Origin: an uncultured SAR202 cluster bacterium | GTDB lineage: Bacteria; Chloroflexota; Dehalococcoidia; Lucifugimonadales; Lucifugimonadaceae | NCBI GenBank assembly: GCA_902620405.1 | Contig: CACNIC010000005.1 | Coordinates: 1-63,240 of the forward strand | Reading direction: 5' to 3' | DNA length: 63,240 bases | Part shown: piece after piece, positions 1-63,240 of the stretch | How positions within the stretch are numbered: position 1 is the first letter of the stretch | Layout: the number at the start of each line of letters is the position of its first letter | Position numbers and translations under genes: made by a program | Notes under the pieces: model-generated | What the model was told of the DNA's origin: nothing | Database searches by the model: none | Seen by the model: the letters and a program-made list of their open reading frames with translations, nothing else

Positions 1-164
1 TGATCAGCATTTTTTGGATCAGCATTGGTTTGCAAGTGAATTTCTACTGATTCATCAAATTTTGCTGAAGAGATATCTTTAATTAAATTTAGAGAATCAC
101 TCAATGAATAATCTTTATCTTCAATCTTACTCTTTAATTCTAAATATCTTTTACTTTTTTTCAT
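1..164 (-). CDS. rplA: 50S ribosomal protein L1, N-terminal part (runs off the window)
   Basis: The first 54 codons of L1 are present and the gene continues beyond base 1. The product begins MKKSKRYLEL and contains FDESVEIHLQTNADPKNAD, matching the L1 hallmark FDETVEV...(D)PRKADQ. L1 binds 23S rRNA at the L1 stalk and in many bacteria represses its own rplK-rplA mRNA. The ATG at 162-164 lies 8 nt behind an AGGAGT Shine-Dalgarno and 13 nt after the rplK stop, so the two are co-transcribed. Only the N-terminal part can be judged. Confidence 0.93.
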   Translation of the reverse strand, partial: MKKSKRYLELKSKIEDKDYSLSDSLNLIKDISSAKFDESVEIHLQTNADPKNAD

Positions 165-177
165 AAATTAACTCCTA

Positions 178-606
178 TTAAATTCCCTCAACTTCAATGC
201 CCATACTTCTGGCAGTACCAGCAATTATCATAGCTGCAGCATCTTCATCCATGGCATTTAAGTCCTGCATTTTTTGTTTTCCAATTTCTTTTGCCTGATC
301 AAATGTAATTTTTCCAACCACTTGAACGCCGCTTTCTGAAGCACCTTTTTGAATTTTTGCTGCTTTTAAAATTAGTGCTGCTGCTGGAGGACTCTTAAGT
401 TCAAAAGTAAATGATTTATCTTGATAAATTGTAATTTCTACAGGTATAACATCACCCTTCATAGATGCAGTTTTCTCATTATATTCTTTAACAAATGCCA
501 TGATATTTGCTCCATGTTGACCTAATGCTGGACCAACAGGAGGAGCAGCAGTTGCTGCACCACCTTCAATTTGAAGTTTCACTATTGCTTGTATTTTTTT
601 TGCCAT
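178..606 (-). CDS. rplK: 50S ribosomal protein L11
   Basis: This is a full-length 142-residue L11. The N-terminal domain has the conserved [20 protein letters not shown] segment, and the C-terminal rRNA-binding domain ends [13 protein letters not shown]11 forms the base of the GTPase-associated centre with helices 43/44 of 23S rRNA and takes part in factor binding. It sits in the classic secE-nusG-rplK-rplA order, 3 nt after nusG. Length and motifs are normal. Confidence 0.97.
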
Positions 607-609
607 ATT

Positions 610-1176
610 TTAATTTCTTTCTAGTTGAAGAAAATCAAGATCAACGGGTGTCTCTCTTCCAAAGAAAGATACAAGCACTCTTGCTTTTCCTTTATCTTCA
701 TCAACATATTCAACTGTTCCTAAAAACTCTGCAAATGGTCCATCAGTAATCTTTACTGAATCACCCTCACTAAAACCAACTCTTACTCTTGGAGAATCTG
801 CGTTCATTCTTGAAAATATATGTTCTACTTCTGAATCTGAAAGAGGAACTGGCTTAGGCCGAGTATCTTTTTCGTCTTCCGCAGAAATAAAACCTGTAAC
901 ACCAGGGGTATTTCTCACATTGTACCAAGTCTGGTCATCAAGAATCATGCTCACCAAAATGTATCCTGCATACATTTTTTTCTCAACAGTTTGCCTTTCT
1001 CCATCTTTAACTTCAACTTCTTCTTCAGTAGGCACAACAACTTCAAAAACATTCTTATGTAATCCCATAGTTTCAACTCTTTGATCAAGGTTCTTTTTAA
1101 CACGATCTTCTTGACCTGAGTAACAATGAAGGATATACCATCGAGGTTCTATTTCGTTTTTTGTTATTTCAGGCAT
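610..1176 (-). CDS. nusG: Transcription termination/antitermination factor NusG
   Basis: A 188-residue NusG. The NGN domain starts with RWYILHCYSGQEDRVKKNL and includes GYILVSM and the TPGVTGFI segment. The C-terminal KOW domain carries GDSVKITDGPFAEFLGTVEY. NusG binds RNA polymerase and couples it to Rho or to ribosomal S10. Spacing to secE (6 nt) and rplK (3 nt) indicates one transcript. Nothing unusual is seen. Confidence 0.97.
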   Translation of the reverse strand: MPEITKNEIEPRWYILHCYSGQEDRVKKNLDQRVETMGLHKNVFEVVVPTEEEVEVKDGERQTVEKKMYAGYILVSMILDDQTWYNVRNTPGVTGFISAEDEKDTRPKPVPLSDSEVEHIFSRMNADSPRVRVGFSEGDSVKITDGPFAEFLGTVEYVDEDKGKARVLVSFFGRETPVDLDFLQLERN

Positions 1177-1182
1177 ATCAAT

Positions 1183-1404
1183 CTAGCTTTCAGTTAAAAA
1201 TTTGAATAATTCAGCAAACCCAAAGTCAATTACTGAAAGTATAGCACCTATAACACCAGAAATTATTAAGACTAAAATTGTAAGCCTAATTGCTTCCTTT
1301 CTTGTAGGCCATGTTACTTTCTTAAGTTCTGACCATATTAAGCCTGCTGATTTAGATGCCGAAGGTCTTGTATTACTTTGAGTGACTTTGTTATTAGAAG
1401 ACAT
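1183..1404 (-). CDS. secE: Preprotein translocase subunit SecE
   Basis: A 73-residue single-span SecE. The conserved cytoplasmic amphipathic part reads SELKKVTWPTRKEAIRLT, followed by one transmembrane helix (about residues 43-65). This is the usual minimal bacterial form. SecE clamps SecY in the inner-membrane translocon. It starts 2 nt after rpmG and precedes nusG by 6 nt, which is the standard arrangement. Confidence 0.96.
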   Translation of the reverse strand: MSSNNKVTQSNTRPSASKSAGLIWSELKKVTWPTRKEAIRLTILVLIISGVIGAILSVIDFGFAELFKFLTES

Positions 1405-1406
1405 AA

Positions 1407-1574
1407 TTAGCTCTCTCTATGCAGAGTTCTTTTTCTGCAAACAGGTTTTTTACAAAATTTTACTAATTCAATCCTATCAGTAGTATTTCGTCTATTTTTT
1501 TGAGAGTGATAATTTCTCTCTTTGCACTCAGTACAAACAAGAGTTATTAGTACTCTAGAGCCAGTTTTTGCCAT
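1407..1574 (-). CDS. rpmG: 50S ribosomal protein L33, zinc-binding form
   Basis: A 55-codon gene between tuf and secE. The product starts [20 protein letters not shown] and ends [15 protein letters not shown]. Cysteines 14 and 17 form a normal C-x2-C knuckle. The second pair (41 and 46) is C-x4-C rather than the usual C-x2-C of zinc-type L33. The tuf-rpmG-secE context makes the identity firm. The gene starts at the ATG 1572-1574 and stops 2 nt before secE. Confidence 0.93.
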
Positions 1575-1588
1575 CTATTTTCCTCTTT

Positions 1589-2782
1589 TTAACCTACTAC
1601 TGAAGTTATAACACCTGAACCTACGGTTCTTCCGCCTTCTCTTACAGCAAATCTCAATTCCTCTTCAAGAGCAACTGGATACATCAATTCAAGATCAACG
1701 GTAGTGTTATCACCAGGCATTAACATTTCTGTTCCTTCAGGCAATGTAATTGTTCCTGTAACATCTGTAGTTCTTATGTAAAACTGAGGTTTGTAACCAG
1801 AGAAAAATGGAGTGTGCCTTCCACCTTCTTCTTTAGTAAGAACATATATCTGAGCTTTTGCTTTAGTCCCTGGCTTTAAAGTGCCTGGTTTACATACAAC
1901 TGCACCTCTTGCAATATCTTCTCTCTCAAGACCTCTAACTAAACAACCAACTGCATCACCAGCTATTCCAGATTCTAAAGATTTATGAAACATTTCAACT
2001 CCTGTAATAGTTGTTTTTTGACTTTGGCCAAAACCAACTATTTCAACTTCTTCACCAACCTTTACTTCACCTCTTTCAACTCTGCCAGTTACAACTGTTC
2101 CTCTACCTTTTATGCTGAATACATCTTCAACAGGCATCAAGAACGGAAGATCTGTAGGTCTCTCTGGTATTGGAACATAATCATCAACTTGATTCATAAG
2201 TTCTATCACTTTTTCAGACCATTCTCCTTTACCTTCTTCTTCTAATGCTTTCAATGCGCTTACTCTAACAATTGGAGTATCATCACCTGGGAAGCCATAT
2301 TCTGTTAATAATTCTCTAACTTCCATCTCAACTAATTCAAGAAGTTCTTCGTCGTCCATTACATCAGTTTTATTTAACGCAACAACAATCTTTGGAACAT
2401 TAACTTGCCTAGCTAACAGTAAGTGTTCTCTTGTTTGTGGCATAGGACCATCAGGTGCACTTACAACAAGTATGGCACCATCCATTTGAGCAGCACCAGT
2501 AATCATATTCTTGATATAGTCTGCGTGACCTGGACAATCAACGTGTGCGTAATGCCTTGTATCAGTTTCATATTCAACGTGAGTAATTGCAATTGTCACT
2601 CCACGTTCTTTTTCTTCTGGAGCATTATCAATAGAATCAAAAGCTCTAAAAGATACATTGTCCTGTTTAGCTGCTAAACATGCAGTAATTGCTGCAGTCA
2701 TTGTTGTTTTACCATGGTCAACGTGACCAATAGTACCCACATTTACGTGGGGTTTGCTTCTGTCGTAAACTTGTTTACCCAT
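1589..2782 (-). CDS. tuf: Elongation factor Tu
   Basis: A 397-residue EF-Tu, the normal length. G1 is GHVDHGKTT (residues 19-27), G3 is DCPGHADY, G4 is NKTD, and domains 2 and 3 follow, with [11 protein letters not shown] and the C-terminal [12 protein letters not shown]-Tu delivers aminoacyl-tRNA to the ribosome. The gene is preceded on the same strand by tRNA genes for Thr, Tyr and Thr, the arrangement seen in E. coli before tufB. It is followed 14 nt later by rpmG. An AGG-rich Shine-Dalgarno lies upstream of the ATG. Confidence 0.98.
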
Positions 2783-2842
2783 TTTTTTTACCTCCGGATT
2801 TTATCCAATCGATATTTTACTATTATTTTTAAAATTCTGCTA

Positions 2843-2917
2843 TGGAGCCCACAACCAGAGTTGAACTGGTGACCTCGTTCTTACCAAGAACGTGCTCTAC
2901 CACTGAGCTATGTGGGC
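2843..2917 (-). tRNA. tRNA-Thr (anticodon GGT)
   Basis: The minus strand folds as a 75-nt cloverleaf with acceptor GCCCACA/TGTGGGC, discriminator T and an encoded CCA. The anticodon loop TTGGTAA gives GGT, and the T loop is TTCAACT. It is the last of three tRNAs before tuf and equals E. coli thrT in position and anticodon. Confidence 0.95.
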
Positions 2918-2924
2918 GACTCTC

Positions 2925-3010
2925 TGGTGCAGGGGGAGGGATTCGAACCCCCGTAGCCCAAAGGCGCCAGATTTACAGTCTGGTGGTATTAGCCACTCAC
3001 CCACCCCTGC
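2925..3010 (-). tRNA. tRNA-Tyr (anticodon GTA)
   Basis: An 86-nt class II tRNA on the minus strand. The acceptor is GCAGGGG/CCCCTGC with discriminator A and an encoded CCA. The anticodon loop CTGTAAA gives GTA, and a long variable arm separates the anticodon stem from the T arm GGGGGTTCGAATCCCCC. It lies 7 nt before tRNA-Thr(GGT). Confidence 0.95.
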
Positions 3011-3092
3011 AGGCTCATAATCTTAATAACACAGGAGAGAATTCTAATACTAGATTAAAAAATAAACAACATAAAATAAAAAAATAGAAGTT

Positions 3093-3167
3093 TGGAGCCC
3101 CGGGAGGGAGTTGAACCCACAACCTGCTGATTACAAATCAGCTGCTCTGCCATTGAGCTACCGAGGC
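3093..3167 (-). tRNA. tRNA-Thr (anticodon TGT)
   Basis: A 75-nt cloverleaf on the minus strand. The acceptor is GCCTCGG/CCGGGGC, discriminator T with encoded CCA, and the anticodon loop TTTGTAA gives TGT. Its first ten bases also encode the last codons and the TAG stop of larC, so this tRNA and the protein gene overlap (3158-3167). It equals E. coli thrU in its position relative to tuf. Confidence 0.94.
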
Positions 3168-4324
3168 AAATTATTAAACTGCTTTAAAGCTTCATCAAAA
3201 ATAACTTTCAAAGGAATATTATGCACTTTTGCTAAATTCTTGCAATCCTCATATTCAGGAAATACGCCAATAATTTCATTTGAATCTAGTTTTAACTTCA
3301 CATTTATATCTCCATACTTTGTTGAAATTGACTCTATTTTTCTTTCAAAGGCTTGCCTGTCAGTATCAAATATTCTTACACCAAATGTTGAAGTTTCTTT
3401 CTTTAAAATATTTATAATATCCCCAACTAAATTTTCATAACACAATATAGAAATTTTAAATGCTGGCCTACCTTTCTTCATTAAAATATTTTGAGACCAT
3501 ACATCATTTGCACCTGAGTCTAAAATTTTTTCAAAAACATATGGCACATATTCGGCTGACATATCATCAATATTAGTTTCTATAATTTTTAAATTATCAA
3601 CATCGTTACTTATAATCCAAGACACAGAAATAGAATTAGAATAAGAGTCAAAATCTTTATTGCCGGCTCCATAACCGATATTTTTAATTGTTCCACTTAT
3701 GCTCTCATTGTGATTAAAGTTTTTTAACAAACTTAAACCAGTTGGAGTGCACATTTCAAAATTTGGATTTTTCATAGTTGTGTAAATAGGTATTCCAAGA
3801 TTTTTAATTATACTTAAACTTACTGGTGCAAGTGAGCTGACAATTCCGTGACTAATTTTTATCATTCCTTGAGAAAAAGGAACACCAGAATGGTATAGCT
3901 TTTTTATGTTTAAAATTTCAATGCATTTATAAAAACAAACAATATCAAAAACTGTGTCGAAATTTCCTAATTCATGCGGCTTTGTTTCATCTGAGCTATG
4001 AACATCTGACTCACATTTTTTAATCAGGTTAATTGTTTGTATTAAGTTTTCATAAACCAAAACTTCATCTTTCAAATCTTCTGCAAATTTTATTAACTCT
4101 TCCCAATTAAAACTTTTATTTAATTTCTTAGGTATAATTGGCTCTACAAGCTTGCAACGATTCAGGCCTCTCAAAACATTCTTTGTCTTAATTGAAAGCC
4201 CTTTATCAATTTTATTTAATGTTTTTTTTAGAATTTCTATATCTGCACCCAAATCTATTAAAGATCCAATTAGCATATCTCCGCTAACACCAGAATTTAG
4301 ATTGAAGTACAGTGAATTATTCAT
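3158..4324 (-). CDS. larC: Nickel-pincer cofactor biosynthesis protein LarC (nickel insertase)
   Basis: 388 residues of the DUF111/LarC family. The start LYFNLNSGVSGDMLIGSLID matches the family signature (FDxxSGxSGDM), and SSDETKPHELGNFDTVFDIV matches the family's H-E-L-G..D...D region. The C-terminal half has NIDDMSAE and the STFGVRIF/DRQAFER segment. LarC inserts nickel into the bis-thiocarboxylated pyridinium made by LarB and LarE, giving the pincer cofactor of lactate racemase-type enzymes. Here it is one uninterrupted frame, unlike the frameshifted larC1/larC2 of Lactobacillus. I chose the ATG at 4322-4324; an in-frame TTG lies one codon upstream. It overlaps larE by 8 bp, and its stop lies inside tRNA-Thr. 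larB and larA are not in the window. Confidence 0.87.
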   Translation of the reverse strand: MNNSLYFNLNSGVSGDMLIGSLIDLGADIEILKKTLNKIDKGLSIKTKNVLRGLNRCKLVEPIIPKKLNKSFNWEELIKFAEDLKDEVLVYENLIQTINLIKKCESDVHSSDETKPHELGNFDTVFDIVCFYKCIEILNIKKLYHSGVPFSQGMIKISHGIVSSLAPVSLSIIKNLGIPIYTTMKNPNFEMCTPTGLSLLKNFNHNESISGTIKNIGYGAGNKDFDSYSNSISVSWIISNDVDNLKIIETNIDDMSAEYVPYVFEKILDSGANDVWSQNILMKKGRPAFKISILCYENLVGDIINILKKETSTFGVRIFDTDRQAFERKIESISTKYGDINVKLKLDSNEIIGVFPEYEDCKNLAKVHNIPLKVIFDEALKQFNNLPR

Positions 4325-5156
4325 CAAATTGTGCTCTACTTAAGTTTCCAGAACTAAAAAACATTAAATCAAGAGATACAAATTTAAACCCAAAATTTTT
4401 AAAATTATTAACAATTTTTTCTCTAACTTGGTAGCTTGAAAACTTTGAAAAGTCTTCTTCACTAACTTCAATTTTAGCTAGATCGCCATGCATTCTTACT
4501 CTAAAATTTGAGAAACCTATATCAGATAAAAAATTTTCTGCTTTTTCAATTCTTTTTAAACTATCCATTGAAATTCTTACACCATAAGGCACTCTAGAAG
4601 ATAAGCAAGGTTGAGCAGGCTTATCCCAATTTGGTAGGCCAATTAATTTAGCTATTTGGCGTACCTCATTTTTAGTTATTTTACATTTAACAAGCGGGCT
4701 TACAATATTTTTTTTCTTTGCAGCATCAAGTCCTGGCCTAAAATCACCCAAATCATCAAAATTTGTACCGTTAAATATAGCTTGATAATCTTCAATATCA
4801 AAAATTTTTTCAAGTTTTTCATAAAGTTCAAATTTACAATAAAAACACCTACTAAGGTCATTTTTTAAATAATTATCATTATCAAATTCTTCTGTAAATA
4901 TTGGTTTAAAATTCCAATTATTTGTTTCAGCCAAATTTGTTGCTAATTTAAACTCTTTTTGATTTAAGCTCGGTGAAACAGCTATCACAACTAAAGTATT
5001 CTTTTTTCCTAAGACATCATTAGCTAATTGAGCGATAAGAGAAGAATCAATTCCACCACTATAAGCAATAATTGCACTTGAATAATTAGATATGAATTTT
5101 TTTAGATATTCTAGTTTACTTTGAATTGATACTTTTTTTGATGTGTAATTAACCAA
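4317..5156 (-). CDS. larE: ATP-dependent sacrificial sulfur transferase LarE
   Basis: 279 residues with a PP-loop near the N-terminus (AYSGGIDSSL), the conserved RCFYCKFELYEKL segment and PAQPCLSSRVPYG. The cysteine in the last motif corresponds to the sulfur-donating cysteine of Lactobacillus LarE. LarE adenylates and sulfurates pyridinium-3,5-biscarboxylic acid mononucleotide during nickel-pincer cofactor synthesis. It starts with TTG two bases after the clpC stop, with no clear Shine-Dalgarno, so coupling to clpC is likely. It overlaps larC by 8 bp. The start codon is the least certain part. Confidence 0.87.
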   Translation of the reverse strand: MVNYTSKKVSIQSKLEYLKKFISNYSSAIIAYSGGIDSSLIAQLANDVLGKKNTLVVIAVSPSLNQKEFKLATNLAETNNWNFKPIFTEEFDNDNYLKNDLSRCFYCKFELYEKLEKIFDIEDYQAIFNGTNFDDLGDFRPGLDAAKKKNIVSPLVKCKITKNEVRQIAKLIGLPNWDKPAQPCLSSRVPYGVRISMDSLKRIEKAENFLSDIGFSNFRVRMHGDLAKIEVSEEDFSKFSSYQVREKIVNNFKNFGFKFVSLDLMFFSSGNLSRAQFDE

Positions 5157-5158
5157 AC

Positions 5159-7624
5159 TTAGGCATCTTTGTTTGATTCAACTTTAGAATCCTGATTTAT
5201 TTGAATCTTATTGTCAACAATACTTAATTCAATAATATCACCAGGTTTATAAGAATCTTTTAAGAATTCTTCTGAAAGAATATTTTCAATCTCATCTTGT
5301 ATCAATCTTCTTAGAGGTCTTGCTCCAAATTTAGGATCATAGCCATTATCTAATAAGTAATTTCTTACGCTGTCAGATACTTGCAATACATATCCATTAT
5401 CTAAAACTCTAGACTGAAGTTCATTTAGAAGCAAATCAACTATTTCAAGAATATTGTTTTTGGCTAATGGATGGAAAACTTGAACATCGTCAATCCTATT
5501 GAGAAACTCAGGTTTAAAAAATCTTTTCACTTCATCAAGAACTTTAGTTTTCATTTTAGAATATTTATCATCATTAACTTTATCTGGTGACGAATTGGAA
5601 AATCCAAGAGAGCTATCATCCCTGATAAGGTCTGAACCAAGGTTGCTTGTCATTACTATCAATGTATTTTTAAAGTCTACTTTTCTACCTTTAGAGTCTG
5701 TTAAAAAACCATCTTCAAATATTTGAAGCAATATATTAAATACATCAGGGTGAGCTTTTTCAATTTCATCTAGCAAAATAGTAGTGTATGAATTTCTTCT
5801 GACTGCTTCAGTAAGTTGGCCACCGTCTTCAAATCCAACATAACCTGGAGGAGATCCAATTAATCTAGCAACTGTATGCCTTTCCATGTATTCTGACATA
5901 TCAAGTCTAATCATTTTATCTTCAGCACCATACATAAATTCAGAAAGTTTTTTCACAAGATGAGTTTTACCAACACCAGTTGGGCCAAGAAACAAGAAAC
6001 AACCAATTGGTCTTGAAGGATCTTTAATCCCACTTCTTGCCCTTCTAACAGCCGTAGAAATTGAATGAATAGCATCTTTCTGCCCAGAAACTTTAGAAGT
6101 TAAAGAGTCTTCCATATCCAGCAACCTTTGTTTTTCTTCAGTACCAAGTCTAGTAACAGGAATTTTTGTCCACATACTCACTACTTCAGCAATATCATCA
6201 GGGGTTACTTCAATTGAATCTCCAATTGATTTTTCCCAATTATCTTTTAATTTAAGAGTCCTTGATTCTTGCTTTATTTCTTCATCCCTTAGTTCGGCAG
6301 CAACTTCATAATCCTGATCTCTCATGGCTTTTTCTTTTTTTATCTTAATTTCATCTAGTTTTTCGGTTGCTTTTCTTAAAGTTTCAGGAATAGTATTTTT
6401 ATCTATTTTTACCCTTGATCCAGCTTCATCAATTAAATCGATTGCTTTATCTGGCATAAATCTGTCAGCAATATATTTATCCGCAAGTAAAGATGCTGTT
6501 TTGATAGCTTGATCAGAAATAACGAGTCCATGATGATCTTCATATTTACTTCTAACTCCAAGCAATATATCTATTGTTGAATCTACAGAAGGGGGGTCAA
6601 CTTTAACTGGCTGAAATCTTCTTTCAAGAGCAGGGTCTTTCTCAACATTTTTTCTATAATCACTAATCGTTGTGGCACCTACAATTTGAATTTCTCCTCG
6701 GGCTAATGCAGGTTTTAATATATTTGCTGCATCCACAGCTCCTTCTGCTGCGCCAGCACCAACTATTGTGTGCATTTCATCAATGAAAACAATACAATCT
6801 TTACTTTGCTTTAGTTCCTTTATTATTTTCTTAAGCCTGTCTTCAAATTCTCCCCTATATTTAGTTCCAGCAACAAGAGATCCAATATCAAGTGTTATAA
6901 CTCTCTTAGAAATTATTAATTCAGGAACATTTTGATCACAAATATTTTGTGCTAATTTTTCTACAATAGCAGTCTTGCCAACCCCAGGCTCACCAATCAA
7001 AACAGGGTTATTTTTTGTTCTTCTGCATAAAATCTGTATTACTCTCCTCATTTCTTCTTCACGCCCAATGACAGGGTCTAATTTAGAATTCCTAGCTAAT
7101 TCAGTTAAATCAGTTCCCAGTTCATCAATAAGAGGTGTATTTGACTTATTTTTTGTTGATGAAGTGATATTTGAAGAAACATTTTCAGAAAGAATTTTTT
7201 CAGATTCAATTCTTACATCCTCTAATGATGCTCCAAGATTTTCCAACACACCTGCTGCTACTCCATCTCCCTCTCTTAAAATACCAATAAGAATATGTTC
7301 TGTTCCAATATAATGATGATTTAACTTCCTTGCTTCATCAACTGCTAACTCAATAACTTTTTTTGCTCTGTCAGTTAAGCCCACGTCTTCTCTTTTAGGG
7401 CTATCATCTTGACTAACAATGAATTCAACAGCAGTTCTTATCCTTTTCCCATCAATTCCTAAAACTTCTAAAACTCTGCTGGCAATACCTTCAGGTTCTC
7501 GTGAAAGTCCAAGTAAAATATGCTCAGTTCCGATATAACTATGATTGAACCTTTGGGCTTCTTCCTGAGCTATTGCTAAGACCTTTCGAGCTCTTTCAGA
7601 AAATTTTTCAAAGCGACTTGGCAT
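5159..7624 (-). CDS. clpC: ATP-dependent Clp protease ATPase subunit ClpC
   Basis: 821 residues in the ClpC order. Two Clp-N repeats occupy roughly residues 1-145. AAA+ domain 1 has Walker A GEPGVGKT and [16 protein letters not shown]-like coiled segment ([18 protein letters not shown]) forms the middle domain. AAA+ domain 2 has Walker A GPTGVGKT and [13 protein letters not shown]-terminal ClpB_D2-small domain follows. ClpC unfolds substrates for ClpP, whose gene is at 28545-29147. The ATG at 7622-7624 follows AAGGA at a 5-nt spacing; a longer in-frame version (MCERIL, from 7642) is less likely. It lies 78 bp after rpsA on the same strand. Confidence 0.95.
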
Positions 7625-7702
7625 CAAAATCCTTTCACACAATTTAAATTATTATAACAGGAAATCTGTGAGATGGATAAAAAGAGTTTCTAAAACTTTA
7701 TA

Positions 7703-9022
7703 CTATTCAGCTTTTTCTTCATCTGAAGTTTCCTCAGAGTCGCTTTTATTTAGATCTTCTGATTCTTCTTTAGGGCTACTGTCTATTTCTTCTGGAATTT
7801 CATTCTTACTATCATCAACTTCGTCTTTTAATTCATTTACTGTAGATTCTTCACTATCGTTACCACCAGACTCATCATTTTCACTATCAGATGATTTATC
7901 TTCAATCTCTTTATCAAGAAGAAGCGATAAACCCAGTCTTTTTCTTTCTTCCTCAATTTTTATAATTTTTACTTCTACCTCTTGGCCTTCACTTACTACA
8001 TCTGAAGGCAGGTCAACTTTTTCATAACTCAATTCACTTAAATGTATTAAGCCTTCAAGTCCTCCTTTGACTCTAGCAAAAGCGCCAAAGCTGGCTAATT
8101 TAGTTATTGTGCCTTGCATAATTGATCCTACAGATACATCTCCAGATATCATTTCCCATGGTTCAGGCTGAAGTCTTTTCAAGCTTAGGGCAATTCTTAA
8201 ATTTTCAAGATCTATTTTTATAATTTGTACATCAAGTGTAGTTCCAATTTGAACAAAATTTTCAGGATCTAAAACTGTATCCCAGGATAATTCAGAAATA
8301 TGAATCAAGCCATCAGCTCCATTCATTTCAACGAAAACACCAAATTTTGATGTTCCGAGAACTTTTCCTTTAACTACATCGCCAACATTAAGCTCTTTTA
8401 TTCTTTCAGATTTAAGCTTCAATTTTATAGCCTCAAGAGCAGCTCTCTCGGAGAATATAGCCCTATTCCTTCTTCTATTGAGCTCTGTTATTCTAAATTC
8501 AATTGACATTCCTATAAATCCAGCTTTTGGTGGACCAGAAGGTGTATATAATTCTCTTGCAGGCCCAATAAGTTGCGAAAGAGGCACAAATCCTTGGACT
8601 CCTTCACATTCAACGACTGCTCCACCCTTATTACTATCAACAATTTTTCCAACCAATGTTTTACCTTCTTGGCGGGCTGTATCTAAAGTTTTCCAACCTT
8701 GTTCTCCTCTTGCCCTGTCAACTGAAAGTAAAATAGTGCCTTCTTGGGTTTCAGGAAAAATTACATACGTTATTATTTGTTTACCTTTTTCATAACTTTC
8801 AGGATTAGTTAAAGATTTCATTTCGTTTTTAGGAACAAACCCTTCTGATTTTTGCCCTAAATCAATAACCAAACCATTGTCCTGGATACTAATTACAGTA
8901 CCGTCGACTATTTCGCCTCTTTCTAAAATTTCTTTAGGAGAAAATTCTTCAATAAGAGATTCCATGGTATCTAAAAGGTTATTATTTGAATTTAATTTTT
9001 CTGTTATTTCTTCGTTATTCAT
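7703..9022 (-). CDS. rpsA: 30S ribosomal protein S1 (four S1 domains, acidic tail)
   Basis: 439 residues with four consecutive S1 OB-folds. Repeat 1 carries GEIVDGTVISIQDNGLVIDL, repeat 2 GGAVVECEGVQGFVPLSQL, repeat 3 GDVVKGKVLGTSKFGVFVEM and repeat 4 SIMQGTITKLASFGAFARV. They are followed by a disordered D/E/S-rich tail of about 80 residues. This is shorter than the six-repeat proteobacterial S1. I start it at the ATG 9020-9022, because anything further upstream would run through the 5S and tRNA genes. The ATG is only 11 nt from the 5S 3' end, there is no independent Shine-Dalgarno, and no promoter fits in between. The gene must therefore be read from the rRNA transcript. Confidence 0.93.
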   Translation of the reverse strand: MNNEEITEKLNSNNNLLDTMESLIEEFSPKEILERGEIVDGTVISIQDNGLVIDLGQKSEGFVPKNEMKSLTNPESYEKGKQIITYVIFPETQEGTILLSVDRARGEQGWKTLDTARQEGKTLVGKIVDSNKGGAVVECEGVQGFVPLSQLIGPARELYTPSGPPKAGFIGMSIEFRITELNRRRNRAIFSERAALEAIKLKLKSERIKELNVGDVVKGKVLGTSKFGVFVEMNGADGLIHISELSWDTVLDPENFVQIGTTLDVQIIKIDLENLRIALSLKRLQPEPWEMISGDVSVGSIMQGTITKLASFGAFARVKGGLEGLIHLSELSYEKVDLPSDVVSEGQEVEVKIIKIEEERKRLGLSLLLDKEIEDKSSDSENDESGGNDSEESTVNELKDEVDDSKNEIPEEIDSSPKEESEDLNKSDSEETSDEEKAE

Positions 9023-9033
9023 TTTATAATTTG

Positions 9034-9149
9034 TCTCTCGGCGGTGACTTATTTTCCCACATAAATGCAGTATCGTCAGCGCTAAAATGTTTAACTTCCG
9101 TGTTCGGAATGGTAACGGGTTGTTCCATAATGCTTGAACTACCGAGAGA
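9034..9149 (-). rRNA. rrf: 5S ribosomal RNA
   Basis: A minus-strand 5S of about 116 nt. The terminal helix is TCTCTCGG pairing with the 3' end CCGAGAGA. The loop region reads CCATTCCGAACACGGAAGTT, the universal 5S core. The 5' end is 13 nt after tRNA-fMet and the 3' end 11 nt before rpsA. Ends are inferred from helix I and could shift by a few bases. Confidence 0.95.
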
Positions 9150-9162
9150 AGTACATATTTCT

Positions 9163-9237
9163 TGGTCGCGGGGGACGGACTCGAACCGTCGACCTTTGGG
9201 TTATGAGCCCAACGAGCTGCCGCTGCTCCACCCCGCA
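9163..9237 (-). tRNA. Initiator tRNA-fMet (anticodon CAT)
   Basis: A 75-nt cloverleaf with anticodon loop CTCATAA (CAT). The anticodon stem has the three consecutive G-C pairs (GGG/CCC) diagnostic of initiator tRNA. Position 1-72 is U-G rather than a Watson-Crick pair, consistent with the weak first pair that initiators need. CCA is encoded. It sits unusually between the 23S and 5S genes, 41 nt after 23S and 13 nt before 5S. Confidence 0.94.
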
Positions 9238-9260
9238 ACTAAATATAAGCGAACAATTAC

Positions 9261-9278
9261 AAGTTGATTTTCTTAATG

Positions 9279-9280
<2 letters not shown>
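9261..9280 (-). repeat. 3' arm of the 23S processing stem
   Basis: These 20 bases are the reverse complement, with 19 of 20 positions matching, of bases 12212-12231 on the other side of the 23S gene. On the transcript the two arms pair across the whole 23S, forming the long flanking helix typically cut by RNase III. Confidence 0.85.
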
Positions 9281-12211
<2,931 letters not shown>

Positions 12212-12213
<2 letters not shown>

Positions 12214-12231
12214 CATTAAGAGAATCAACTT
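12212..12231 (-). repeat. 5' arm of the 23S processing stem
   Basis: Partner of 9261-9280 (19/20 complementary, one C-A mismatch). It immediately precedes and slightly overlaps the mature 5' end of 23S rRNA, as expected for the pre-23S processing helix. Confidence 0.85.
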
Positions 12232-12352
12232 TAGTTCAAGAAAATATTTAAAATTAAATTTTAAAATATCCTCGATGTAATTATTCGCTTTATATTCAAT
12301 TGTTAAACCTGTAAAAAATACAGGGATCCACTAAAAAGAGGATCAGCAAAGA

Positions 12353-12381
12353 ATCTTATCCTTTGATCGTGAAAATATCAA
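12353..12381 (-). promoter_or_regulatory. Promoter of the 23S-tRNA-5S-rpsA unit
   Basis: On the minus strand TTGATA (12381-12376), a 17-nt spacer and TAAGAT (12358-12353) form a good sigma-70-type promoter. It predicts a start near 12346 and a leader of about 130 nt before the 23S. The leader holds a hairpin CCTGTA/TACAGG (12308-12324) and a GATCC/GGATC hairpin (12325-12344). It supports transcription of 23S without a preceding 16S. Confidence 0.65.
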
Positions 12382-12433
12382 CAGTTTTTTTTATTTTTTG
12401 TTTGCTAATCAATTGATATTAAATAAACTATAA

Positions 12434-14459
<2,026 letters not shown>

Positions 14460-14504
14460 TCTTAATATTCCTCACAAACATATTATAAATTTAATGAAAC
14501 AAAG

Positions 14505-15539
14505 TTACCTGAATTTTGGAATTTTACCTAATTTGAGAGCGGAATCCATGATTTGAATAGCATTAAGAGCAGCACCTTTTCTCAGATTATCTGACACTAT
14601 CCAAAAACTAATACCTTTATTATTGCTACTATCCTTTCTAATTCTTCCGATATAAATATCATCTTTTCCTTGAACAAAGGATGGGGTTGGGTAGTTTTCA
14701 TTTAACCCATTGTCAATTAATTTAATTCCAGAAGCAGACTTAAAAACATTGATAATATCTTTTAAATTAATTTCATCTTCAAAATCAACCGAAATAACTT
14801 CAGAATGACAATAATATATTGGGACTCTTACACATGTTGCAGATATTTTAAGGTTATTGTCATGGAGAATTTTTTTTGTTTCGTTTATCATCTTGTGCTC
14901 TTCTTTGGTATATCCGTCAGGCATAAATTCATCCACTTGAGGTATTAATGAAAAAGCAATTTGGTGAGGATAAACTGACTTTATTATTTCATCATTATTT
15001 ATAATACTCATAGTTTGGTCATGCAACTCAGAAACTGCCATTGATCCACTACCTGAAACAGCTTGATATGTGGTAGCTTGAATCCTGTTTATTTTTGATA
15101 ATTTTCTCAAGTTGTGCACTGCCATAACTAATGGTGTAGTTGTACAATTTGGAATTGAAATTATTCCATTATGGGTTTTTATATCATTTTCATTTACTTC
15201 TGGGACAACTAATGGGACATCTTCTTTCATCCTAAATGCAGAGCCATCATCAATTACTAATGCACCTGAATTTACAGCAGATGGGGCAAGTTCCAAACTT
15301 ACATTGCTATCTGCAGAAATAAATACAACATCAGATTCATCAAATGCATTCTTAGTTGCTTCTTTTACTATTAATTCATTATTGTTATAAATTATTTTCT
15401 TACCAGCAGATCTACTAGACGCAAATAAATTAATTTTTTCAATTGGATAGTTTCTTTCATTTAGTATATCTAAACATATTTTACCAACCGCTCCAGTCGC
15501 TCCAACAACAGATATTGAAGGAAAATCATTTATTTTCAT
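14505..15539 (-). CDS. asd: Aspartate-semialdehyde dehydrogenase
   Basis: 344 residues. The Rossmann start is VVGATGAVGKICLDIL and the catalytic cysteine lies in SIPNCTTTPLV. AVSGSGSMAVSEL and a C-terminal GKDDIYIGRIRKD follow, all typical of the bacterial enzyme. It reduces aspartyl phosphate to aspartate-4-semialdehyde, the substrate of DapA. The ATG overlaps the dapB stop by 4 bp, indicating translational coupling. Confidence 0.95.
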   Translation of the reverse strand: MKINDFPSISVVGATGAVGKICLDILNERNYPIEKINLFASSRSAGKKIIYNNNELIVKEATKNAFDESDVVFISADSNVSLELAPSAVNSGALVIDDGSAFRMKEDVPLVVPEVNENDIKTHNGIISIPNCTTTPLVMAVHNLRKLSKINRIQATTYQAVSGSGSMAVSELHDQTMSIINNDEIIKSVYPHQIAFSLIPQVDEFMPDGYTKEEHKMINETKKILHDNNLKISATCVRVPIYYCHSEVISVDFEDEINLKDIINVFKSASGIKLIDNGLNENYPTPSFVQGKDDIYIGRIRKDSSNNKGISFWIVSDNLRKGAALNAIQIMDSALKLGKIPKFR

Positions 15540-16303
15540 AATCCTAAAATTTTTTCTAAACCTATAACAATTTCATTATTTTCAATTACATGATCAACAG
15601 CAATCAATACTCCAGGCATAAAACTCTCTCTGTCAGAAGAATTATGGATTATGGATAGATTTTCACCTTGTGCACCAAAAATTAATTCATGTTTTGCTAT
15701 GACTCCCGGCAACCTTAAACTATGAATATTTACACCAGCCGAATTATTACCGGTAGTATCTTCAATTTTATTTACGTCAGATCTAACTTTTATGAAGGGT
15801 TTATTTTTTGCATTTGAAACTGCATTTGCTATTGAAATTGATGTTCCGCTGGGAGCGTCTAATTTTTTTTCATGATGACTTTCAATTAGCTCTGCATATT
15901 CATAGTATTTGGAAGCAATTTTGCCAAAGTGAGCCAATAATATTGCACCAGTTGAAAAGTTAGAGCACAATGCGATGCCAACTTTATTTTTTGAATGCAT
16001 TTTTTTAATATTTTCTAGGTCTTCATTGCTATAACCTGTACTTCCGCTTACATAGGGTATTCCATTTTTGATTGAAAACTCAGATGAAGCTTTGAAGCCT
16101 CTTGAATTTGAAAAATCAACTACACAATCAATTTTTTCTAAAATACTTGGGTTTATGTCATCAAAATTGGTAGAAGCATTTTGTGAGGAGCCAGAATTAA
16201 TATCAACCGAGTGTATTAATTCATATTCTTTGGAGTTATTTAAAACTCCTAAGAGAGATTGGCCCATTTTGCCTAAATATCCATTTATTAAAATTTTCTT
16301 CAT
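15536..16303 (-). CDS. dapB: 4-hydroxy-tetrahydrodipicolinate reductase
   Basis: 255 residues. The nucleotide-binding motif is INGYLGKMGQ. VDFSNSRGF, GSTGYS, CSNFSTGAILL and the catalytic stretch ESHHEKKLDAPSGT follow. DapB reduces the DapA product with NAD(P)H. It lies 24 bp after pnp and overlaps asd by 4 bp. Thus three successive steps of the aspartate/DAP branch are encoded together behind an RNA-degradation gene. Confidence 0.95.
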   Translation of the reverse strand: MKKILINGYLGKMGQSLLGVLNNSKEYELIHSVDINSGSSQNASTNFDDINPSILEKIDCVVDFSNSRGFKASSEFSIKNGIPYVSGSTGYSNEDLENIKKMHSKNKVGIALCSNFSTGAILLAHFGKIASKYYEYAELIESHHEKKLDAPSGTSISIANAVSNAKNKPFIKVRSDVNKIEDTTGNNSAGVNIHSLRLPGVIAKHELIFGAQGENLSIIHNSSDRESFMPGVLIAVDHVIENNEIVIGLEKILGL

Positions 16304-16327
16304 AAAGATATTTTAATATTAAAAATG

Positions 16328-18523
16328 CTAATTTCTCAAAGTTGGTGGCTTTGGATTAGACTTTCTCACATCTTTTCTTTTTGAATTAGATTTAGATTTA
16401 TTAAACTTTTTTGGTTTATCCTCTTCAAAAGAAAGTTCACCTGAAAGATATTTTTCTACTCTTGCGGACAAATCGATCCTGTTTTGGTTGTCGATTTTCT
16501 TAACTATGACTTCCACTTCTTGCCCAACTTCGTAAGCTGACTCCACTGAATCAACTCTTTCATCACTTATTTCACTAATATGAACAAGTCCATCTTTGCC
16601 TGGAAGTATGTTTACGAAAGCGCCAAAGTCCATTAATTTAACAACTTTTCCTTGGTAAACATCACCTACCTCAACGTCTTTAATTATTGATTGTATTTTT
16701 TCAATAGCATTTTCAATTCTTACAGACTCAACTCCACCTATGCTCACAGTTCCATCATCAGAAATATCAATAGTCACATCAAATTCGCTTACAATTTCTT
16801 TTATAGTTGAGCCCCCACTTCCAATAACCATTCCAATTTTATCTTTCGGTATTTGTATTTTGACAGTCTTTGGTGCAAATTCACTTACATCTTCTCTTGG
16901 TTGAGGTAGCGTTTCTTCCATATGATCTATTATTTCTAATCTTGCCTTCTTTGCTTGTTCTAAGGCTTCACTTAGAATTTGAGGAGTTACGCCTTTGACC
17001 TTTATATCCATTTGTAAAGCTGTCACACCAGACCGTGATCCAGCAACCTTGAAATCCATGTCACCTAAATGATCTTCTAAGCCTTGAATATCAGTTAAAA
17101 TTGCATATTTTCCATCAGGATTAAGTATTAGACCCATAGCTATTCCAGCAACGGTTTCTTTAATAGGCACACCACCATCCATTAAAGAAAGAATTCCTGC
17201 ACAGACAGAAGCCATAGATGTAGATCCGTTTGAACTCATAATATCTGAAACAACTCTCATGGCATATGGCCAATCTTCCTCACTAGGCAAAACTGGCTTA
17301 ATTGCTCTTTCTGCTAATGCACCATGACCCTGTTCCCTTCTACTTGTCATAAATCTTCCAGACTCACCTACTGAATAAGGAGGGAAATTATAATGGAGCA
17401 TAAATGTTTTTTCAGTAAGTGGAGACAAAAAATCTAATTTCTGTTTTTCACTTAATGAAGCTAAAGTCACTGTTCCTAATGCTTGAGTATCACCTCTTTT
17501 GAATAATGAAGAACCATGAACTCTTGGCAATACTCCAACTTCAGATTCAAGATCTCTGATTTCATCTGATTTTCTATTATCAGGCCTTACGCCCTTGTCT
17601 AGGATGCGTTCCCTTACTATATTTTTTTCTAAAGAAGAAATTTCATCTTTTACTTTATTTAAATCGTCAGATTCATCTTCAATTTCAATTTTATCTGCCA
17701 GCTCTTCTATCAATTTCTTTTTTTCATCTGAAAGTTCAGATTTGCTTAAACCATTGTCATATAATTGGTTTATTTTTTCTGCTGAAGCATCAAGTAGTTC
17801 AGTATTAATAATAGGATCGTTTAATTTTTCTTCAATAACATTTTTTTCTTTACCGATTTCTTTAACTATTTTCTTTTGTAATTCAGCCATTTTAATATTA
17901 TTTTCTTGTGCTAATTCTAAAGCTTCCAGCAAAAGTTCTTCAGAAACAAAATTTGCTCCAGCTTCCACCATCATGATTGCTTCAGATGTTCCAGCTACTG
18001 TTAATTGTAAATCACTTGATTCAAGTTGTTCGTATGTTGGATTTACTATTAACTCTCCATTTACATATCCTATTTCACATGCTCCTACAGGTTCACTGAA
18101 CGGTATATCGGAAACCATTAATGCCATTGAGGCTCCTAAAATGCCTAATGAAGAGTATGGAAATTCAAGGTCAGTAGATAAAACTGTAATGGCTATCTGT
18201 GTATCATTATGGTAATTTTTTGGGAAAAGCGGTCTTAAAGGTCTATCAACCAATCTACAATTTAAAATTGCTTGTTCTGATGGCCTCCCTTCTCTCTTAA
18301 AAAAACCTCCAGGCATTTTTCCTGCGGCATAAGATTTCTCTTGAACTTCTACTGTTAACGGAAGGAAATCAACATCCATTGCCTCATCCCGTGCACATGC
18401 AGTTACAAGTAATACAGTGTCATCAACTTTTATTGTTACTGCGCCGCCTGCTAAATTAGCTATTTTCCCAAACTCAAACTCGAAAACTCTTCCACCCAAC
18501 TCCAACTCATATTTATTTGTCAT
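16328..18523 (-). CDS. pnp: Polyribonucleotide nucleotidyltransferase (PNPase)
   Basis: 731 residues in the standard order. RNase PH domain 1 ends near residue 215. An alpha-helical linker richer than usual in K/E (about 220-310) follows. RNase PH domain 2 has GSSLFKRGDTQALGTVTL and SGRFMTSRREQGHG. A KH domain has PKDKIGMVIGSGGSTIKEI. An S1 domain has VGDVYQGKVVKLMDFGAFV. A basic N/K/S-rich tail ends the protein. PNPase degrades RNA phosphorolytically from 3' ends. It is 41 bp after rpsO, the near-universal arrangement. Confidence 0.97.
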   Translation of the reverse strand: MTNKYELELGGRVFEFEFGKIANLAGGAVTIKVDDTVLLVTACARDEAMDVDFLPLTVEVQEKSYAAGKMPGGFFKREGRPSEQAILNCRLVDRPLRPLFPKNYHNDTQIAITVLSTDLEFPYSSLGILGASMALMVSDIPFSEPVGACEIGYVNGELIVNPTYEQLESSDLQLTVAGTSEAIMMVEAGANFVSEELLLEALELAQENNIKMAELQKKIVKEIGKEKNVIEEKLNDPIINTELLDASAEKINQLYDNGLSKSELSDEKKKLIEELADKIEIEDESDDLNKVKDEISSLEKNIVRERILDKGVRPDNRKSDEIRDLESEVGVLPRVHGSSLFKRGDTQALGTVTLASLSEKQKLDFLSPLTEKTFMLHYNFPPYSVGESGRFMTSRREQGHGALAERAIKPVLPSEEDWPYAMRVVSDIMSSNGSTSMASVCAGILSLMDGGVPIKETVAGIAMGLILNPDGKYAILTDIQGLEDHLGDMDFKVAGSRSGVTALQMDIKVKGVTPQILSEALEQAKKARLEIIDHMEETLPQPREDVSEFAPKTVKIQIPKDKIGMVIGSGGSTIKEIVSEFDVTIDISDDGTVSIGGVESVRIENAIEKIQSIIKDVEVGDVYQGKVVKLMDFGAFVNILPGKDGLVHISEISDERVDSVESAYEVGQEVEVIVKKIDNQNRIDLSARVEKYLSGELSFEEDKPKKFNKSKSNSKRKDVRKSNPKPPTLRN

Positions 18524-18564
18524 TTATTATTCTTTCTTATTACTACTATTACTTCTTATCGTGC

Positions 18565-18825
18565 TTAACGTCTTAAACCAAGAGACTTTACAACTTCCTG
18601 GTATTTGTTGTTGTCACTTTTTCTCAAATATGACAATAATTTTCTTCTTTGATCAACCAATGTTACTAAACCTTTTTTACTTGAGTAATCGTGTTTATGT
18701 AACTTAGAATGTTCAGTTAATTTTTCTATCCTATATGTAATTAAAGCGATTTGAACGGGCGTAGAGCCGTTGTCATTTTCAGAAATCTTAAATTCTTTTG
18801 CTATTTTATCTTTTTGTACTTGCAT
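18565..18825 (-). CDS. rpsO: 30S ribosomal protein S15
   Basis: 86 residues with the conserved core STPVQIALITYRIEKLTEHSK and LVDQRRKLLSYLRKSD. S15 binds the central domain of 16S rRNA. Its leader probably carries autoregulatory information, but I cannot define it. It heads the rpsO-pnp-dapB-asd-dapA run. A TATAAT on the minus strand (18911-18906) is a possible -10 with no convincing -35. Confidence 0.96.
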   Translation of the reverse strand: MQVQKDKIAKEFKISENDNGSTPVQIALITYRIEKLTEHSKLHKHDYSSKKGLVTLVDQRRKLLSYLRKSDNNKYQEVVKSLGLRR

Positions 18826-19155
18826 TAATTTATTTAATTTTGACTACTCACTAATATTTAAAACGAGAGTTTGATATTCAATAATCATTATTTTAATCAA
18901 TTATTATTATATATAACTTTAAGTTAAATTAATAATCAACGATATGAAATACTATCAATGTTTTACAAATTTTAAAAATTTAGTGTTTATTAACAATAAA
19001 AATACTTGACATCTTAGTTTGAGCAAGTCTAAGATTGCATAGAATAATTTTTTAAAGCTTAGTGCTTTTGTATATTGTTTCAGTTTTTTACGAAAAGTGA
19101 GATAATTAAAAATAATTTGAAAATTTAAACAACTACGATAGGGAGGACAGGCCAA
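18826..19155. other. 330-bp divergent intergenic region (rpsO / collagen-like lipoprotein)
   Basis: No protein gene longer than random expectation is convincing here. The region contains the leader of rpsO on the left. On the right is a good rightward promoter with a dyad (19006-19035) and a small AAAGC/GCTTT hairpin (19054-19068). An extended -10 candidate TGAGATAAT (19098-19106) is followed by a very strong GGGAGGA ribosome-binding site at 19141-19147. Confidence 0.6.
19006..19035 (+). promoter_or_regulatory. Promoter with overlapping dyad upstream of the lipoprotein gene
   Basis: TTGACA (19006-19011), an 18-nt spacer and TAAGAT (19030-19035) form a near-consensus promoter. A perfect 7-bp inverted repeat, ATCTTAG (19011-19017) and CTAAGAT (19029-19035), spans the spacer and the -10 element, the typical place for a repressor operator. 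The predicted leader is about 115 nt long. A second, weaker start could come from TGAGATAAT at 19098-19106. Confidence 0.55.
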
Positions 19156-19665
19156 ATGAAAAAAGGTCTTCTCATTACAATATCAACAATAGCAATGATT
19201 AGCCTTATTGCTTGTGCTGGAAGCGCAGGTGATCAGGGAGCACAAGGTATTCAAGGTATTCAAGGGATTCCTGGAATTCAAGGGCCTGCTGGACCGCAAG
19301 GGCCTGCTGGACCTGCTGGACCGCAAGGACCTGCTGGTAAAGACGGAGCACCAGGTATGGCTGGGGCTACTGGGGCTACTGGCTCAGGTGGTTCTAGTTC
19401 GTCACACAGTGCAGGTGTAGTAGTAGCTGATGTTTCAGGTACTAGTGCAACTATTTCAGGTGCTGGTTTCGACAGTGGAGAGTCTATAACTCTAATTGCT
19501 GCAGGAGCTATTGAAATTGGAACTGCAACTGCTAATGATGGCGGTGCATTTTCAGTTACAATCAGTGTTCTTGGGCTACCATCAGGCGCTCATTCACTGG
19601 AAGCTAATGATGCTATGGGAGTAATTGTAATTGGTGGCGCAAGTGCCTTACAGGCAGCACCGTAA
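19156..19665 (+). CDS. Collagen-like (G-X-Y repeat) lipoprotein
   Basis: 169 residues in three parts. A lipoprotein signal peptide ends in the lipobox LIAC with Cys20. 18 uninterrupted Gly-X-Y triplets run from residues 25 to about 78 and include GPAGPQGPAGPAGPQGPAG. A Ser-rich linker and an approximately 80-residue beta-rich domain follow (SGAGFDSGESITL, LPSGAHSL), resembling bacterial surface-protein beta-sandwich repeats. It should be exported, lipid-anchored and trimerise through the collagen-like stalk. GGAGG lies 9 nt before the ATG, the strongest Shine-Dalgarno in the region. A terminator follows. The gene looks richer in G+C than its neighbours, partly because Gly/Pro/Ala codons demand it. 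Function is unknown; adhesion or a surface stalk is an inference. Confidence 0.85.
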   Translation: MKKGLLITISTIAMISLIACAGSAGDQGAQGIQGIQGIPGIQGPAGPQGPAGPAGPQGPAGKDGAPGMAGATGATGSGGSSSSHSAGVVVADVSGTSATISGAGFDSGESITLIAAGAIEIGTATANDGGAFSVTISVLGLPSGAHSLEANDAMGVIVIGGASALQAAP

Positions 19666-19690
19666 CATTTATTCTTGCTGAATATTTATA

Positions 19691-19718
19691 AAAAAGGAAT
19701 GTTTTACCATTCCTTTTT
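19691..19718 (+). terminator. Bidirectional Rho-independent terminator
   Basis: AAAAAGGAATG and CATTCCTTTTT form an 11-bp perfect stem with a 6-nt loop, U-rich on both sides. It ends the lipoprotein gene and also covers the very end of the facing CorC-type gene, so it can serve both strands. It is the only strong terminator at a convergent junction in this window. Confidence 0.85.
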
Positions 19719-20893
19719 TATTTTGTTCTAATTCTTAATTTCCCAATCCTTCTACCCATAGTAGACTGGATAACTATTTCAATGCCTTCGAAACTTACTC
19801 TATCTCCAACAGAAGGCATCTTTCCAAGCTCTTTATATACTAGACCGCCAATTGTGTCATATCCATTTAACTCTATAGATGAACCAATTTCATCATTTAG
19901 ATCAGAAATAGATACTTTTGCATCAACAATCATATTGTTCTGATTTATCCTATAAAAGGCATTTTCAGCCTCATCAAATTCATCAACCAGTTCTCCAACA
20001 ATTTCTTCTATTAAATCTGTAACTGTAACTAATCCTGAAATTCCTCCATGCTCATCTATTACAATTGCAATTCTTGTTCTTTTTTCTTGAAATTCTGAAA
20101 GGAGTTGTTCAAGATTTTGTGATTCAGGAACAAATATTGCTGGTCTCATAATTTCAGATATTGATAATGATTTGTTAGCACCTAAATGCATTTTGAGCGT
20201 ATCCTTGGCATAAACAATACCTTTTACATCATCTATTGATTCTCCAATAACTGGAATTTTGGAATACCCGCTTTCTGAAATTAATTCAGTTAAAGTATTT
20301 AGATTAGATTTTTCTTCAATTGCAACTAAGTCGACTCTTGGCTTCATTATTTCTCTGACTTTTACCACGTCCATTTTTAAAATACCTTTGATCATTTCCA
20401 TTTCATCATTATCAACAGACAATCCTGCTGCCTCAAAAACTTCAAGTTCATCTGAATTATCATTTTCCGAATCAGAAATACTTGAATTTCCATTTGATAA
20501 ATTAATCTTTGCAGTAATTGATTTAAGCAAAATAGATACAATAATAAATTTTGATAAAATAGAATTTGGAATTAAATTTAAAATAGTATTTATTGCTAAT
20601 AGATAAAAAAATGCACTAAATGAGCTTAAAATAATTGTAATTATTTCATTAATTTCTAAAAAATTATTAAATGCTATGTTGAGCAATGAGGTGTTTAAAA
20701 TAATCAGAACTACTAATATTATCCTTTCGATAGAAAGTATTTTATTTACTTCTTTAGCATTTCTTGCTGACTCTTCAACATCGTCGGTCTCCGGAACAAT
20801 CAGTGATCTCAAGGATAGGTCATTAAATGATTGGTAAGACAATAAGATTAATGATTGTAGTGAAAATAAGATTACAATAATAGAAATAATCAT
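19718..20893 (-). CDS. CorC/HlyC-type transporter-associated protein (CBS pair)
   Basis: 391 residues. An N-terminal membrane region has about four hydrophobic segments (residues 1-20, 55-75, 80-105 and 112-130). This diverges from a textbook DUF21 domain. A CBS pair follows (VREIMKPRVDLVAI; ISEIMRPAIFVPES). The C-terminal CorC_HlyC domain has IDEHGGISGLVTVTDLIEEIVGE and YDTIGGLVY. The family is linked to Mg/Co resistance and export. It starts at an ATG overlapping the stop of a 22-codon reading frame (TAATG) and follows the GlmU-like gene. The role in ion transport is inferred from the family. Confidence 0.88.
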   Translation of the reverse strand: MIISIIVILFSLQSLILLSYQSFNDLSLRSLIVPETDDVEESARNAKEVNKILSIERIILVVLIILNTSLLNIAFNNFLEINEIITIILSSFSAFFYLLAINTILNLIPNSILSKFIIVSILLKSITAKINLSNGNSSISDSENDNSDELEVFEAAGLSVDNDEMEMIKGILKMDVVKVREIMKPRVDLVAIEEKSNLNTLTELISESGYSKIPVIGESIDDVKGIVYAKDTLKMHLGANKSLSISEIMRPAIFVPESQNLEQLLSEFQEKRTRIAIVIDEHGGISGLVTVTDLIEEIVGELVDEFDEAENAFYRINQNNMIVDAKVSISDLNDEIGSSIELNGYDTIGGLVYKELGKMPSVGDRVSFEGIEIVIQSTMGRRIGKLRIRTK

Positions 20894-20961
20894 TACTTCC
20901 TTATCCAGACTTTATTAAATTTTTGAGTCCTCGTCGGACCAGGTTCTTCTATTTCAATCAT
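20893..20961 (-). CDS. Possible 22-residue leader peptide between glmU-like and corC-like genes
   Basis: An ATG 5 nt after the stop of the GlmU-like gene opens a frame encoding MIEIEEPGPTRTQKF...WIRK. Its TAA overlaps the ATG of the CorC-like gene (TAATG). The exact coupling suggests translation. However, it is very short, has no Shine-Dalgarno and no recognisable similarity. It could equally be chance. Confidence 0.3.
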   Translation of the reverse strand: MIEIEEPGPTRTQKFNKVWIRK

Positions 20962-20966
20962 TGATT

Positions 20967-21599
20967 TTAAGAATTATCCAATATTTTTGCAGGATTGCCA
21001 ACTACTTTTAAATTATCATTAATATCTTTAGTCACAATTGATCCTGCACCGGTAATAACATTGTTTCCAATTTTTCTTGGAGCAATAATCATTGTGCCTG
21101 AACCAATAAAGCAATTGTTCCCAATTATTGTTTGTGATTTTTTTTCACCGTCATAATTGCAAGTTACTACACCTGCTCCCACGTTTACGTTTGATCCAAT
21201 TAATGAATCTCCTATATAGCAATAATGGTTAATGTTTGAATTCTTTCCGATGTTTGAATTCTTTATCTCAGCAAAATTTCCTATTTTTACATTTTGGCTA
21301 ATAGATGAATTGTTTCTTATTCTGGAATAAGGGCCTATAACGCATTTACTTTCTATAATGCTATTTTCAACATAAGAAAAATAAATATTTACATTATTAT
21401 CTATAATTGAATCAAATAAATAACTGTTAGGGCCAATTATACAGTTTGAATTAATTTCAGTATTACCTTTTAAGTGAGTATTAGGATTTATTGTAATATC
21501 ATTACCTTTAAATCTGACTGAAGAGTCAATGTAGGTTGTAATGGGATCTATTATATTTATCCCAGATGATTTAAATTTTTCAGCTTCTAATTTATTCAT
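20967..21599 (-). CDS. GlmU-type glucosamine-1-phosphate acetyltransferase domain, stand-alone
   Basis: 210 residues corresponding to the C-terminal half only of bifunctional GlmU. The start LEAEKFKSSGINIIDP matches the beginning of the left-handed beta-helix. Hexapeptide repeats follow. Residues that bind GlcN-1-P and acetyl-CoA in GlmU are recognisable: GPYSRIR, GNFAEIKNS, NHYCYIGDS, NVGAGVVTCNYDGEKK and GSGTMIIAP. The N-terminal uridylyltransferase domain (GxGTRM...) is absent and cannot be found upstream, where tRNA-Ser sits on the other strand. It probably makes GlcNAc-1-P for peptidoglycan precursors, with UDP transfer encoded elsewhere. A sugar O/N-acetyltransferase of similar fold is less likely given how closely it tracks GlmU. 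Confidence 0.82.
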   Translation of the reverse strand: MNKLEAEKFKSSGINIIDPITTYIDSSVRFKGNDITINPNTHLKGNTEINSNCIIGPNSYLFDSIIDNNVNIYFSYVENSIIESKCVIGPYSRIRNNSSISQNVKIGNFAEIKNSNIGKNSNINHYCYIGDSLIGSNVNVGAGVVTCNYDGEKKSQTIIGNNCFIGSGTMIIAPRKIGNNVITGAGSIVTKDINDNLKVVGNPAKILDNS

Positions 21600-21653
21600 A
21601 AAATTATTCAGACAGGTAGAATAACATTTTTTAATGAGGAATAGAATTTTTAA

Positions 21654-21746
21654 GGAGAGATGCTAGAGTGGTTTAATAGGCGGGCCTGGAAAGCTCGTGT
21701 TCCAATAATATTGGAACCGGGGGTTCGAATCCCCCTCTCTCCGCCA
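21654..21746 (+). tRNA. tRNA-Ser (anticodon GGA)
   Basis: A 93-nt class II tRNA. The acceptor is GGAGAGA/TCTCTCC, discriminator G with encoded CCA. The anticodon loop CTGGAAA gives GGA. A long variable arm (GTTCCAAT...ATTGGAAC) precedes the T arm GGGGGTTCGAATCCCCC. It stands alone between the GlmU-like gene and topA. Confidence 0.95.
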
Positions 21747-21801
21747 AAAATTATATGGATTTATAATTAATAATAGTGTAAATTCTTTTTTTGGGTGCCT
21801 T

Positions 21802-21897
21802 ATGCCTAACAATAGTCAACTCCTTAAGGAGTATGACAATTTGTTAAGAAAAATTATAAATTTAACTCCAATAGAAAAGAGGAGAAAAGTTGAGTAA
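21802..21897 (+). CDS. Possible 31-residue peptide upstream of and overlapping topA
   Basis: A short frame starting MPNNSQLLKEYDNLLRKI and ending EKRRKVE. It is charged, probably helical, and overlaps the TTG start of topA by 8 nt. The base pattern (A/T-rich third positions) resembles neighbouring genes, and the overlap is of the coupling type. There is no homologue I recognise and no clear Shine-Dalgarno. It may be a real small protein or a leader controlling topA. Confidence 0.35.
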   Translation: MPNNSQLLKEYDNLLRKIINLTPIEKRRKVE

Positions 21898-24004
21898 AAA
21901 TTTAGTTATTGTTGAGTCACCGACTAAAGCAAAAACACTAACAAAAATTTTAGATAATACAAAGGTGTTATCAACAAGGGGGCATTTTCTTGAGCTCAAC
22001 GATAAATGGCTAACAAGAGAGCAAAGAGAAGAGGGATGGCCAGTCCAAGGTGTTGATCATAATTTTAATCCTGATTGGAAGTATAAATCTGGTACTAGTT
22101 CAATTATTAAGGATATTAAGTCAGCTGCAAAAAAAGCTGATGAAATTTTTATCGCAACTGACCCAGATAGAGAAGGTGAAGGTATTGGTTATCATGTACA
22201 AGAGCTTTTACTAGAAAGCGGGGTACCAGAAAATAAAATAAAAAGGTCTACTTTTCATGAAATAACAGAAATTGCAGTCAAAAAATCAATGGAAAATGCG
22301 GAATCAATAAATATGCCCATGGTAGACGCATTCATTGCAAGAAGAATTTTAGACAGAATAGCAGGTTTTATTGTTAGTAAAAAATTAAATTCTTTTCTAA
22401 GGTTATCTCCTCTATCTGCAGGAAGAGTTCAATCACCTACTTTAAAATTAGTCACAGATAGAGAAGATGAAATTAATGCTTTTGTGCCTGAAGAATTTTG
22501 GAATATAAATGCTTCTTTTTACGCAAAATCTAAAAACTTTGACGCCCAACTGTTTAAGATACCAGGAATATCGGAAAAAGATTTTAAAATAAATAATTCT
22601 AATGAAGCTTTGGAAATAGAAAATAAAATAAAAACAGTTAAATTTTCCATTGAATCTCGAAAAGTTACTAAAAGGTCCTCTAAGCCATCTGCCCCATATA
22701 CCACAAGTACCCTCCAACAAGATTCTTCTAATAGATTAAGCATGAGTCCTTCTAGGACAATGAGTGTTGCTCAAGAATTATTTGAAGGTGTAGATGGCCA
22801 AGAAGGATTAATTACCTACATGAGAACAGATTCTCCTACATTATCAAATGAAGCAATGGAAGATATTCAAAAAAATATTATTAATTCGTATGGTAAAAAT
22901 TATTTTGAAAAAAGAATATACTCAGCAAAAGTAGCAAATGCTCAAGAGGCCCACGAGGCAATAAGGCCTACTTCTATTTCCAGAACTCCAGACTCAATAA
23001 AAAATACACTTAATGAAAGTCAATTTAAATTATATCAACTCATATGGAATAGGACAGTAGCCAGCCAAATGCCTAATAGTATCACTGAAAAAACTACTCT
23101 AATTACATCTTCTTCAAAGAATGAAGATGGCTTTAAATTTAAATCTGAAGCAGATAAATTAGTTTTTGATGGATTTAAAAAATTAATTAAATCAAATGAA
23201 AAATATTTTGAACTACCAGACCTAAATGAAAATGAAGAAGTAGAGCTTGTTGATTTAGAAAAAGAACAAAAATTTACTAGGGGGCCTGGAAGATATAGCC
23301 AAGCTTCACTAATTAAGAAGATGGAAGAGATTGGAATTGGCAGACCAAGCACTTATGCCTCCACAATAAGTTTACTCACAAACAGAACCTATGTTTTCAG
23401 TATAAATAGAGCAGTTTGGGGGTCACCATTAGGTTATGCAGTATCAAATTCACTTAATTACTATTTTTTAAATAATTTTATGGATTTCAATTTTACAAAA
23501 AAAATGGAAGATGATTTAGATAAAATTTCTAATGGTGAACTAAATAGACAAAAATTTACAAAAGATTTCTATGAATCACTTTTAGATCCGGTTGAAAAAA
23601 TGGTCAAAGATTCAAATGAAAAAGATTGGGACCCTTACAATAGGAAAGTTTTAAGTAATTTTCTTGGTCTTACTACTGAAATGCTCCCATATAACTTAAT
23701 ACCAACTACAATACTTTGTTCTAAGGAAAAGCCAGCAATAAATATAAGGACAGGGGAAGAATTTACTGAAAATGACCCCCCACTTGAAGTAGCTACTGAA
23801 AAAGAAATAATTAGAGAAACAGATAAAAATAATGGGGACTTTTTAATGCGTGCTATAAGAAATAAAAAAGATGGCAAGTATTTCTTAGCTTCTAAAATAG
23901 GTGAAAATAGTATTTATGCCGACATAAGTGCATGGGCAGGTAGAGGGAGAAAGAGAGAATATGCTCTTGATAAATTAAAAGAATCTATAAATGATCTATC
24001 CTAA
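21890..24004 (+). CDS. topA: DNA topoisomerase I, without C-terminal zinc ribbons
   Basis: 704 residues of type IA topoisomerase. The Toprim domain begins VIVESPTKAKT and has ATDPDREGEGIGYHV. The core has GRVQSPTLKLV and the active-site tyrosine in GLITYMRTDS. Further on are AHEAIRPTS and GIGRPSTYASTI. It relaxes negative supercoils. After the catalytic core only about 130 residues remain. They contain a single cysteine, so the C4 zinc ribbons typical of many bacterial TopA proteins are absent. The start is TTG, with AGGAG about 5 nt upstream, overlapping a small upstream frame. Confidence 0.95.
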   Translation: MSKNLVIVESPTKAKTLTKILDNTKVLSTRGHFLELNDKWLTREQREEGWPVQGVDHNFNPDWKYKSGTSSIIKDIKSAAKKADEIFIATDPDREGEGIGYHVQELLLESGVPENKIKRSTFHEITEIAVKKSMENAESINMPMVDAFIARRILDRIAGFIVSKKLNSFLRLSPLSAGRVQSPTLKLVTDREDEINAFVPEEFWNINASFYAKSKNFDAQLFKIPGISEKDFKINNSNEALEIENKIKTVKFSIESRKVTKRSSKPSAPYTTSTLQQDSSNRLSMSPSRTMSVAQELFEGVDGQEGLITYMRTDSPTLSNEAMEDIQKNIINSYGKNYFEKRIYSAKVANAQEAHEAIRPTSISRTPDSIKNTLNESQFKLYQLIWNRTVASQMPNSITEKTTLITSSSKNEDGFKFKSEADKLVFDGFKKLIKSNEKYFELPDLNENEEVELVDLEKEQKFTRGPGRYSQASLIKKMEEIGIGRPSTYASTISLLTNRTYVFSINRAVWGSPLGYAVSNSLNYYFLNNFMDFNFTKKMEDDLDKISNGELNRQKFTKDFYESLLDPVEKMVKDSNEKDWDPYNRKVLSNFLGLTTEMLPYNLIPTTILCSKEKPAINIRTGEEFTENDPPLEVATEKEIIRETDKNNGDFLMRAIRNKKDGKYFLASKIGENSIYADISAWAGRGRKREYALDKLKESINDLS

Positions 24005-24084
24005 TTACTAAATAATTTAAAATTTAAAAAAATTATTATTAGCATTAATAGAAATTCTATAAAAATTTAAATAGAGTAATAAAT

Positions 24085-25038
24085 ATGTTCAAAGAAAAGT
24101 ATATACCAATAAAATTAATTGATATTTTCCATGAAAAAGATGTAAATGCGATCTTAGATAAATATTTTGATTATTTAAAATCTAAATCTCTTTCAGACAA
24201 CACAATAAAAAATTATTTTAGAGACTTGATAGAATATTTTGATTACTTAAAGCAAAACAATTTACTGCCTAACAAATCAATTGAGAGGAATCACATTAGA
24301 AAAATGCTCTCTTTTTTAATTGATAAAGGATTTAGCAAGCTTAGTATTTCAAGAAAAATATCAGCAATAAAATCATATATAACTTTTTTAGAAAAATTTA
24401 ACTATTCAAAAAATAACTATTCCGAGTTAATTAGTATTCCAAAAAAATCAAAAAGCCTTCCTAAAGTAATGACAAAGAAAGAGGTCAACCAGTTAATTAA
24501 ACATGTTGAAATGAATACAAAGAAAAATCTAAGGGATGACGCATTAATAGAATTGTTATATTCAACTGGATTAAGAGTAAGTGAAATAGCTAATTTAAAA
24601 ATTAAAGACATTAATCTTGAAAAATCTGAAATAAGAATTTTAGGTAAAGGTAATAAAGAAAGAGTAGTGATATTTAACAACAAATCTAAAGAAAAAATTA
24701 TTAGGTATTTGAAAAATGACAAGAGATTTATTTCTATTAAAACAGAAGCATTATTCCAAAATAAATTTAAAGAAGCGCTTACTACAAGGTCAATTCAAAG
24801 GTTATTAAAAAAATATTTAAATTTCTCTAGTATTAATTCTAAATATTCAACTCACACTTTGAGGCATACCTTTGCTACTCACTTATTGGAAGGAGGGGCA
24901 GATATAAAAGTTATACAACAACTTATGGGTCACTCTTCTCCAGAAACAACAAAGATTTATACACATGTTTCATCTTCAACTTTAAAAAATGTTTACAATA
25001 ATTCTCACCCAAGATCATTCTCAAAAATAAAGAATTAG
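24085..25038 (+). CDS. xerC: XerC/XerD-type tyrosine recombinase
   Basis: 317 residues. The N-terminal SAM-like core-binding domain covers about 30-115. The catalytic domain has Arg in STGLRVSEIANL, Lys in GKGNKERVV, HTLRHTFATHLLEGG, GHSSPETT and the nucleophile in KIYTHV. The full R-K-H-R-H-Y set is present. The position after topA and before aroQ, with no mobile-element features nearby, argues for a chromosomal dimer-resolution recombinase rather than an integrase. XerC versus XerD cannot be told from sequence alone. Confidence 0.88.
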   Translation: MFKEKYIPIKLIDIFHEKDVNAILDKYFDYLKSKSLSDNTIKNYFRDLIEYFDYLKQNNLLPNKSIERNHIRKMLSFLIDKGFSKLSISRKISAIKSYITFLEKFNYSKNNYSELISIPKKSKSLPKVMTKKEVNQLIKHVEMNTKKNLRDDALIELLYSTGLRVSEIANLKIKDINLEKSEIRILGKGNKERVVIFNNKSKEKIIRYLKNDKRFISIKTEALFQNKFKEALTTRSIQRLLKKYLNFSSINSKYSTHTLRHTFATHLLEGGADIKVIQQLMGHSSPETTKIYTHVSSSTLKNVYNNSHPRSFSKIKN

Positions 25039-25052
25039 ATTATTATTTATTT

Positions 25053-25496
25053 ATGAAAAATATTTTACTTATTAATGGCCCAAATCTTAATCTACTTGGA
25101 AAAAGGGATGTAGAGATTTATGGAAATAAGACACTTAGTGATGTAGAAGATATTTTAGTGAAATTTATCAATGAGAAAGATTTGAAAAATAAATTTCAAA
25201 TCAAGTCCTACCAATCAAATCACGAAGGTGATTTAATTGATTTCATACAAGCCAATAGTAAAGATTCTCATGCTATTATTATAAATCCAGGGGGATTAAC
25301 AACGGTTGGTTTTTCACTACTTGATGCATTAATCGATACCAAATTATTGTGTGTTGAGGTACATATTTCAAATATACATGAAAGAGAAGAATTTAGAAGA
25401 AATTCTATATTTCCAAATTACTGCAAATATCAAATTGCAGGTAAAGGGGTTGAGGGTTATAGGTTAGCTTTAGAGAAAATTATAAACGGAGATTAA
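25053..25496 (+). CDS. aroQ: 3-dehydroquinate dehydratase, type II
   Basis: 147 residues. INGPNLNLLGKRDVEIYG holds the family's catalytic Arg and Tyr. The S-N-H-E-G-D-L motif, VEVHISNIHEREEFRRNS and IAGKGVEGYRLAL follow. It dehydrates 3-dehydroquinate in the shikimate pathway. The substrate-binding segment, usually INPGAYTHTSVALRDAL, reads INPGGLTTVGFSLLDAL here, so the usual His and Arg of that stretch are replaced. It ends immediately before the peptidase ATG. Confidence 0.92.
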   Translation: MKNILLINGPNLNLLGKRDVEIYGNKTLSDVEDILVKFINEKDLKNKFQIKSYQSNHEGDLIDFIQANSKDSHAIIINPGGLTTVGFSLLDALIDTKLLCVEVHISNIHEREEFRRNSIFPNYCKYQIAGKGVEGYRLALEKIINGD

Positions 25497-26564
25497 ATGG
25501 AATTTAAAAACAGAATAGATAGTTTGAGAAGTGCATTATCTAAAACAGATATTGATACAGCTTTTATATCCAATAAAGATAATATTAGGTATTATTCAGG
25601 ATTTACTGGAACTCTAGCTTTCTTACTTATATCGGAAAGTAAATCAATAATTATTACTGATTCAAGATATACAATTAGAGCCCAAGAAGAATGTCCTGAT
25701 TACGAAATTTATCAACTAAAATCAGGAGATAATTGGATTGAAAATTCAACAAATCAAATCAAATCAAAGGTTATTGGTTTCGAAGGAAATTTTGTATCTT
25801 TCAACATGCTTAATCAGTTAAAAGAAAGGTCAAATGACAATCTAACATGGAAAGATTTTTCTGAACAAATTTCTAAAGAAAGAATAATAAAATCTGAATC
25901 TGAAGTAAAAAAAATTGAAGAGGCAATATCAATTAGCGATAGAGCTTTCGATACTGTGAGTAAAAAAATTGAAGAAGGCATGACGGAAGAAGAAATTGCA
26001 TGGGAGATGGAAAAGGAAATGAGAATACTTGGCGCTGAATCAATATCATTCGATACGATAGTAGCATCTGGTTTAAATGGATCAAAACCACATCATTCCC
26101 CGACAGACAAAAAGGTTTCCAATGGTGAAGCTATAACTATTGATATGGGGGCAAAATATAATGGATACTGCAGCGATTTAACTAGGACTATATTCATTGG
26201 GGAGCCTAACGATAAATTCAAAAAGATTTATAATATTGTATTAAGGTCACAACTAATTTCAATTGAAACAGCAAAAGAGGGGATGACAGGAGAAGAAATT
26301 GATAAAATTTCTAGAGATATAATTTCAGATGAAGGTTATGGAGAAAACTTCGGACACAGCTTAGGTCACGGAGTTGGACTAGAAGTTCACGAAAATCCTG
26401 GAGTGAGCCCAAATAGCAAAAATGAAATACTCCCTGGGATGGTTTACACAATTGAACCTGGTATTTACATAGATGGTTGGGGTGGTATAAGAATTGAAGA
26501 CATGGTTCTTATGACAGATAATGGAAATAAATTACTTAGTCATGCTGAAAAAGGTAGTTACTAA
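25497..26564 (+). CDS. Xaa-Pro aminopeptidase / dipeptidase (M24 family)
   Basis: 355 residues. An N-terminal creatinase-like domain (to about 125) is followed by the M24 pita-bread domain. Metal ligands are visible: Asp in TIDMGAKYNGYCSDLTRT (two), His in GHSLGHGVGLEVHE, and Glu in YTIEPGIY and GIRIEDM. It cleaves X-Pro bonds in peptides in the cytoplasm. It is wedged between aroQ (0-nt gap) and efp (TAATG overlap), a common pepP-efp pairing. Aminopeptidase versus prolidase specificity is undecided. Confidence 0.92.
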   Translation: MEFKNRIDSLRSALSKTDIDTAFISNKDNIRYYSGFTGTLAFLLISESKSIIITDSRYTIRAQEECPDYEIYQLKSGDNWIENSTNQIKSKVIGFEGNFVSFNMLNQLKERSNDNLTWKDFSEQISKERIIKSESEVKKIEEAISISDRAFDTVSKKIEEGMTEEEIAWEMEKEMRILGAESISFDTIVASGLNGSKPHHSPTDKKVSNGEAITIDMGAKYNGYCSDLTRTIFIGEPNDKFKKIYNIVLRSQLISIETAKEGMTGEEIDKISRDIISDEGYGENFGHSLGHGVGLEVHENPGVSPNSKNEILPGMVYTIEPGIYIDGWGGIRIEDMVLMTDNGNKLLSHAEKGSY

Positions 26565-27130
26565 TGACAATAAGTTCTAGTGAATTAAAAAAGAATATGA
26601 CTCTAATAATTGATGGAGAACTTTATCAAGTTGTTGAATGGCAACATAGAAAACCACCAAAAGCACCGCCAACATTAACACTGAGAGTAAAAAATATTAA
26701 AAATGGAAATATAATGGAAAAGAAAGTTCAAGGAAACAGGCCATTAACTCTTGCCAGGACTGAAAAACAACAATTTCAATATTTATATGGGGATGATAAA
26801 GAAGCTACATTTATGGATACGACTACATATGAACAAATTAATCTCGCTATTGATTTTCTCGGGGACACTCTTGAATTCATTGAAGAAGGTCAATTTGTAG
26901 AATTTTTAATGTATGAAAATAAACCAATCAATATTGAATTACCCTCTTCAGTCGTACTTGAAGTTATGTCTTCTGTAGAAGCAGTAAAAGGAGATACTGC
27001 AACTAACGTAACTAAAGAAGCTACATTAAGTACCAATTTAAAAATACAAGTACCTCTTTTTATTAATACTGGCGATAAAGTAAAAGTTGACACAAGAACA
27101 AGAGAATATATTGAAAGAGTAAATAATTAA
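26564..27130 (+). CDS. efp: Elongation factor P with a proline-rich tip loop
   Basis: 188 residues. The KOW-like domain I has SSELKKNMTLIIDGELYQVVE. Domain II has YLYGDDKEATFMDTTTYEQI. The C-terminal OB domain has TNTGDKVKVDTRT-type residues (INTGDKVKVDTRTREYIERV). EF-P relieves ribosome stalling at polyproline. The loop that carries the modified residue, normally KPGKG, reads HRKPPKAPPTLTL here, with Lys33 flanked by prolines. Neither epmA nor an equivalent is in this window. The ATG overlaps the upstream stop by 1 nt. Confidence 0.94.
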   Translation: MTISSSELKKNMTLIIDGELYQVVEWQHRKPPKAPPTLTLRVKNIKNGNIMEKKVQGNRPLTLARTEKQQFQYLYGDDKEATFMDTTTYEQINLAIDFLGDTLEFIEEGQFVEFLMYENKPINIELPSSVVLEVMSSVEAVKGDTATNVTKEATLSTNLKIQVPLFINTGDKVKVDTRTREYIERVNN

Positions 27131-27131
27131 A

Positions 27132-28343
27132 TTGCCTGATATAACTTTTACTCCAAGTGAATTAATAAAATATATTTATAAGAAGATTAATCAAGATAAC
27201 TATTTAAATTCTTTTCATTTGATTGGAGAAGTTTCAAATCATAGTTCTCCGCCGAGTGGACACCATTATTTTGTAATAAAGGATGATGAAGCTCTAATTA
27301 AATGTGTACTTTTTAATAGAGGTTCTGGAAAAGAAAATTTAAAGGATGGAAACCAAATTATTGCTGAAGGAAAAATGTCTGTGTATCAACCGAGGGGCGA
27401 GATACAATTTATTGCAGAAAATATTCATTCTCAAGGTGAAGGAACTCTGCAACAAAGATTTGAAGAATTAAAATCTTCTTTAGAGGCTCAAGGTCTTTTT
27501 GATGAATCAAGGAAAAGAGAAATTCCAAAAATGCCAAAGAGGGTTGGAATTGTTACATCTAAAACTGGTTCAGTAATTCAAGATATGATTAATGTTATCC
27601 GAAGAAGATACCCTAATTTGAAGTTAATAATTGCTGATACAAGAGTCCAGGGTGATGAAGCAGCAAATTCAATCACTGAGTCAATATCTTCATTGAATAA
27701 ATTGGACATCGATGTAATTGTATTAGCAAGAGGTGGGGGCTCAATAGAAGATTTATGGCCATTTAATGAAGAAAAAGTAGCAAGAGAAATATTTAAAAGT
27801 AAAATTCCAATAATTTCTGCTATTGGTCATGAAACAGATTTTACGATTTCGGATCTTGTTGCAGATTTAAGGGCACCCACACCATCTGCAGCAGCTGAAA
27901 TAATTTCTCCGGATGTTGATTATCTAAATGAACTTATCTCATTAAAAACTAGTGAGTTAAATATATCTTTCAATACTATCCTTGAAAATATAAAAAATAG
28001 ATTTTATTTATCAATGGATAGAATAATTAATTATAAAGTTGAAACTTCAATAAATAATTACAAAATCAATTCACTTTCTAATGAATTGATTAATGTATTT
28101 GATAACAGCATTAAAGAAGTTAAGTATAAACTAGAAAATCTTGAAATTAGCTTAAATCATTTAGACATTAATAAAATTTTTTCTAAAGGATTTTTTTTAA
28201 CTCAACTAAAATCTGATAAATCAATAATTAAAAATTTTAAAAATATAAAAAAAGGCGATCAATTATTAGTATCAAATTTAAACGAAACTCTTGAAGCAGA
28301 AGTAATCAAAATAAACAATAAAGGTGGGCACGATGACAAATAA
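27132..28343 (+). CDS. xseA: Exodeoxyribonuclease VII large subunit
   Basis: 403 residues. The N-terminal OB fold has LIGEVSNHSSPPSGHHYFVIKD. The catalytic domain has RVGIVTSKTGSVIQDMINVIRRRYP, LARGGGSIEDLWPFNEE, SAIGHETDFTISDLVADLRAPTPSAAAE. A coiled-coil C-terminus follows. With XseB it degrades single-stranded DNA from both ends. The start appears to be TTG one nt after the efp stop, with no obvious Shine-Dalgarno, implying coupling. It overlaps xseB by 11 nt. Confidence 0.94.
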   Translation: MPDITFTPSELIKYIYKKINQDNYLNSFHLIGEVSNHSSPPSGHHYFVIKDDEALIKCVLFNRGSGKENLKDGNQIIAEGKMSVYQPRGEIQFIAENIHSQGEGTLQQRFEELKSSLEAQGLFDESRKREIPKMPKRVGIVTSKTGSVIQDMINVIRRRYPNLKLIIADTRVQGDEAANSITESISSLNKLDIDVIVLARGGGSIEDLWPFNEEKVAREIFKSKIPIISAIGHETDFTISDLVADLRAPTPSAAAEIISPDVDYLNELISLKTSELNISFNTILENIKNRFYLSMDRIINYKVETSINNYKINSLSNELINVFDNSIKEVKYKLENLEISLNHLDINKIFSKGFFLTQLKSDKSIIKNFKNIKKGDQLLVSNLNETLEAEVIKINNKGGHDDK

Positions 28344-28539
28344 TACATTTGAAGAAAAATTAAAATTACTTGAAATGACAGTTAGGAAGCTTGAGGAAAA
28401 TGATCTTTCGTTAGATGAATCAAAGGAGCTTTATAAAGAAGGAATTAAACTTTCTAAAGAATGCAAAATACTTCTTAATAAAACTGAATTAGAAATAACT
28501 GAATTAAAAAAAGAATTAGAGGAATTAGATTTTAGTTAA
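28333..28539 (+). CDS. xseB: Exodeoxyribonuclease VII small subunit
   Basis: 68 residues, entirely helical, with the family pattern FEEKLKLLEMTVRKLEENDLSLDESKELYKEG and LLNKTE. I start at ATG 28333, behind AGGTGG; an in-frame GTG at 28324 would place translation on that Shine-Dalgarno. It overlaps the xseA end by 11 nt and ends 5 nt short of the facing clpP stop. Confidence 0.92.
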   Translation: MTNNTFEEKLKLLEMTVRKLEENDLSLDESKELYKEGIKLSKECKILLNKTELEITELKKELEELDFS

Positions 28540-28544
28540 TAAAT

Positions 28545-29147
28545 TTACTTAGATTCAGGATATTCTAAAATATCATCAATTAATCCGTATTCCTTTGCCT
28601 CGGAAGCATTCATCCATATATCTCTATCGGAATCCTTTGTAACTCTAGATTCTTTTTGGCCAGTATGTTTAGCAATTATTTTTGTCAGTTGATCTTTCAA
28701 TCGCAGAACTTCTTTGGCAGCTATTTCTATGTCAGATGCTTGTCCCTGTGCACCACTTAAGGGCTGATGCATGTGAACAGTAGAGTTCGGTAATGCAAAT
28801 CTTTTACCTTCAGTCCCTGCTGTTAAAAGTACAGTACCAAAACTTGCACACAATCCTACAGAAATTGTTGAGACGTCACATGGTATATGTTGCATTGTGT
28901 CATAAATTGCCATTCCAGCATAAACCATTCCACCTGGTGAGTTTATATATAAACTAATATCTTTTTCAGAATCTTCTCTAGCTAAATATAATAGTTGAGC
29001 AACAACTAAATTGGCTATTTGATCATTGATAGGAGTCCCAAGAAAAATTATTCTCTCTTTTAATAACAATGAATATATATCAAGAGCTCTTTCTCCCCTA
29101 GCTCCTGATTCAAAAACTGTTGGTATAATGTTTGAAGGTAAATTCAT
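28545..29147 (-). CDS. clpP: ATP-dependent Clp protease proteolytic subunit
   Basis: 200 residues. The catalytic serine is in [11 protein letters not shown], the histidine in STVHMHQPL and the aspartate in [19 protein letters not shown]. The middle has [17 protein letters not shown]. ClpP forms the proteolytic barrel used by ClpC (encoded at 5159-7624) and probably ClpX. It follows tig as usual, 66 bp downstream. The customary clpX is absent, since xseB faces it from the other strand. Confidence 0.95.
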
Positions 29148-29213
29148 ATGTTCCTTTCATATAAGACTATTACAGTTTGTATATTATAACTTGATACGTT
29201 CTGTGTCAACTCT

Positions 29214-30485
29214 TTAATTTTTTATGTAATTAGATTTAATAATAGATATTATTTTGTCTCTTCTTTTCTGATACTTAATTTCATCTTTAATACTTTGATC
29301 AGAATAATTATTGTTTTTCTGAATTTCTTTAAATTTATCTAATTCTTCATTAATAATTTTATCATCAATTTTTACTTCATAATAATTTACAATTTCTTCA
29401 ATAATTATTGCTCTTTTTAATCTAATGTCAGCTGATTTTGATATTTCATCTTCAAATTCCTCTTCAGACTTATTAATACCTTTAAGATAAGTATCAAAGT
29501 CTATTTTTTGATTATTAATCATTTCTTTTTGCTGCTTAATTAAATTTTCTGTTTCTTGTTCTATCATTATTTCAGGTATTGTAAATTTAGATTCATTAAT
29601 TGCTTTGTCAATGAAACTGTCCCATAAATCCTGATCATATTTGTTATTTGCATTTAATTCTAAATTTTTCTTTATCTGTTTTTTCAGCTCTTTAAGATCA
29701 TTTATAGATGGGTCCATTAATTTTGCAAAATTATCATCAACCTCTGGCAAATTTTTCTCTTTAATTGAGATTATTTTCACATTAAACGTAGCTGTAGTTT
29801 TTTTAAATTTTTCATTAAAGAAATCTTCAGGCAAATCGAGCTTAAAATTTTTACTGTCTTCTTCTGATAACCCTGCTAGCTTCTTCATTAATCCTGGCAT
29901 TTTTAAATTATCCTCATATTGATTTTCAAGAATAATTTCAATTGATTTATGATCCATTATTACCTCATCTTCTGATTCACATTTAAAATCTAGAGATAAT
30001 AAATCACCGATTTTTGACTTTCTTTTTACCGGTACCCATGAAGCATGTTGATTTCGAGATTGTTCAATAATATTATTAACCTCTTTTGCACTTATCTTGT
30101 CTTTAATTACCTCTAATTTTATGTCTTCAAGTTTTCCAATTTTTGCATTAGGTTTTAATGCAACTTTTGCTTCAAGTTTTAGAATTGGGACTAAATCAAT
30201 TACTGAAATTTTAGGAGTTGCAAAAACTTCTAAATTTTCTTTATCAATAGCGTCATTAACTAAATTAGGTACTGAAAACTGCAGTGATTCTTCAACTAAA
30301 CCTTCCCTGCCTACTACTTTTTCAACTATTGATTTTGGAGCTTTTCCTTTTCTAAATCCAGGTATTTTTAATTGATTGCTTAATTTTCTTGCAGCTTGTA
30401 CTAAATATTTTTCAATCTCATCTTCTTCAACTTCTAAAGTCAAAGTAACTTGTTGATTTTCAACTTTACTCTTATCTATTTTCAC
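29214..30485 (-). CDS. tig: Trigger factor (ribosome-associated chaperone/PPIase)
   Basis: 423 residues. The N-terminal ribosome-binding domain contains the signature GFRKGKAPKSIVEK. A divergent FKBP-type domain spans about 150-235. The C-terminal helical domain has long K/E-rich helices. It docks at L23 near the exit tunnel and shields nascent chains. The ATG overlaps the aspS stop by 4 bp. Order aspS-tig-clpP. Confidence 0.93.
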   Translation of the reverse strand: MKIDKSKVENQQVTLTLEVEEDEIEKYLVQAARKLSNQLKIPGFRKGKAPKSIVEKVVGREGLVEESLQFSVPNLVNDAIDKENLEVFATPKISVIDLVPILKLEAKVALKPNAKIGKLEDIKLEVIKDKISAKEVNNIIEQSRNQHASWVPVKRKSKIGDLLSLDFKCESEDEVIMDHKSIEIILENQYEDNLKMPGLMKKLAGLSEEDSKNFKLDLPEDFFNEKFKKTTATFNVKIISIKEKNLPEVDDNFAKLMDPSINDLKELKKQIKKNLELNANNKYDQDLWDSFIDKAINESKFTIPEIMIEQETENLIKQQKEMINNQKIDFDTYLKGINKSEEEFEDEISKSADIRLKRAIIIEEIVNYYEVKIDDKIINEELDKFKEIQKNNNYSDQSIKDEIKYQKRRDKIISIIKSNYIKN

Positions 30486-32275
30486 TTTGCGCCTTTCTCG
30501 TCTTCAATGTTCTTAATCCTAAGTTCTAATTTTTGTTCGTTATCAATAATGGAAGGTGCCCCCCAAAGTAAATCAGAAGCACTTTGAGTTTTCGGGAAAG
30601 ATATAACGTCTCTGATAGAATCCTCACCCAAAAAAGTTGAGATTAATCTATCTATACCAAGCCCCATACCCCCATGAGGAGGAGCGCCATAATCAAAAGA
30701 TTCAAGCAAAGGGCCAAATCTTTCGTTTACTTGGTTATCGTCATACCCAATTATTGAAAACACTTTTTCTTGAACTTCCCTTTCATGAATTCTTATACTT
30801 CCTGAACCTAGCTCTACACCATTGCACACCAAGTCAAAAAGGTTCCCAATAACTTTTCCAGGATCATTTTCTAAATAATCAATTGTGTCATTATTAGGTG
30901 ATGAAAAAACATGATGCATTGCAGCCCATTTGTTATTTTCATTGTCAAATTCAAACAATGGAAAATCGGTAACGAATAAAAAATTAAATTTCTTTTGGTC
31001 AATTAAATTAAATTCATAGGCAAGTTTATTTCTTACTTTTCCTAAACAATCAAGAACAATATTTTTTTCTCCAGCACATATTAAAATTACTTGATCATGT
31101 TCAATATCAAAAAATTTAAATAAATCTTTAACAAGCTCTAGGTCTAAAAATTTGATTATTGGACTTTTAATATCCTCTAATTGAATGTCATCAATATTTT
31201 TTTCAATAGACACTGGAATTATCCCTGCGCCACCATTATTTCTTACAAACTCATTAAGATTATCATAAAATTTTCTGGTCATTTTCTCATTTTTTGGCAC
31301 CGAAAATCCTCTTATGGTTCCGTTATTTTTTAATGCATTATTAAATACATTGAAATCGGTGCCAGAAAGTTTACTCTCCAAGTTATGTATTTTTAATTCA
31401 AACCTAGTATCTGGCTTATCAGTGCCATACATTTCCATTGATTCTGCATATTTTATCCTTGGAAATGGCACAGGAATATCTTGCCCAAGAAATTTTTTAG
31501 ATAAATGAGAGTATAATTTCTCACAATTATTTAATACATCTTCCTGATGAACAAAGCTCATTTCAAAGTCTAATTGAGTGTGTTCAGGTTGCCTATCAGC
31601 TCTTAAATCTTCATCCCTAAAACATTTAGCTATTTGAAAATATTTTTCAAATCCAGAAACCATAAGCATTTGTTTCATCTGCTGCGGAGATTGAGGCAGT
31701 GCGTAATATTCGCCAGGATGTACTCTGCTAGGAACAATGTAATCTCTTGCTCCTTCAGGAGTGCTTTTAATTAAAATGGGCGTCTCGATATGTACAAAAT
31801 CTTTATTGTTTAAATAATTACATATTTCTAATATAAGTTCATGCCTTAATCTTAAGTTTTTTTGCATCTTATTAGACCTAAGGTCAAGATATCTATATTT
31901 TAATCTTGTTGTTTCATCCACATTTTCATTATTAATTTCAAAAGGCGGAGTTTTTGATGAATTTAAAATGGTTAATTTTTTTGCATTAAGTTCTATATAT
32001 CCAGTTGAAATATTAGGGTTTTCGGCACCTTCGATTCTTTTTTTTACTATTCCTTCAACTTGTATAACCCACTCATTTCTTATTGAAGATGCTATCTCAT
32101 GATTATTACTATTTACGCCCTTATCAAAAACAATTTGAATTGTCCCTGTACTATCCCTAAGATCTAAAAATAATAATGACCCGTGGTCTCTCCAAGAATC
32201 AACCCAACCAGCTACATTTATTACTTGATCTACATTTTCTAAATTTACTTGCCCACAGCCCTTGTCTTTATACAA
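30482..32275 (-). CDS. aspS: Aspartyl-tRNA synthetase, bacterial type
   Basis: 597 residues. The N-terminal anticodon-binding OB fold has VAGWVDSWRDHGSLLFLDLRD. Class II motif 2 contains FRDEDLRADRQPEHTQLDFEM. A GAD insertion domain and motif 3 GMGLGIDRLI follow. The insertion marks it as the bacterial form. Whether it is discriminating or charges tRNA-Asn too cannot be judged without the genome's gatCAB and asnS content. It follows bioY by 11 bp and overlaps tig. Confidence 0.95.
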   Translation of the reverse strand: MYKDKGCGQVNLENVDQVINVAGWVDSWRDHGSLLFLDLRDSTGTIQIVFDKGVNSNNHEIASSIRNEWVIQVEGIVKKRIEGAENPNISTGYIELNAKKLTILNSSKTPPFEINNENVDETTRLKYRYLDLRSNKMQKNLRLRHELILEICNYLNNKDFVHIETPILIKSTPEGARDYIVPSRVHPGEYYALPQSPQQMKQMLMVSGFEKYFQIAKCFRDEDLRADRQPEHTQLDFEMSFVHQEDVLNNCEKLYSHLSKKFLGQDIPVPFPRIKYAESMEMYGTDKPDTRFELKIHNLESKLSGTDFNVFNNALKNNGTIRGFSVPKNEKMTRKFYDNLNEFVRNNGGAGIIPVSIEKNIDDIQLEDIKSPIIKFLDLELVKDLFKFFDIEHDQVILICAGEKNIVLDCLGKVRNKLAYEFNLIDQKKFNFLFVTDFPLFEFDNENNKWAAMHHVFSSPNNDTIDYLENDPGKVIGNLFDLVCNGVELGSGSIRIHEREVQEKVFSIIGYDDNQVNERFGPLLESFDYGAPPHGGMGLGIDRLISTFLGEDSIRDVISFPKTQSASDLLWGAPSIIDNEQKLELRIKNIEDEKGAK

Positions 32276-32286
32276 GTTACCTCCCT

Positions 32287-32919
32287 TTATTTATTCTTAT
32301 TAGAAATCTTCCATAAAATGTTTATTGAAAGAGAAGCTAGAATTAATTTTATGAAATCTCCTATTAAAAATGGATAAACTGCTTGAGAAAATAATTTACC
32401 CTTTTCAGGCCAACCAAAATCATAAACTGACAACCAAACTATTGCTGTAATATAAATCATTAAATTTCCAATAATCATTGCCCAAATAGATAATCCTTTT
32501 TTTAAACCTGAATTAGAAAGAATAGATATTATTACTGAAGCAAAAATGAATCCAATTAAATACCCACCAGTAACACCAAAGAAGTAGTCAATTCCTCCGT
32601 TGTGACTTTGAAAAACAGGTACTCCAATAATACCGATTATCATATACGAAAAAATCGAAAGTAAAGTTAATCTTGGACCATACAAACCTCCTACCAATAA
32701 AATACCAAATGTTTGCATCGTTACAGGTACCGGATTATCAGGAATAAAAAATCTTATTTGAGAAAATAGATATTGAAATATAATAAATAACCCAACTAAT
32801 GAAATTGAATTTAACAATGTATTTGATTTAATAAATTTATCAATTAGTGCATTTTCATCACTAAATAAATCCTTAACAGATATTCTTTTTCTAGATTTAA
32901 TTTTTTTGATAGTAACCAT
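32287..32919 (-). CDS. bioY: Biotin transporter S component BioY
   Basis: 210 residues with about six transmembrane segments after a roughly 40-residue cytoplasmic N-terminus. Family motifs are PVPVTMQTFGILLVGGLYG, a GVPVF segment and FFGVTGGYLIGFI. BioY is the substrate-specific subunit of ECF-type biotin uptake. EcfA and EcfT are not in the window; they may be shared elsewhere. The ATG overlaps the upstream regulator's stop (TAATG), with GAGG before it. Together with the fused accDA gene it hints that biotin is imported for acetyl-CoA carboxylase. Confidence 0.9.
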   Translation of the reverse strand: MVTIKKIKSRKRISVKDLFSDENALIDKFIKSNTLLNSISLVGLFIIFQYLFSQIRFFIPDNPVPVTMQTFGILLVGGLYGPRLTLLSIFSYMIIGIIGVPVFQSHNGGIDYFFGVTGGYLIGFIFASVIISILSNSGLKKGLSIWAMIIGNLMIYITAIVWLSVYDFGWPEKGKLFSQAVYPFLIGDFIKLILASLSINILWKISNKNK

Positions 32920-33347
32920 TACAATCCTCTCTTTAATACTTCTAAGCTAATAAATGTTTCAGTTTTGTTTACTCCGTCTAGATTACCTAAATAATATGTT
33001 AAAAAATTGGTTAGCTCTTTGCTGTCAGGAATTGTTACCCAAGTAAAAATATCATATCCCCCTGTAGTCCTAGATACCCATGTAGTATATTCATGATTTG
33101 AAATTGCACTCCCAACTTCATCCAATTTATTAGGATCAACTTGAATGCCAATCAAAGCTTCAGAATTGTAACCAGTTTTTTTTGGATTTGGAACTGCATA
33201 AACATTAAGTATGTCATCTGATTTCATAATTTTAATTCTTCTTCTAATTGTTCCTTCACTAACATTTAAATTTCGAGCAATTTCTGCATTCGAAATTCTT
33301 CCATCAGATTTAAGAATTTCAATAATATTTTTATCAAGTCTGTCCAT
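32919..33347 (-). CDS. Lrp/AsnC-family transcription regulator
   Basis: 142 residues. The N-terminal winged helix-turn-helix is DGRISNAEIARNLNVSEGTI with RRRIKIMKSD. The C-terminal RAM-like sensor domain has WVSRTTGGYDIFTWV. It is translationally coupled to bioY by a 1-nt overlap. Members bind amino acids or small ligands and often regulate their own operon, so control of bioY-aspS is plausible but unproven. The 120-bp divergent spacer to the IscA-like gene would hold its target. Confidence 0.88.
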   Translation of the reverse strand: MDRLDKNIIEILKSDGRISNAEIARNLNVSEGTIRRRIKIMKSDDILNVYAVPNPKKTGYNSEALIGIQVDPNKLDEVGSAISNHEYTTWVSRTTGGYDIFTWVTIPDSKELTNFLTYYLGNLDGVNKTETFISLEVLKRGL

Positions 33348-33468
33348 AATTTATTTTCAGATAATATCATAGTTTGCGATTTTCGTTTGTAAATTTTGCA
33401 AAAAAATAACACTTAAATATCTCCAAATATTTTAATAATTGTGTAAAATAGATTTATAACCAAGTGAA

Positions 33469-33849
33469 ATGGGAAAAATGACAACAGAAAATTTAATTTC
33501 TTTTACCGAAGCTGCTGCTTCAAAAATTAACGAGGTATTAGAGGAACAAGGTAATAAAGGATCTTACTTAAGAATATCTCTAACAATGTCTGAGGGTGGA
33601 GGTGCTGGATATGAGTTTGGCCTTGAAGATAAAGCTAATTCAGAAGATACAGTAATAGACTCAGACGGAGTTAAAGCGCTTGTTGACTCAGGTAGTATTC
33701 CGCTTATATCAGGTTCAAACATTGATTATGTTGAAGGCATGCAAAGATCAGGATTCGTTATTTCTAACCCAAATATACCGTCTGGTGGAGGTGGTTGTGG
33801 ATCAAATGGAGGTGGTTGTGCATGTGGTGGTGGTGGTGGGGGCTGTTAA
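33469..33849 (+). CDS. IscA/HesB-like protein with Gly/Cys-rich tail
   Basis: 126 residues of the A-type Fe-S carrier fold. FTEAAASKINEVLEEQG, LRISLTMSEGGGAGYEFGLED and the terminal-region NPNIP motif all align. The first cluster-binding cysteine (normally GGCSG) is replaced by GGGAG, and the usual CGCG tail is expanded into a glycine tract with Cys110, Cys117, Cys119 and Cys126. These are the only four cysteines in the protein. It may carry an Fe-S cluster or another metal through the tail alone. A second in-frame ATG at 33478 is possible. It lies 3 nt before fdxA, so the two are almost certainly co-expressed. Confidence 0.82.
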   Translation: MGKMTTENLISFTEAAASKINEVLEEQGNKGSYLRISLTMSEGGGAGYEFGLEDKANSEDTVIDSDGVKALVDSGSIPLISGSNIDYVEGMQRSGFVISNPNIPSGGGGCGSNGGGCACGGGGGGC

Positions 33850-33852
33850 AAA

Positions 33853-34119
33853 ATGGCTTTTATTATCACAGGTTCTTGTATTGGAACTACCGATGGAGCA
33901 TGCGTAGACGTCTGCCCAGTTGATTGTATTTATTCTAAACCTGGAGACACTCATTTATTCATAAATCCAGATGAATGCATTGACTGCGCTGCTTGTGAGC
34001 CAGTGTGTCCAGTGGATGCAATTTTTCCTGATGACGAAGTACCTGACAATGAATCAGAATATATTGAAGAAGCAAAGAATTATGATTATGATTCTTCTGA
34101 ACCCGGTTCTAATTTGTAG
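33853..34119 (+). CDS. fdxA: 7Fe ferredoxin, FdxA type
   Basis: 88 residues. Cys9, Cys17 and Cys52 match the [3Fe-4S] ligands. Cys21, Cys42, Cys45 and Cys48 match the [4Fe-4S] ligands, and Cys25 matches the free cysteine of Azotobacter-type 7Fe ferredoxins. Motifs are CVDVCPVDCIY and CIDCAACEPVCPVDAIF. The protein is acidic at the C-terminus, as usual. It is a soluble low-potential electron carrier. It directly follows an IscA-like gene, and its last 34 bp overlap the facing acetyltransferase gene. Confidence 0.94.
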   Translation: MAFIITGSCIGTTDGACVDVCPVDCIYSKPGDTHLFINPDECIDCAACEPVCPVDAIFPDDEVPDNESEYIEEAKNYDYDSSEPGSNL

Positions 34120-34529
34120 AAACTCATTAAAATGGCATCTTTGTTCCCATAATACCTTTTTCTTACAGAGTCAATTTTAAAACCGCACTTAAAATATAAT
34201 TTTTTTGCTAAATTGTCTTCTGAGACTTCTAAAGTAATTTTATATTTATGAAAGTTCTTTAATGTGTTGCTTAATAACTTATAGCCATAACCTCTATTTT
34301 GATATTCTTTTTTTATTGCTATTGAATATATATCAATTAAATTTTTATATAAAAACTTGATTATTATAAATCCTATAACAGCTCCTTTTTCTTCAATAAT
34401 TTGGATATGATAACTATTGTCCCTAAGAAGAATTTTAAATTTAGGTTGTAATTTTTTGACTTTAAATTGTTCTTTAGAAATAATCTCCAAAGTATCTAAA
34501 TCTTCGATTTTTCCTTTTCTAATTTTCAT
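34086..34529 (-). CDS. GNAT-family N-acetyltransferase (RimI-like)
   Basis: 147 residues. The acetyl-CoA-binding motif A is IKKEYQNRGYGYKLL. LEVSEDNLAKKLYFKCGFKID matches the RimI-type NxxAxxLYxKxGF region. RimI acetylates the N-terminus of ribosomal S18, but many paralogues have other substrates. The C-terminus (ends EPGSEES) is encoded in the 34 bp shared with fdxA on the other strand. Confidence 0.8.
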   Translation of the reverse strand: MKIRKGKIEDLDTLEIISKEQFKVKKLQPKFKILLRDNSYHIQIIEEKGAVIGFIIIKFLYKNLIDIYSIAIKKEYQNRGYGYKLLSNTLKNFHKYKITLEVSEDNLAKKLYFKCGFKIDSVRKRYYGNKDAILMSFYKLEPGSEES

Positions 34530-34609
34530 AAAATTTGAATGTTAAATTATTGTTTTATTGATTTGGGTTTAAATAGAATATTCATAATTATTAATTTAAC
34601 TTATTTACA

Positions 34610-36415
34610 GTGAATATAAAATTTAAATCTCCTTTACATTTAAATAGTCATATCGGCGAACTTACTGTTCTTATCAGAATTTTTAAAATGTGTTTTAAAT
34701 ACAAAAAACTCATTACATTTGGATTTTTAGGAGTAGGCGGATTAGTTGGTTCCCAGCTATGGATACCTTACTTATTAGGAACCTCAGTTGACAGAGCATA
34801 TGAAAAAATTAGTTCTAACTCTACTGATTTTAGCATTCTATGGATACTTGCGTCTCTAATTATATTTGTAAGTGTTTTAAGAGGAATCTTTGCTTTTTTA
34901 CTTCAATACAACGGAGAAAAAATTGCAAATGGCATCTCAGCTGATTTAAGAAATTTATTCCACAAAAAACTCCAGTCCCAAACCTATAAGTATCATGACA
35001 GAATCCATACTGGAAATTTGATGTCACGAGGAATATTGGACATTGAAGGCGTAAAGATGTTTGTCACAACAGGATTGTTGAGGACTTTTGAAATAATGAC
35101 TTTGATTTTTTTTGGTTCTTACTTATTGCTAAGAACAGATCTTCAAATAGGTTTGATTGCATTCGGATTCATAATACCTGTGGCTTTAATAGCAACTATA
35201 AGCAGGCTTAGGTTAAGGAAAATTTGGAATAGAATTCAAAAAGAATTTTCAATCCTTAATACTAATCTTCAGGAAAATTTAATTGGTGTAAAAGTTGTTA
35301 GAGCTTTCGGGGGAGAAGATTATGAAGTTAAAAAATTTAGATCATCTCATAGAGAAGTTACAAATGACACTATGAACAGCGTAAAGGTTGATGCTACCGG
35401 AACAAGTCTTGTTGGATTCTTTTTTTTGCTAGTATGGGCTTTTATAATATGGGTTGGGGGGCACAAAATAATTGACGGAGAACTGACTATTGGTGAACTT
35501 ACGCAATGCTTAGTTTATCTTGGGATGTTACAAAGACCTGTAAGAATTGTTGGACTTATGGTTAATTCTTACGCTAGAGCAATAACCTGCGGGTTAAGAT
35601 TATTTGAAATTCTTGATTCAAAACCAAGAATTGCCACAATAAAAAATTCAAATTCAATTAATAAAATTGAAAGTTTAAAATTTGAGAATGTAGGATTTAA
35701 ATATTATTTTAAATCTAAAAAAAATGACGTAAATAAAATAAATCTAGAGTTAAAGCCAGGTAAAATTATCGGAATCATTGGCCCACCTGGGTCAGGTAAA
35801 TCAACAATAGCAAATCTAATCCCTAGATTTTATGATGTCTTAGATGGGCAAATATTAATTAATGAAACTCCATTAAAAACTTTAAATTTAAATAATCTTC
35901 GATCAAGGATTGGATTAGTGTCACAACATACCTTTCTTTTCAATAGCACCTTAAAAGAAAATATTGCTTATTCAAAACCAGATAGTGATCTAGAAGATGT
36001 CATAAGAGTGGCTAAAATTGCTGATATTCATGAATTTATTGACTCTCTTCCACAGAAATACGAGACAATGGTTGGAGAATTTGGAGTATCTCTATCTGGG
36101 GGACAAAAACAAAGACTAGCTATAGCAAGAAATTTATTTAAAAATCCAGATGTTTTAATTTTTGATGATTCCTTTAGTGCTCTTGATACTGGGACAGATA
36201 AAAAAATTAGAGAAAGATTAGTTAGTTTTCAAAAAAATAGATCAACTTTAATTGTTTCTCAAAGAGTAAGCACAATTTCTCACTCAGATGAAATAATTGT
36301 TTTAGATCAAGGAAATATAGTAGATAGAGGAAAGCATAAAGATTTGGTGTGTAAAGATGGTATTTATAAAACAATTTTTGAACTTCAAAATCCAAAGATG
36401 CAGGTTAAACATTAA
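34610..36415 (+). CDS. ABC exporter subunit A (degenerate Walker B)
   Basis: 601 residues: a six-helix exporter membrane domain (about 30-320) fused to an ATPase. Walker A is GPPGSGKST and the signature is LSGGQKQRLAIARN. Walker B reads DVLIFDDSFSALD, with Asp in place of the catalytic Glu. That combination marks the degenerate-site subunit of heterodimeric exporters such as TM287/288, LmrCD and BmrCD. It starts with GTG; ATG 34688 would truncate the elbow helix. The next gene is its partner, starting directly after the stop. The substrate (drug, lipid or peptide) is unknown. Confidence 0.9.
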   Translation: MNIKFKSPLHLNSHIGELTVLIRIFKMCFKYKKLITFGFLGVGGLVGSQLWIPYLLGTSVDRAYEKISSNSTDFSILWILASLIIFVSVLRGIFAFLLQYNGEKIANGISADLRNLFHKKLQSQTYKYHDRIHTGNLMSRGILDIEGVKMFVTTGLLRTFEIMTLIFFGSYLLLRTDLQIGLIAFGFIIPVALIATISRLRLRKIWNRIQKEFSILNTNLQENLIGVKVVRAFGGEDYEVKKFRSSHREVTNDTMNSVKVDATGTSLVGFFFLLVWAFIIWVGGHKIIDGELTIGELTQCLVYLGMLQRPVRIVGLMVNSYARAITCGLRLFEILDSKPRIATIKNSNSINKIESLKFENVGFKYYFKSKKNDVNKINLELKPGKIIGIIGPPGSGKSTIANLIPRFYDVLDGQILINETPLKTLNLNNLRSRIGLVSQHTFLFNSTLKENIAYSKPDSDLEDVIRVAKIADIHEFIDSLPQKYETMVGEFGVSLSGGQKQRLAIARNLFKNPDVLIFDDSFSALDTGTDKKIRERLVSFQKNRSTLIVSQRVSTISHSDEIIVLDQGNIVDRGKHKDLVCKDGIYKTIFELQNPKMQVKH

Positions 36416-38224
36416 ATGGCAACATCAATAAATAAAAATAAAAAAATTGTAAATGCAATTGAAGAAGATCTTGGACAGCTTTCATCATATGATGGTGATG
36501 TTGCAAAAAGGTTTTTTAAATTCATTAAGCCTTATAAAACTAAGGCGTTTTTAGGAGTTATTTCAGTAATAACTTTTACTATTGCAGTTTTAGCAATCCC
36601 ACTTTTAGTCAAATTTACAATTGATAATGCAATTTCAGACAATAATGAGAGCCTCTTAAATAACTTATTTATTTTATTAATTGGTTTTGCTTTAATGCAC
36701 TTTATCTCAAATTATGTACAACAGAGAGTAATAAGAGAAATTGGAGAACATATATTGTTTGACATAAGATCAAAAATGTTTGTTCATTTGCAAAAATTGT
36801 CTATGTCAGTTGCTGATAGAAGTAAATATGGCTCAATTATGTCACGTGTTCTTGGTGATGTTGGAGCACTCCAAGAATTGTTTCAAGCAGGGGTTTTCGC
36901 AATTGGAGATATGTTAACTTTAATAATAATTACGATAATTATATTTTCATTAAATTGGTCTATGGCTTTAGGCATCCTTATGATAATGCCTGTATTTTTG
37001 GCTTTAAGAATTTTTTGGCTTCCAAAAGCACGAAAAGCATTTCTTAAAGCTAGAGCTTCATCATCAATTGTAAACGGAGTTTTAAATGAACACGTAAATG
37101 GAGTAAGAGTAACACAGAATATGATTAGAGAAGATATTAATCAGAAAAGATTTGAAAGGGAAGTAAATACAAATTTTAATGATACAAATAGTGCAGCAAA
37201 GTATGGTGCAGGAATACATCCGCCTGTTGAACTTTTAGTTGGAGCTACAATGTCTTTAATTGTTGTCATGGGAGGATATTTAGTTTCAGGTGGGTCAGTA
37301 GAAATTGGCGTTATGATAGCTTTCTTGCTTTATGTTCAAAGATTTTTTGACCCCATTAGAGCGCTAACTATGCATTACAGTACTCTTCAGAGGGCGATGG
37401 CATCTGGTCATAGGATTTTTGAACTATTAGATATAGAAATTGATATAAAAGATGCTAAAGATGCTAAAGATATCAATGTAAGCAAAGGAAAAATTGAGTT
37501 TAAGAATGTTGATTTTGAATATAATTATAACGAGCCAGTACTGAGGAAATTAAACTTTGTTATAAATGAAAATGAAACTGTAGGATTAGTTGGACCAACT
37601 GGATCTGGTAAAACAAGTATTGCGAGCTTAATTCATAGATTTTACGAGATAAAAAATGGGAATATATTTATTGATAATCAGGATATCCAACAAGTAACTC
37701 AAAGTTCCTTAAGTAACAACATTAGCATGGTTCTCCAAGACCCAATTATTTTTTCTGGGACTGTTGAGGAAAATATAAAATACAAAGCTAATGCAACAAG
37801 AGAAGAGGTAATTGAGGCCTCTAAAATTGTTGGGTCTCATGAATTTGTAATGACATTACCTAATGGTTATGACACTATACTCGAAGAATCAGGAGCAAAT
37901 ATTTCAGTTGGTCAAAGGCAATTATTAAGTTTTGCTAGAGCATTACTTTTAGACTCAAAGATATTTATATTAGATGAAGCAACTTCATATATTGATAGCT
38001 ATACTGAAAGGCAAATTCAAAATGCTCTTGAACGAGTATTAGAAAATAGAACAGGAATAATAATTGCTCATAGACTATCAACTATAAAAAATGCAGATAA
38101 AATAATAGTTTTAAATAAAGGTGAAATAGTTGAAATAGGAAACCATGAAAAGTTATTATCTAATAAAAACTTGTATTGGAAACTTTGGAGCAATAATGAA
38201 TCATCATTTGATGATTTAAACTAA
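36416..38224 (+). CDS. ABC exporter subunit B (canonical Walker B, altered signature)
   Basis: 602 residues with a six-helix membrane domain and ATPase. Walker A is GPTGSGKTS, the signature is ISVGQRQLLSFARA instead of LSGGQ, and Walker B is KIFILDEATSYID with the catalytic glutamate. Its features complement the preceding subunit exactly, as TM288 does TM287. The pair forms one consensus and one degenerate ATP site. It starts at the base after the previous stop and overlaps the facing ruvB end by 4 bp. Confidence 0.9.
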   Translation: MATSINKNKKIVNAIEEDLGQLSSYDGDVAKRFFKFIKPYKTKAFLGVISVITFTIAVLAIPLLVKFTIDNAISDNNESLLNNLFILLIGFALMHFISNYVQQRVIREIGEHILFDIRSKMFVHLQKLSMSVADRSKYGSIMSRVLGDVGALQELFQAGVFAIGDMLTLIIITIIIFSLNWSMALGILMIMPVFLALRIFWLPKARKAFLKARASSSIVNGVLNEHVNGVRVTQNMIREDINQKRFEREVNTNFNDTNSAAKYGAGIHPPVELLVGATMSLIVVMGGYLVSGGSVEIGVMIAFLLYVQRFFDPIRALTMHYSTLQRAMASGHRIFELLDIEIDIKDAKDAKDINVSKGKIEFKNVDFEYNYNEPVLRKLNFVINENETVGLVGPTGSGKTSIASLIHRFYEIKNGNIFIDNQDIQQVTQSSLSNNISMVLQDPIIFSGTVEENIKYKANATREEVIEASKIVGSHEFVMTLPNGYDTILEESGANISVGQRQLLSFARALLLDSKIFILDEATSYIDSYTERQIQNALERVLENRTGIIIAHRLSTIKNADKIIVLNKGEIVEIGNHEKLLSNKNLYWKLWSNNESSFDDLN

Positions 38225-39279
38225 AACATTCTTTTTTGATTATCATCAGATTTTCTGACCTGAATTCCAGCATATTTTAATCCATCTATTGTCACTTTTC
38301 TTCCAGAAGGTGTTCTTATTATGAATCCTATTTTCAATAAATATGGCTCTACAACATCCATTAATGTTTGCGATTCTTCGTTTAAAGTTGCTGCCAGAGC
38401 CTCAATTCCGGCGGGACCACCATTATAATTTTTGGCTAAAGTTAATAAATATTGCCTATCTAATCTATCAAGACCATTTTGGTCAACTCCCTCTAATTCC
38501 ATTGCTTTTGAAGCTACTAAATCATCAATATTATCCGTTTTTGAGTTTACTTGATGATAGTCTCTTACTCTCCTTAAAAGCCTATTAGCAATTCTAGGAG
38601 TCCCTCTTGACCTCATTGCTATCTGTTTAGTGGCCATATCATTAATTTTTACGTTTAAAATATTTGAGGATCTTTTAATTATTGAAGAGAGTTCTTCTAA
38701 ATTATAGAAATCAAGGTGATATGTAAGACCAAACCTATCTCTTAGAGGCGAAGAGAGCATTCCTACTCTAGTAGTTGCGCCAACTAATGTAAATTTATTA
38801 ATTGGAAATGTAAGTGTTTTTGCAAATGTCCCAGAACCAGTAATGAAATCTACTTTAAAGTCTTCCATTGCAGAATAAAAGTATTCTTCAACACCCTTGG
38901 AAATTCTGTGTATCTCATCAATAAACAAAACATCACCTTCAGATAAATTTGATAATAAACCAACAACATCTGCTGGTTTTTCAAGACTTGGGCCAGAAGT
39001 TACAACTAAATTTGATTTTTTTTCCTTGGCAATTACATGTGCTAATGTTGTCTTACCTAGTCCGGGAGGGCCGTGAAATAAAACATGTTCCATAGCTTCA
39101 TTTCTAGCCCCGGATGCTTTTATTGCAGTTCTTAAACTGTCAACAACCTTGGTTTGGCCAACATATTCTTTGAGTATTTTTGGTCTTAAATCATTAACAT
39201 AATCTTTATTGTCTGAATCTTTTAAGACTTTATTGTTATTGTCTTCAGAATTATTATTGATAACTTCTTCAATTGGCAT
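38221..39279 (-). CDS. ruvB: Holliday junction branch migration ATPase RuvB
   Basis: 352 residues. DLRPKILKEYVGQTKVVDSL opens the AAA+ domain. Walker A is GPPGLGKTTLAHV and Walker B is LFIDEIHRISKG. The sensor region is TLVGATTRVGMLSSPLRDRFG. The C-terminal winged helix has RTPSGRKVT. RuvB is the hexameric motor of branch migration with RuvA. It is last in ruvC-ruvA-ruvB and starts 1 nt after the ruvA stop. Confidence 0.97.
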   Translation of the reverse strand: MPIEEVINNNSEDNNNKVLKDSDNKDYVNDLRPKILKEYVGQTKVVDSLRTAIKASGARNEAMEHVLFHGPPGLGKTTLAHVIAKEKKSNLVVTSGPSLEKPADVVGLLSNLSEGDVLFIDEIHRISKGVEEYFYSAMEDFKVDFITGSGTFAKTLTFPINKFTLVGATTRVGMLSSPLRDRFGLTYHLDFYNLEELSSIIKRSSNILNVKINDMATKQIAMRSRGTPRIANRLLRRVRDYHQVNSKTDNIDDLVASKAMELEGVDQNGLDRLDRQYLLTLAKNYNGGPAGIEALAATLNEESQTLMDVVEPYLLKIGFIIRTPSGRKVTIDGLKYAGIQVRKSDDNQKRMF

Positions 39280-39280
39280 T

Positions 39281-39901
39281 TTATTTTGATTTAAATATTT
39301 CTCTAATTATTTCTTCAAGATTATCTTTTATTTCAGGATTATTAGAAATTACGTCATTCATTTTTATGATTGCGTCTGATTCTTTAAATCCCAAACCAAT
39401 CAAAATTTCAATTACTTCATCCCTCAAAAGATAATCTGCAGATTCTTTAACATTTGATGATCGAGATTCAGAAATAATATCTATAAGCTTGCCTTTAAGT
39501 GTGGCAATCATTTTCTGTGCTGCTCTTGCACCTATACCTGGCATCTGATTCAGAATTGTTAGATCTTCATTTTCAATTGCTTGAGATACAATTGCAACTG
39601 GAAAAATTAGTGCTGAAACTGCTTTTAGTGGCCCAACGCCTTCGACCTGAATAATTTTTTCAAAAAATATTTTTTCTATCTGATTATTAAAGCCAACAAG
39701 AAGGGGTTTGGGGGACCTTTCTGTAGAGTGGTAATATATTTCAAGAGTTATATTTTCACCACTTTTTTTGCCTTCATTTACAACATCATCCATTACGAAC
39801 GAAGGCAATACAACTTCATATCCTACGCCGGCTACGTCAATTTCTAAAGTTGATTTTTCGGTAAAAATATTTCGAATTTCACCACTTAAAAAACTTATCA
39901 T
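39281..39901 (-). CDS. ruvA: Holliday junction binding protein RuvA
   Basis: 206 residues. The N-terminal OB fold is MISFLSGEIRN...DVAGVGYEVVLP. Tandem HhH motifs are around VEGVGPLKAV and MPGIGARAAQKMI. The C-terminal UBA-like domain III, which contacts RuvB, is at VIEILIGLGFKESDA. RuvA binds the four-way junction. It lies 9 bp after ruvC and 1 bp before ruvB. Confidence 0.96.
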   Translation of the reverse strand: MISFLSGEIRNIFTEKSTLEIDVAGVGYEVVLPSFVMDDVVNEGKKSGENITLEIYYHSTERSPKPLLVGFNNQIEKIFFEKIIQVEGVGPLKAVSALIFPVAIVSQAIENEDLTILNQMPGIGARAAQKMIATLKGKLIDIISESRSSNVKESADYLLRDEVIEILIGLGFKESDAIIKMNDVISNNPEIKDNLEEIIREIFKSK

Positions 39902-39910
39902 AATTTTATA

Positions 39911-40399
39911 TTATACTTTTTTATTTGAACTAGACATTACCCAATGGCATATAGCTGATGCAAACGCATCCGCAACATGCTCATTTTTTATGTTTGGTGA
40001 TGATAATCTATTTGAAATGGTTTTTATAACTTGATTTTTATCTGCCCTGCCTGACCCAGTGACAATATTTTTTATTTGTGTTGGTTGATAATGAAAAACT
40101 GGAGCATTATTTAATGACGCAACTGCACATGCAACACCTCTCGCATGACCCATAATTATAGCTGTCTTAAGATTTCGATATCTACTATGAAGGTCTTCTA
40201 TTGATGTAATTGATGGATTATATTTTTTATATACATAATCTAGGTCTTTAAATATTGTTAATAGTCTTTCATCCAGATTTTTCTTTGAATCTGTTTTTAT
40301 GACACCACCCTCAACTATTTTTTCTGTATTTTGACCAAAATCTAATATACCGTATCCAGTATTTCTTAAACCTATATCAATTCCAATTATTCTTTCCAA
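39911..40399 (-). CDS. ruvC: Holliday junction resolvase RuvC
   Basis: About 162 residues. The catalytic Asp is in RIIGIDIGLRNTGYG, Glu in SIEDLHSRYR, and HVADAFASAICHW holds the His/Asp pair (the first acidic position is His, as in the Thermus enzyme). I start it at a TTG (40397-40399), because the family begins right before RIIGID and AGGA lies about 10 nt upstream. A GTG start at 40417 would add six residues. It heads ruvCAB. Confidence 0.93.
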   Translation of the reverse strand: MERIIGIDIGLRNTGYGILDFGQNTEKIVEGGVIKTDSKKNLDERLLTIFKDLDYVYKKYNPSITSIEDLHSRYRNLKTAIIMGHARGVACAVASLNNAPVFHYQPTQIKNIVTGSGRADKNQVIKTISNRLSSPNIKNEHVADAFASAICHWVMSSSNKKV

Positions 40400-40477
40400 A
40401 ACAATAAATTCCTGCACATAATCTTAATTTTCTCCCTTACATCTATCAATTTGTTAAATTAATAGCTTTAAAACTTA

Positions 40478-40505
40478 TTGATATTATTTTTAATACATGT
40501 AAAAT
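40478..40505 (+). promoter_or_regulatory. Promoter of rpmF-fabD-nusB-acpP
   Basis: TTGATA (40478-40483), a 16-nt spacer and TAAAAT (40500-40505) lie ahead of rpmF, with an expected start near 40512 and a short leader of about 23 nt. It lies in the 117-bp divergent spacer shared with ruvC. Confidence 0.5.
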
Positions 40506-40534
40506 TCACTTATCAAAAATAATAAATAAAACTT

Positions 40535-40759
40535 ATGGCACCACTACCTAAAAAAAAGCATTCAAGATCTAGAACTCGCAGAGCAAGGGCTCACATGGGA
40601 AAAAGTAGAGTTCTTTTAGTTACTTGCCCAGCTTGCCCAGCTCCTCATAACTTAATGAAACCACATCACGCATGCCCAAAATGCGGATTTTATAAAGATA
40701 ATTATTATGTAGATACTGGAACTGTAGAAAAAAAAGCTATAGATTTTATCAGCAAGTAA
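40535..40759 (+). CDS. rpmF: 50S ribosomal protein L32
   Basis: 74 residues. The basic N-terminus is PLPKKKHSRSRTRRARAHMG. A zinc ribbon follows with two C-x2-C knuckles (CPAC and CPKC). It is part of the large subunit near the exit tunnel. It is linked to fatty-acid genes, as in many bacteria, but plsX and fabH are missing from the cluster here. Confidence 0.95.
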   Translation: MAPLPKKKHSRSRTRRARAHMGKSRVLLVTCPACPAPHNLMKPHHACPKCGFYKDNYYVDTGTVEKKAIDFISK

Positions 40760-40768
40760 GAAGGCTCA

Positions 40769-41689
40769 ATGATTAACATTAATAAAAACACAGCTGTCGT
40801 ATTCCCCGGACAAGGATCTCAAGTGGTTGGAATGGGAGCCGATCTATATGAAAAATCTTCAATTGCCAAGGATATTTTTGATGAAGTTGATGAAACATTA
40901 GGTAGAAAGCTCACTGATATCGTGTTCTCTGGATCTCAGGATGTTTTAAATAAAACCGAAAATGCTCAACCAGCAATAACTGCTACATCGTTAGCTTGTT
41001 TTTCAGTATTTAAAGGTAAATTTAAAGATTTCACACCAAGTGTTACTGCTGGTCATAGCTTAGGTGAATACACTTCCCTATCTGCTTCAAATGCATTATC
41101 TGTTTCTGACACCATTAGACTCGTTTCTGAAAGAGGAAGATTGATGCAAATTGCTTGTGATAAAAATCCAGGTGGAATGGTAGCAATAATTGGAATGGAA
41201 GTTGATGTTGTTGAGGAAGTATGTCGAGAAGCTGGTGCATATCCATCAAATATTAACAGTTCTCAACAAGTTATTATAAGTGGAGATAATGATTCATTAG
41301 CAATTGCTGTTGATTTAGCTAAAGCTAGAGGTGCAAAAAAAGCTATCAAATTAAGTGTCGGTGGAGCATTTCATTCAATTTTAATGGAACCAGCTAGAGA
41401 TAGTTTAATGGATTTTATAGAATCGCTTAATTTTAGCGATCCAGAAATTCCTTTGATTGGTAATGTAAATGCAAAACCCCTAGAAAATGCTAGTCAAATT
41501 AAAAACGAACTAATCGAGCAACTTATGTCATGCGTCCAATGGAATGACACTATAAAATATATGAGCTCAAATGGCTTGAATGATTACATTGAATTTGGGC
41601 CAGGAAAAGTGCTGACTGGCCTAATTAAAAGAATTGATTCTAACAGCTCAACAATGAATATTGATTCTTATGAATCTTTAAATTCATAG
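40769..41689 (+). CDS. fabD: Malonyl-CoA:ACP transacylase
   Basis: 306 residues. VVFPGQGSQVVGMGADLYE, the nucleophile in AGHSLGEYTSL and the catalytic His in GGAFHSILM are all typical. It transfers malonate from CoA to ACP (encoded at 42229) for chain elongation, downstream of the carboxylase encoded at 44727. It is in one run with rpmF, nusB and acpP at spacings of 7-13 nt. Confidence 0.96.
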   Translation: MININKNTAVVFPGQGSQVVGMGADLYEKSSIAKDIFDEVDETLGRKLTDIVFSGSQDVLNKTENAQPAITATSLACFSVFKGKFKDFTPSVTAGHSLGEYTSLSASNALSVSDTIRLVSERGRLMQIACDKNPGGMVAIIGMEVDVVEEVCREAGAYPSNINSSQQVIISGDNDSLAIAVDLAKARGAKKAIKLSVGGAFHSILMEPARDSLMDFIESLNFSDPEIPLIGNVNAKPLENASQIKNELIEQLMSCVQWNDTIKYMSSNGLNDYIEFGPGKVLTGLIKRIDSNSSTMNIDSYESLNS

Positions 41690-41696
41690 AATTTTT

Positions 41697-42215
41697 ATGC
41701 CTAATTTGAATAGCCAAGAAAAAAATCTTGAACTAGAAAATAGTGAGTTTATTGAAGAATTTACAATTAAATTAGATTTATCCAAAAAACAAGTTTTAAG
41801 AAAACAAGTTCTTCAGCTTCTTTATTTAATTGACGTTAATAATGGTATTGTTGAAATTCAAAAGAAATCGTTTCTAAATATCTTTGAATCTAATGGATTA
41901 TCAGATAAAGAGGAAAAGGAAGTAGAAAAATTAAGTGTCGAAATTTTTAGCCATAAAAAAGAATTAGATGAATTGATACAAAGTTTTGCTGAAGAATATC
42001 CCGTAAACCAATTATCTATAGTGGATAAGAGTTTATTGAGATTAGCTTTCTGGGAAGTAAAAAAGTTGAGAAAAAGTGACAATTTTTCGAAACTAGTTGA
42101 AGATTTTGAAAATTTAGGTTATCTTTTCGGTTCAGATAACTCAAATAAATTTATTAAAGGTGTTTTGAAATCTTTAATAAGGAATTTAGATAAAATTTAT
42201 TATAAAACTAAATGA
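41697..42215 (+). CDS. nusB: Transcription antitermination factor NusB
   Basis: 172 residues, of which about 35 form an acidic N-terminal extension. The helical core begins RKQVLQLLYLIDV and ends with SNKFIKGVLKSLIR, matching the NusB fold's F(V)NGVLD end. NusB with S10 binds boxA in rRNA leaders and assists rRNA transcription. Sequence conservation is modest, but length and helical pattern fit. Confidence 0.85.
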   Translation: MPNLNSQEKNLELENSEFIEEFTIKLDLSKKQVLRKQVLQLLYLIDVNNGIVEIQKKSFLNIFESNGLSDKEEKEVEKLSVEIFSHKKELDELIQSFAEEYPVNQLSIVDKSLLRLAFWEVKKLRKSDNFSKLVEDFENLGYLFGSDNSNKFIKGVLKSLIRNLDKIYYKTK

Positions 42216-42228
42216 AAGTAGGATAATT

Positions 42229-42486
42229 ATGGCAACAATAGAAGAAAGGCTATACGAAATAATAGCTGAATCTCTTTCTGTGAGCGTTGACGATATAAAG
42301 CCTGATTCATCATTCATTGATGACCTTGATGCTGACTCTTTAGATGTAGTTGAAATGATAATGGCTATGGAAAGCGAATTTTCATCAGATGGAAATGACT
42401 TAGAAATTTCAGATGAAGAAGCAGAAGGTATAATCACTGTCGCAGATGCATTAAAATTCCTTGATGAAAAAGGAATAACTGACTAA
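42229..42486 (+). CDS. acpP: Acyl carrier protein
   Basis: 85 residues, strongly acidic. The phosphopantetheine attachment serine is in DDLDADSLDVVEMIMAME, and KPDSSFIDD precedes it. It carries growing acyl chains in fatty-acid synthesis. A Shine-Dalgarno (AGGA) lies upstream of the ATG. A weak terminator follows at 42515-42542. Confidence 0.96.
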   Translation: MATIEERLYEIIAESLSVSVDDIKPDSSFIDDLDADSLDVVEMIMAMESEFSSDGNDLEISDEEAEGIITVADALKFLDEKGITD

Positions 42487-42514
42487 ATTTAATAATAATC
42501 TTTAATCTTTGATC

Positions 42515-42542
42515 AATACTAATTGATTTATAGTATTTTTTT
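42515..42542 (+). terminator. Probable Rho-independent terminator after acpP
   Basis: AATACTA and TAGTATT form a 7-bp A/T-rich stem with a 9-nt loop, followed by a run of five or more T residues. The stem is weak, but the position between acpP and ftsK, in one of the few sizeable same-strand gaps, suits a terminator. Confidence 0.5.
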
Positions 42543-42585
42543 ACTTACAGTTATTAACCTAGACAGTTAAATTATGAATTAAAAA

Positions 42586-44727
42586 ATGCAAAGATTTTTT
42601 GAATTTAAAAAGAATAATAAACACCTTTTATTTACTTTTTCATTTCTACTATTATCTTTAATTTCAACTACTCAATTATACATATTAGAAGATACTAATT
42701 TAAGTTTTTTATACATACCTTTCCTGATCAATTTTTTTGGAATATCTTCAGTTTTTTTTATAGCTTGGCTAGTATTTATAACAATAATTTTTTTCTATTA
42801 TCCTGTTTCTATAAATAATAAAAGGAACGTTTTTTTTATTGTCATAATTCCAATAATTTTGATTATCGAAACATCATCTTTATCAACTTTCATTAACTAT
42901 AATAGAGAAGGTATTTTTAAGTTTTCATATGGTGGCGCTCTTGGAGAATATATAATTAAATTCCCGTCACAATGGGATAGGTTTAATCCTTCTTTATCTA
43001 ATTATACATTTGGTTTGATAAGATTTTTAAGTTTAAATATTCTAATAATAATTTTATTTTTTCCAAAAAAATCTTTAATCAAATTAAAATCCTTTTCTTA
43101 CACTTTATTTAATTCAATTAATGCAATTTATAAAAAAAGGGCTCAATTGAATGAAAATAAAAAGGTTTTGGTCGAAGAACATAAAGAAAGTGAATTTGAT
43201 AAAAATGAAAAAGATGAATTCAATATTGAGATGCAATCAAAAATTGAAAATCCTTCAGTTCAATATTCAGGTGAACCTTCAACAGAAAGTCACACTTTTA
43301 CACCAAATTTAAATTCAAATGAAATATGGGATATGCCATCAGAAGGTTTGCTACAAGATATTAAGTCAGAGAAAGTAAACTATGAGGATATAAATAATAA
43401 AAAAGAATTAATAGTTAAAACATTACACGAACATGGAATTGAAGTATCAGTTGATCAAGTTAAGTCGGGTCCTTCGGTTACTATGTATGGCCTTTCTCCA
43501 GGATATGGAAATTCTAAGAGAGTAAGAGTAGATCATATTTTAGCTAGAGAAAAAGATTTGGCATTAGCACTTGCAAATCAAAATATAAGATTTCAATCGC
43601 CAATGCCAGGTGAATCCTTAGTGGGAATTGAAGTACCTAATCAAAACACAACAGTGGTCGGGCTAAAAGAATTAATTTCCGAAGAAAATAATGAAAATAT
43701 TAGTAAACTTTCTTTACCAATTGCTTTAGGAACCGGAAGTGACAATTCACCTCTTTATTGCGATTTAACAAAGTTACCTCATTTGCTTGTAGCGGGTGCA
43801 ACAGGATCAGGTAAAAGTGTATGCATAAATTCTATAATAAGTGGATTTTTAATGAAAATGAACCCAGATGAAATAAGGTTTATAATGATTGACCCAAAAA
43901 GAGTTGAATTAACTCCATATTCAGGAATACCTCATTTATTAACTGACCCAATTGTTGAACCAAGTGATGCAATTAAAGCATTAAAACTTATGACTGAAGA
44001 AATGACTTTTAGATTTAAACAACTTGAAATGGATAATTCAAAAAACATATTAACTTACAATGAAAAAAGTAAGGCAAAAAAAAGGATAAAGATGCCTTAT
44101 ATAGTAATTGTGGTGGATGAACTAGCCGATTTAATGCTTAATTCATCAAATGAAGTTGAGAAATTATTAGTCAGATTGGCTCAACTTGGTAGAGCAACTG
44201 GAATACACTTGATTGTCGCCACTCAAAGACCATCAGTAGATGTAGTAACAGGATTAATAAAAGCAAATTTTCCTAGCAGAATATCTTTTTCTGTTACATC
44301 ACAAATTGATTCTAGAACAATTATAGATTCGCCAGGGGCAGAAAAACTTTTAGGTAAGGGTGACATGCTATTTGTACCTATTGATAACCCTTTGCCAAAA
44401 AGAGCACAAGGAATATTAATTTCAGATGATGAGATAGACAAAGTAGTAAGTCATTGGAAAAATCATGAAATTTTTAACCCTGTTAAGAAAATAGACTTAA
44501 ACTCAATTATTGATGAAATAGATGATGAATTTACAGAAATTGACTCAGATGATGATTTGATTTTACAAGCCCAAAATTTAGCGAGAGGTCAAAAAACTTT
44601 ATCAACATCTTATTTACAAAGAAGATTAAGAATTGGGTATCCAAGGGCAGCTAGGTTAATGGATGAATTAGAGGAACAGGGAGTTGTTGGGCCAGGCGAT
44701 TCTGGTAAAGCGCGAGAGGTACTTTAG
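42586..44727 (+). CDS. ftsK: DNA translocase FtsK/SpoIIIE
   Basis: 713 residues. Four to five N-terminal membrane helices lie within residues 1-170, with an acidic linker to about 250. The alpha/beta motor has Walker A VAGATGSGKSVCINSII, IMIDPKRVELTPYSGIPHLL, IVVDELADLM and LIVATQRPSVDVVTGLIKAN. The C-terminal gamma winged helix has ARGQKTLSTSYLQRRLRIGY. It pumps chromosome termini through the division septum and activates Xer recombination (a recombinase is encoded at 24085). It overlaps accDA by 1 nt. Confidence 0.96.
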   Translation: MQRFFEFKKNNKHLLFTFSFLLLSLISTTQLYILEDTNLSFLYIPFLINFFGISSVFFIAWLVFITIIFFYYPVSINNKRNVFFIVIIPIILIIETSSLSTFINYNREGIFKFSYGGALGEYIIKFPSQWDRFNPSLSNYTFGLIRFLSLNILIIILFFPKKSLIKLKSFSYTLFNSINAIYKKRAQLNENKKVLVEEHKESEFDKNEKDEFNIEMQSKIENPSVQYSGEPSTESHTFTPNLNSNEIWDMPSEGLLQDIKSEKVNYEDINNKKELIVKTLHEHGIEVSVDQVKSGPSVTMYGLSPGYGNSKRVRVDHILAREKDLALALANQNIRFQSPMPGESLVGIEVPNQNTTVVGLKELISEENNENISKLSLPIALGTGSDNSPLYCDLTKLPHLLVAGATGSGKSVCINSIISGFLMKMNPDEIRFIMIDPKRVELTPYSGIPHLLTDPIVEPSDAIKALKLMTEEMTFRFKQLEMDNSKNILTYNEKSKAKKRIKMPYIVIVVDELADLMLNSSNEVEKLLVRLAQLGRATGIHLIVATQRPSVDVVTGLIKANFPSRISFSVTSQIDSRTIIDSPGAEKLLGKGDMLFVPIDNPLPKRAQGILISDDEIDKVVSHWKNHEIFNPVKKIDLNSIIDEIDDEFTEIDSDDDLILQAQNLARGQKTLSTSYLQRRLRIGYPRAARLMDELEEQGVVGPGDSGKAREVL

Positions 44728-46502
44728 TGGTGTATTTTGAAGAAACTATTTTTGATTCTCAGGAAGAAAATAAAATATGCTTTGCCTGCAATAAAGATAT
44801 AGAAAAGTCTTCTAAGTTTAAAATTTATAAAATATGTTCCGAAAAAGACTGTAATTTTCATTTTCACATTTCTGCAAAAGAGAGAATTAACTTAATTATT
44901 GATTCAGGATCATTCAAAGAAATTAATAAAAACCTATCTTCTAGCTTTGAACAGATTGCACAAGAAGAATTAGAAAATTATGATGAAAAAATTAAATCTG
45001 ATCAATTTAGAACTGGGCTTGATGAAGCTGCAATTACTGGGACAGCTAAAGTTAATGGGAAGCAGATAACAATAATTGCCTTGGATTTTGGTTTTCTTGG
45101 CGGCAGCATGGGTTTAATTGTTGGAGAAAAAATTGCACTAGCTTATGAATTAGCAGCTAAGAAACAGTTTCCAGTAATTACAATAATTAATAGCGGAGGG
45201 GCAAGAATTCAAGAAGGTGTTATTTCATTGATGCAAATGTCCAAAACAGTTTCAGCTGTTAACCTGTTAAAGAATTCAAATATTCCAATGATTTCAATTT
45301 TGTGCAATCCATCAACAGGACAAGTTATGTCAAGCTTTGCAACTTTATCAGATATTATTATTGGAGAACCCGAGGCCAGGATTGGTTATTCATCATACAG
45401 AAAATTAAAAAATAAAAATTCTGATGAATCAAAAGATCAATACACATCAGAAGATTTCTTAAAAAGAGGATTTATAGATTTAGTAATTAACAGGGAGGAT
45501 TTGAAATATCAAATATCAACATTAATTGATATTTTAAAACCAAAATATTCCTATAAGTCTAAAAAAATAAAAATTACTAAAAATAAAAATTTAAAATTCA
45601 ATAATGCCTTAGAATCACTAAAAATCTCAAGAAATATTAATAGGCCAAAATCATCAATTTATATTAATAACATTTTTTCAGATTTTATTGAATTACACGG
45701 AGACAGAATTAGCGATGACGATGATTCTGTTATTATTGGGCTTGGCAGGATTTTAAATGAACCTTTTATTTTGATTGCACAAGAAAGAAAAATCATAACT
45801 AAGTCTAATAATAATGTTGCCAGGAATTATAATAATAAAATAATGCCTTCAGGGTTCAGGAAGGCTAACAGAGCTTTAAAGTTAGCAGAAAAATTTAAAA
45901 TTCCATGTTTATGCTTAGTTGATGCTGTCTATCCTGAATTATCTCTTAAATCAGAATATTCTGGTCTTGCATTTTCAATTAGTGAATTGATATCAACCAA
46001 ATTAAACCTAGAAACCCCAATATTATCAGTAATTATTGGTGAAGGTGGAAGCGAAACGGCTTTAGCATTTTCAATTGCAGATTCTATTATGATGCAAAAA
46101 AATTCTATTTTTACCCCCTTAAGCCCTGAAGAAGCTGCAAAAATTAAACTTGGAGACTCTAGAAAAGTAAAGGAAATTTCAAACATTATGAAATTTACTT
46201 CTGAAGATTGCCTAAAACTAAGAATTATTGACAGAGTAATTGATGAACCAAATGAAGGTTCTCATCAAAATTACTTAGAATCTGCAAAATTATTGCAGGA
46301 AGGAATTATTGAAGAATTATCCTTAATCAGAAATGTTTACCCAAAAACTTTAGCAAAAAGAAGGTCAAATAAATTTAGAAAAATGGGTGAATATTCACAG
46401 AAATATAAAACTGACCTGAGAACTGAAATTAATATTTGGAGTTCAGCCTTTAGAGCTGGAGTTTCTACATTTAGGTCTAAGCCTTTATCAAAGGAAGAAT
46501 AA
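44727..46502 (+). CDS. Fused acetyl-CoA carboxylase carboxyltransferase beta-alpha subunits
   Basis: 591 residues. The AccD half begins with a zinc ribbon (Cys18, Cys21, Cys37, Cys42; last knuckle C-x4-C). It contains LDFGFLGGSMGLIVGEK and SGGARIQEGVISLMQM. The AccA half has FIELHGDRISDDD, MPSGFRKANRALKLAEKF and IGEGGSETALAFSI. It transfers carboxyl from biotin to acetyl-CoA. In the AccA half the usual DTPGAYPG region reads LVDAVYPELS and GEGGSGGALA reads GEGGSETALA, so alpha-subunit active-site loops deviate. Start is GTG 44727 or the adjacent GTG 44730, with GAGAGG upstream. The biotin carboxylase and carrier are elsewhere. Confidence 0.88.
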   Translation: MVYFEETIFDSQEENKICFACNKDIEKSSKFKIYKICSEKDCNFHFHISAKERINLIIDSGSFKEINKNLSSSFEQIAQEELENYDEKIKSDQFRTGLDEAAITGTAKVNGKQITIIALDFGFLGGSMGLIVGEKIALAYELAAKKQFPVITIINSGGARIQEGVISLMQMSKTVSAVNLLKNSNIPMISILCNPSTGQVMSSFATLSDIIIGEPEARIGYSSYRKLKNKNSDESKDQYTSEDFLKRGFIDLVINREDLKYQISTLIDILKPKYSYKSKKIKITKNKNLKFNNALESLKISRNINRPKSSIYINNIFSDFIELHGDRISDDDDSVIIGLGRILNEPFILIAQERKIITKSNNNVARNYNNKIMPSGFRKANRALKLAEKFKIPCLCLVDAVYPELSLKSEYSGLAFSISELISTKLNLETPILSVIIGEGGSETALAFSIADSIMMQKNSIFTPLSPEEAAKIKLGDSRKVKEISNIMKFTSEDCLKLRIIDRVIDEPNEGSHQNYLESAKLLQEGIIEELSLIRNVYPKTLAKRRSNKFRKMGEYSQKYKTDLRTEINIWSSAFRAGVSTFRSKPLSKEE

Positions 46503-47244
46503 TATTTTCAATTGCAGTAGAAACACCATCTTCGTAGACTGAATCAGTAATGAATTTTGACTTGGATTTGATTTCTTCTTCTGCATTACCCATAGAAATT
46601 GAATTCTTACATTTTAAAATTATTGATAAATCATTTAAACCGTCGCCAATAAAAAAAATATTATTAGAACTCAAATTATAAAATTTTTTAAAATGATTAT
46701 ATGCTTTTGCTTTTCCAAGTGAATTATTATGGATATTTATAAATTTATTACCATTTTCATCTGTGGAAAATTCTAAATGATATTCACTTATTAAGTTATT
46801 ATATTTTTTTACGAATTTATTTAATTCGACTTGCCTTTTTGATGATAGTACTAATGAAGATACATTTTTAAGAATATTATTTGGATTTATATAAGTTTTT
46901 CCATTTGAAACTACTAAATATTCCATATTAGAATTCATAAATCCTTTTATAATTTCTGATGAAATCTCGTCTGAAATTAAACTAACATCTAAAAATTTTT
47001 TTGATGTCGCATCAACTACACTTGTGCCATTTTCACAATATTGTGGACCATAAAGATCAAGTTGTTTAGAAAATTTCAGTACATCCTGAGGGCCTCTTCC
47101 AGTAACTATAGAAACTGGCATATGGATTGACAGCTTTTTTATGCTTTTTTTTACATTTAAAGATATAAATTCATTATTTTGGATAATTGTTCCATCAAGA
47201 TCTACTAGTAGTCCGTAATTATTTAAATTTTTTAATTGTTGCAT
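46477..47244 (-). CDS. HAD-superfamily (Cof-like) phosphatase
   Basis: 255 residues. HAD motif I is LLVDLDGTIIQN, motif II is SIVTGRGPQDVL, the motif III lysine is near SLGKAKAYNHFKKF, and motif IV is FFIGDGLNDLSIILKC. The type IIB cap lies between motifs II and III. Such enzymes dephosphorylate sugar phosphates, flavin or pyridoxal phosphates; specificity cannot be read here. Its last 26 bp overlap the end of accDA on the other strand. Confidence 0.87.
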   Translation of the reverse strand: MQQLKNLNNYGLLVDLDGTIIQNNEFISLNVKKSIKKLSIHMPVSIVTGRGPQDVLKFSKQLDLYGPQYCENGTSVVDATSKKFLDVSLISDEISSEIIKGFMNSNMEYLVVSNGKTYINPNNILKNVSSLVLSSKRQVELNKFVKKYNNLISEYHLEFSTDENGNKFINIHNNSLGKAKAYNHFKKFYNLSSNNIFFIGDGLNDLSIILKCKNSISMGNAEEEIKSKSKFITDSVYEDGVSTAIENIILPLIKA

Positions 47245-47294
47245 AGTTTTTTCAATAATATATTTGTATATAATAAAAAAGAGGCATCAAATAA

Positions 47295-48071
47295 ATGAAT
47301 GATAATTTAATAATAGACGGAAAAGAATTTAGATCAAGGCTTTTTATTGGAACCGGAAAACATAAGTCTCTAAAAGATTTAGAAAACTACATAATTTCTT
47401 CTGAATCAGAAATGATTACAGTCGCAATTAGAAGACTAGATTTAGATGACAATCAAAGTAATGATTTACTTAGTTTTTTAATTGAAAAAAAATTAAACAT
47501 CCTCCCAAATACAGCTGGATGCAAAAATATTGATGAAATCATTCTTACTTGCGAATTATCAAGAGAACTAATAAATACTAATTGGGTAAAATTAGAAGCA
47601 ATTAAAGATCCAAAATATCTGCTTCCTGACCCAATGATGACTATTATTGCTGCAGAAAAACTAATTAAAAATGGTTTCAAGGTATTACCTTATATAAATT
47701 CTGATCCTGCATTAGCTAAGAACTTAGAAGAACTCGGGTGCTCTACTGTAATGCCATTAGCATCTCCAATTGGGTCAGGAAATGGTATAAAAAACGAAGA
47801 GAGTATAAGAATAATTATAGAGCAATCAAATGTGCCTGTCATTGTTGATGCTGGTCTAGCAGTGCCATCTGATGCATCAAAGATGATGGAAATTGGTGCA
47901 GATGCTGTATTAGTAAATACAGCAATTGCTCAGGCTAAAGATTCAAAAAAAATGGGAGAAGCTTTTAAGCTTGGTGTCAAAGCAGGGAGGATTTCTTTCA
48001 AGTCTGGAAGAATACCAATTAAAGGAATTGCCTCACCAAGCTCTCCTGAAAAAAATCTGCTTGATGTATAA
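47295..48071 (+). CDS. thiG: Thiazole synthase ThiG
   Basis: 258 residues, a TIM barrel. It shows FIGTGKHKSLKD, NTAGCKNIDEII, WVKLEAIKDPKYLLPDP, GCSTVMPLASPIGSGNGI and VDAGLAVPSDASKMMEIGADAVLVNTAIAQA. ThiG joins DXP, dehydroglycine and ThiS-thiocarboxylate into the thiazole phosphate of thiamin. GAGG lies upstream of the ATG, and TATAAT at 47269-47274 is a possible -10. The 50-bp leader is too short for a TPP riboswitch. Confidence 0.94.
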   Translation: MNDNLIIDGKEFRSRLFIGTGKHKSLKDLENYIISSESEMITVAIRRLDLDDNQSNDLLSFLIEKKLNILPNTAGCKNIDEIILTCELSRELINTNWVKLEAIKDPKYLLPDPMMTIIAAEKLIKNGFKVLPYINSDPALAKNLEELGCSTVMPLASPIGSGNGIKNEESIRIIIEQSNVPVIVDAGLAVPSDASKMMEIGADAVLVNTAIAQAKDSKKMGEAFKLGVKAGRISFKSGRIPIKGIASPSSPEKNLLDV

Positions 48072-48074
48072 ATT

Positions 48075-48668
48075 TTGAAAACAATTACTCTAATAACTAA
48101 TTCAGAGGTTTTAAGTCTTGAAGATACTTTAAAACTATCCAAAAAGTTATCTCGTAATGGTTTAAACAGAATTCAAATTAGAGAGAGAAATATTTCTCAT
48201 AATTCATTAACAAATTTCATAAAAAAAATGAAAGATTCCATAGAAGAAAGTTGCGAATTATTCATAAATGGCAACCTTGATTTAGCAATTGAAAACAACT
48301 TAAATGGTGTTCATTTTCCAGAAAAATACCAAATTAATGAGTATCAAAATAAAGAAAACCTTATTTTAGGAAGATCAATTCATGAGAATACCGATTTAAA
48401 TAAGCATCAAAAAAAATTTGACTACTTTCACCTTGGGCCAATATTTGTAACTCAAAGTCATCCGAATGAAAATACAATTAAAGAAAAAAATATTTCATAT
48501 ATATCTAGAAAATTAAGTAACGTTATATTTGTAGGGGGTATTAATATTAATAATGTAAGCAAATTGTTAAAATATAATTTTTCTGGAATAGCAATTATGA
48601 GAGAACTCTTGCTTAGTCGCAGCCCTGAAAAAACTTTTATGGAATTAAGAGAAAAAATAAATGAATAA
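48075..48668 (+). CDS. ThiE/TenI-family thiamin synthesis protein
   Basis: 197 residues of the TMP-synthase/TenI barrel. It shows NRIQIRERNISHN, FINGNLDLAIENNLNGVHF, FHLGPIFVTQSHP, VGGININNV and FSGIAIMREL. The ThiE pyrophosphate/pyrimidine motif after GVH (usually GQxD) is not obvious. The gene lies between thiG and thiS, where TenI (thiazole tautomerase) is also common, so TenI is at least as likely as ThiE. It starts with TTG 3 nt after thiG and overlaps thiS by 8 nt. Confidence 0.8.
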   Translation: MKTITLITNSEVLSLEDTLKLSKKLSRNGLNRIQIRERNISHNSLTNFIKKMKDSIEESCELFINGNLDLAIENNLNGVHFPEKYQINEYQNKENLILGRSIHENTDLNKHQKKFDYFHLGPIFVTQSHPNENTIKEKNISYISRKLSNVIFVGGININNVSKLLKYNFSGIAIMRELLLSRSPEKTFMELREKINE

Positions 48669-48876
48669 AGCAAATTTCTCAATATATGTTAATGGCAAAG
48701 AGTTTATTGTTGAAGAAAACACTACATTAATTAAATTAATCAAAGATTTAAACCTTGAAAAAAAATCTTTTGCGATTGCAGTTAATAGTGAAGTTGTAAA
48801 AAAAGAAAACTATAACAGATTTATTATTTTACCTGATTCAAAAATTGAAATTATTAGTGCTGTTGGTGGTGGGTAA
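48661..48876 (+). CDS. thiS: Sulfur carrier protein ThiS
   Basis: 71 residues of ubiquitin fold (IYVNGKEFIVEENTTLIKLI; FAIAVNSEVV) ending ISAVGGG. The C-terminal Gly-Gly end is adenylated and thiocarboxylated before sulfur transfer to ThiG. It overlaps the preceding gene by 8 nt. The activating enzyme ThiF and the glycine/tyrosine enzyme (ThiO or ThiH) are not in the window. Confidence 0.92.
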   Translation: MNKANFSIYVNGKEFIVEENTTLIKLIKDLNLEKKSFAIAVNSEVVKKENYNRFIILPDSKIEIISAVGGG

Positions 48877-48899
48877 AGAAATTTGTTAATCTAAAGATT

Positions 48900-49634
48900 A
48901 TGAACACAAATAGAATTTTTGAAAAAATAAAAAATCACAAAACAGCTTATATTTTGTCTATTAAGTCTGAAAACCTTGACGCGATAGAATATGCTTCTAA
49001 ATTAGACTACGATGCCGTTCACCTTGATGCAGAACATGGCTCATTTTCCGTAGACTCAGTTGAAAGAATATGCCAGTTAGCTATTTCATCTGGACTAACA
49101 GTTACTGCAAGAATACATAAAATATCAAAACAAGATATAAATCTATTTATAGATAGAGGGGTTCAAGGAATAATGGGTCCTCATGTAGAATCATTACAAG
49201 AAGCAAAGCTGCTTGCTGATAGCTGTTTATTTCCTCCTCTAGGAAAAAGATCTTGGGGCGGTGGAAGAGGAACTGAATTTGGAAACGCTGAATTTATGCA
49301 AAACCATAAATCTGTAGATTCTCAATTAAAATATTCCAATTGGGCAAATGACAATATGGAACTTACAATTCAAATAGAATCTGTAAAAGGCTACGAAAAT
49401 CTAGAAGAAATATTAAAAGAAAAAAGGATCCATAGAATTGCATTTGGACCAAATGACTTGGCTGCTGATCTAGGAGTACCAGGTCAACCTGGGCACGAAA
49501 AAGTTATTGACATGCATACAAAAATTGAAAAATTATCAAGAAACGCTGGAAAATTAATTGTTGGTGATTATTGCAAAACAATACGGTTTGAAGATTCAGC
49601 GTTAAATATGCTGAAGAAATTTAAAGAAGAATGA
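48900..49634 (+). CDS. HpcH/HpaI-family aldolase
   Basis: 244 residues, a class II pyruvate aldolase-type barrel. YDAVHLDAEHGSFSVDSV, TARIHKISKQDINLFIDRG and QGIMGPHVESLQEA are present, with metal-ligand Glu in TIQIESVKGY and Asp in FGPNDLAADLGVPGQ. Relatives cleave 2-keto-3-deoxy sugar acids or 4-hydroxy-2-oxo acids; the substrate here is unknown. It follows thiS by 23 nt and may share its transcript without sharing its pathway. Confidence 0.87.
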   Translation: MNTNRIFEKIKNHKTAYILSIKSENLDAIEYASKLDYDAVHLDAEHGSFSVDSVERICQLAISSGLTVTARIHKISKQDINLFIDRGVQGIMGPHVESLQEAKLLADSCLFPPLGKRSWGGGRGTEFGNAEFMQNHKSVDSQLKYSNWANDNMELTIQIESVKGYENLEEILKEKRIHRIAFGPNDLAADLGVPGQPGHEKVIDMHTKIEKLSRNAGKLIVGDYCKTIRFEDSALNMLKKFKEE

Positions 49635-50038
49635 CATCTAAAACCGAGTTAAAAATTAATAAGAATACCATTGCATCAAAAACTACTAAATTTTTAATAA
49701 TTAATGAAGAAATTGATGAAAAGATTTTAACTTCAAAATTTTTGAAAAAGACTATCACAGGTCACAATTTGTCAAAAAAAAGTAAAAATAATAATCAGCT
49801 TTGGTGGGCCATATTAGGAGTAATAATATCAATTCTAACTTGGCAACTTTCAAGCGAAACTTTTATTTCTATTTATGGATCGATAATTTTAATACTAATA
49901 TCTTTATTTTTATATATTGACTTTATTTTTCAAAAAGAAAAAATTTTATTGAAAATTTTTTTTAGCGGTAATTTCATAAGTTACACAATTGAAGAAGAGG
50001 TTGATGAAATAGAAAGCTTTTTTAAAAATCTTTATTAA
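49631..50038 (+). CDS. Unknown two-helix membrane protein
   Basis: 135 residues that I do not recognise. About 55 polar residues are followed by a tight pair of hydrophobic helices (roughly 57-76, starting LWWAILGVIISIL, and 82-103). A C-terminal soluble piece ends VDEIESFFKNLY. The helical hairpin inside a beta-looking protein resembles PH-like DUF6232 proteins, but this is only a shape argument. It overlaps the aldolase end by 4 bp and the facing tsaD end by 4 bp. Confidence 0.7.
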   Translation: MTSKTELKINKNTIASKTTKFLIINEEIDEKILTSKFLKKTITGHNLSKKSKNNNQLWWAILGVIISILTWQLSSETFISIYGSIILILISLFLYIDFIFQKEKILLKIFFSGNFISYTIEEEVDEIESFFKNLY

Positions 50039-51045
50039 TAATTTAAAACTGACTTTACGTCTATATTATTGAAATTATTATTACTTTTTTTGTAATTTTC
50101 TACAACGTATGAAGCTATCATAGCCCCATTATCTGTGCATAATTTTTTCTCTGGAATAAATACTGGCAACGGTGACTTTCGTACCATTTCTTCTCTAAGG
50201 TGCGAATTTGCCGCAACTCCACCTGTGACGACTATCCCTCTACACCTATATTCCTCGGCTGCTTTAATTGTTTTTTTAGTAATAACATCAACTATCGCTT
50301 CTTGAAAAGTATTACAAAGTTTTGATATTTTATCTTTATCGAAGGGTTTATTTTTTTCTGACAAATTTAAAAAAGCTGTTTTCATTCCACTAAAACTAAA
50401 ATCATGAGAGCCTCTTAAAAGTGCTCTTGGAAAATCAAAATGTTCATTAGAAAAGCTTGAATATTTATCAACTTCTGGGCCACCCGGAAAACCAAGATTT
50501 AGTAATCTTGCAGCTTTATCAAAAGCTTCTCCTGCAGCATCATCTCTTGTTCTTCCAATTAATTCAAAATTAAAATTTTCATCCAATTTCACTAAATCTG
50601 TGTGTCCTCCTGAAACAATAATACACATCAATGGAAATTCTTTAGGTGTATCAAAAGATTTATCTGTCTCAAGGTCCTTTTTTATCCATGAAGCAAAAAC
50701 ATGAGCTTTTAAATGATTTACACCTACAAGAGGTTTCATAGTAGATATTGATAAACCTTTTGCAAAATTTACACCTACAATTAATGAACCTATTAATCCT
50801 GGTCCATTTGTAACACCGATTACAGAAATATCATCAAGCTTTACACTGGCATTTTTTATACATTTTTCAAAAGCATCTTCAATGTTAATTACATGTTGCC
50901 TTGATGCTAATTCTGGAATTATTCCACCATGCTGAGAATGAGTAGAGTGTTGCGATACAATCACATTAGACATAAGGTGATTGTCCTCATTAATAATACT
51001 TAATGAAGTTTCATCACATGAAGTTTCAATTCCTAATACAATCAT
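50035..51045 (-). CDS. tsaD: tRNA threonylcarbamoyladenosine synthase subunit TsaD
   Basis: 336 residues. It shows VLGIETSCDETSLSI, GPGLIGSLIVGVNFAKGL, metal-binding VNHLKAHVFASW, MCIIVSGGHTDLV and VTGGVAANSHLREEM. TsaD transfers the threonylcarbamoyl group to A37 of ANN-decoding tRNAs with TsaB and TsaE, which are not in this window. The divergent start faces the zinc-ribbon gene. Confidence 0.97.
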   Translation of the reverse strand: MIVLGIETSCDETSLSIINEDNHLMSNVIVSQHSTHSQHGGIIPELASRQHVINIEDAFEKCIKNASVKLDDISVIGVTNGPGLIGSLIVGVNFAKGLSISTMKPLVGVNHLKAHVFASWIKKDLETDKSFDTPKEFPLMCIIVSGGHTDLVKLDENFNFELIGRTRDDAAGEAFDKAARLLNLGFPGGPEVDKYSSFSNEHFDFPRALLRGSHDFSFSGMKTAFLNLSEKNKPFDKDKISKLCNTFQEAIVDVITKKTIKAAEEYRCRGIVVTGGVAANSHLREEMVRKSPLPVFIPEKKLCTDNGAMIASYVVENYKKSNNNFNNIDVKSVLNY

Positions 51046-51118
51046 AAATTTTCATTATTATATTCAACCTAGTTATTGTATAATTATGTTATAAGAATAA
51101 TAAAGTAAGGTGGTAAAA

Positions 51119-51334
51119 GTGGCTGAAAACTTTCCAAAATGTAATAAATGTGAAAACCCAGATGCTGTATATGTTCCATTATCTGATTTTGGTGGTCAAG
51201 GAGCATCTATTCACTACAAGGCATGGGTATGCACCGATGATAAATGTGGATCCAACATAAAAATTAGAAATGGTGAAGTTTATGTTGACGAACCAATATT
51301 AGATGGATCTCAAAGAGAAAGAAGAGATAGGTAA
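51119..51334 (+). CDS. Small zinc-ribbon protein of unknown function
   Basis: 71 residues with cysteine pairs CNKC near the N-terminus and CTDDKC (C-x4-C) in the middle, separated by a predicted beta hairpin. It is followed by an acidic then basic tail (SQRERRDR). I start at GTG 51119, because TAAGGTGG precedes it by 5 nt; GTG 51110 would lie on that Shine-Dalgarno. TATAAT at 51079-51084 is a possible -10. It ends 11 nt before ctaA and is likely co-expressed with it. I cannot assign a function. Confidence 0.72.
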   Translation: MAENFPKCNKCENPDAVYVPLSDFGGQGASIHYKAWVCTDDKCGSNIKIRNGEVYVDEPILDGSQRERRDR

Positions 51335-51345
51335 AATTTTAGAAT

Positions 51346-52275
51346 ATGGTTTCGGCTTCTATTCAAAGAAATAATATTATTCTTAGAAATAGTTTCCTGA
51401 AATTCCTAATAGGATTTTCTATACTTGATTGTGTTTTTCAAATTAGTTTAGGTGGTTTTGTAAGAGTAACTGGATCTGGTTTAGGGTGCCCAGACTGGCC
51501 TTTATGTTACGGTGAAATTATACCTCCTATGAATTATCACACACTTATTGAGTGGGGCCACAGAACAAGTGGAGCTTTGTTAGGCTTATTGATTTTGCTC
51601 ATCAATTTAATTGTGTGGACTCAAAATAGAAACAATAGGTTTTTGGTTCTTACATCACTTGCATCATTATTATTAGTTATTGTTGTTGGAGGAATAGGTG
51701 GAGCAGTTGTCTTAACAGAACTTGAACCCTCATTGAGAACTTTACATTTATTTTTAGCTCAAATGATTATATTTTGCTTGGGTCTAAGCTATGTAAGCGT
51801 TAATACAGTTAACTTCTCATTCAAAAACCAATTAATTCTTGATAAATATTCATTAATGGCAGGTATCATTGCCTTTTCTGTATTGATAACACTTCTCTCT
51901 GGTTCTTATGCGGTATGGAAAGGGGCAGGTACAGTTTGTTCTTCATGGCCGTTTTGTACAGCTTCCTCAATTATTCCACAATCTTTCTTGGGCTGGGTGC
52001 ATATGTTTCATAGAATTGCATCATCTTTAACAGGTATAATCGGACTTTATTTTCTTTTTATTATTTTGAAAAAGAACTTTTCCACAACTGTACCTTTTTT
52101 AGCTATATTTTCTATAGTAATGATAGTAAGTCAGATAATACTTGGAGCATTAAACCCATGGACAAAATTTGATGTATGGATAAGAGTTGCTCATTTAGGT
52201 GCATCAAGTTTATTATGGGGTTCAGTCGCTATACTTTTTAGTGTTATAAGCTTCAAAATGTTTAGATCAACTTAA
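51346..52275 (+). CDS. ctaA: Heme A synthase (COX15/CtaA)
   Basis: 309 residues with eight predicted membrane helices and internal two-fold symmetry. Heme-ligand histidines are in TLIEWGHRTSGALLG, LRTLHLFLAQ, WVHMFHRIASSLTG and IRVAHLGASSLLWG. A Cys pair is present in VCSSWPFC, and GSGLGCPDWPLCYG is conserved. It oxidises heme O to heme A for aa3-type cytochrome oxidase. With ctaB, 3 nt downstream, it shows that this organism makes heme A and so respires oxygen. Confidence 0.95.
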   Translation: MVSASIQRNNIILRNSFLKFLIGFSILDCVFQISLGGFVRVTGSGLGCPDWPLCYGEIIPPMNYHTLIEWGHRTSGALLGLLILLINLIVWTQNRNNRFLVLTSLASLLLVIVVGGIGGAVVLTELEPSLRTLHLFLAQMIIFCLGLSYVSVNTVNFSFKNQLILDKYSLMAGIIAFSVLITLLSGSYAVWKGAGTVCSSWPFCTASSIIPQSFLGWVHMFHRIASSLTGIIGLYFLFIILKKNFSTTVPFLAIFSIVMIVSQIILGALNPWTKFDVWIRVAHLGASSLLWGSVAILFSVISFKMFRST

Positions 52276-52278
52276 TAC

Positions 52279-53148
52279 ATGGAAATAAAACAATATATAA
52301 AAGATTACACAACCCTTACAAAGCCTAAAGTAAATTTACTTCTTGTAATAACAGCCCTTTCAGCTATTTTTTTAGCAAGCGATAGTCTTCCTAGCATCAG
52401 CGTATTAGTTGCAGTTATAGTTGGAGGTACTTTAGCTTCTGGAGGTGCTGGTGCAATAAATCATTCTATTGATAAAGATATTGACAATACCATGAAAAGG
52501 ACCTCAAAAAGACCAGTAGCAGGAGAAAGAATAAGCAAATCTAACGCATTACTATTTGGAATTGTTTTAAATGTGGCGAGTTTCATAATACTTACATACT
52601 TAACAAATGTACTTGCAGCATTAATGGCGATTAGTGGAACTTTATTTTACGTAATTATTTATTCAATTTGGCTGAAGAAAAAGACATACCATAATATTGT
52701 TATTGGTGGTGCTGCTGGATGCTTTCCACCTTTGGTAGGCTGGTCTGCAGTTACTGGTGATTTGAGCCTTTCTGCTTGGTATTTATTTGCAATAATATTT
52801 TTTTGGACTCCACCACATTTTTGGGCTCTGGCCATGTTAATGAAAGATGACTATTCAAAAGCAAATATACCAATGTTGCCTTCTGTTGTTGGAATTAAAG
52901 CTACATTTAAACCCATGACACTTCACACTGTAACACTGATCCTTTTAACACTAGTAATGACTTTCGTTAACAGCAAACTTAGTTATATATATTTCTTTTC
53001 ATGTCTTACTATTGGTACATACTATTTATTTTTAACGTACAGATTGTATAAAGACTATAACAGACAAAATAACTTAAAAATATATAAATTTTCATTACTA
53101 TATATGATGTTGTTTTCAGTTATAGTAATAGCCGATTCTTTACTTTAA
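52279..53148 (+). CDS. ctaB: Protoheme IX farnesyltransferase (heme O synthase)
   Basis: 289 residues, a UbiA-type prenyltransferase with about eight or nine helices. Asp-rich motif NHSIDKDIDNTMKRTSKRP, VIGGAAGCFPPLVGWSAVTG and FFWTPPHFWALAMLMKDDY are typical. It farnesylates heme b to heme O, the substrate of CtaA. It ends 3 nt before the stop of the facing rplT. Confidence 0.96.
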   Translation: MEIKQYIKDYTTLTKPKVNLLLVITALSAIFLASDSLPSISVLVAVIVGGTLASGGAGAINHSIDKDIDNTMKRTSKRPVAGERISKSNALLFGIVLNVASFIILTYLTNVLAALMAISGTLFYVIIYSIWLKKKTYHNIVIGGAAGCFPPLVGWSAVTGDLSLSAWYLFAIIFFWTPPHFWALAMLMKDDYSKANIPMLPSVVGIKATFKPMTLHTVTLILLTLVMTFVNSKLSYIYFFSCLTIGTYYLFLTYRLYKDYNRQNNLKIYKFSLLYMMLFSVIVIADSLL

Positions 53149-53151
53149 ATC

Positions 53152-53508
53152 TTAATTGTTTTCAGCTGAAGATTCTTGAACAATTTTTTCGAAAGCTTCA
53201 AAATCATTGTAAGCCAATAATGATAAAGTTTTTCTATCAAGTTCAATGTTAGATTTTTTAAGATTATTTATTAAGTTGGAGTAACTTAATCCACATTTTC
53301 TTGAGGCAGCGTTTATCCTTGTTATCATCAATGATCTCTGGTCTCTTTTTTTAGACCTTCTATGTGCAGTGCTGTAAGCTAATGCATGAATTAAAGATTC
53401 TTTTGCAACTCTAAATCTCCTATGCCTGGAACCCGAGTGCCCTTTAACACTATCTAAAATTTTTTTATGTCTTCTGTGGGTTGTAAAACCACCTTTTACT
53501 CTAGCCAT
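53152..53508 (-). CDS. rplT: 50S ribosomal protein L20
   Basis: 118 residues. The basic N-terminus RVKGGFTTHRRHKKILDSVKG and the core SRHRRFRVAKESLIHALAY, RSKKRDQRSLMITRINAASR and DRKTLSLLAYNDFEAF are typical. L20 is an early assembly protein and, in several bacteria, a repressor of its own operon. It starts at the base after rpmI. Confidence 0.97.
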   Translation of the reverse strand: MARVKGGFTTHRRHKKILDSVKGHSGSRHRRFRVAKESLIHALAYSTAHRRSKKRDQRSLMITRINAASRKCGLSYSNLINNLKKSNIELDRKTLSLLAYNDFEAFEKIVQESSAENN

Positions 53509-53703
53509 TTATTTCCTCAACAACTTGATTATTCTTTTTCCAACTGCTTCATCAAGAAGAACTTTGGAGCCGAATAATCTCTTATTTCTTTTAGATTTTT
53601 TTCTTCTTAGGTGACTTTTCATGCCTTTTGATCTCATTATTTTTCCATTACTACTTAATGAAAATCTCTTTGCAGCACCTTTATGTGTTTTTATTTTTGG
53701 CAT
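53509..53703 (-). CDS. rpmI: 50S ribosomal protein L35
   Basis: 64 residues: PKIKTHKGAAKRFSLSSNG at the start and KSHLRRKKSKRNKRLFG in the core, the normal L35. It sits in the standard infC-rpmI-rplT order, 5 nt after infC and 0 nt before rplT. Confidence 0.97.
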   Translation of the reverse strand: MPKIKTHKGAAKRFSLSSNGKIMRSKGMKSHLRRKKSKRNKRLFGSKVLLDEAVGKRIIKLLRK

Positions 53704-53708
53704 AATAC

Positions 53709-54251
53709 TTACTTTGGAGCAATTATAATACTCAAAGTCCTACCTTCCAAACTTGGAGGTTTATCAATTTCTGAAATACTCTCCAAATCATCATTTATTT
53801 TCTTTAATATCTCAACACCTAAGTCAGGGTAGGCATTTTCTCTGCCCCTCATTAATAAAGATATTTTAACTTTATTGCCTTCTTCTAAAAACGAAATAAT
53901 TTGCTTTTTCTTGGAATCAATATCATGTTGACTAATCCTCATTCTCAGCCTTATCTCTTTAAGCCCAATTTTACTTTGCGCTTTTTTTGCTTGCTTAATT
54001 TTTTTTGCTTGTGAAAATTTAAATTTTCCGTAGTCAAGTATTCTGCAAACAGGAGGTGACTGGTTAGGACCAACTTCTACTAAATCTAAGCCTTGTTCTT
54101 TAGCAAGTTTTATGGCTTCACTTAAACTTAAAACTGTTGACTCAGCCCCATCGTTATTTCCACCAAAAACTATTCTGACTTTATCAGCTTTTATCCTTTG
54201 ATTAACTCTGTAATCTTTATCAGAATTTTTATTCTTTTGTATAGTAGGTAT
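53709..54251 (-). CDS. infC: Translation initiation factor IF-3, AUA start codon
   Basis: About 180 residues. The N-terminal domain reads YRVNQRIKADKVRIVFGG, LDLVEVGPNQSPPVCRILDY and GKFKFSQAKK. The C-terminal domain reads LRMRISQHDIDSKKKQIISF, KVKISLLMRGRENAYPDLG and GRTLSIIIAPK. No ATG, GTG or TTG lies in frame between the upstream stop (54261-54263) and the middle of the protein. The first usable codon is ATA at 54251-54249, 5 nt after a perfect AAGGAG. E. coli infC uses AUU, which IF3 itself rejects, giving autoregulation. Starting at the first internal ATG (53942) would delete the whole N-terminal domain and is not credible. Confidence 0.9.
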   Translation of the reverse strand: MPTIQKNKNSDKDYRVNQRIKADKVRIVFGGNNDGAESTVLSLSEAIKLAKEQGLDLVEVGPNQSPPVCRILDYGKFKFSQAKKIKQAKKAQSKIGLKEIRLRMRISQHDIDSKKKQIISFLEEGNKVKISLLMRGRENAYPDLGVEILKKINDDLESISEIDKPPSLEGRTLSIIIAPK

Positions 54252-54292
54252 TGAAACTCCTTAACAAATGTATTTATATTGAAGACTGCGAA

Positions 54293-54322
54293 ATCTTAGC
54301 ATCTTTTAGTATTAATGGTCAA
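54293..54322 (-). promoter_or_regulatory. Promoter of infC-rpmI-rplT
   Basis: On the minus strand TTGACC (54322-54317), an 18-nt spacer ending in TGC and TAAGAT (54298-54293) make a strong candidate promoter with an extended -10. The predicted start near 54286 gives a leader of about 35 nt before the AUA codon. Confidence 0.65.
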
Positions 54323-54411
54323 TCTAACTACAAAAGATATTAGGTTAAAATTAACAATTGTGAACATTCTTTTAATTTTGAATAACTCAAATCATAAACA
54401 TTGTTACTTTG

Positions 54412-54420
54412 TGTTAATAT
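54412..54420 (+). promoter_or_regulatory. Extended -10 element immediately upstream of ftsH
   Basis: TGTTAATAT fits an extended -10 (TGn plus TAATAT at 54415-54420) with no good -35. The expected transcription start, 6-7 nt downstream, coincides with the ftsH ATG at 54428. No Shine-Dalgarno lies between, so a leaderless ftsH mRNA is possible. Confidence 0.4.
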
Positions 54421-54427
54421 AGTAAAT

Positions 54428-56347
54428 ATGGGAAATCAAAGAAAAAATTTATTAGTTTATATTGGGGTTATAAGTGTAATTATAGCTGGATTCTTTATTT
54501 TATTTGACGGAGGAGTTGGGAGGTCTGAAGAAATTCCAATGTCTTCTGTAATTGCTCTTACTGAGAATCCGCCAATTGGTCAAAGAGTTAATATTCTAGT
54601 AAAAGGTGATGAGCTTGAAATAAGTTCTGGCAATCAATCATACACATCAAGAAAAGAACCTGGAAGCAGTATTTATAAAATATTACAAGACGCTGAAATT
54701 AATCCTGCAAATTATCAAGTCGAAGTCCAAGGCTCAAGTGGCTTCGGCGGAATCTTTTCTATCCTTCTAAGTTTTCTTCCTCTTATTCTTTTTGGTGGAA
54801 TACTCATCTTCATGATGAGGCAAGCTCAAGGGGGTGCTAATAATGCCTTAGGATTTGGTAAAAGTAAAGCTAAAAGATTCGTAGGGGCTAAAGCAACAGT
54901 AACTTTTTCAGATGTTGCTGGCGTTACAGAAGCAAAGCAAGAATTAGAAGAAGTTGTTGAGTTCTTGAAAAATCCAGAGAGATTTTTATCTTTGGGTGCC
55001 AGGATTCCAAGGGGGGTGCTTCTTGTTGGTCCTCCAGGAACTGGAAAAACTTTATTAGCACGTGCTGTAGCTGGAGAAGCTGGAGTGCCATTCTTTTCAA
55101 TAAGCGGTTCTGAATTTGTAGAAATGTTTGTTGGTGTGGGTGCTTCTAGGGTAAGGGATCTTTTTGATCAAGCAAAAAAACACTCTCCATGTATTGTATT
55201 TGTTGACGAAATTGATGCCGTTGGAAGACATAGAGGTGCTGGTCTCGGTGGCGGTCATGATGAAAGAGAACAGACTCTAAATCAGATTTTAGTTGAAATG
55301 GATGGTTTCGATACTTCAACAAATGTTATTGTTTTAGCATCAACAAATAGACCTGATATTCTTGACCCTGCTCTCCTAAGGCCTGGTAGATTTGATAGAA
55401 GAGTTACACTAGATAACCCAGATATAATGGGCAGGAAAGCTATACTAGAAGTTCACTCAAAAGGAAAGCCTCTTGAAAGTGAAGTTGAAATGGAAAAAAT
55501 TGCAAAACAAACTCCTGGATTTAGTGGAGCTGATTTAGCAAATCTCGTTAATGAAGCTGCTATATTAGCAGCACGTAGAGGTGCAAAAAAAATTGGTTTG
55601 GCTTCACTTGTTGAATCAATCGATAGAGTTATTGCTGGCCCAGCAAGAAAAAGCAAGGTTATTACCGATGAAGAAAGAGAAATAACTGCTTATCACGAAG
55701 CTGGACATGCGGTAGTTGCTCACAACATACCTCATGCCGACCCTGTTCACAAGGTATCAATTATTTCGAGAGGTCAAATGGGCGGATACACAAGATATTT
55801 ACCTGAAAAAGATAGGTATTTACAAACTAAGGGTCAATTTAAAGCTTATATTGCTTCTGCAATGGGCGGAAGGATTGCTGAAAAAGTTAAATTTGGTGAA
55901 ATAACCACTGGTGCCAGTAACGATATCCAAGTAGCTACCAACATTGCAAAAGAAATGGTAACAACTTATGGAATGAGTGATAAGTTAGGCCTTAGGGCAT
56001 ATGGCAGGAAGCAAGAAACTGTATTTCTAGGAAAAGATGGAACAGAACAAAGAGACTATAGTGGAAAAACAGAGGAATTAATCGATAAAGAAATTAATTT
56101 ACTGTTATCTGAAGGTGAAAACACTGCAGAAAAAATTTTAATTAAACATTCAGACCAAATGGAAAGGCTTGCTAAATATTTGCTTGAGTATGAAACAATT
56201 GATGAAGATGAGCTTACAAAGTTATTTGCGGGTGAAGAAGTTTCGCCCCCACTAGTAGGTGAAACTCTTGCCCATTCTGGGGAGCAACCTGAAAGTGTAT
56301 CTGAAAAAAAATCGCCACCGACTGACATTGAGCCTCAAGCGAGCTAA
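54428..56347 (+). CDS. ftsH: ATP-dependent zinc metalloprotease FtsH
   Basis: 639 residues. One membrane helix lies near residues 9-26 and a second near 105-125, around a small periplasmic domain. The AAA+ module has [22 protein letters not shown], the pore motif EMFVGVGA and [13 protein letters not shown]. The SRH is [16 protein letters not shown]. The zinc site is [10 protein letters not shown], with a third ligand in the downstream [10 protein letters not shown] region. It degrades membrane and regulatory proteins. ATG 54428 is chosen over an upstream TTG (54401), which lies in the promoter region and adds nine unlikely residues. It overlaps trpA by 1 nt. Confidence 0.95.
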
Positions 56348-57132
56348 TGAGATCCATTTCATCATCTATTATCGATGATAAAAGTAAAAATGGTATTGGC
56401 ATCATTCCTTTTTTAACATCTGGATTTCCTAATGTTAAACTCACTAAAGATATTATACTTAGACTTATTGATGAAAAATTGTGCTCAGCAATTGAAATTG
56501 GAATACCTTTCAGTGACCCAATTGCAGAAGGCAAAACTATCCAGAGATCTAGTTCAGTTGCCTTAAAAAATGGGGTAACAATAGATAGTACATTAAAGAC
56601 TATTTCTGAAATAAATGAATATAACAAAGACACTCCAATTATATCTATGGGTTACTACAACCCAATAATCAAAATTGGATTAGATAATTTCTTTTCTGGA
56701 TGCAAAGAATCAGGAGTTAATGGTGTAATAATTGCTGATATTCCAAATAAAGAATTAGAGGTTATTCAGAATACAGCAAATAAATATCAAATTGAGACTA
56801 TTCCTTTAGTTCCACTAAATTCATCAAATAGTACCGTTGAACATGCGTGCAAAATTGGGCAAGGCTTTATTTATTGTGTAAGCGTATTAGGAGTTACAGG
56901 AACTAGAGAAAGATTATCAAAAGATTTAAGTAAAAAAGTTAATCAGGTAAATAATTTTTCTGAAATACCCGTTGCTGTTGGATTTGGAATATCAAAAAAT
57001 AGCCACATTAATGAATTAAAAAAATATGCTGATGCTGCAGTAATTGGGAGTGCAATAATTGATGTAATCTCCAACTCTGAAAATGATGAAATTGATAATG
57101 TTGTTAAGTTTATTAAAGGTCTATTAAAATAA
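56347..57132 (+). CDS. trpA: Tryptophan synthase alpha subunit
   Basis: 261 residues. AIEIGIPFSDPIAEGKTIQRSS has the catalytic Glu and the second acidic residue (Glu where E. coli has Asp60). GVNGVIIADIP, VLGVTGTRERLS and VGFGISKNSHI follow. It releases indole from indole-3-glycerol phosphate for the beta subunit. No trpB or other trp gene is adjacent. Instead it starts on the ftsH stop and is followed by aroH and a DAHP synthase, so it has been drawn into an aromatic-pathway cluster. Confidence 0.94.
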   Translation: MRSISSSIIDDKSKNGIGIIPFLTSGFPNVKLTKDIILRLIDEKLCSAIEIGIPFSDPIAEGKTIQRSSSVALKNGVTIDSTLKTISEINEYNKDTPIISMGYYNPIIKIGLDNFFSGCKESGVNGVIIADIPNKELEVIQNTANKYQIETIPLVPLNSSNSTVEHACKIGQGFIYCVSVLGVTGTRERLSKDLSKKVNQVNNFSEIPVAVGFGISKNSHINELKKYADAAVIGSAIIDVISNSENDEIDNVVKFIKGLLK

Positions 57133-57136
57133 ACTT

Positions 57137-57532
57137 ATGAGTGAATTTTCAAAAAAATATAGTGTACGAGGTATTCGGGGTGCTACAACTGTAGACAAAG
57201 ATAGCAAAGAATTAATCAAAGAAGCAACTAAAGAACTGCTTACACAAATGGTAGAAAAAAATAAAGTATCTAGCGATGATATAGCCGCTGTTTTTTTTAC
57301 AACTACCTCAGATATTTCTGATGAATTCCCTGCTGTAGCTGCAAGAGAAATGGGGTGGGATACAGTTCCATTGATTTGTGGTCATGAAATGGACGTTCCA
57401 CATGGATTAGAAAAATGCATAAGAATATTAATTTTATGGAACACAGATGTTAAACAAAAGGAAATTAGGCACCCATATTTGAATAAAGCTATTACTTTAA
57501 GAAAAAGTGGTAATGATTTTGAAGCAAGTTAA
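57137..57532 (+). CDS. aroH: Chorismate mutase, AroH type
   Basis: 131 residues. VRGIRGATTVDKDSKELI, FFTTTSDISDEFPAVAARE, CGHEMDVPHGLEKCIRILI and RHPYLNKAITLRK align throughout with Bacillus AroH, including the active-site Arg, Glu and Arg. It converts chorismate to prephenate for Phe and Tyr. It lies 4 nt after trpA. Confidence 0.95.
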   Translation: MSEFSKKYSVRGIRGATTVDKDSKELIKEATKELLTQMVEKNKVSSDDIAAVFFTTTSDISDEFPAVAAREMGWDTVPLICGHEMDVPHGLEKCIRILILWNTDVKQKEIRHPYLNKAITLRKSGNDFEAS

Positions 57533-57570
57533 AGCTTTTATTTAATAGTAAAGAGATATATAGTATTGCA

Positions 57571-58617
57571 ATGGAAAATATTAGAGATATAAATATAAAA
57601 GATTATTCACCTATAACACCCCCGAAAGTTTTTATAGATGAGATACCAATATCTGAAAAATCAAAAAAAATTGTTTCTGAATCAAGAAACATTATTTCCG
57701 ATATTGTCCATGGGAAAGACAACAGAATTCTTTTAATAACTGGTCCATGTTCAATACATGATGTGGATGCTGGCCTTGAATATGCAAAATTATTGACTGA
57801 ATTTAGTAAGAGCATAAAAAATTTCTATATTGTTATGAGGGTATATTTTGAAAAGCCAAGAACAACTATTGGCTGGAAAGGTTTAATTAATGATCCGGAC
57901 CTTAATAATACTTTCAACATGGATAAAGGTTTGAGGAAAGCAAGAAAATTTTTAAATGATGTTACATCATTAGGCATGCCTACTGCCACTGAGTTTCTTG
58001 ACCCATTTACACCTCAATATCTTGCTGACTTTGTTTCTTGGGGAGCCATTGGAGCCAGAACTACCGAAAGTCAAACACACAGACAAATGGCTAGCGGATT
58101 AAGTATGCCTGTTGGATTTAAAAATGGCACTGGAGGCAGTATCCAAATTGCTGTTGATGCAATGGGTGCTGCACAAGGCGAACATGCTTTCCTTGGAATA
58201 AATGAAGAAGGCCAAAGCAGTATAATTCACACCAACGGAAATAAGTATAGTCATCTTATTTTAAGAGGAAGTACACAAGGGCCCAATTTTGATGAAAAAA
58301 GTGTTGCTGATTCATTAAATTTAGTTGGAAATCAAGGAATGCACCCATCTGTTGTAGTAGATTGTTCACACGCAAATTGCGGAAAAGATCATAAAAAAAT
58401 GAATATTGCTTTTAAAGAATTAGTGAGACAAAAAGTAAATGGCGTGAATACAGGTTTAGCTGGGATGATGTTGGAAAGCTTCATACATGAAGGAAATCAA
58501 AAACTTGAAAACCCGAAAGACTTGAAGTACGGAGTTTCAATAACTGACCCATGTATAAACTGGGAAGAAACTGTTGATCTAATTAGTAAAGCTGATATAG
58601 ATTTAGAATCATCCTAA
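57571..58617 (+). CDS. 3-deoxy-7-phosphoheptulonate (DAHP) synthase, class I AroFGH type
   Basis: 348 residues. It shows LLITGPCSIHDVDAGLEYA, MRVYFEKPRTTIGWKGLIND, PTATEFLDPFTPQYLAD, SWGAIGARTTESQTHRQMA, PVGFKNGTGGSIQIA and VVVDCSHANCGKDHKKM, as in E. coli AroG/F/H. It condenses PEP and erythrose-4-phosphate, the first shikimate step. Which aromatic acid feeds back cannot be told. It is 38 bp after aroH and probably in the same transcript. Confidence 0.95.
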   Translation: MENIRDINIKDYSPITPPKVFIDEIPISEKSKKIVSESRNIISDIVHGKDNRILLITGPCSIHDVDAGLEYAKLLTEFSKSIKNFYIVMRVYFEKPRTTIGWKGLINDPDLNNTFNMDKGLRKARKFLNDVTSLGMPTATEFLDPFTPQYLADFVSWGAIGARTTESQTHRQMASGLSMPVGFKNGTGGSIQIAVDAMGAAQGEHAFLGINEEGQSSIIHTNGNKYSHLILRGSTQGPNFDEKSVADSLNLVGNQGMHPSVVVDCSHANCGKDHKKMNIAFKELVRQKVNGVNTGLAGMMLESFIHEGNQKLENPKDLKYGVSITDPCINWEETVDLISKADIDLESS

Positions 58618-58624
58618 TTAGACT

Positions 58625-59527
58625 GTGAAATCCATAGATGTTATTAAAAAGCATTATCTAGAATCAGAATCTATTATAACCATTGGCACTTTTGACGGTG
58701 TTCATAAAGGACACGAATTAGTTTTTGAGCACATTAAAAATTATTCTGAGTTACTGCCGGCAGTAATTACTTTTAAAAAATCACCCAAAGATGTAATTAA
58801 TAATAAAAATGTTAAGTCCATATACGATATTAAAACAAAAGAGGGATTAATAAGTGAATTTGGTATAAAAAAAATAATATCAATTGATTTTGATGATTCA
58901 ATTAAAAATTTAACTGCAGAAAAATTTATTGAACTTTTAAAAAAGTATCTAAAGTTAAAATTATTAGTTATTGGGGATGATGCAACAATTGGAAAAGATA
59001 AAATTGGTAAAAAAAATGGCTTAGATCAAATATTAAAAAAATATAGTTGTAATTTAAAATCAATAGATATAAAAAAAGATACTCAAAGAAAAATTTCGAG
59101 TAGTGAATTGAAAAAACTTATCAAATTAGGTGAAATAGAAAAAGTAAATAAAAATTTATCAAAAGATTACTTTATTTATGGAAAAATTGTTGAAGGTAAA
59201 AAATTAGGCAGAGAATTAGGATACCCTACTGCAAATTTAGAATATTCCAAAGATATTATTATCCCAAAAGACGGGATTTATAAAACAAAGTCCATTTTTA
59301 AAGACGAAAATTTTAAGTCAATTACAAGCATTGGAAATAATCCTACTTTTAATGAAAAAATAAAAACAATCGAAACATATATAATAGATTTCAATGAAAA
59401 TATTTATGGGGAAGACTTAAAGATTATTTTTAAAGACTTTGTAAGGAATCAGGTTAAATTTGAAAATAAAGAAGATTTGATTGCTCAAATGGATAAGGAT
59501 TTAAAAAAAGTATCAGAAGAAAGCTGA
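58625..59527 (+). CDS. ribF: Bifunctional riboflavin kinase / FAD synthetase
   Basis: 300 residues. The N-terminal nucleotidyltransferase domain has ITIGTFDGVHKGHELVFEH (HxGH motif) and LLVIGDDATIGKDKIGK. RKISSSELKKLI leads to the C-terminal flavokinase domain with GKKLGRELGYPTANLEY and SIGNNPTF. It makes FMN and FAD from riboflavin. It starts with GTG, 7 nt after the DAHP synthase stop, and ends 2 nt before tyrS. Confidence 0.93.
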   Translation: MKSIDVIKKHYLESESIITIGTFDGVHKGHELVFEHIKNYSELLPAVITFKKSPKDVINNKNVKSIYDIKTKEGLISEFGIKKIISIDFDDSIKNLTAEKFIELLKKYLKLKLLVIGDDATIGKDKIGKKNGLDQILKKYSCNLKSIDIKKDTQRKISSSELKKLIKLGEIEKVNKNLSKDYFIYGKIVEGKKLGRELGYPTANLEYSKDIIIPKDGIYKTKSIFKDENFKSITSIGNNPTFNEKIKTIETYIIDFNENIYGEDLKIIFKDFVRNQVKFENKEDLIAQMDKDLKKVSEES

Positions 59528-59529
59528 AA

Positions 59530-60813
59530 ATGAAATTTATTAATGAATTGAAATGGCGTGAATTAATTTTTGATAAAACTCCTGGAGTTGAAGATTTTTT
59601 TTCAAAAGAAAAAGTTACTGGATACGTAGGTTTTGACCCTACTTCCAAAAGTTTACATGTTGGCAATTTGCTACCAATAATGAATTTAGTAAGGCTTCAA
59701 AAATATGGTCATACTCCTATTGCTTTGGTAGGAGGAGGCACAGGATTAATCGGAGATCCAAGTGGAAAATCTGAGGAAAGAAAAATCTTAACTGATGTTC
59801 AAATCGAGGAAAATTTAGATTCTATAGAAAATCAATTAAAAAAGTTTTTAGACTTTGATAATAAATTATCCAACAAAGCATTAATACTAAATAATGCAAA
59901 TTGGTTGAAAGAAATTAGTCTAATAAATTTTTTAAGGGATACCGGAAAGCATTTTACGGTGAACTACATGCTAAAGAAAGAATCTGTGAAATCAAGAGTT
60001 TCAAGAGAAACAGGAATTTCATTCACAGAGTTTTCATATATGACTTTACAAGCATTTGATTTTCTACATTTATACGAAAATTATAATTGTAAACTGCAAA
60101 TGGGAGGAAGTGACCAAATGGGGAACATTCTTGCTGGAGTAGATTTAATTAATAAAAAAAATCCAGGCCCCAAAACATACTTAGCTCACGGAATAGTATT
60201 TCCGTTAATCACATCAAGTTCAGGTGAAAAATTTGGAAAAACTGCTGGAGAAGCTCCAACATTAGACCCCCAGAAGACATCAGCATACAAACTTTATCAA
60301 TTTTTTATTAATACACCTGATCAAGACGTATTGAATTATCTTAAATATTTTACTGATCTAAATTTAGATGAAATTAATGATATTGAACAAGAACTCATTA
60401 ATGACCCAAAAAAGAGATCTGCTCAAAGAATGCTAGCCGATAATTTGATTGAAATTGTTCATGGAAAAGATGGATTATCTGAAGCAAAGAAAATTACAGA
60501 GTATTTTTTTAATGAAAATTATAATGATCTATCAGAGCAGAATATTTTAGATTTATCAGAAAGCTTTCCATCATTTGAGGAAGATAAATCTATTACAGAA
60601 TCTAGGATAAATTTAGGAAAGTTTCTAACTGATAATAATGTTTTTAATTCAATGTCTGAGATGAGAAGAATGTTTGATCAAGGAGCTATATATATAAATG
60701 GAAATAGAATCACAGACAACCAAACAATATTGAGCAAAGATTTATTTTTACAAGGTAAATTTATGATAACTAGGTTAGGGTCAAAAAAATATTATTTAAC
60801 TGTTCTTAAATGA
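59530..60813 (+). CDS. tyrS: Tyrosyl-tRNA synthetase
   Basis: 427 residues. The class I start is GYVGFDPTSKSLHVGNLLPI, followed by VGGGTGLIGDPSGKSEER and QMGGSDQMGNILAG. The KMSKS-like loop is GEKFGKTAGEA. The C-terminal S4 domain is at SEMRRMFDQGAIYINGNRI. This is the bacterial TyrRS with the eubacterial C-terminus. It ends in an 8-bp overlap with the facing aminotransferase. Confidence 0.97.
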   Translation: MKFINELKWRELIFDKTPGVEDFFSKEKVTGYVGFDPTSKSLHVGNLLPIMNLVRLQKYGHTPIALVGGGTGLIGDPSGKSEERKILTDVQIEENLDSIENQLKKFLDFDNKLSNKALILNNANWLKEISLINFLRDTGKHFTVNYMLKKESVKSRVSRETGISFTEFSYMTLQAFDFLHLYENYNCKLQMGGSDQMGNILAGVDLINKKNPGPKTYLAHGIVFPLITSSSGEKFGKTAGEAPTLDPQKTSAYKLYQFFINTPDQDVLNYLKYFTDLNLDEINDIEQELINDPKKRSAQRMLADNLIEIVHGKDGLSEAKKITEYFFNENYNDLSEQNILDLSESFPSFEEDKSITESRINLGKFLTDNNVFNSMSEMRRMFDQGAIYINGNRITDNQTILSKDLFLQGKFMITRLGSKKYYLTVLK

Positions 60814-62005
60814 CACTTGATATTGCCTTAGCTATATAATTAACATTTTTTGAAGTAACACCTGCAACATTTATTCTTCCCGAATTAACAATATATATCG
60901 AAAATTTTTCTTTAAGTTGATTAACCTCATGTGAAGAAAGTCCAGTAAAGCTAAACATTCCTTTTTGATTAATAATAAATTCAAAATTCCTACTACAATT
61001 TTCTTTGACTAAATTTTCAACAAGTGATTTTCTCATATTAATAATTCTATTTTTGGCTTCACTTAGATTCATTTCCCATAATGACTTAAGTTTTTCGTCA
61101 GACAAAATTGTTTTGACTATATCTGAACCATGTGAAGGAGGATTGGAATAAATTGTTCTTGCAACTTTTTTAAAATTGCTCTGAACAGATGAATAATTAT
61201 TCATATTTTTCGAATGGTAAATAAGGCAACCAACTCTCTCACTGTATAGTCCAAAATTTTTTGAATAACTTGAACATATAATTAAATTATCAAGATTTTT
61301 AAGTAAAGTTCTTACGCCTTCTGCATCATTTTCGATTCCTTCACCTAAACCCTGGTAAGCAAAATCGCAAATTGTTACTAAATTTTTTTTTCTAATTATT
61401 TCAGTAATTTGGATCCATTGATCTTTATTCAGATCTGCTCCTGTTGGATTATGACAGCATCCATGTAAAACAACTATGTCATTTTCAGGAATGCCTTTAA
61501 TGGATTCCAACATGCCTTCAAAATCAATATTATTATTTTTCATATCAAAATATTTATAATTTTCTACATGAAAACCTGAAGAGGTAAAAATTGGGGCATG
61601 ATTTGGCCATGTTGGACTACTTAACCATACCTTGGAATTTTTAGAAAAATTAAATAAAAAATCAGAAGCTAATTTTAATGCACCTGTTCCGCCTGGAGTA
61701 TTAAAACCAAAAGTATTGGTTTTAAATTCTGAATACAAATCTTTACCTAAAACTAACTTTAATGATTCATCCAAAAAAATAGAATCTCCATCAATCGGCT
61801 TATAAGTCTTGCTTGAATTCAATTCTATTAGCTTTCTCTCAGCCAGAATAACCGATTCAAATGTTGGTGTCTTACCACTATCATCTTGATATACCCCAAC
61901 TGATAAATTTACTTTATTTGAATTAATATCAGATTTGAATTCTTCAGTTAATCCTAAAATTGGATCTTTTGGGGCTTCCTTAATATTTTCAAATATATTA
62001 CTCAT
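60806..62005 (-). CDS. Aspartate/aromatic aminotransferase (AspC/TyrB type)
   Basis: 399 residues of the class I-alpha PLP fold. The start APKDPILGLTEEFKSD and VNLSVGVYQDDSGKTP are typical. GGTGALKLASDFL, HGCCHNPTGADLNKDQW, CDFAYQGLGEG and the PLP lysine in SSYSKNFGLYSERVGCL follow. It may complete Phe/Tyr synthesis, or use aspartate. The nearby aroH, DAHP synthase and tyrS favour an aromatic role. It overlaps the DUF1015 gene by 8 bp. Confidence 0.92.
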   Translation of the reverse strand: MSNIFENIKEAPKDPILGLTEEFKSDINSNKVNLSVGVYQDDSGKTPTFESVILAERKLIELNSSKTYKPIDGDSIFLDESLKLVLGKDLYSEFKTNTFGFNTPGGTGALKLASDFLFNFSKNSKVWLSSPTWPNHAPIFTSSGFHVENYKYFDMKNNNIDFEGMLESIKGIPENDIVVLHGCCHNPTGADLNKDQWIQITEIIRKKNLVTICDFAYQGLGEGIENDAEGVRTLLKNLDNLIICSSYSKNFGLYSERVGCLIYHSKNMNNYSSVQSNFKKVARTIYSNPPSHGSDIVKTILSDEKLKSLWEMNLSEAKNRIINMRKSLVENLVKENCSRNFEFIINQKGMFSFTGLSSHEVNQLKEKFSIYIVNSGRINVAGVTSKNVNYIAKAISSVI

Positions 62006-63203
62006 AAAGATATTGTATAACTAATCCAGTAGGAAGTTTAGGATAAAATAATGTTGACTTAGGAGGTAAAAGTTTACCTTCTGAAACACAATTTAAAAAA
62101 TATTCTTTAGATAACGCATTCATTGAAAAACTCAACTGAATTTCATTATTTTTAATCTTTTTCTTTAAAGAAACATTATCGTGAATATACTCTATATGAT
62201 TTATTACATTATCTTTTCCTAATAAATCATCAAATACACGATGCAGCTTTTCGTATGTAGAAATAGTTTCAACCCCTTTATCTAATGTGAAAATTTTGTC
62301 TTTGTATTCCATTAAAATTATTTCTTGGGCTGACTGGTTCCAATTAATTAAAGATTCATTCCAGCTTATTTCTTTTAAAGAAAACTTATTTGATAATTGT
62401 TGAATAAGATCATCAAGATTTTTTTTATTTAAATTTTTAATTGCTCTGCTATAACCAAAAAGCAATAAACCATTATCATGAGATGAAAATATATTCATTA
62501 TTCTTTTATCAACTTTTGGGTCAAACTGCTTGTAATTTAAAGATGTTTCGTACCTATGATGCCCATCAGCGATAAAGATTTTTTCATTTTTAACCAATGA
62601 AGTTGCATAGGAAATTTTATCTTTATCTTTGATTTTCCATAGATTAAATTTATGCATAAATGGAATTTCGCCTGAAATATAAGGATCTGCTATTTTTTCG
62701 TCCTGCATAAATTTCATAAATTTCTTATCTTTATCCTCAATCATGCTCATGATAGGACTAAAAACGGCTTTAGTATTTTTCATTAACTCAAATCTGTCTT
62801 TTTTTTGCTTTTCTCTAGTTTTTTCGTGAGGTAAAACAACCTTTTTTTTATAATCTTCAACTTTTACATTACAAATTAAAGAGCTTCTAGAAATATGTTT
62901 ATTATTATTCTCAAAAATTTCTTCAAGTATAAATAAACTTTCTTCATGGTCTTTTACTAATACCTTTTTAGAAAGCCATTCATCTAAAAATTTTGATGAT
63001 CTTGTATATTTATTTTCATCATTATCGTCAGTTATGAAAGATTTACCATTTTCCAATCTAATTACGTTGTATTCAGATATACCATAAAGCTTATCTTTGT
63101 CATTATCATCAACTACATCGAAGGGAGGACAAAGAAATTTACCTAAGTCGTTATCAAGTTCGGAATTATACATTATTCCTTTTATTGGAAAAATTCTTGC
63201 CAT
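61998..63203 (-). CDS. DUF1015 family protein (ParB/SerK-like DGHHR motif)
   Basis: 401 residues. ARIFPIKGIMYN and LGKFLCPPFDVVDDNDK match the family's opening (P..FRPFKGLRY..E.v.PPYDV). VVLPHEKTREKQKKDRFELM and IADGHHRYETSLNY are the other hallmarks. DGHHR is also seen in ParB-fold small-molecule kinases (SerK-like), so a kinase-like reaction is conceivable but unproven. It is translationally coupled (8-bp overlap) to the downstream aminotransferase. The start ATG at 63201-63203 lies near the window edge. Confidence 0.87.
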   Translation of the reverse strand: MARIFPIKGIMYNSELDNDLGKFLCPPFDVVDDNDKDKLYGISEYNVIRLENGKSFITDDNDENKYTRSSKFLDEWLSKKVLVKDHEESLFILEEIFENNNKHISRSSLICNVKVEDYKKKVVLPHEKTREKQKKDRFELMKNTKAVFSPIMSMIEDKDKKFMKFMQDEKIADPYISGEIPFMHKFNLWKIKDKDKISYATSLVKNEKIFIADGHHRYETSLNYKQFDPKVDKRIMNIFSSHDNGLLLFGYSRAIKNLNKKNLDDLIQQLSNKFSLKEISWNESLINWNQSAQEIILMEYKDKIFTLDKGVETISTYEKLHRVFDDLLGKDNVINHIEYIHDNVSLKKKIKNNEIQLSFSMNALSKEYFLNCVSEGKLLPPKSTLFYPKLPTGLVIQYLYE

Positions 63204-63240
63204 CTGCTTACTCTCAAATAATAATATTGTAATATTGTTT

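Follow-up and report, generated by a model that had tools for sequence, protein, structure and literature searches.

How is translation of infC, the gene for IF3, started at a locus whose reading frame offers no canonical start codon? The window, i.e. the whole stretch of 63,240 nucleotides from an uncultured SAR202 cluster bacterium (Chloroflexota, Dehalococcoidia) analysed here, has a GC content of 32% and belongs to a draft genome of 967 kb in 32 contigs that is about 70% complete. Behind an in-frame TAA, the infC frame reads GGA GTT TCA ATA CCT ACT ATA CAA AAG ... GTT AAT CAA AGG. As the initial annotation had noted, the frame encodes the full IF3 N-domain and contains no ATG, GTG or TTG upstream of it; the first such codon is an ATG at 53942, within the C-domain, and a caller restricted to ATG/GTG/TTG open reading frames therefore yields only the C-terminal 77 amino acids, again as predicted. 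The product read from ATA matches the NCBIfam infC equivalog TIGR00168 with 191 bits at a cut-off of 60 (E 1.1e-56, residues 12-180) and IF3_N (PF05198) with an E-value of 1.9e-25, the sole IF3_N match in the draft genome. Testing for a full-length IF3 found both the N- and the C-domain and the gene order infC-rpmI-rplT, while ftsH lies upstream of infC on the opposite strand.

Table 1 Features of the infC region and the initiator tRNA gene, in coordinates of the window
Feature	Position	Strand	Basis or remark
infC (IF3), 180 aa, predicted start ATA	53709..54251	-	Open frame after TAA; matches to TIGR00168 and IF3_N
In-frame stop TAA closing the infC frame upstream	54263-54261	-	
Predicted infC start codon AUA	54249..54251	-	5 nt after AAGGAG; same codon class in nearly all relatives
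Shine-Dalgarno AAGGAG	54257..54262	-	Matches anti-SD CCTCCTTT in the 16S of this genome
Second in-frame ATA, alternative infC start	54240..54242	-	14 nt after AAGGAG; similar to the start in genus g5, ATA CAA
Predicted infC promoter, TTGACC, 18 nt, TG-extended -10 TAAGAT	54293..54322	-	Scan match; unchanged across 7 members of the genus
Conserved block GATGCTAAGATTTCGCAGT, running from the extended -10 to predicted transcription start	54285..54303	-	Invariant in 7 genus members
rpmI (L35), operon gene after infC	53509..53703	-	Name from sequence and gene order, order as in E. coli
rplT (L20)	53152..53508	-	Name from sequence and gene order, order as in E. coli
Initiator tRNA (CAU)	9163..9237	-	Three G-C pairs in anticodon stem; weak first pair (U1, G72)

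The 3' end of the 16S rRNA of the host genome reads GGCTGGATCACCTCCTTT / GGATCACCTCCTTT, which makes AAGGAG a 6-nt match, and both this motif and the ATA 5 nt behind it lie where the initial annotation had placed them. The genome has a normal anti-Shine-Dalgarno sequence and a normal initiator tRNA, the latter located with RF00005 and ARAGORN; counts made with the pattern GGGNTCATNANCCC, which is one base too long, are void.

For comparison, infC loci were gathered at every rank from genus through family, order and class to phylum, and at each locus we read the codons that precede the conserved [VIL]N in the N-domain. An AUH codon with a Shine-Dalgarno match of at least 4 nt was assigned as the start unless an NTG codon had a longer one, so that the following starts are rule-based assignments, not measurements; the same script returned the known AUU for E. 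coli infC as positive control. Among the 71 loci of the GTDB family we assigned 63 AUA, 5 AUC, 1 CUA and 2 UUG, the only canonical starts. The order gave 49 AUA, 14 AUC, 5 AUU, 1 GUA and 1 doubtful GUG, and the class set 39 AUA, 4 AUC, 1 AUU and 2 UUG, with 2 loci left without assignment. AUA thus prevails across order and class with replacement by AUC or AUU, and these two lead in the rest of the phylum (19 AUC, 17 AUU, 9 AUA, 3 without assignment). Loci without an assigned start may use CUG, ACG or a farther AUU. In probable Dehalococcoides genomes the site reads AAGGAGG TAG CCA GGA ATA. Such an alignment of relatives had been proposed in the initial annotation as a check, and it shows AUA, AUC or AUU kept after the Shine-Dalgarno sequence nearly throughout. 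In 49 family loci NTG is absent from the upstream stop to the domain, and every one of them has an AUH codon there. For infC, the frame was found to lack a canonical start and to carry a conserved AUH codon behind the Shine-Dalgarno sequence, and an AUH-type start is kept across the class. Mapped on a FastTree phylogeny of 237 IF3 proteins, the codon state changed at least 42 times, with about 3 changes to or from NTG, which shows evolutionary retention of the disfavoured codon class, although ATA is a single transition away from ATG.

Exceptions exist. Two loci of the same genus (L002 and L003) and those of a related family, f61 (L291 and L292), apparently use UUG, so that a non-canonical infC start is dispensable. 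In f61, which has apparently shifted to UUG, the N-terminus also differs, reading TTG AGG A[AG][AG] CGA. Upstream of infC, L002 and L003 carry GGGAGG and, behind it, ATA codons at which a short leader frame begins; the frame ends 2 nt before the UUG start in L003 and overlaps it in L002. This possibly reflects either a frameshift or translational coupling to a leader peptide started at AUA. As a separate observation, one draft genome (G032) has two IF3 genes, each with ATA at the start position, which could be contamination (4%) or a genuine second IF3.

A promoter about 35 nt upstream of the start had also been claimed. TTGACC-N18-TAAGAT agrees with the consensus at 9 of 12 positions and has TG before the -10 hexamer; it is one of 5 scan matches where 2.1 are expected by chance, yet it does not vary among the members of the genus that were compared. 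In these 7 genomes, both hexamers and the block that runs on from the extended -10 (TAAGAT is followed by TTTCGCAGT) are unchanged while much other intergenic sequence varies, and GATGCTAAGATTTCGCAGT occurs only once in the genome even with up to 3 mismatches allowed. Within the whole promoter block (54285-54322, minus strand), the conservation of the stretch past the -10 exceeds the needs of a promoter, and this stretch may represent a regulator site. Rfam leader families, including the Bacillus-type L20 leader, were not found in 53000-54800.

From the comparison we consider it very likely that infC is initiated at AUA. We further regard it as probable that IF3 limits its own synthesis through this start. 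In the mechanism that we propose, infC would have a promoter of its own and a leader of about 35 nt, and initiation by ribosomes would take place at the AUA at 54251, assisted by AAGGAG. IF3 rejects mismatched start codons. The pairing of fMet-tRNA with AUA would leave a third-base mismatch, IF3 would destabilise the AUA complexes and so repress its own synthesis, and infC translation would rise again when free IF3 falls.

Since AUA, AUC and AUU are isoleucine codons too, the conserved ATA might be an ordinary internal codon, with the real infC start farther upstream or in another frame. Several GC-rich relatives indeed have long open frames upstream of infC, some with NTG codons, but in the window, as in many relatives, the ATA is preceded within a few codons by a stop, and no NTG falls between the two. 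Moreover, conservation starts at the ATA codon: within the family alignment, stops occur solely upstream of the start column, where variability is also high, residue entropy drops exactly at this column (2.7 bits before it, 0.12 bits at it), and 62 of 71 family members have a Shine-Dalgarno match of at least 4 nt ahead of an AUH codon. Codon choice points in the same direction. ATA occupies the start column in 55 of 62 family loci, and the corresponding count for an internal isoleucine that is invariant, ten codons on, is 8 of 62 (Fisher P 2e-18; 34 of 36 as against 4 of 36 among GC-rich members), and the isoleucine usage of the same genes predicts 14.4 instead of the 55 observed (P ~1e-30); these P-values are nominal because the genomes are related, and the count of changes on the tree is the better argument. 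Codon bias and upstream stops argue, if indirectly, against a plain internal isoleucine, which we consider very improbable. Even less credible is a canonical start masked by a sequencing or assembly error: the genome is a draft, but the identical ATA recurs in most of the family, including 7 separate genomes of the genus, which in practice refutes this reading.

Accepting an AUA start, one has to choose between two ATA codons. Initiation at the second ATA would give the product (M)QKNKN... and leave the first ATA within the leader. Its context, ATA followed by CAA AAG, resembles the ATA CAA AAA start of genus g5 and also UUG CAG, with which infC apparently starts in L002 and L003. However, its aligned distance to AAGGAG is 13 nt, whereas spacings mostly fall between 5 and 11 nt among 118 unambiguous relatives. 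The first ATA is preferred on these grounds, although its aligned spacing of 4 nt is at the short end of the range shown by the relatives and as such counts against the explanation we favour. Within the genus pattern ATA CCT xxx ATA CAA, the ATA CCT is invariant among the members compared, and proline or alanine as second codon, the rule across the order, fits the first ATA rather than the second. In one relative (L008) a stop immediately precedes the first ATA, so that no sense codon comes before it. We infer that the first ATA is the start and consider a start at the second unlikely. Fairly unlikely, too, is that AUA merely fixes a low, constant rate of IF3 synthesis with no IF3 feedback. 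Expression from non-AUG starts in S. aureus amounts to about 10% of that from AUG (PMC13009471), and data on IF3 feedback were found for no member of the Chloroflexota; a low rate could nevertheless be achieved by a weak Shine-Dalgarno sequence or by UUG, yet it is AUA, AUC and AUU that interchange and NTG that is nearly absent.

The comparison thus supports an AUA start and E. coli-like self-control as probable features of this locus, as the initial annotation had it. It does not support its further claim of an independent version of the circuit, since non-AUG infC starts were found throughout the sampled Chloroflexota and are also reported from Streptomyces, Listeria and S. aureus. A single widespread circuit whose codon drifts would explain the data no less well than an independent origin, and so would repeated convergence. 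With moderate confidence we propose that in the Dehalococcoidia, and more broadly in the Chloroflexota, infC is held within the starts rejected by IF3 (AUA, AUC and AUU, rarely CUA or GUA, perhaps CUG or ACG) by selection against AUG and not for one particular codon. If this is true, the circuit would be of ancient origin among bacteria, and AUA would have become fixed as the version preferred in this class. Start-codon feedback on infC would also cover an uncultured marine lineage and, judged by the comparison, the class as a whole. Dozens of switches among AUA, AUC and AUU with almost none to AUG would offer a testable case in which rejection by IF3 is itself the selected quality. In gene calls limited to ATG, GTG and TTG, infC will be truncated or misplaced across the Dehalococcoidia.

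The literature searched, which comprised open-licence papers only, yielded no account of class-wide retention with frequent exchange of AUA, AUC and AUU. An AUA start of infC as such is already published for S. aureus, where Ribo-Ret density was seen at the AUA and autoregulation was proposed (PMC13009471); our finding is not new in kind. The codon is the same, observed there and predicted here, but S. aureus belongs to the Bacillota, and extended Shine-Dalgarno motifs are reported at its non-canonical starts (PMC13009471). The infC starts of Streptomyces (ATC, often misannotated; PMC5472188) and Listeria (ATT; PMC13068326) likewise belong to the class disfavoured by IF3, with other codons and in other phyla. 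In E. coli, IF3 controls itself through an AUU start (PMC5472188). Our locus shares with it the order infC-rpmI-rplT, a predicted non-AUG start and an IF3 of 180 amino acids; in contrast to E. coli, where thrS lies just upstream, the predicted start is AUA, ftsH is located upstream on the other strand and infC appears to have a promoter of its own.
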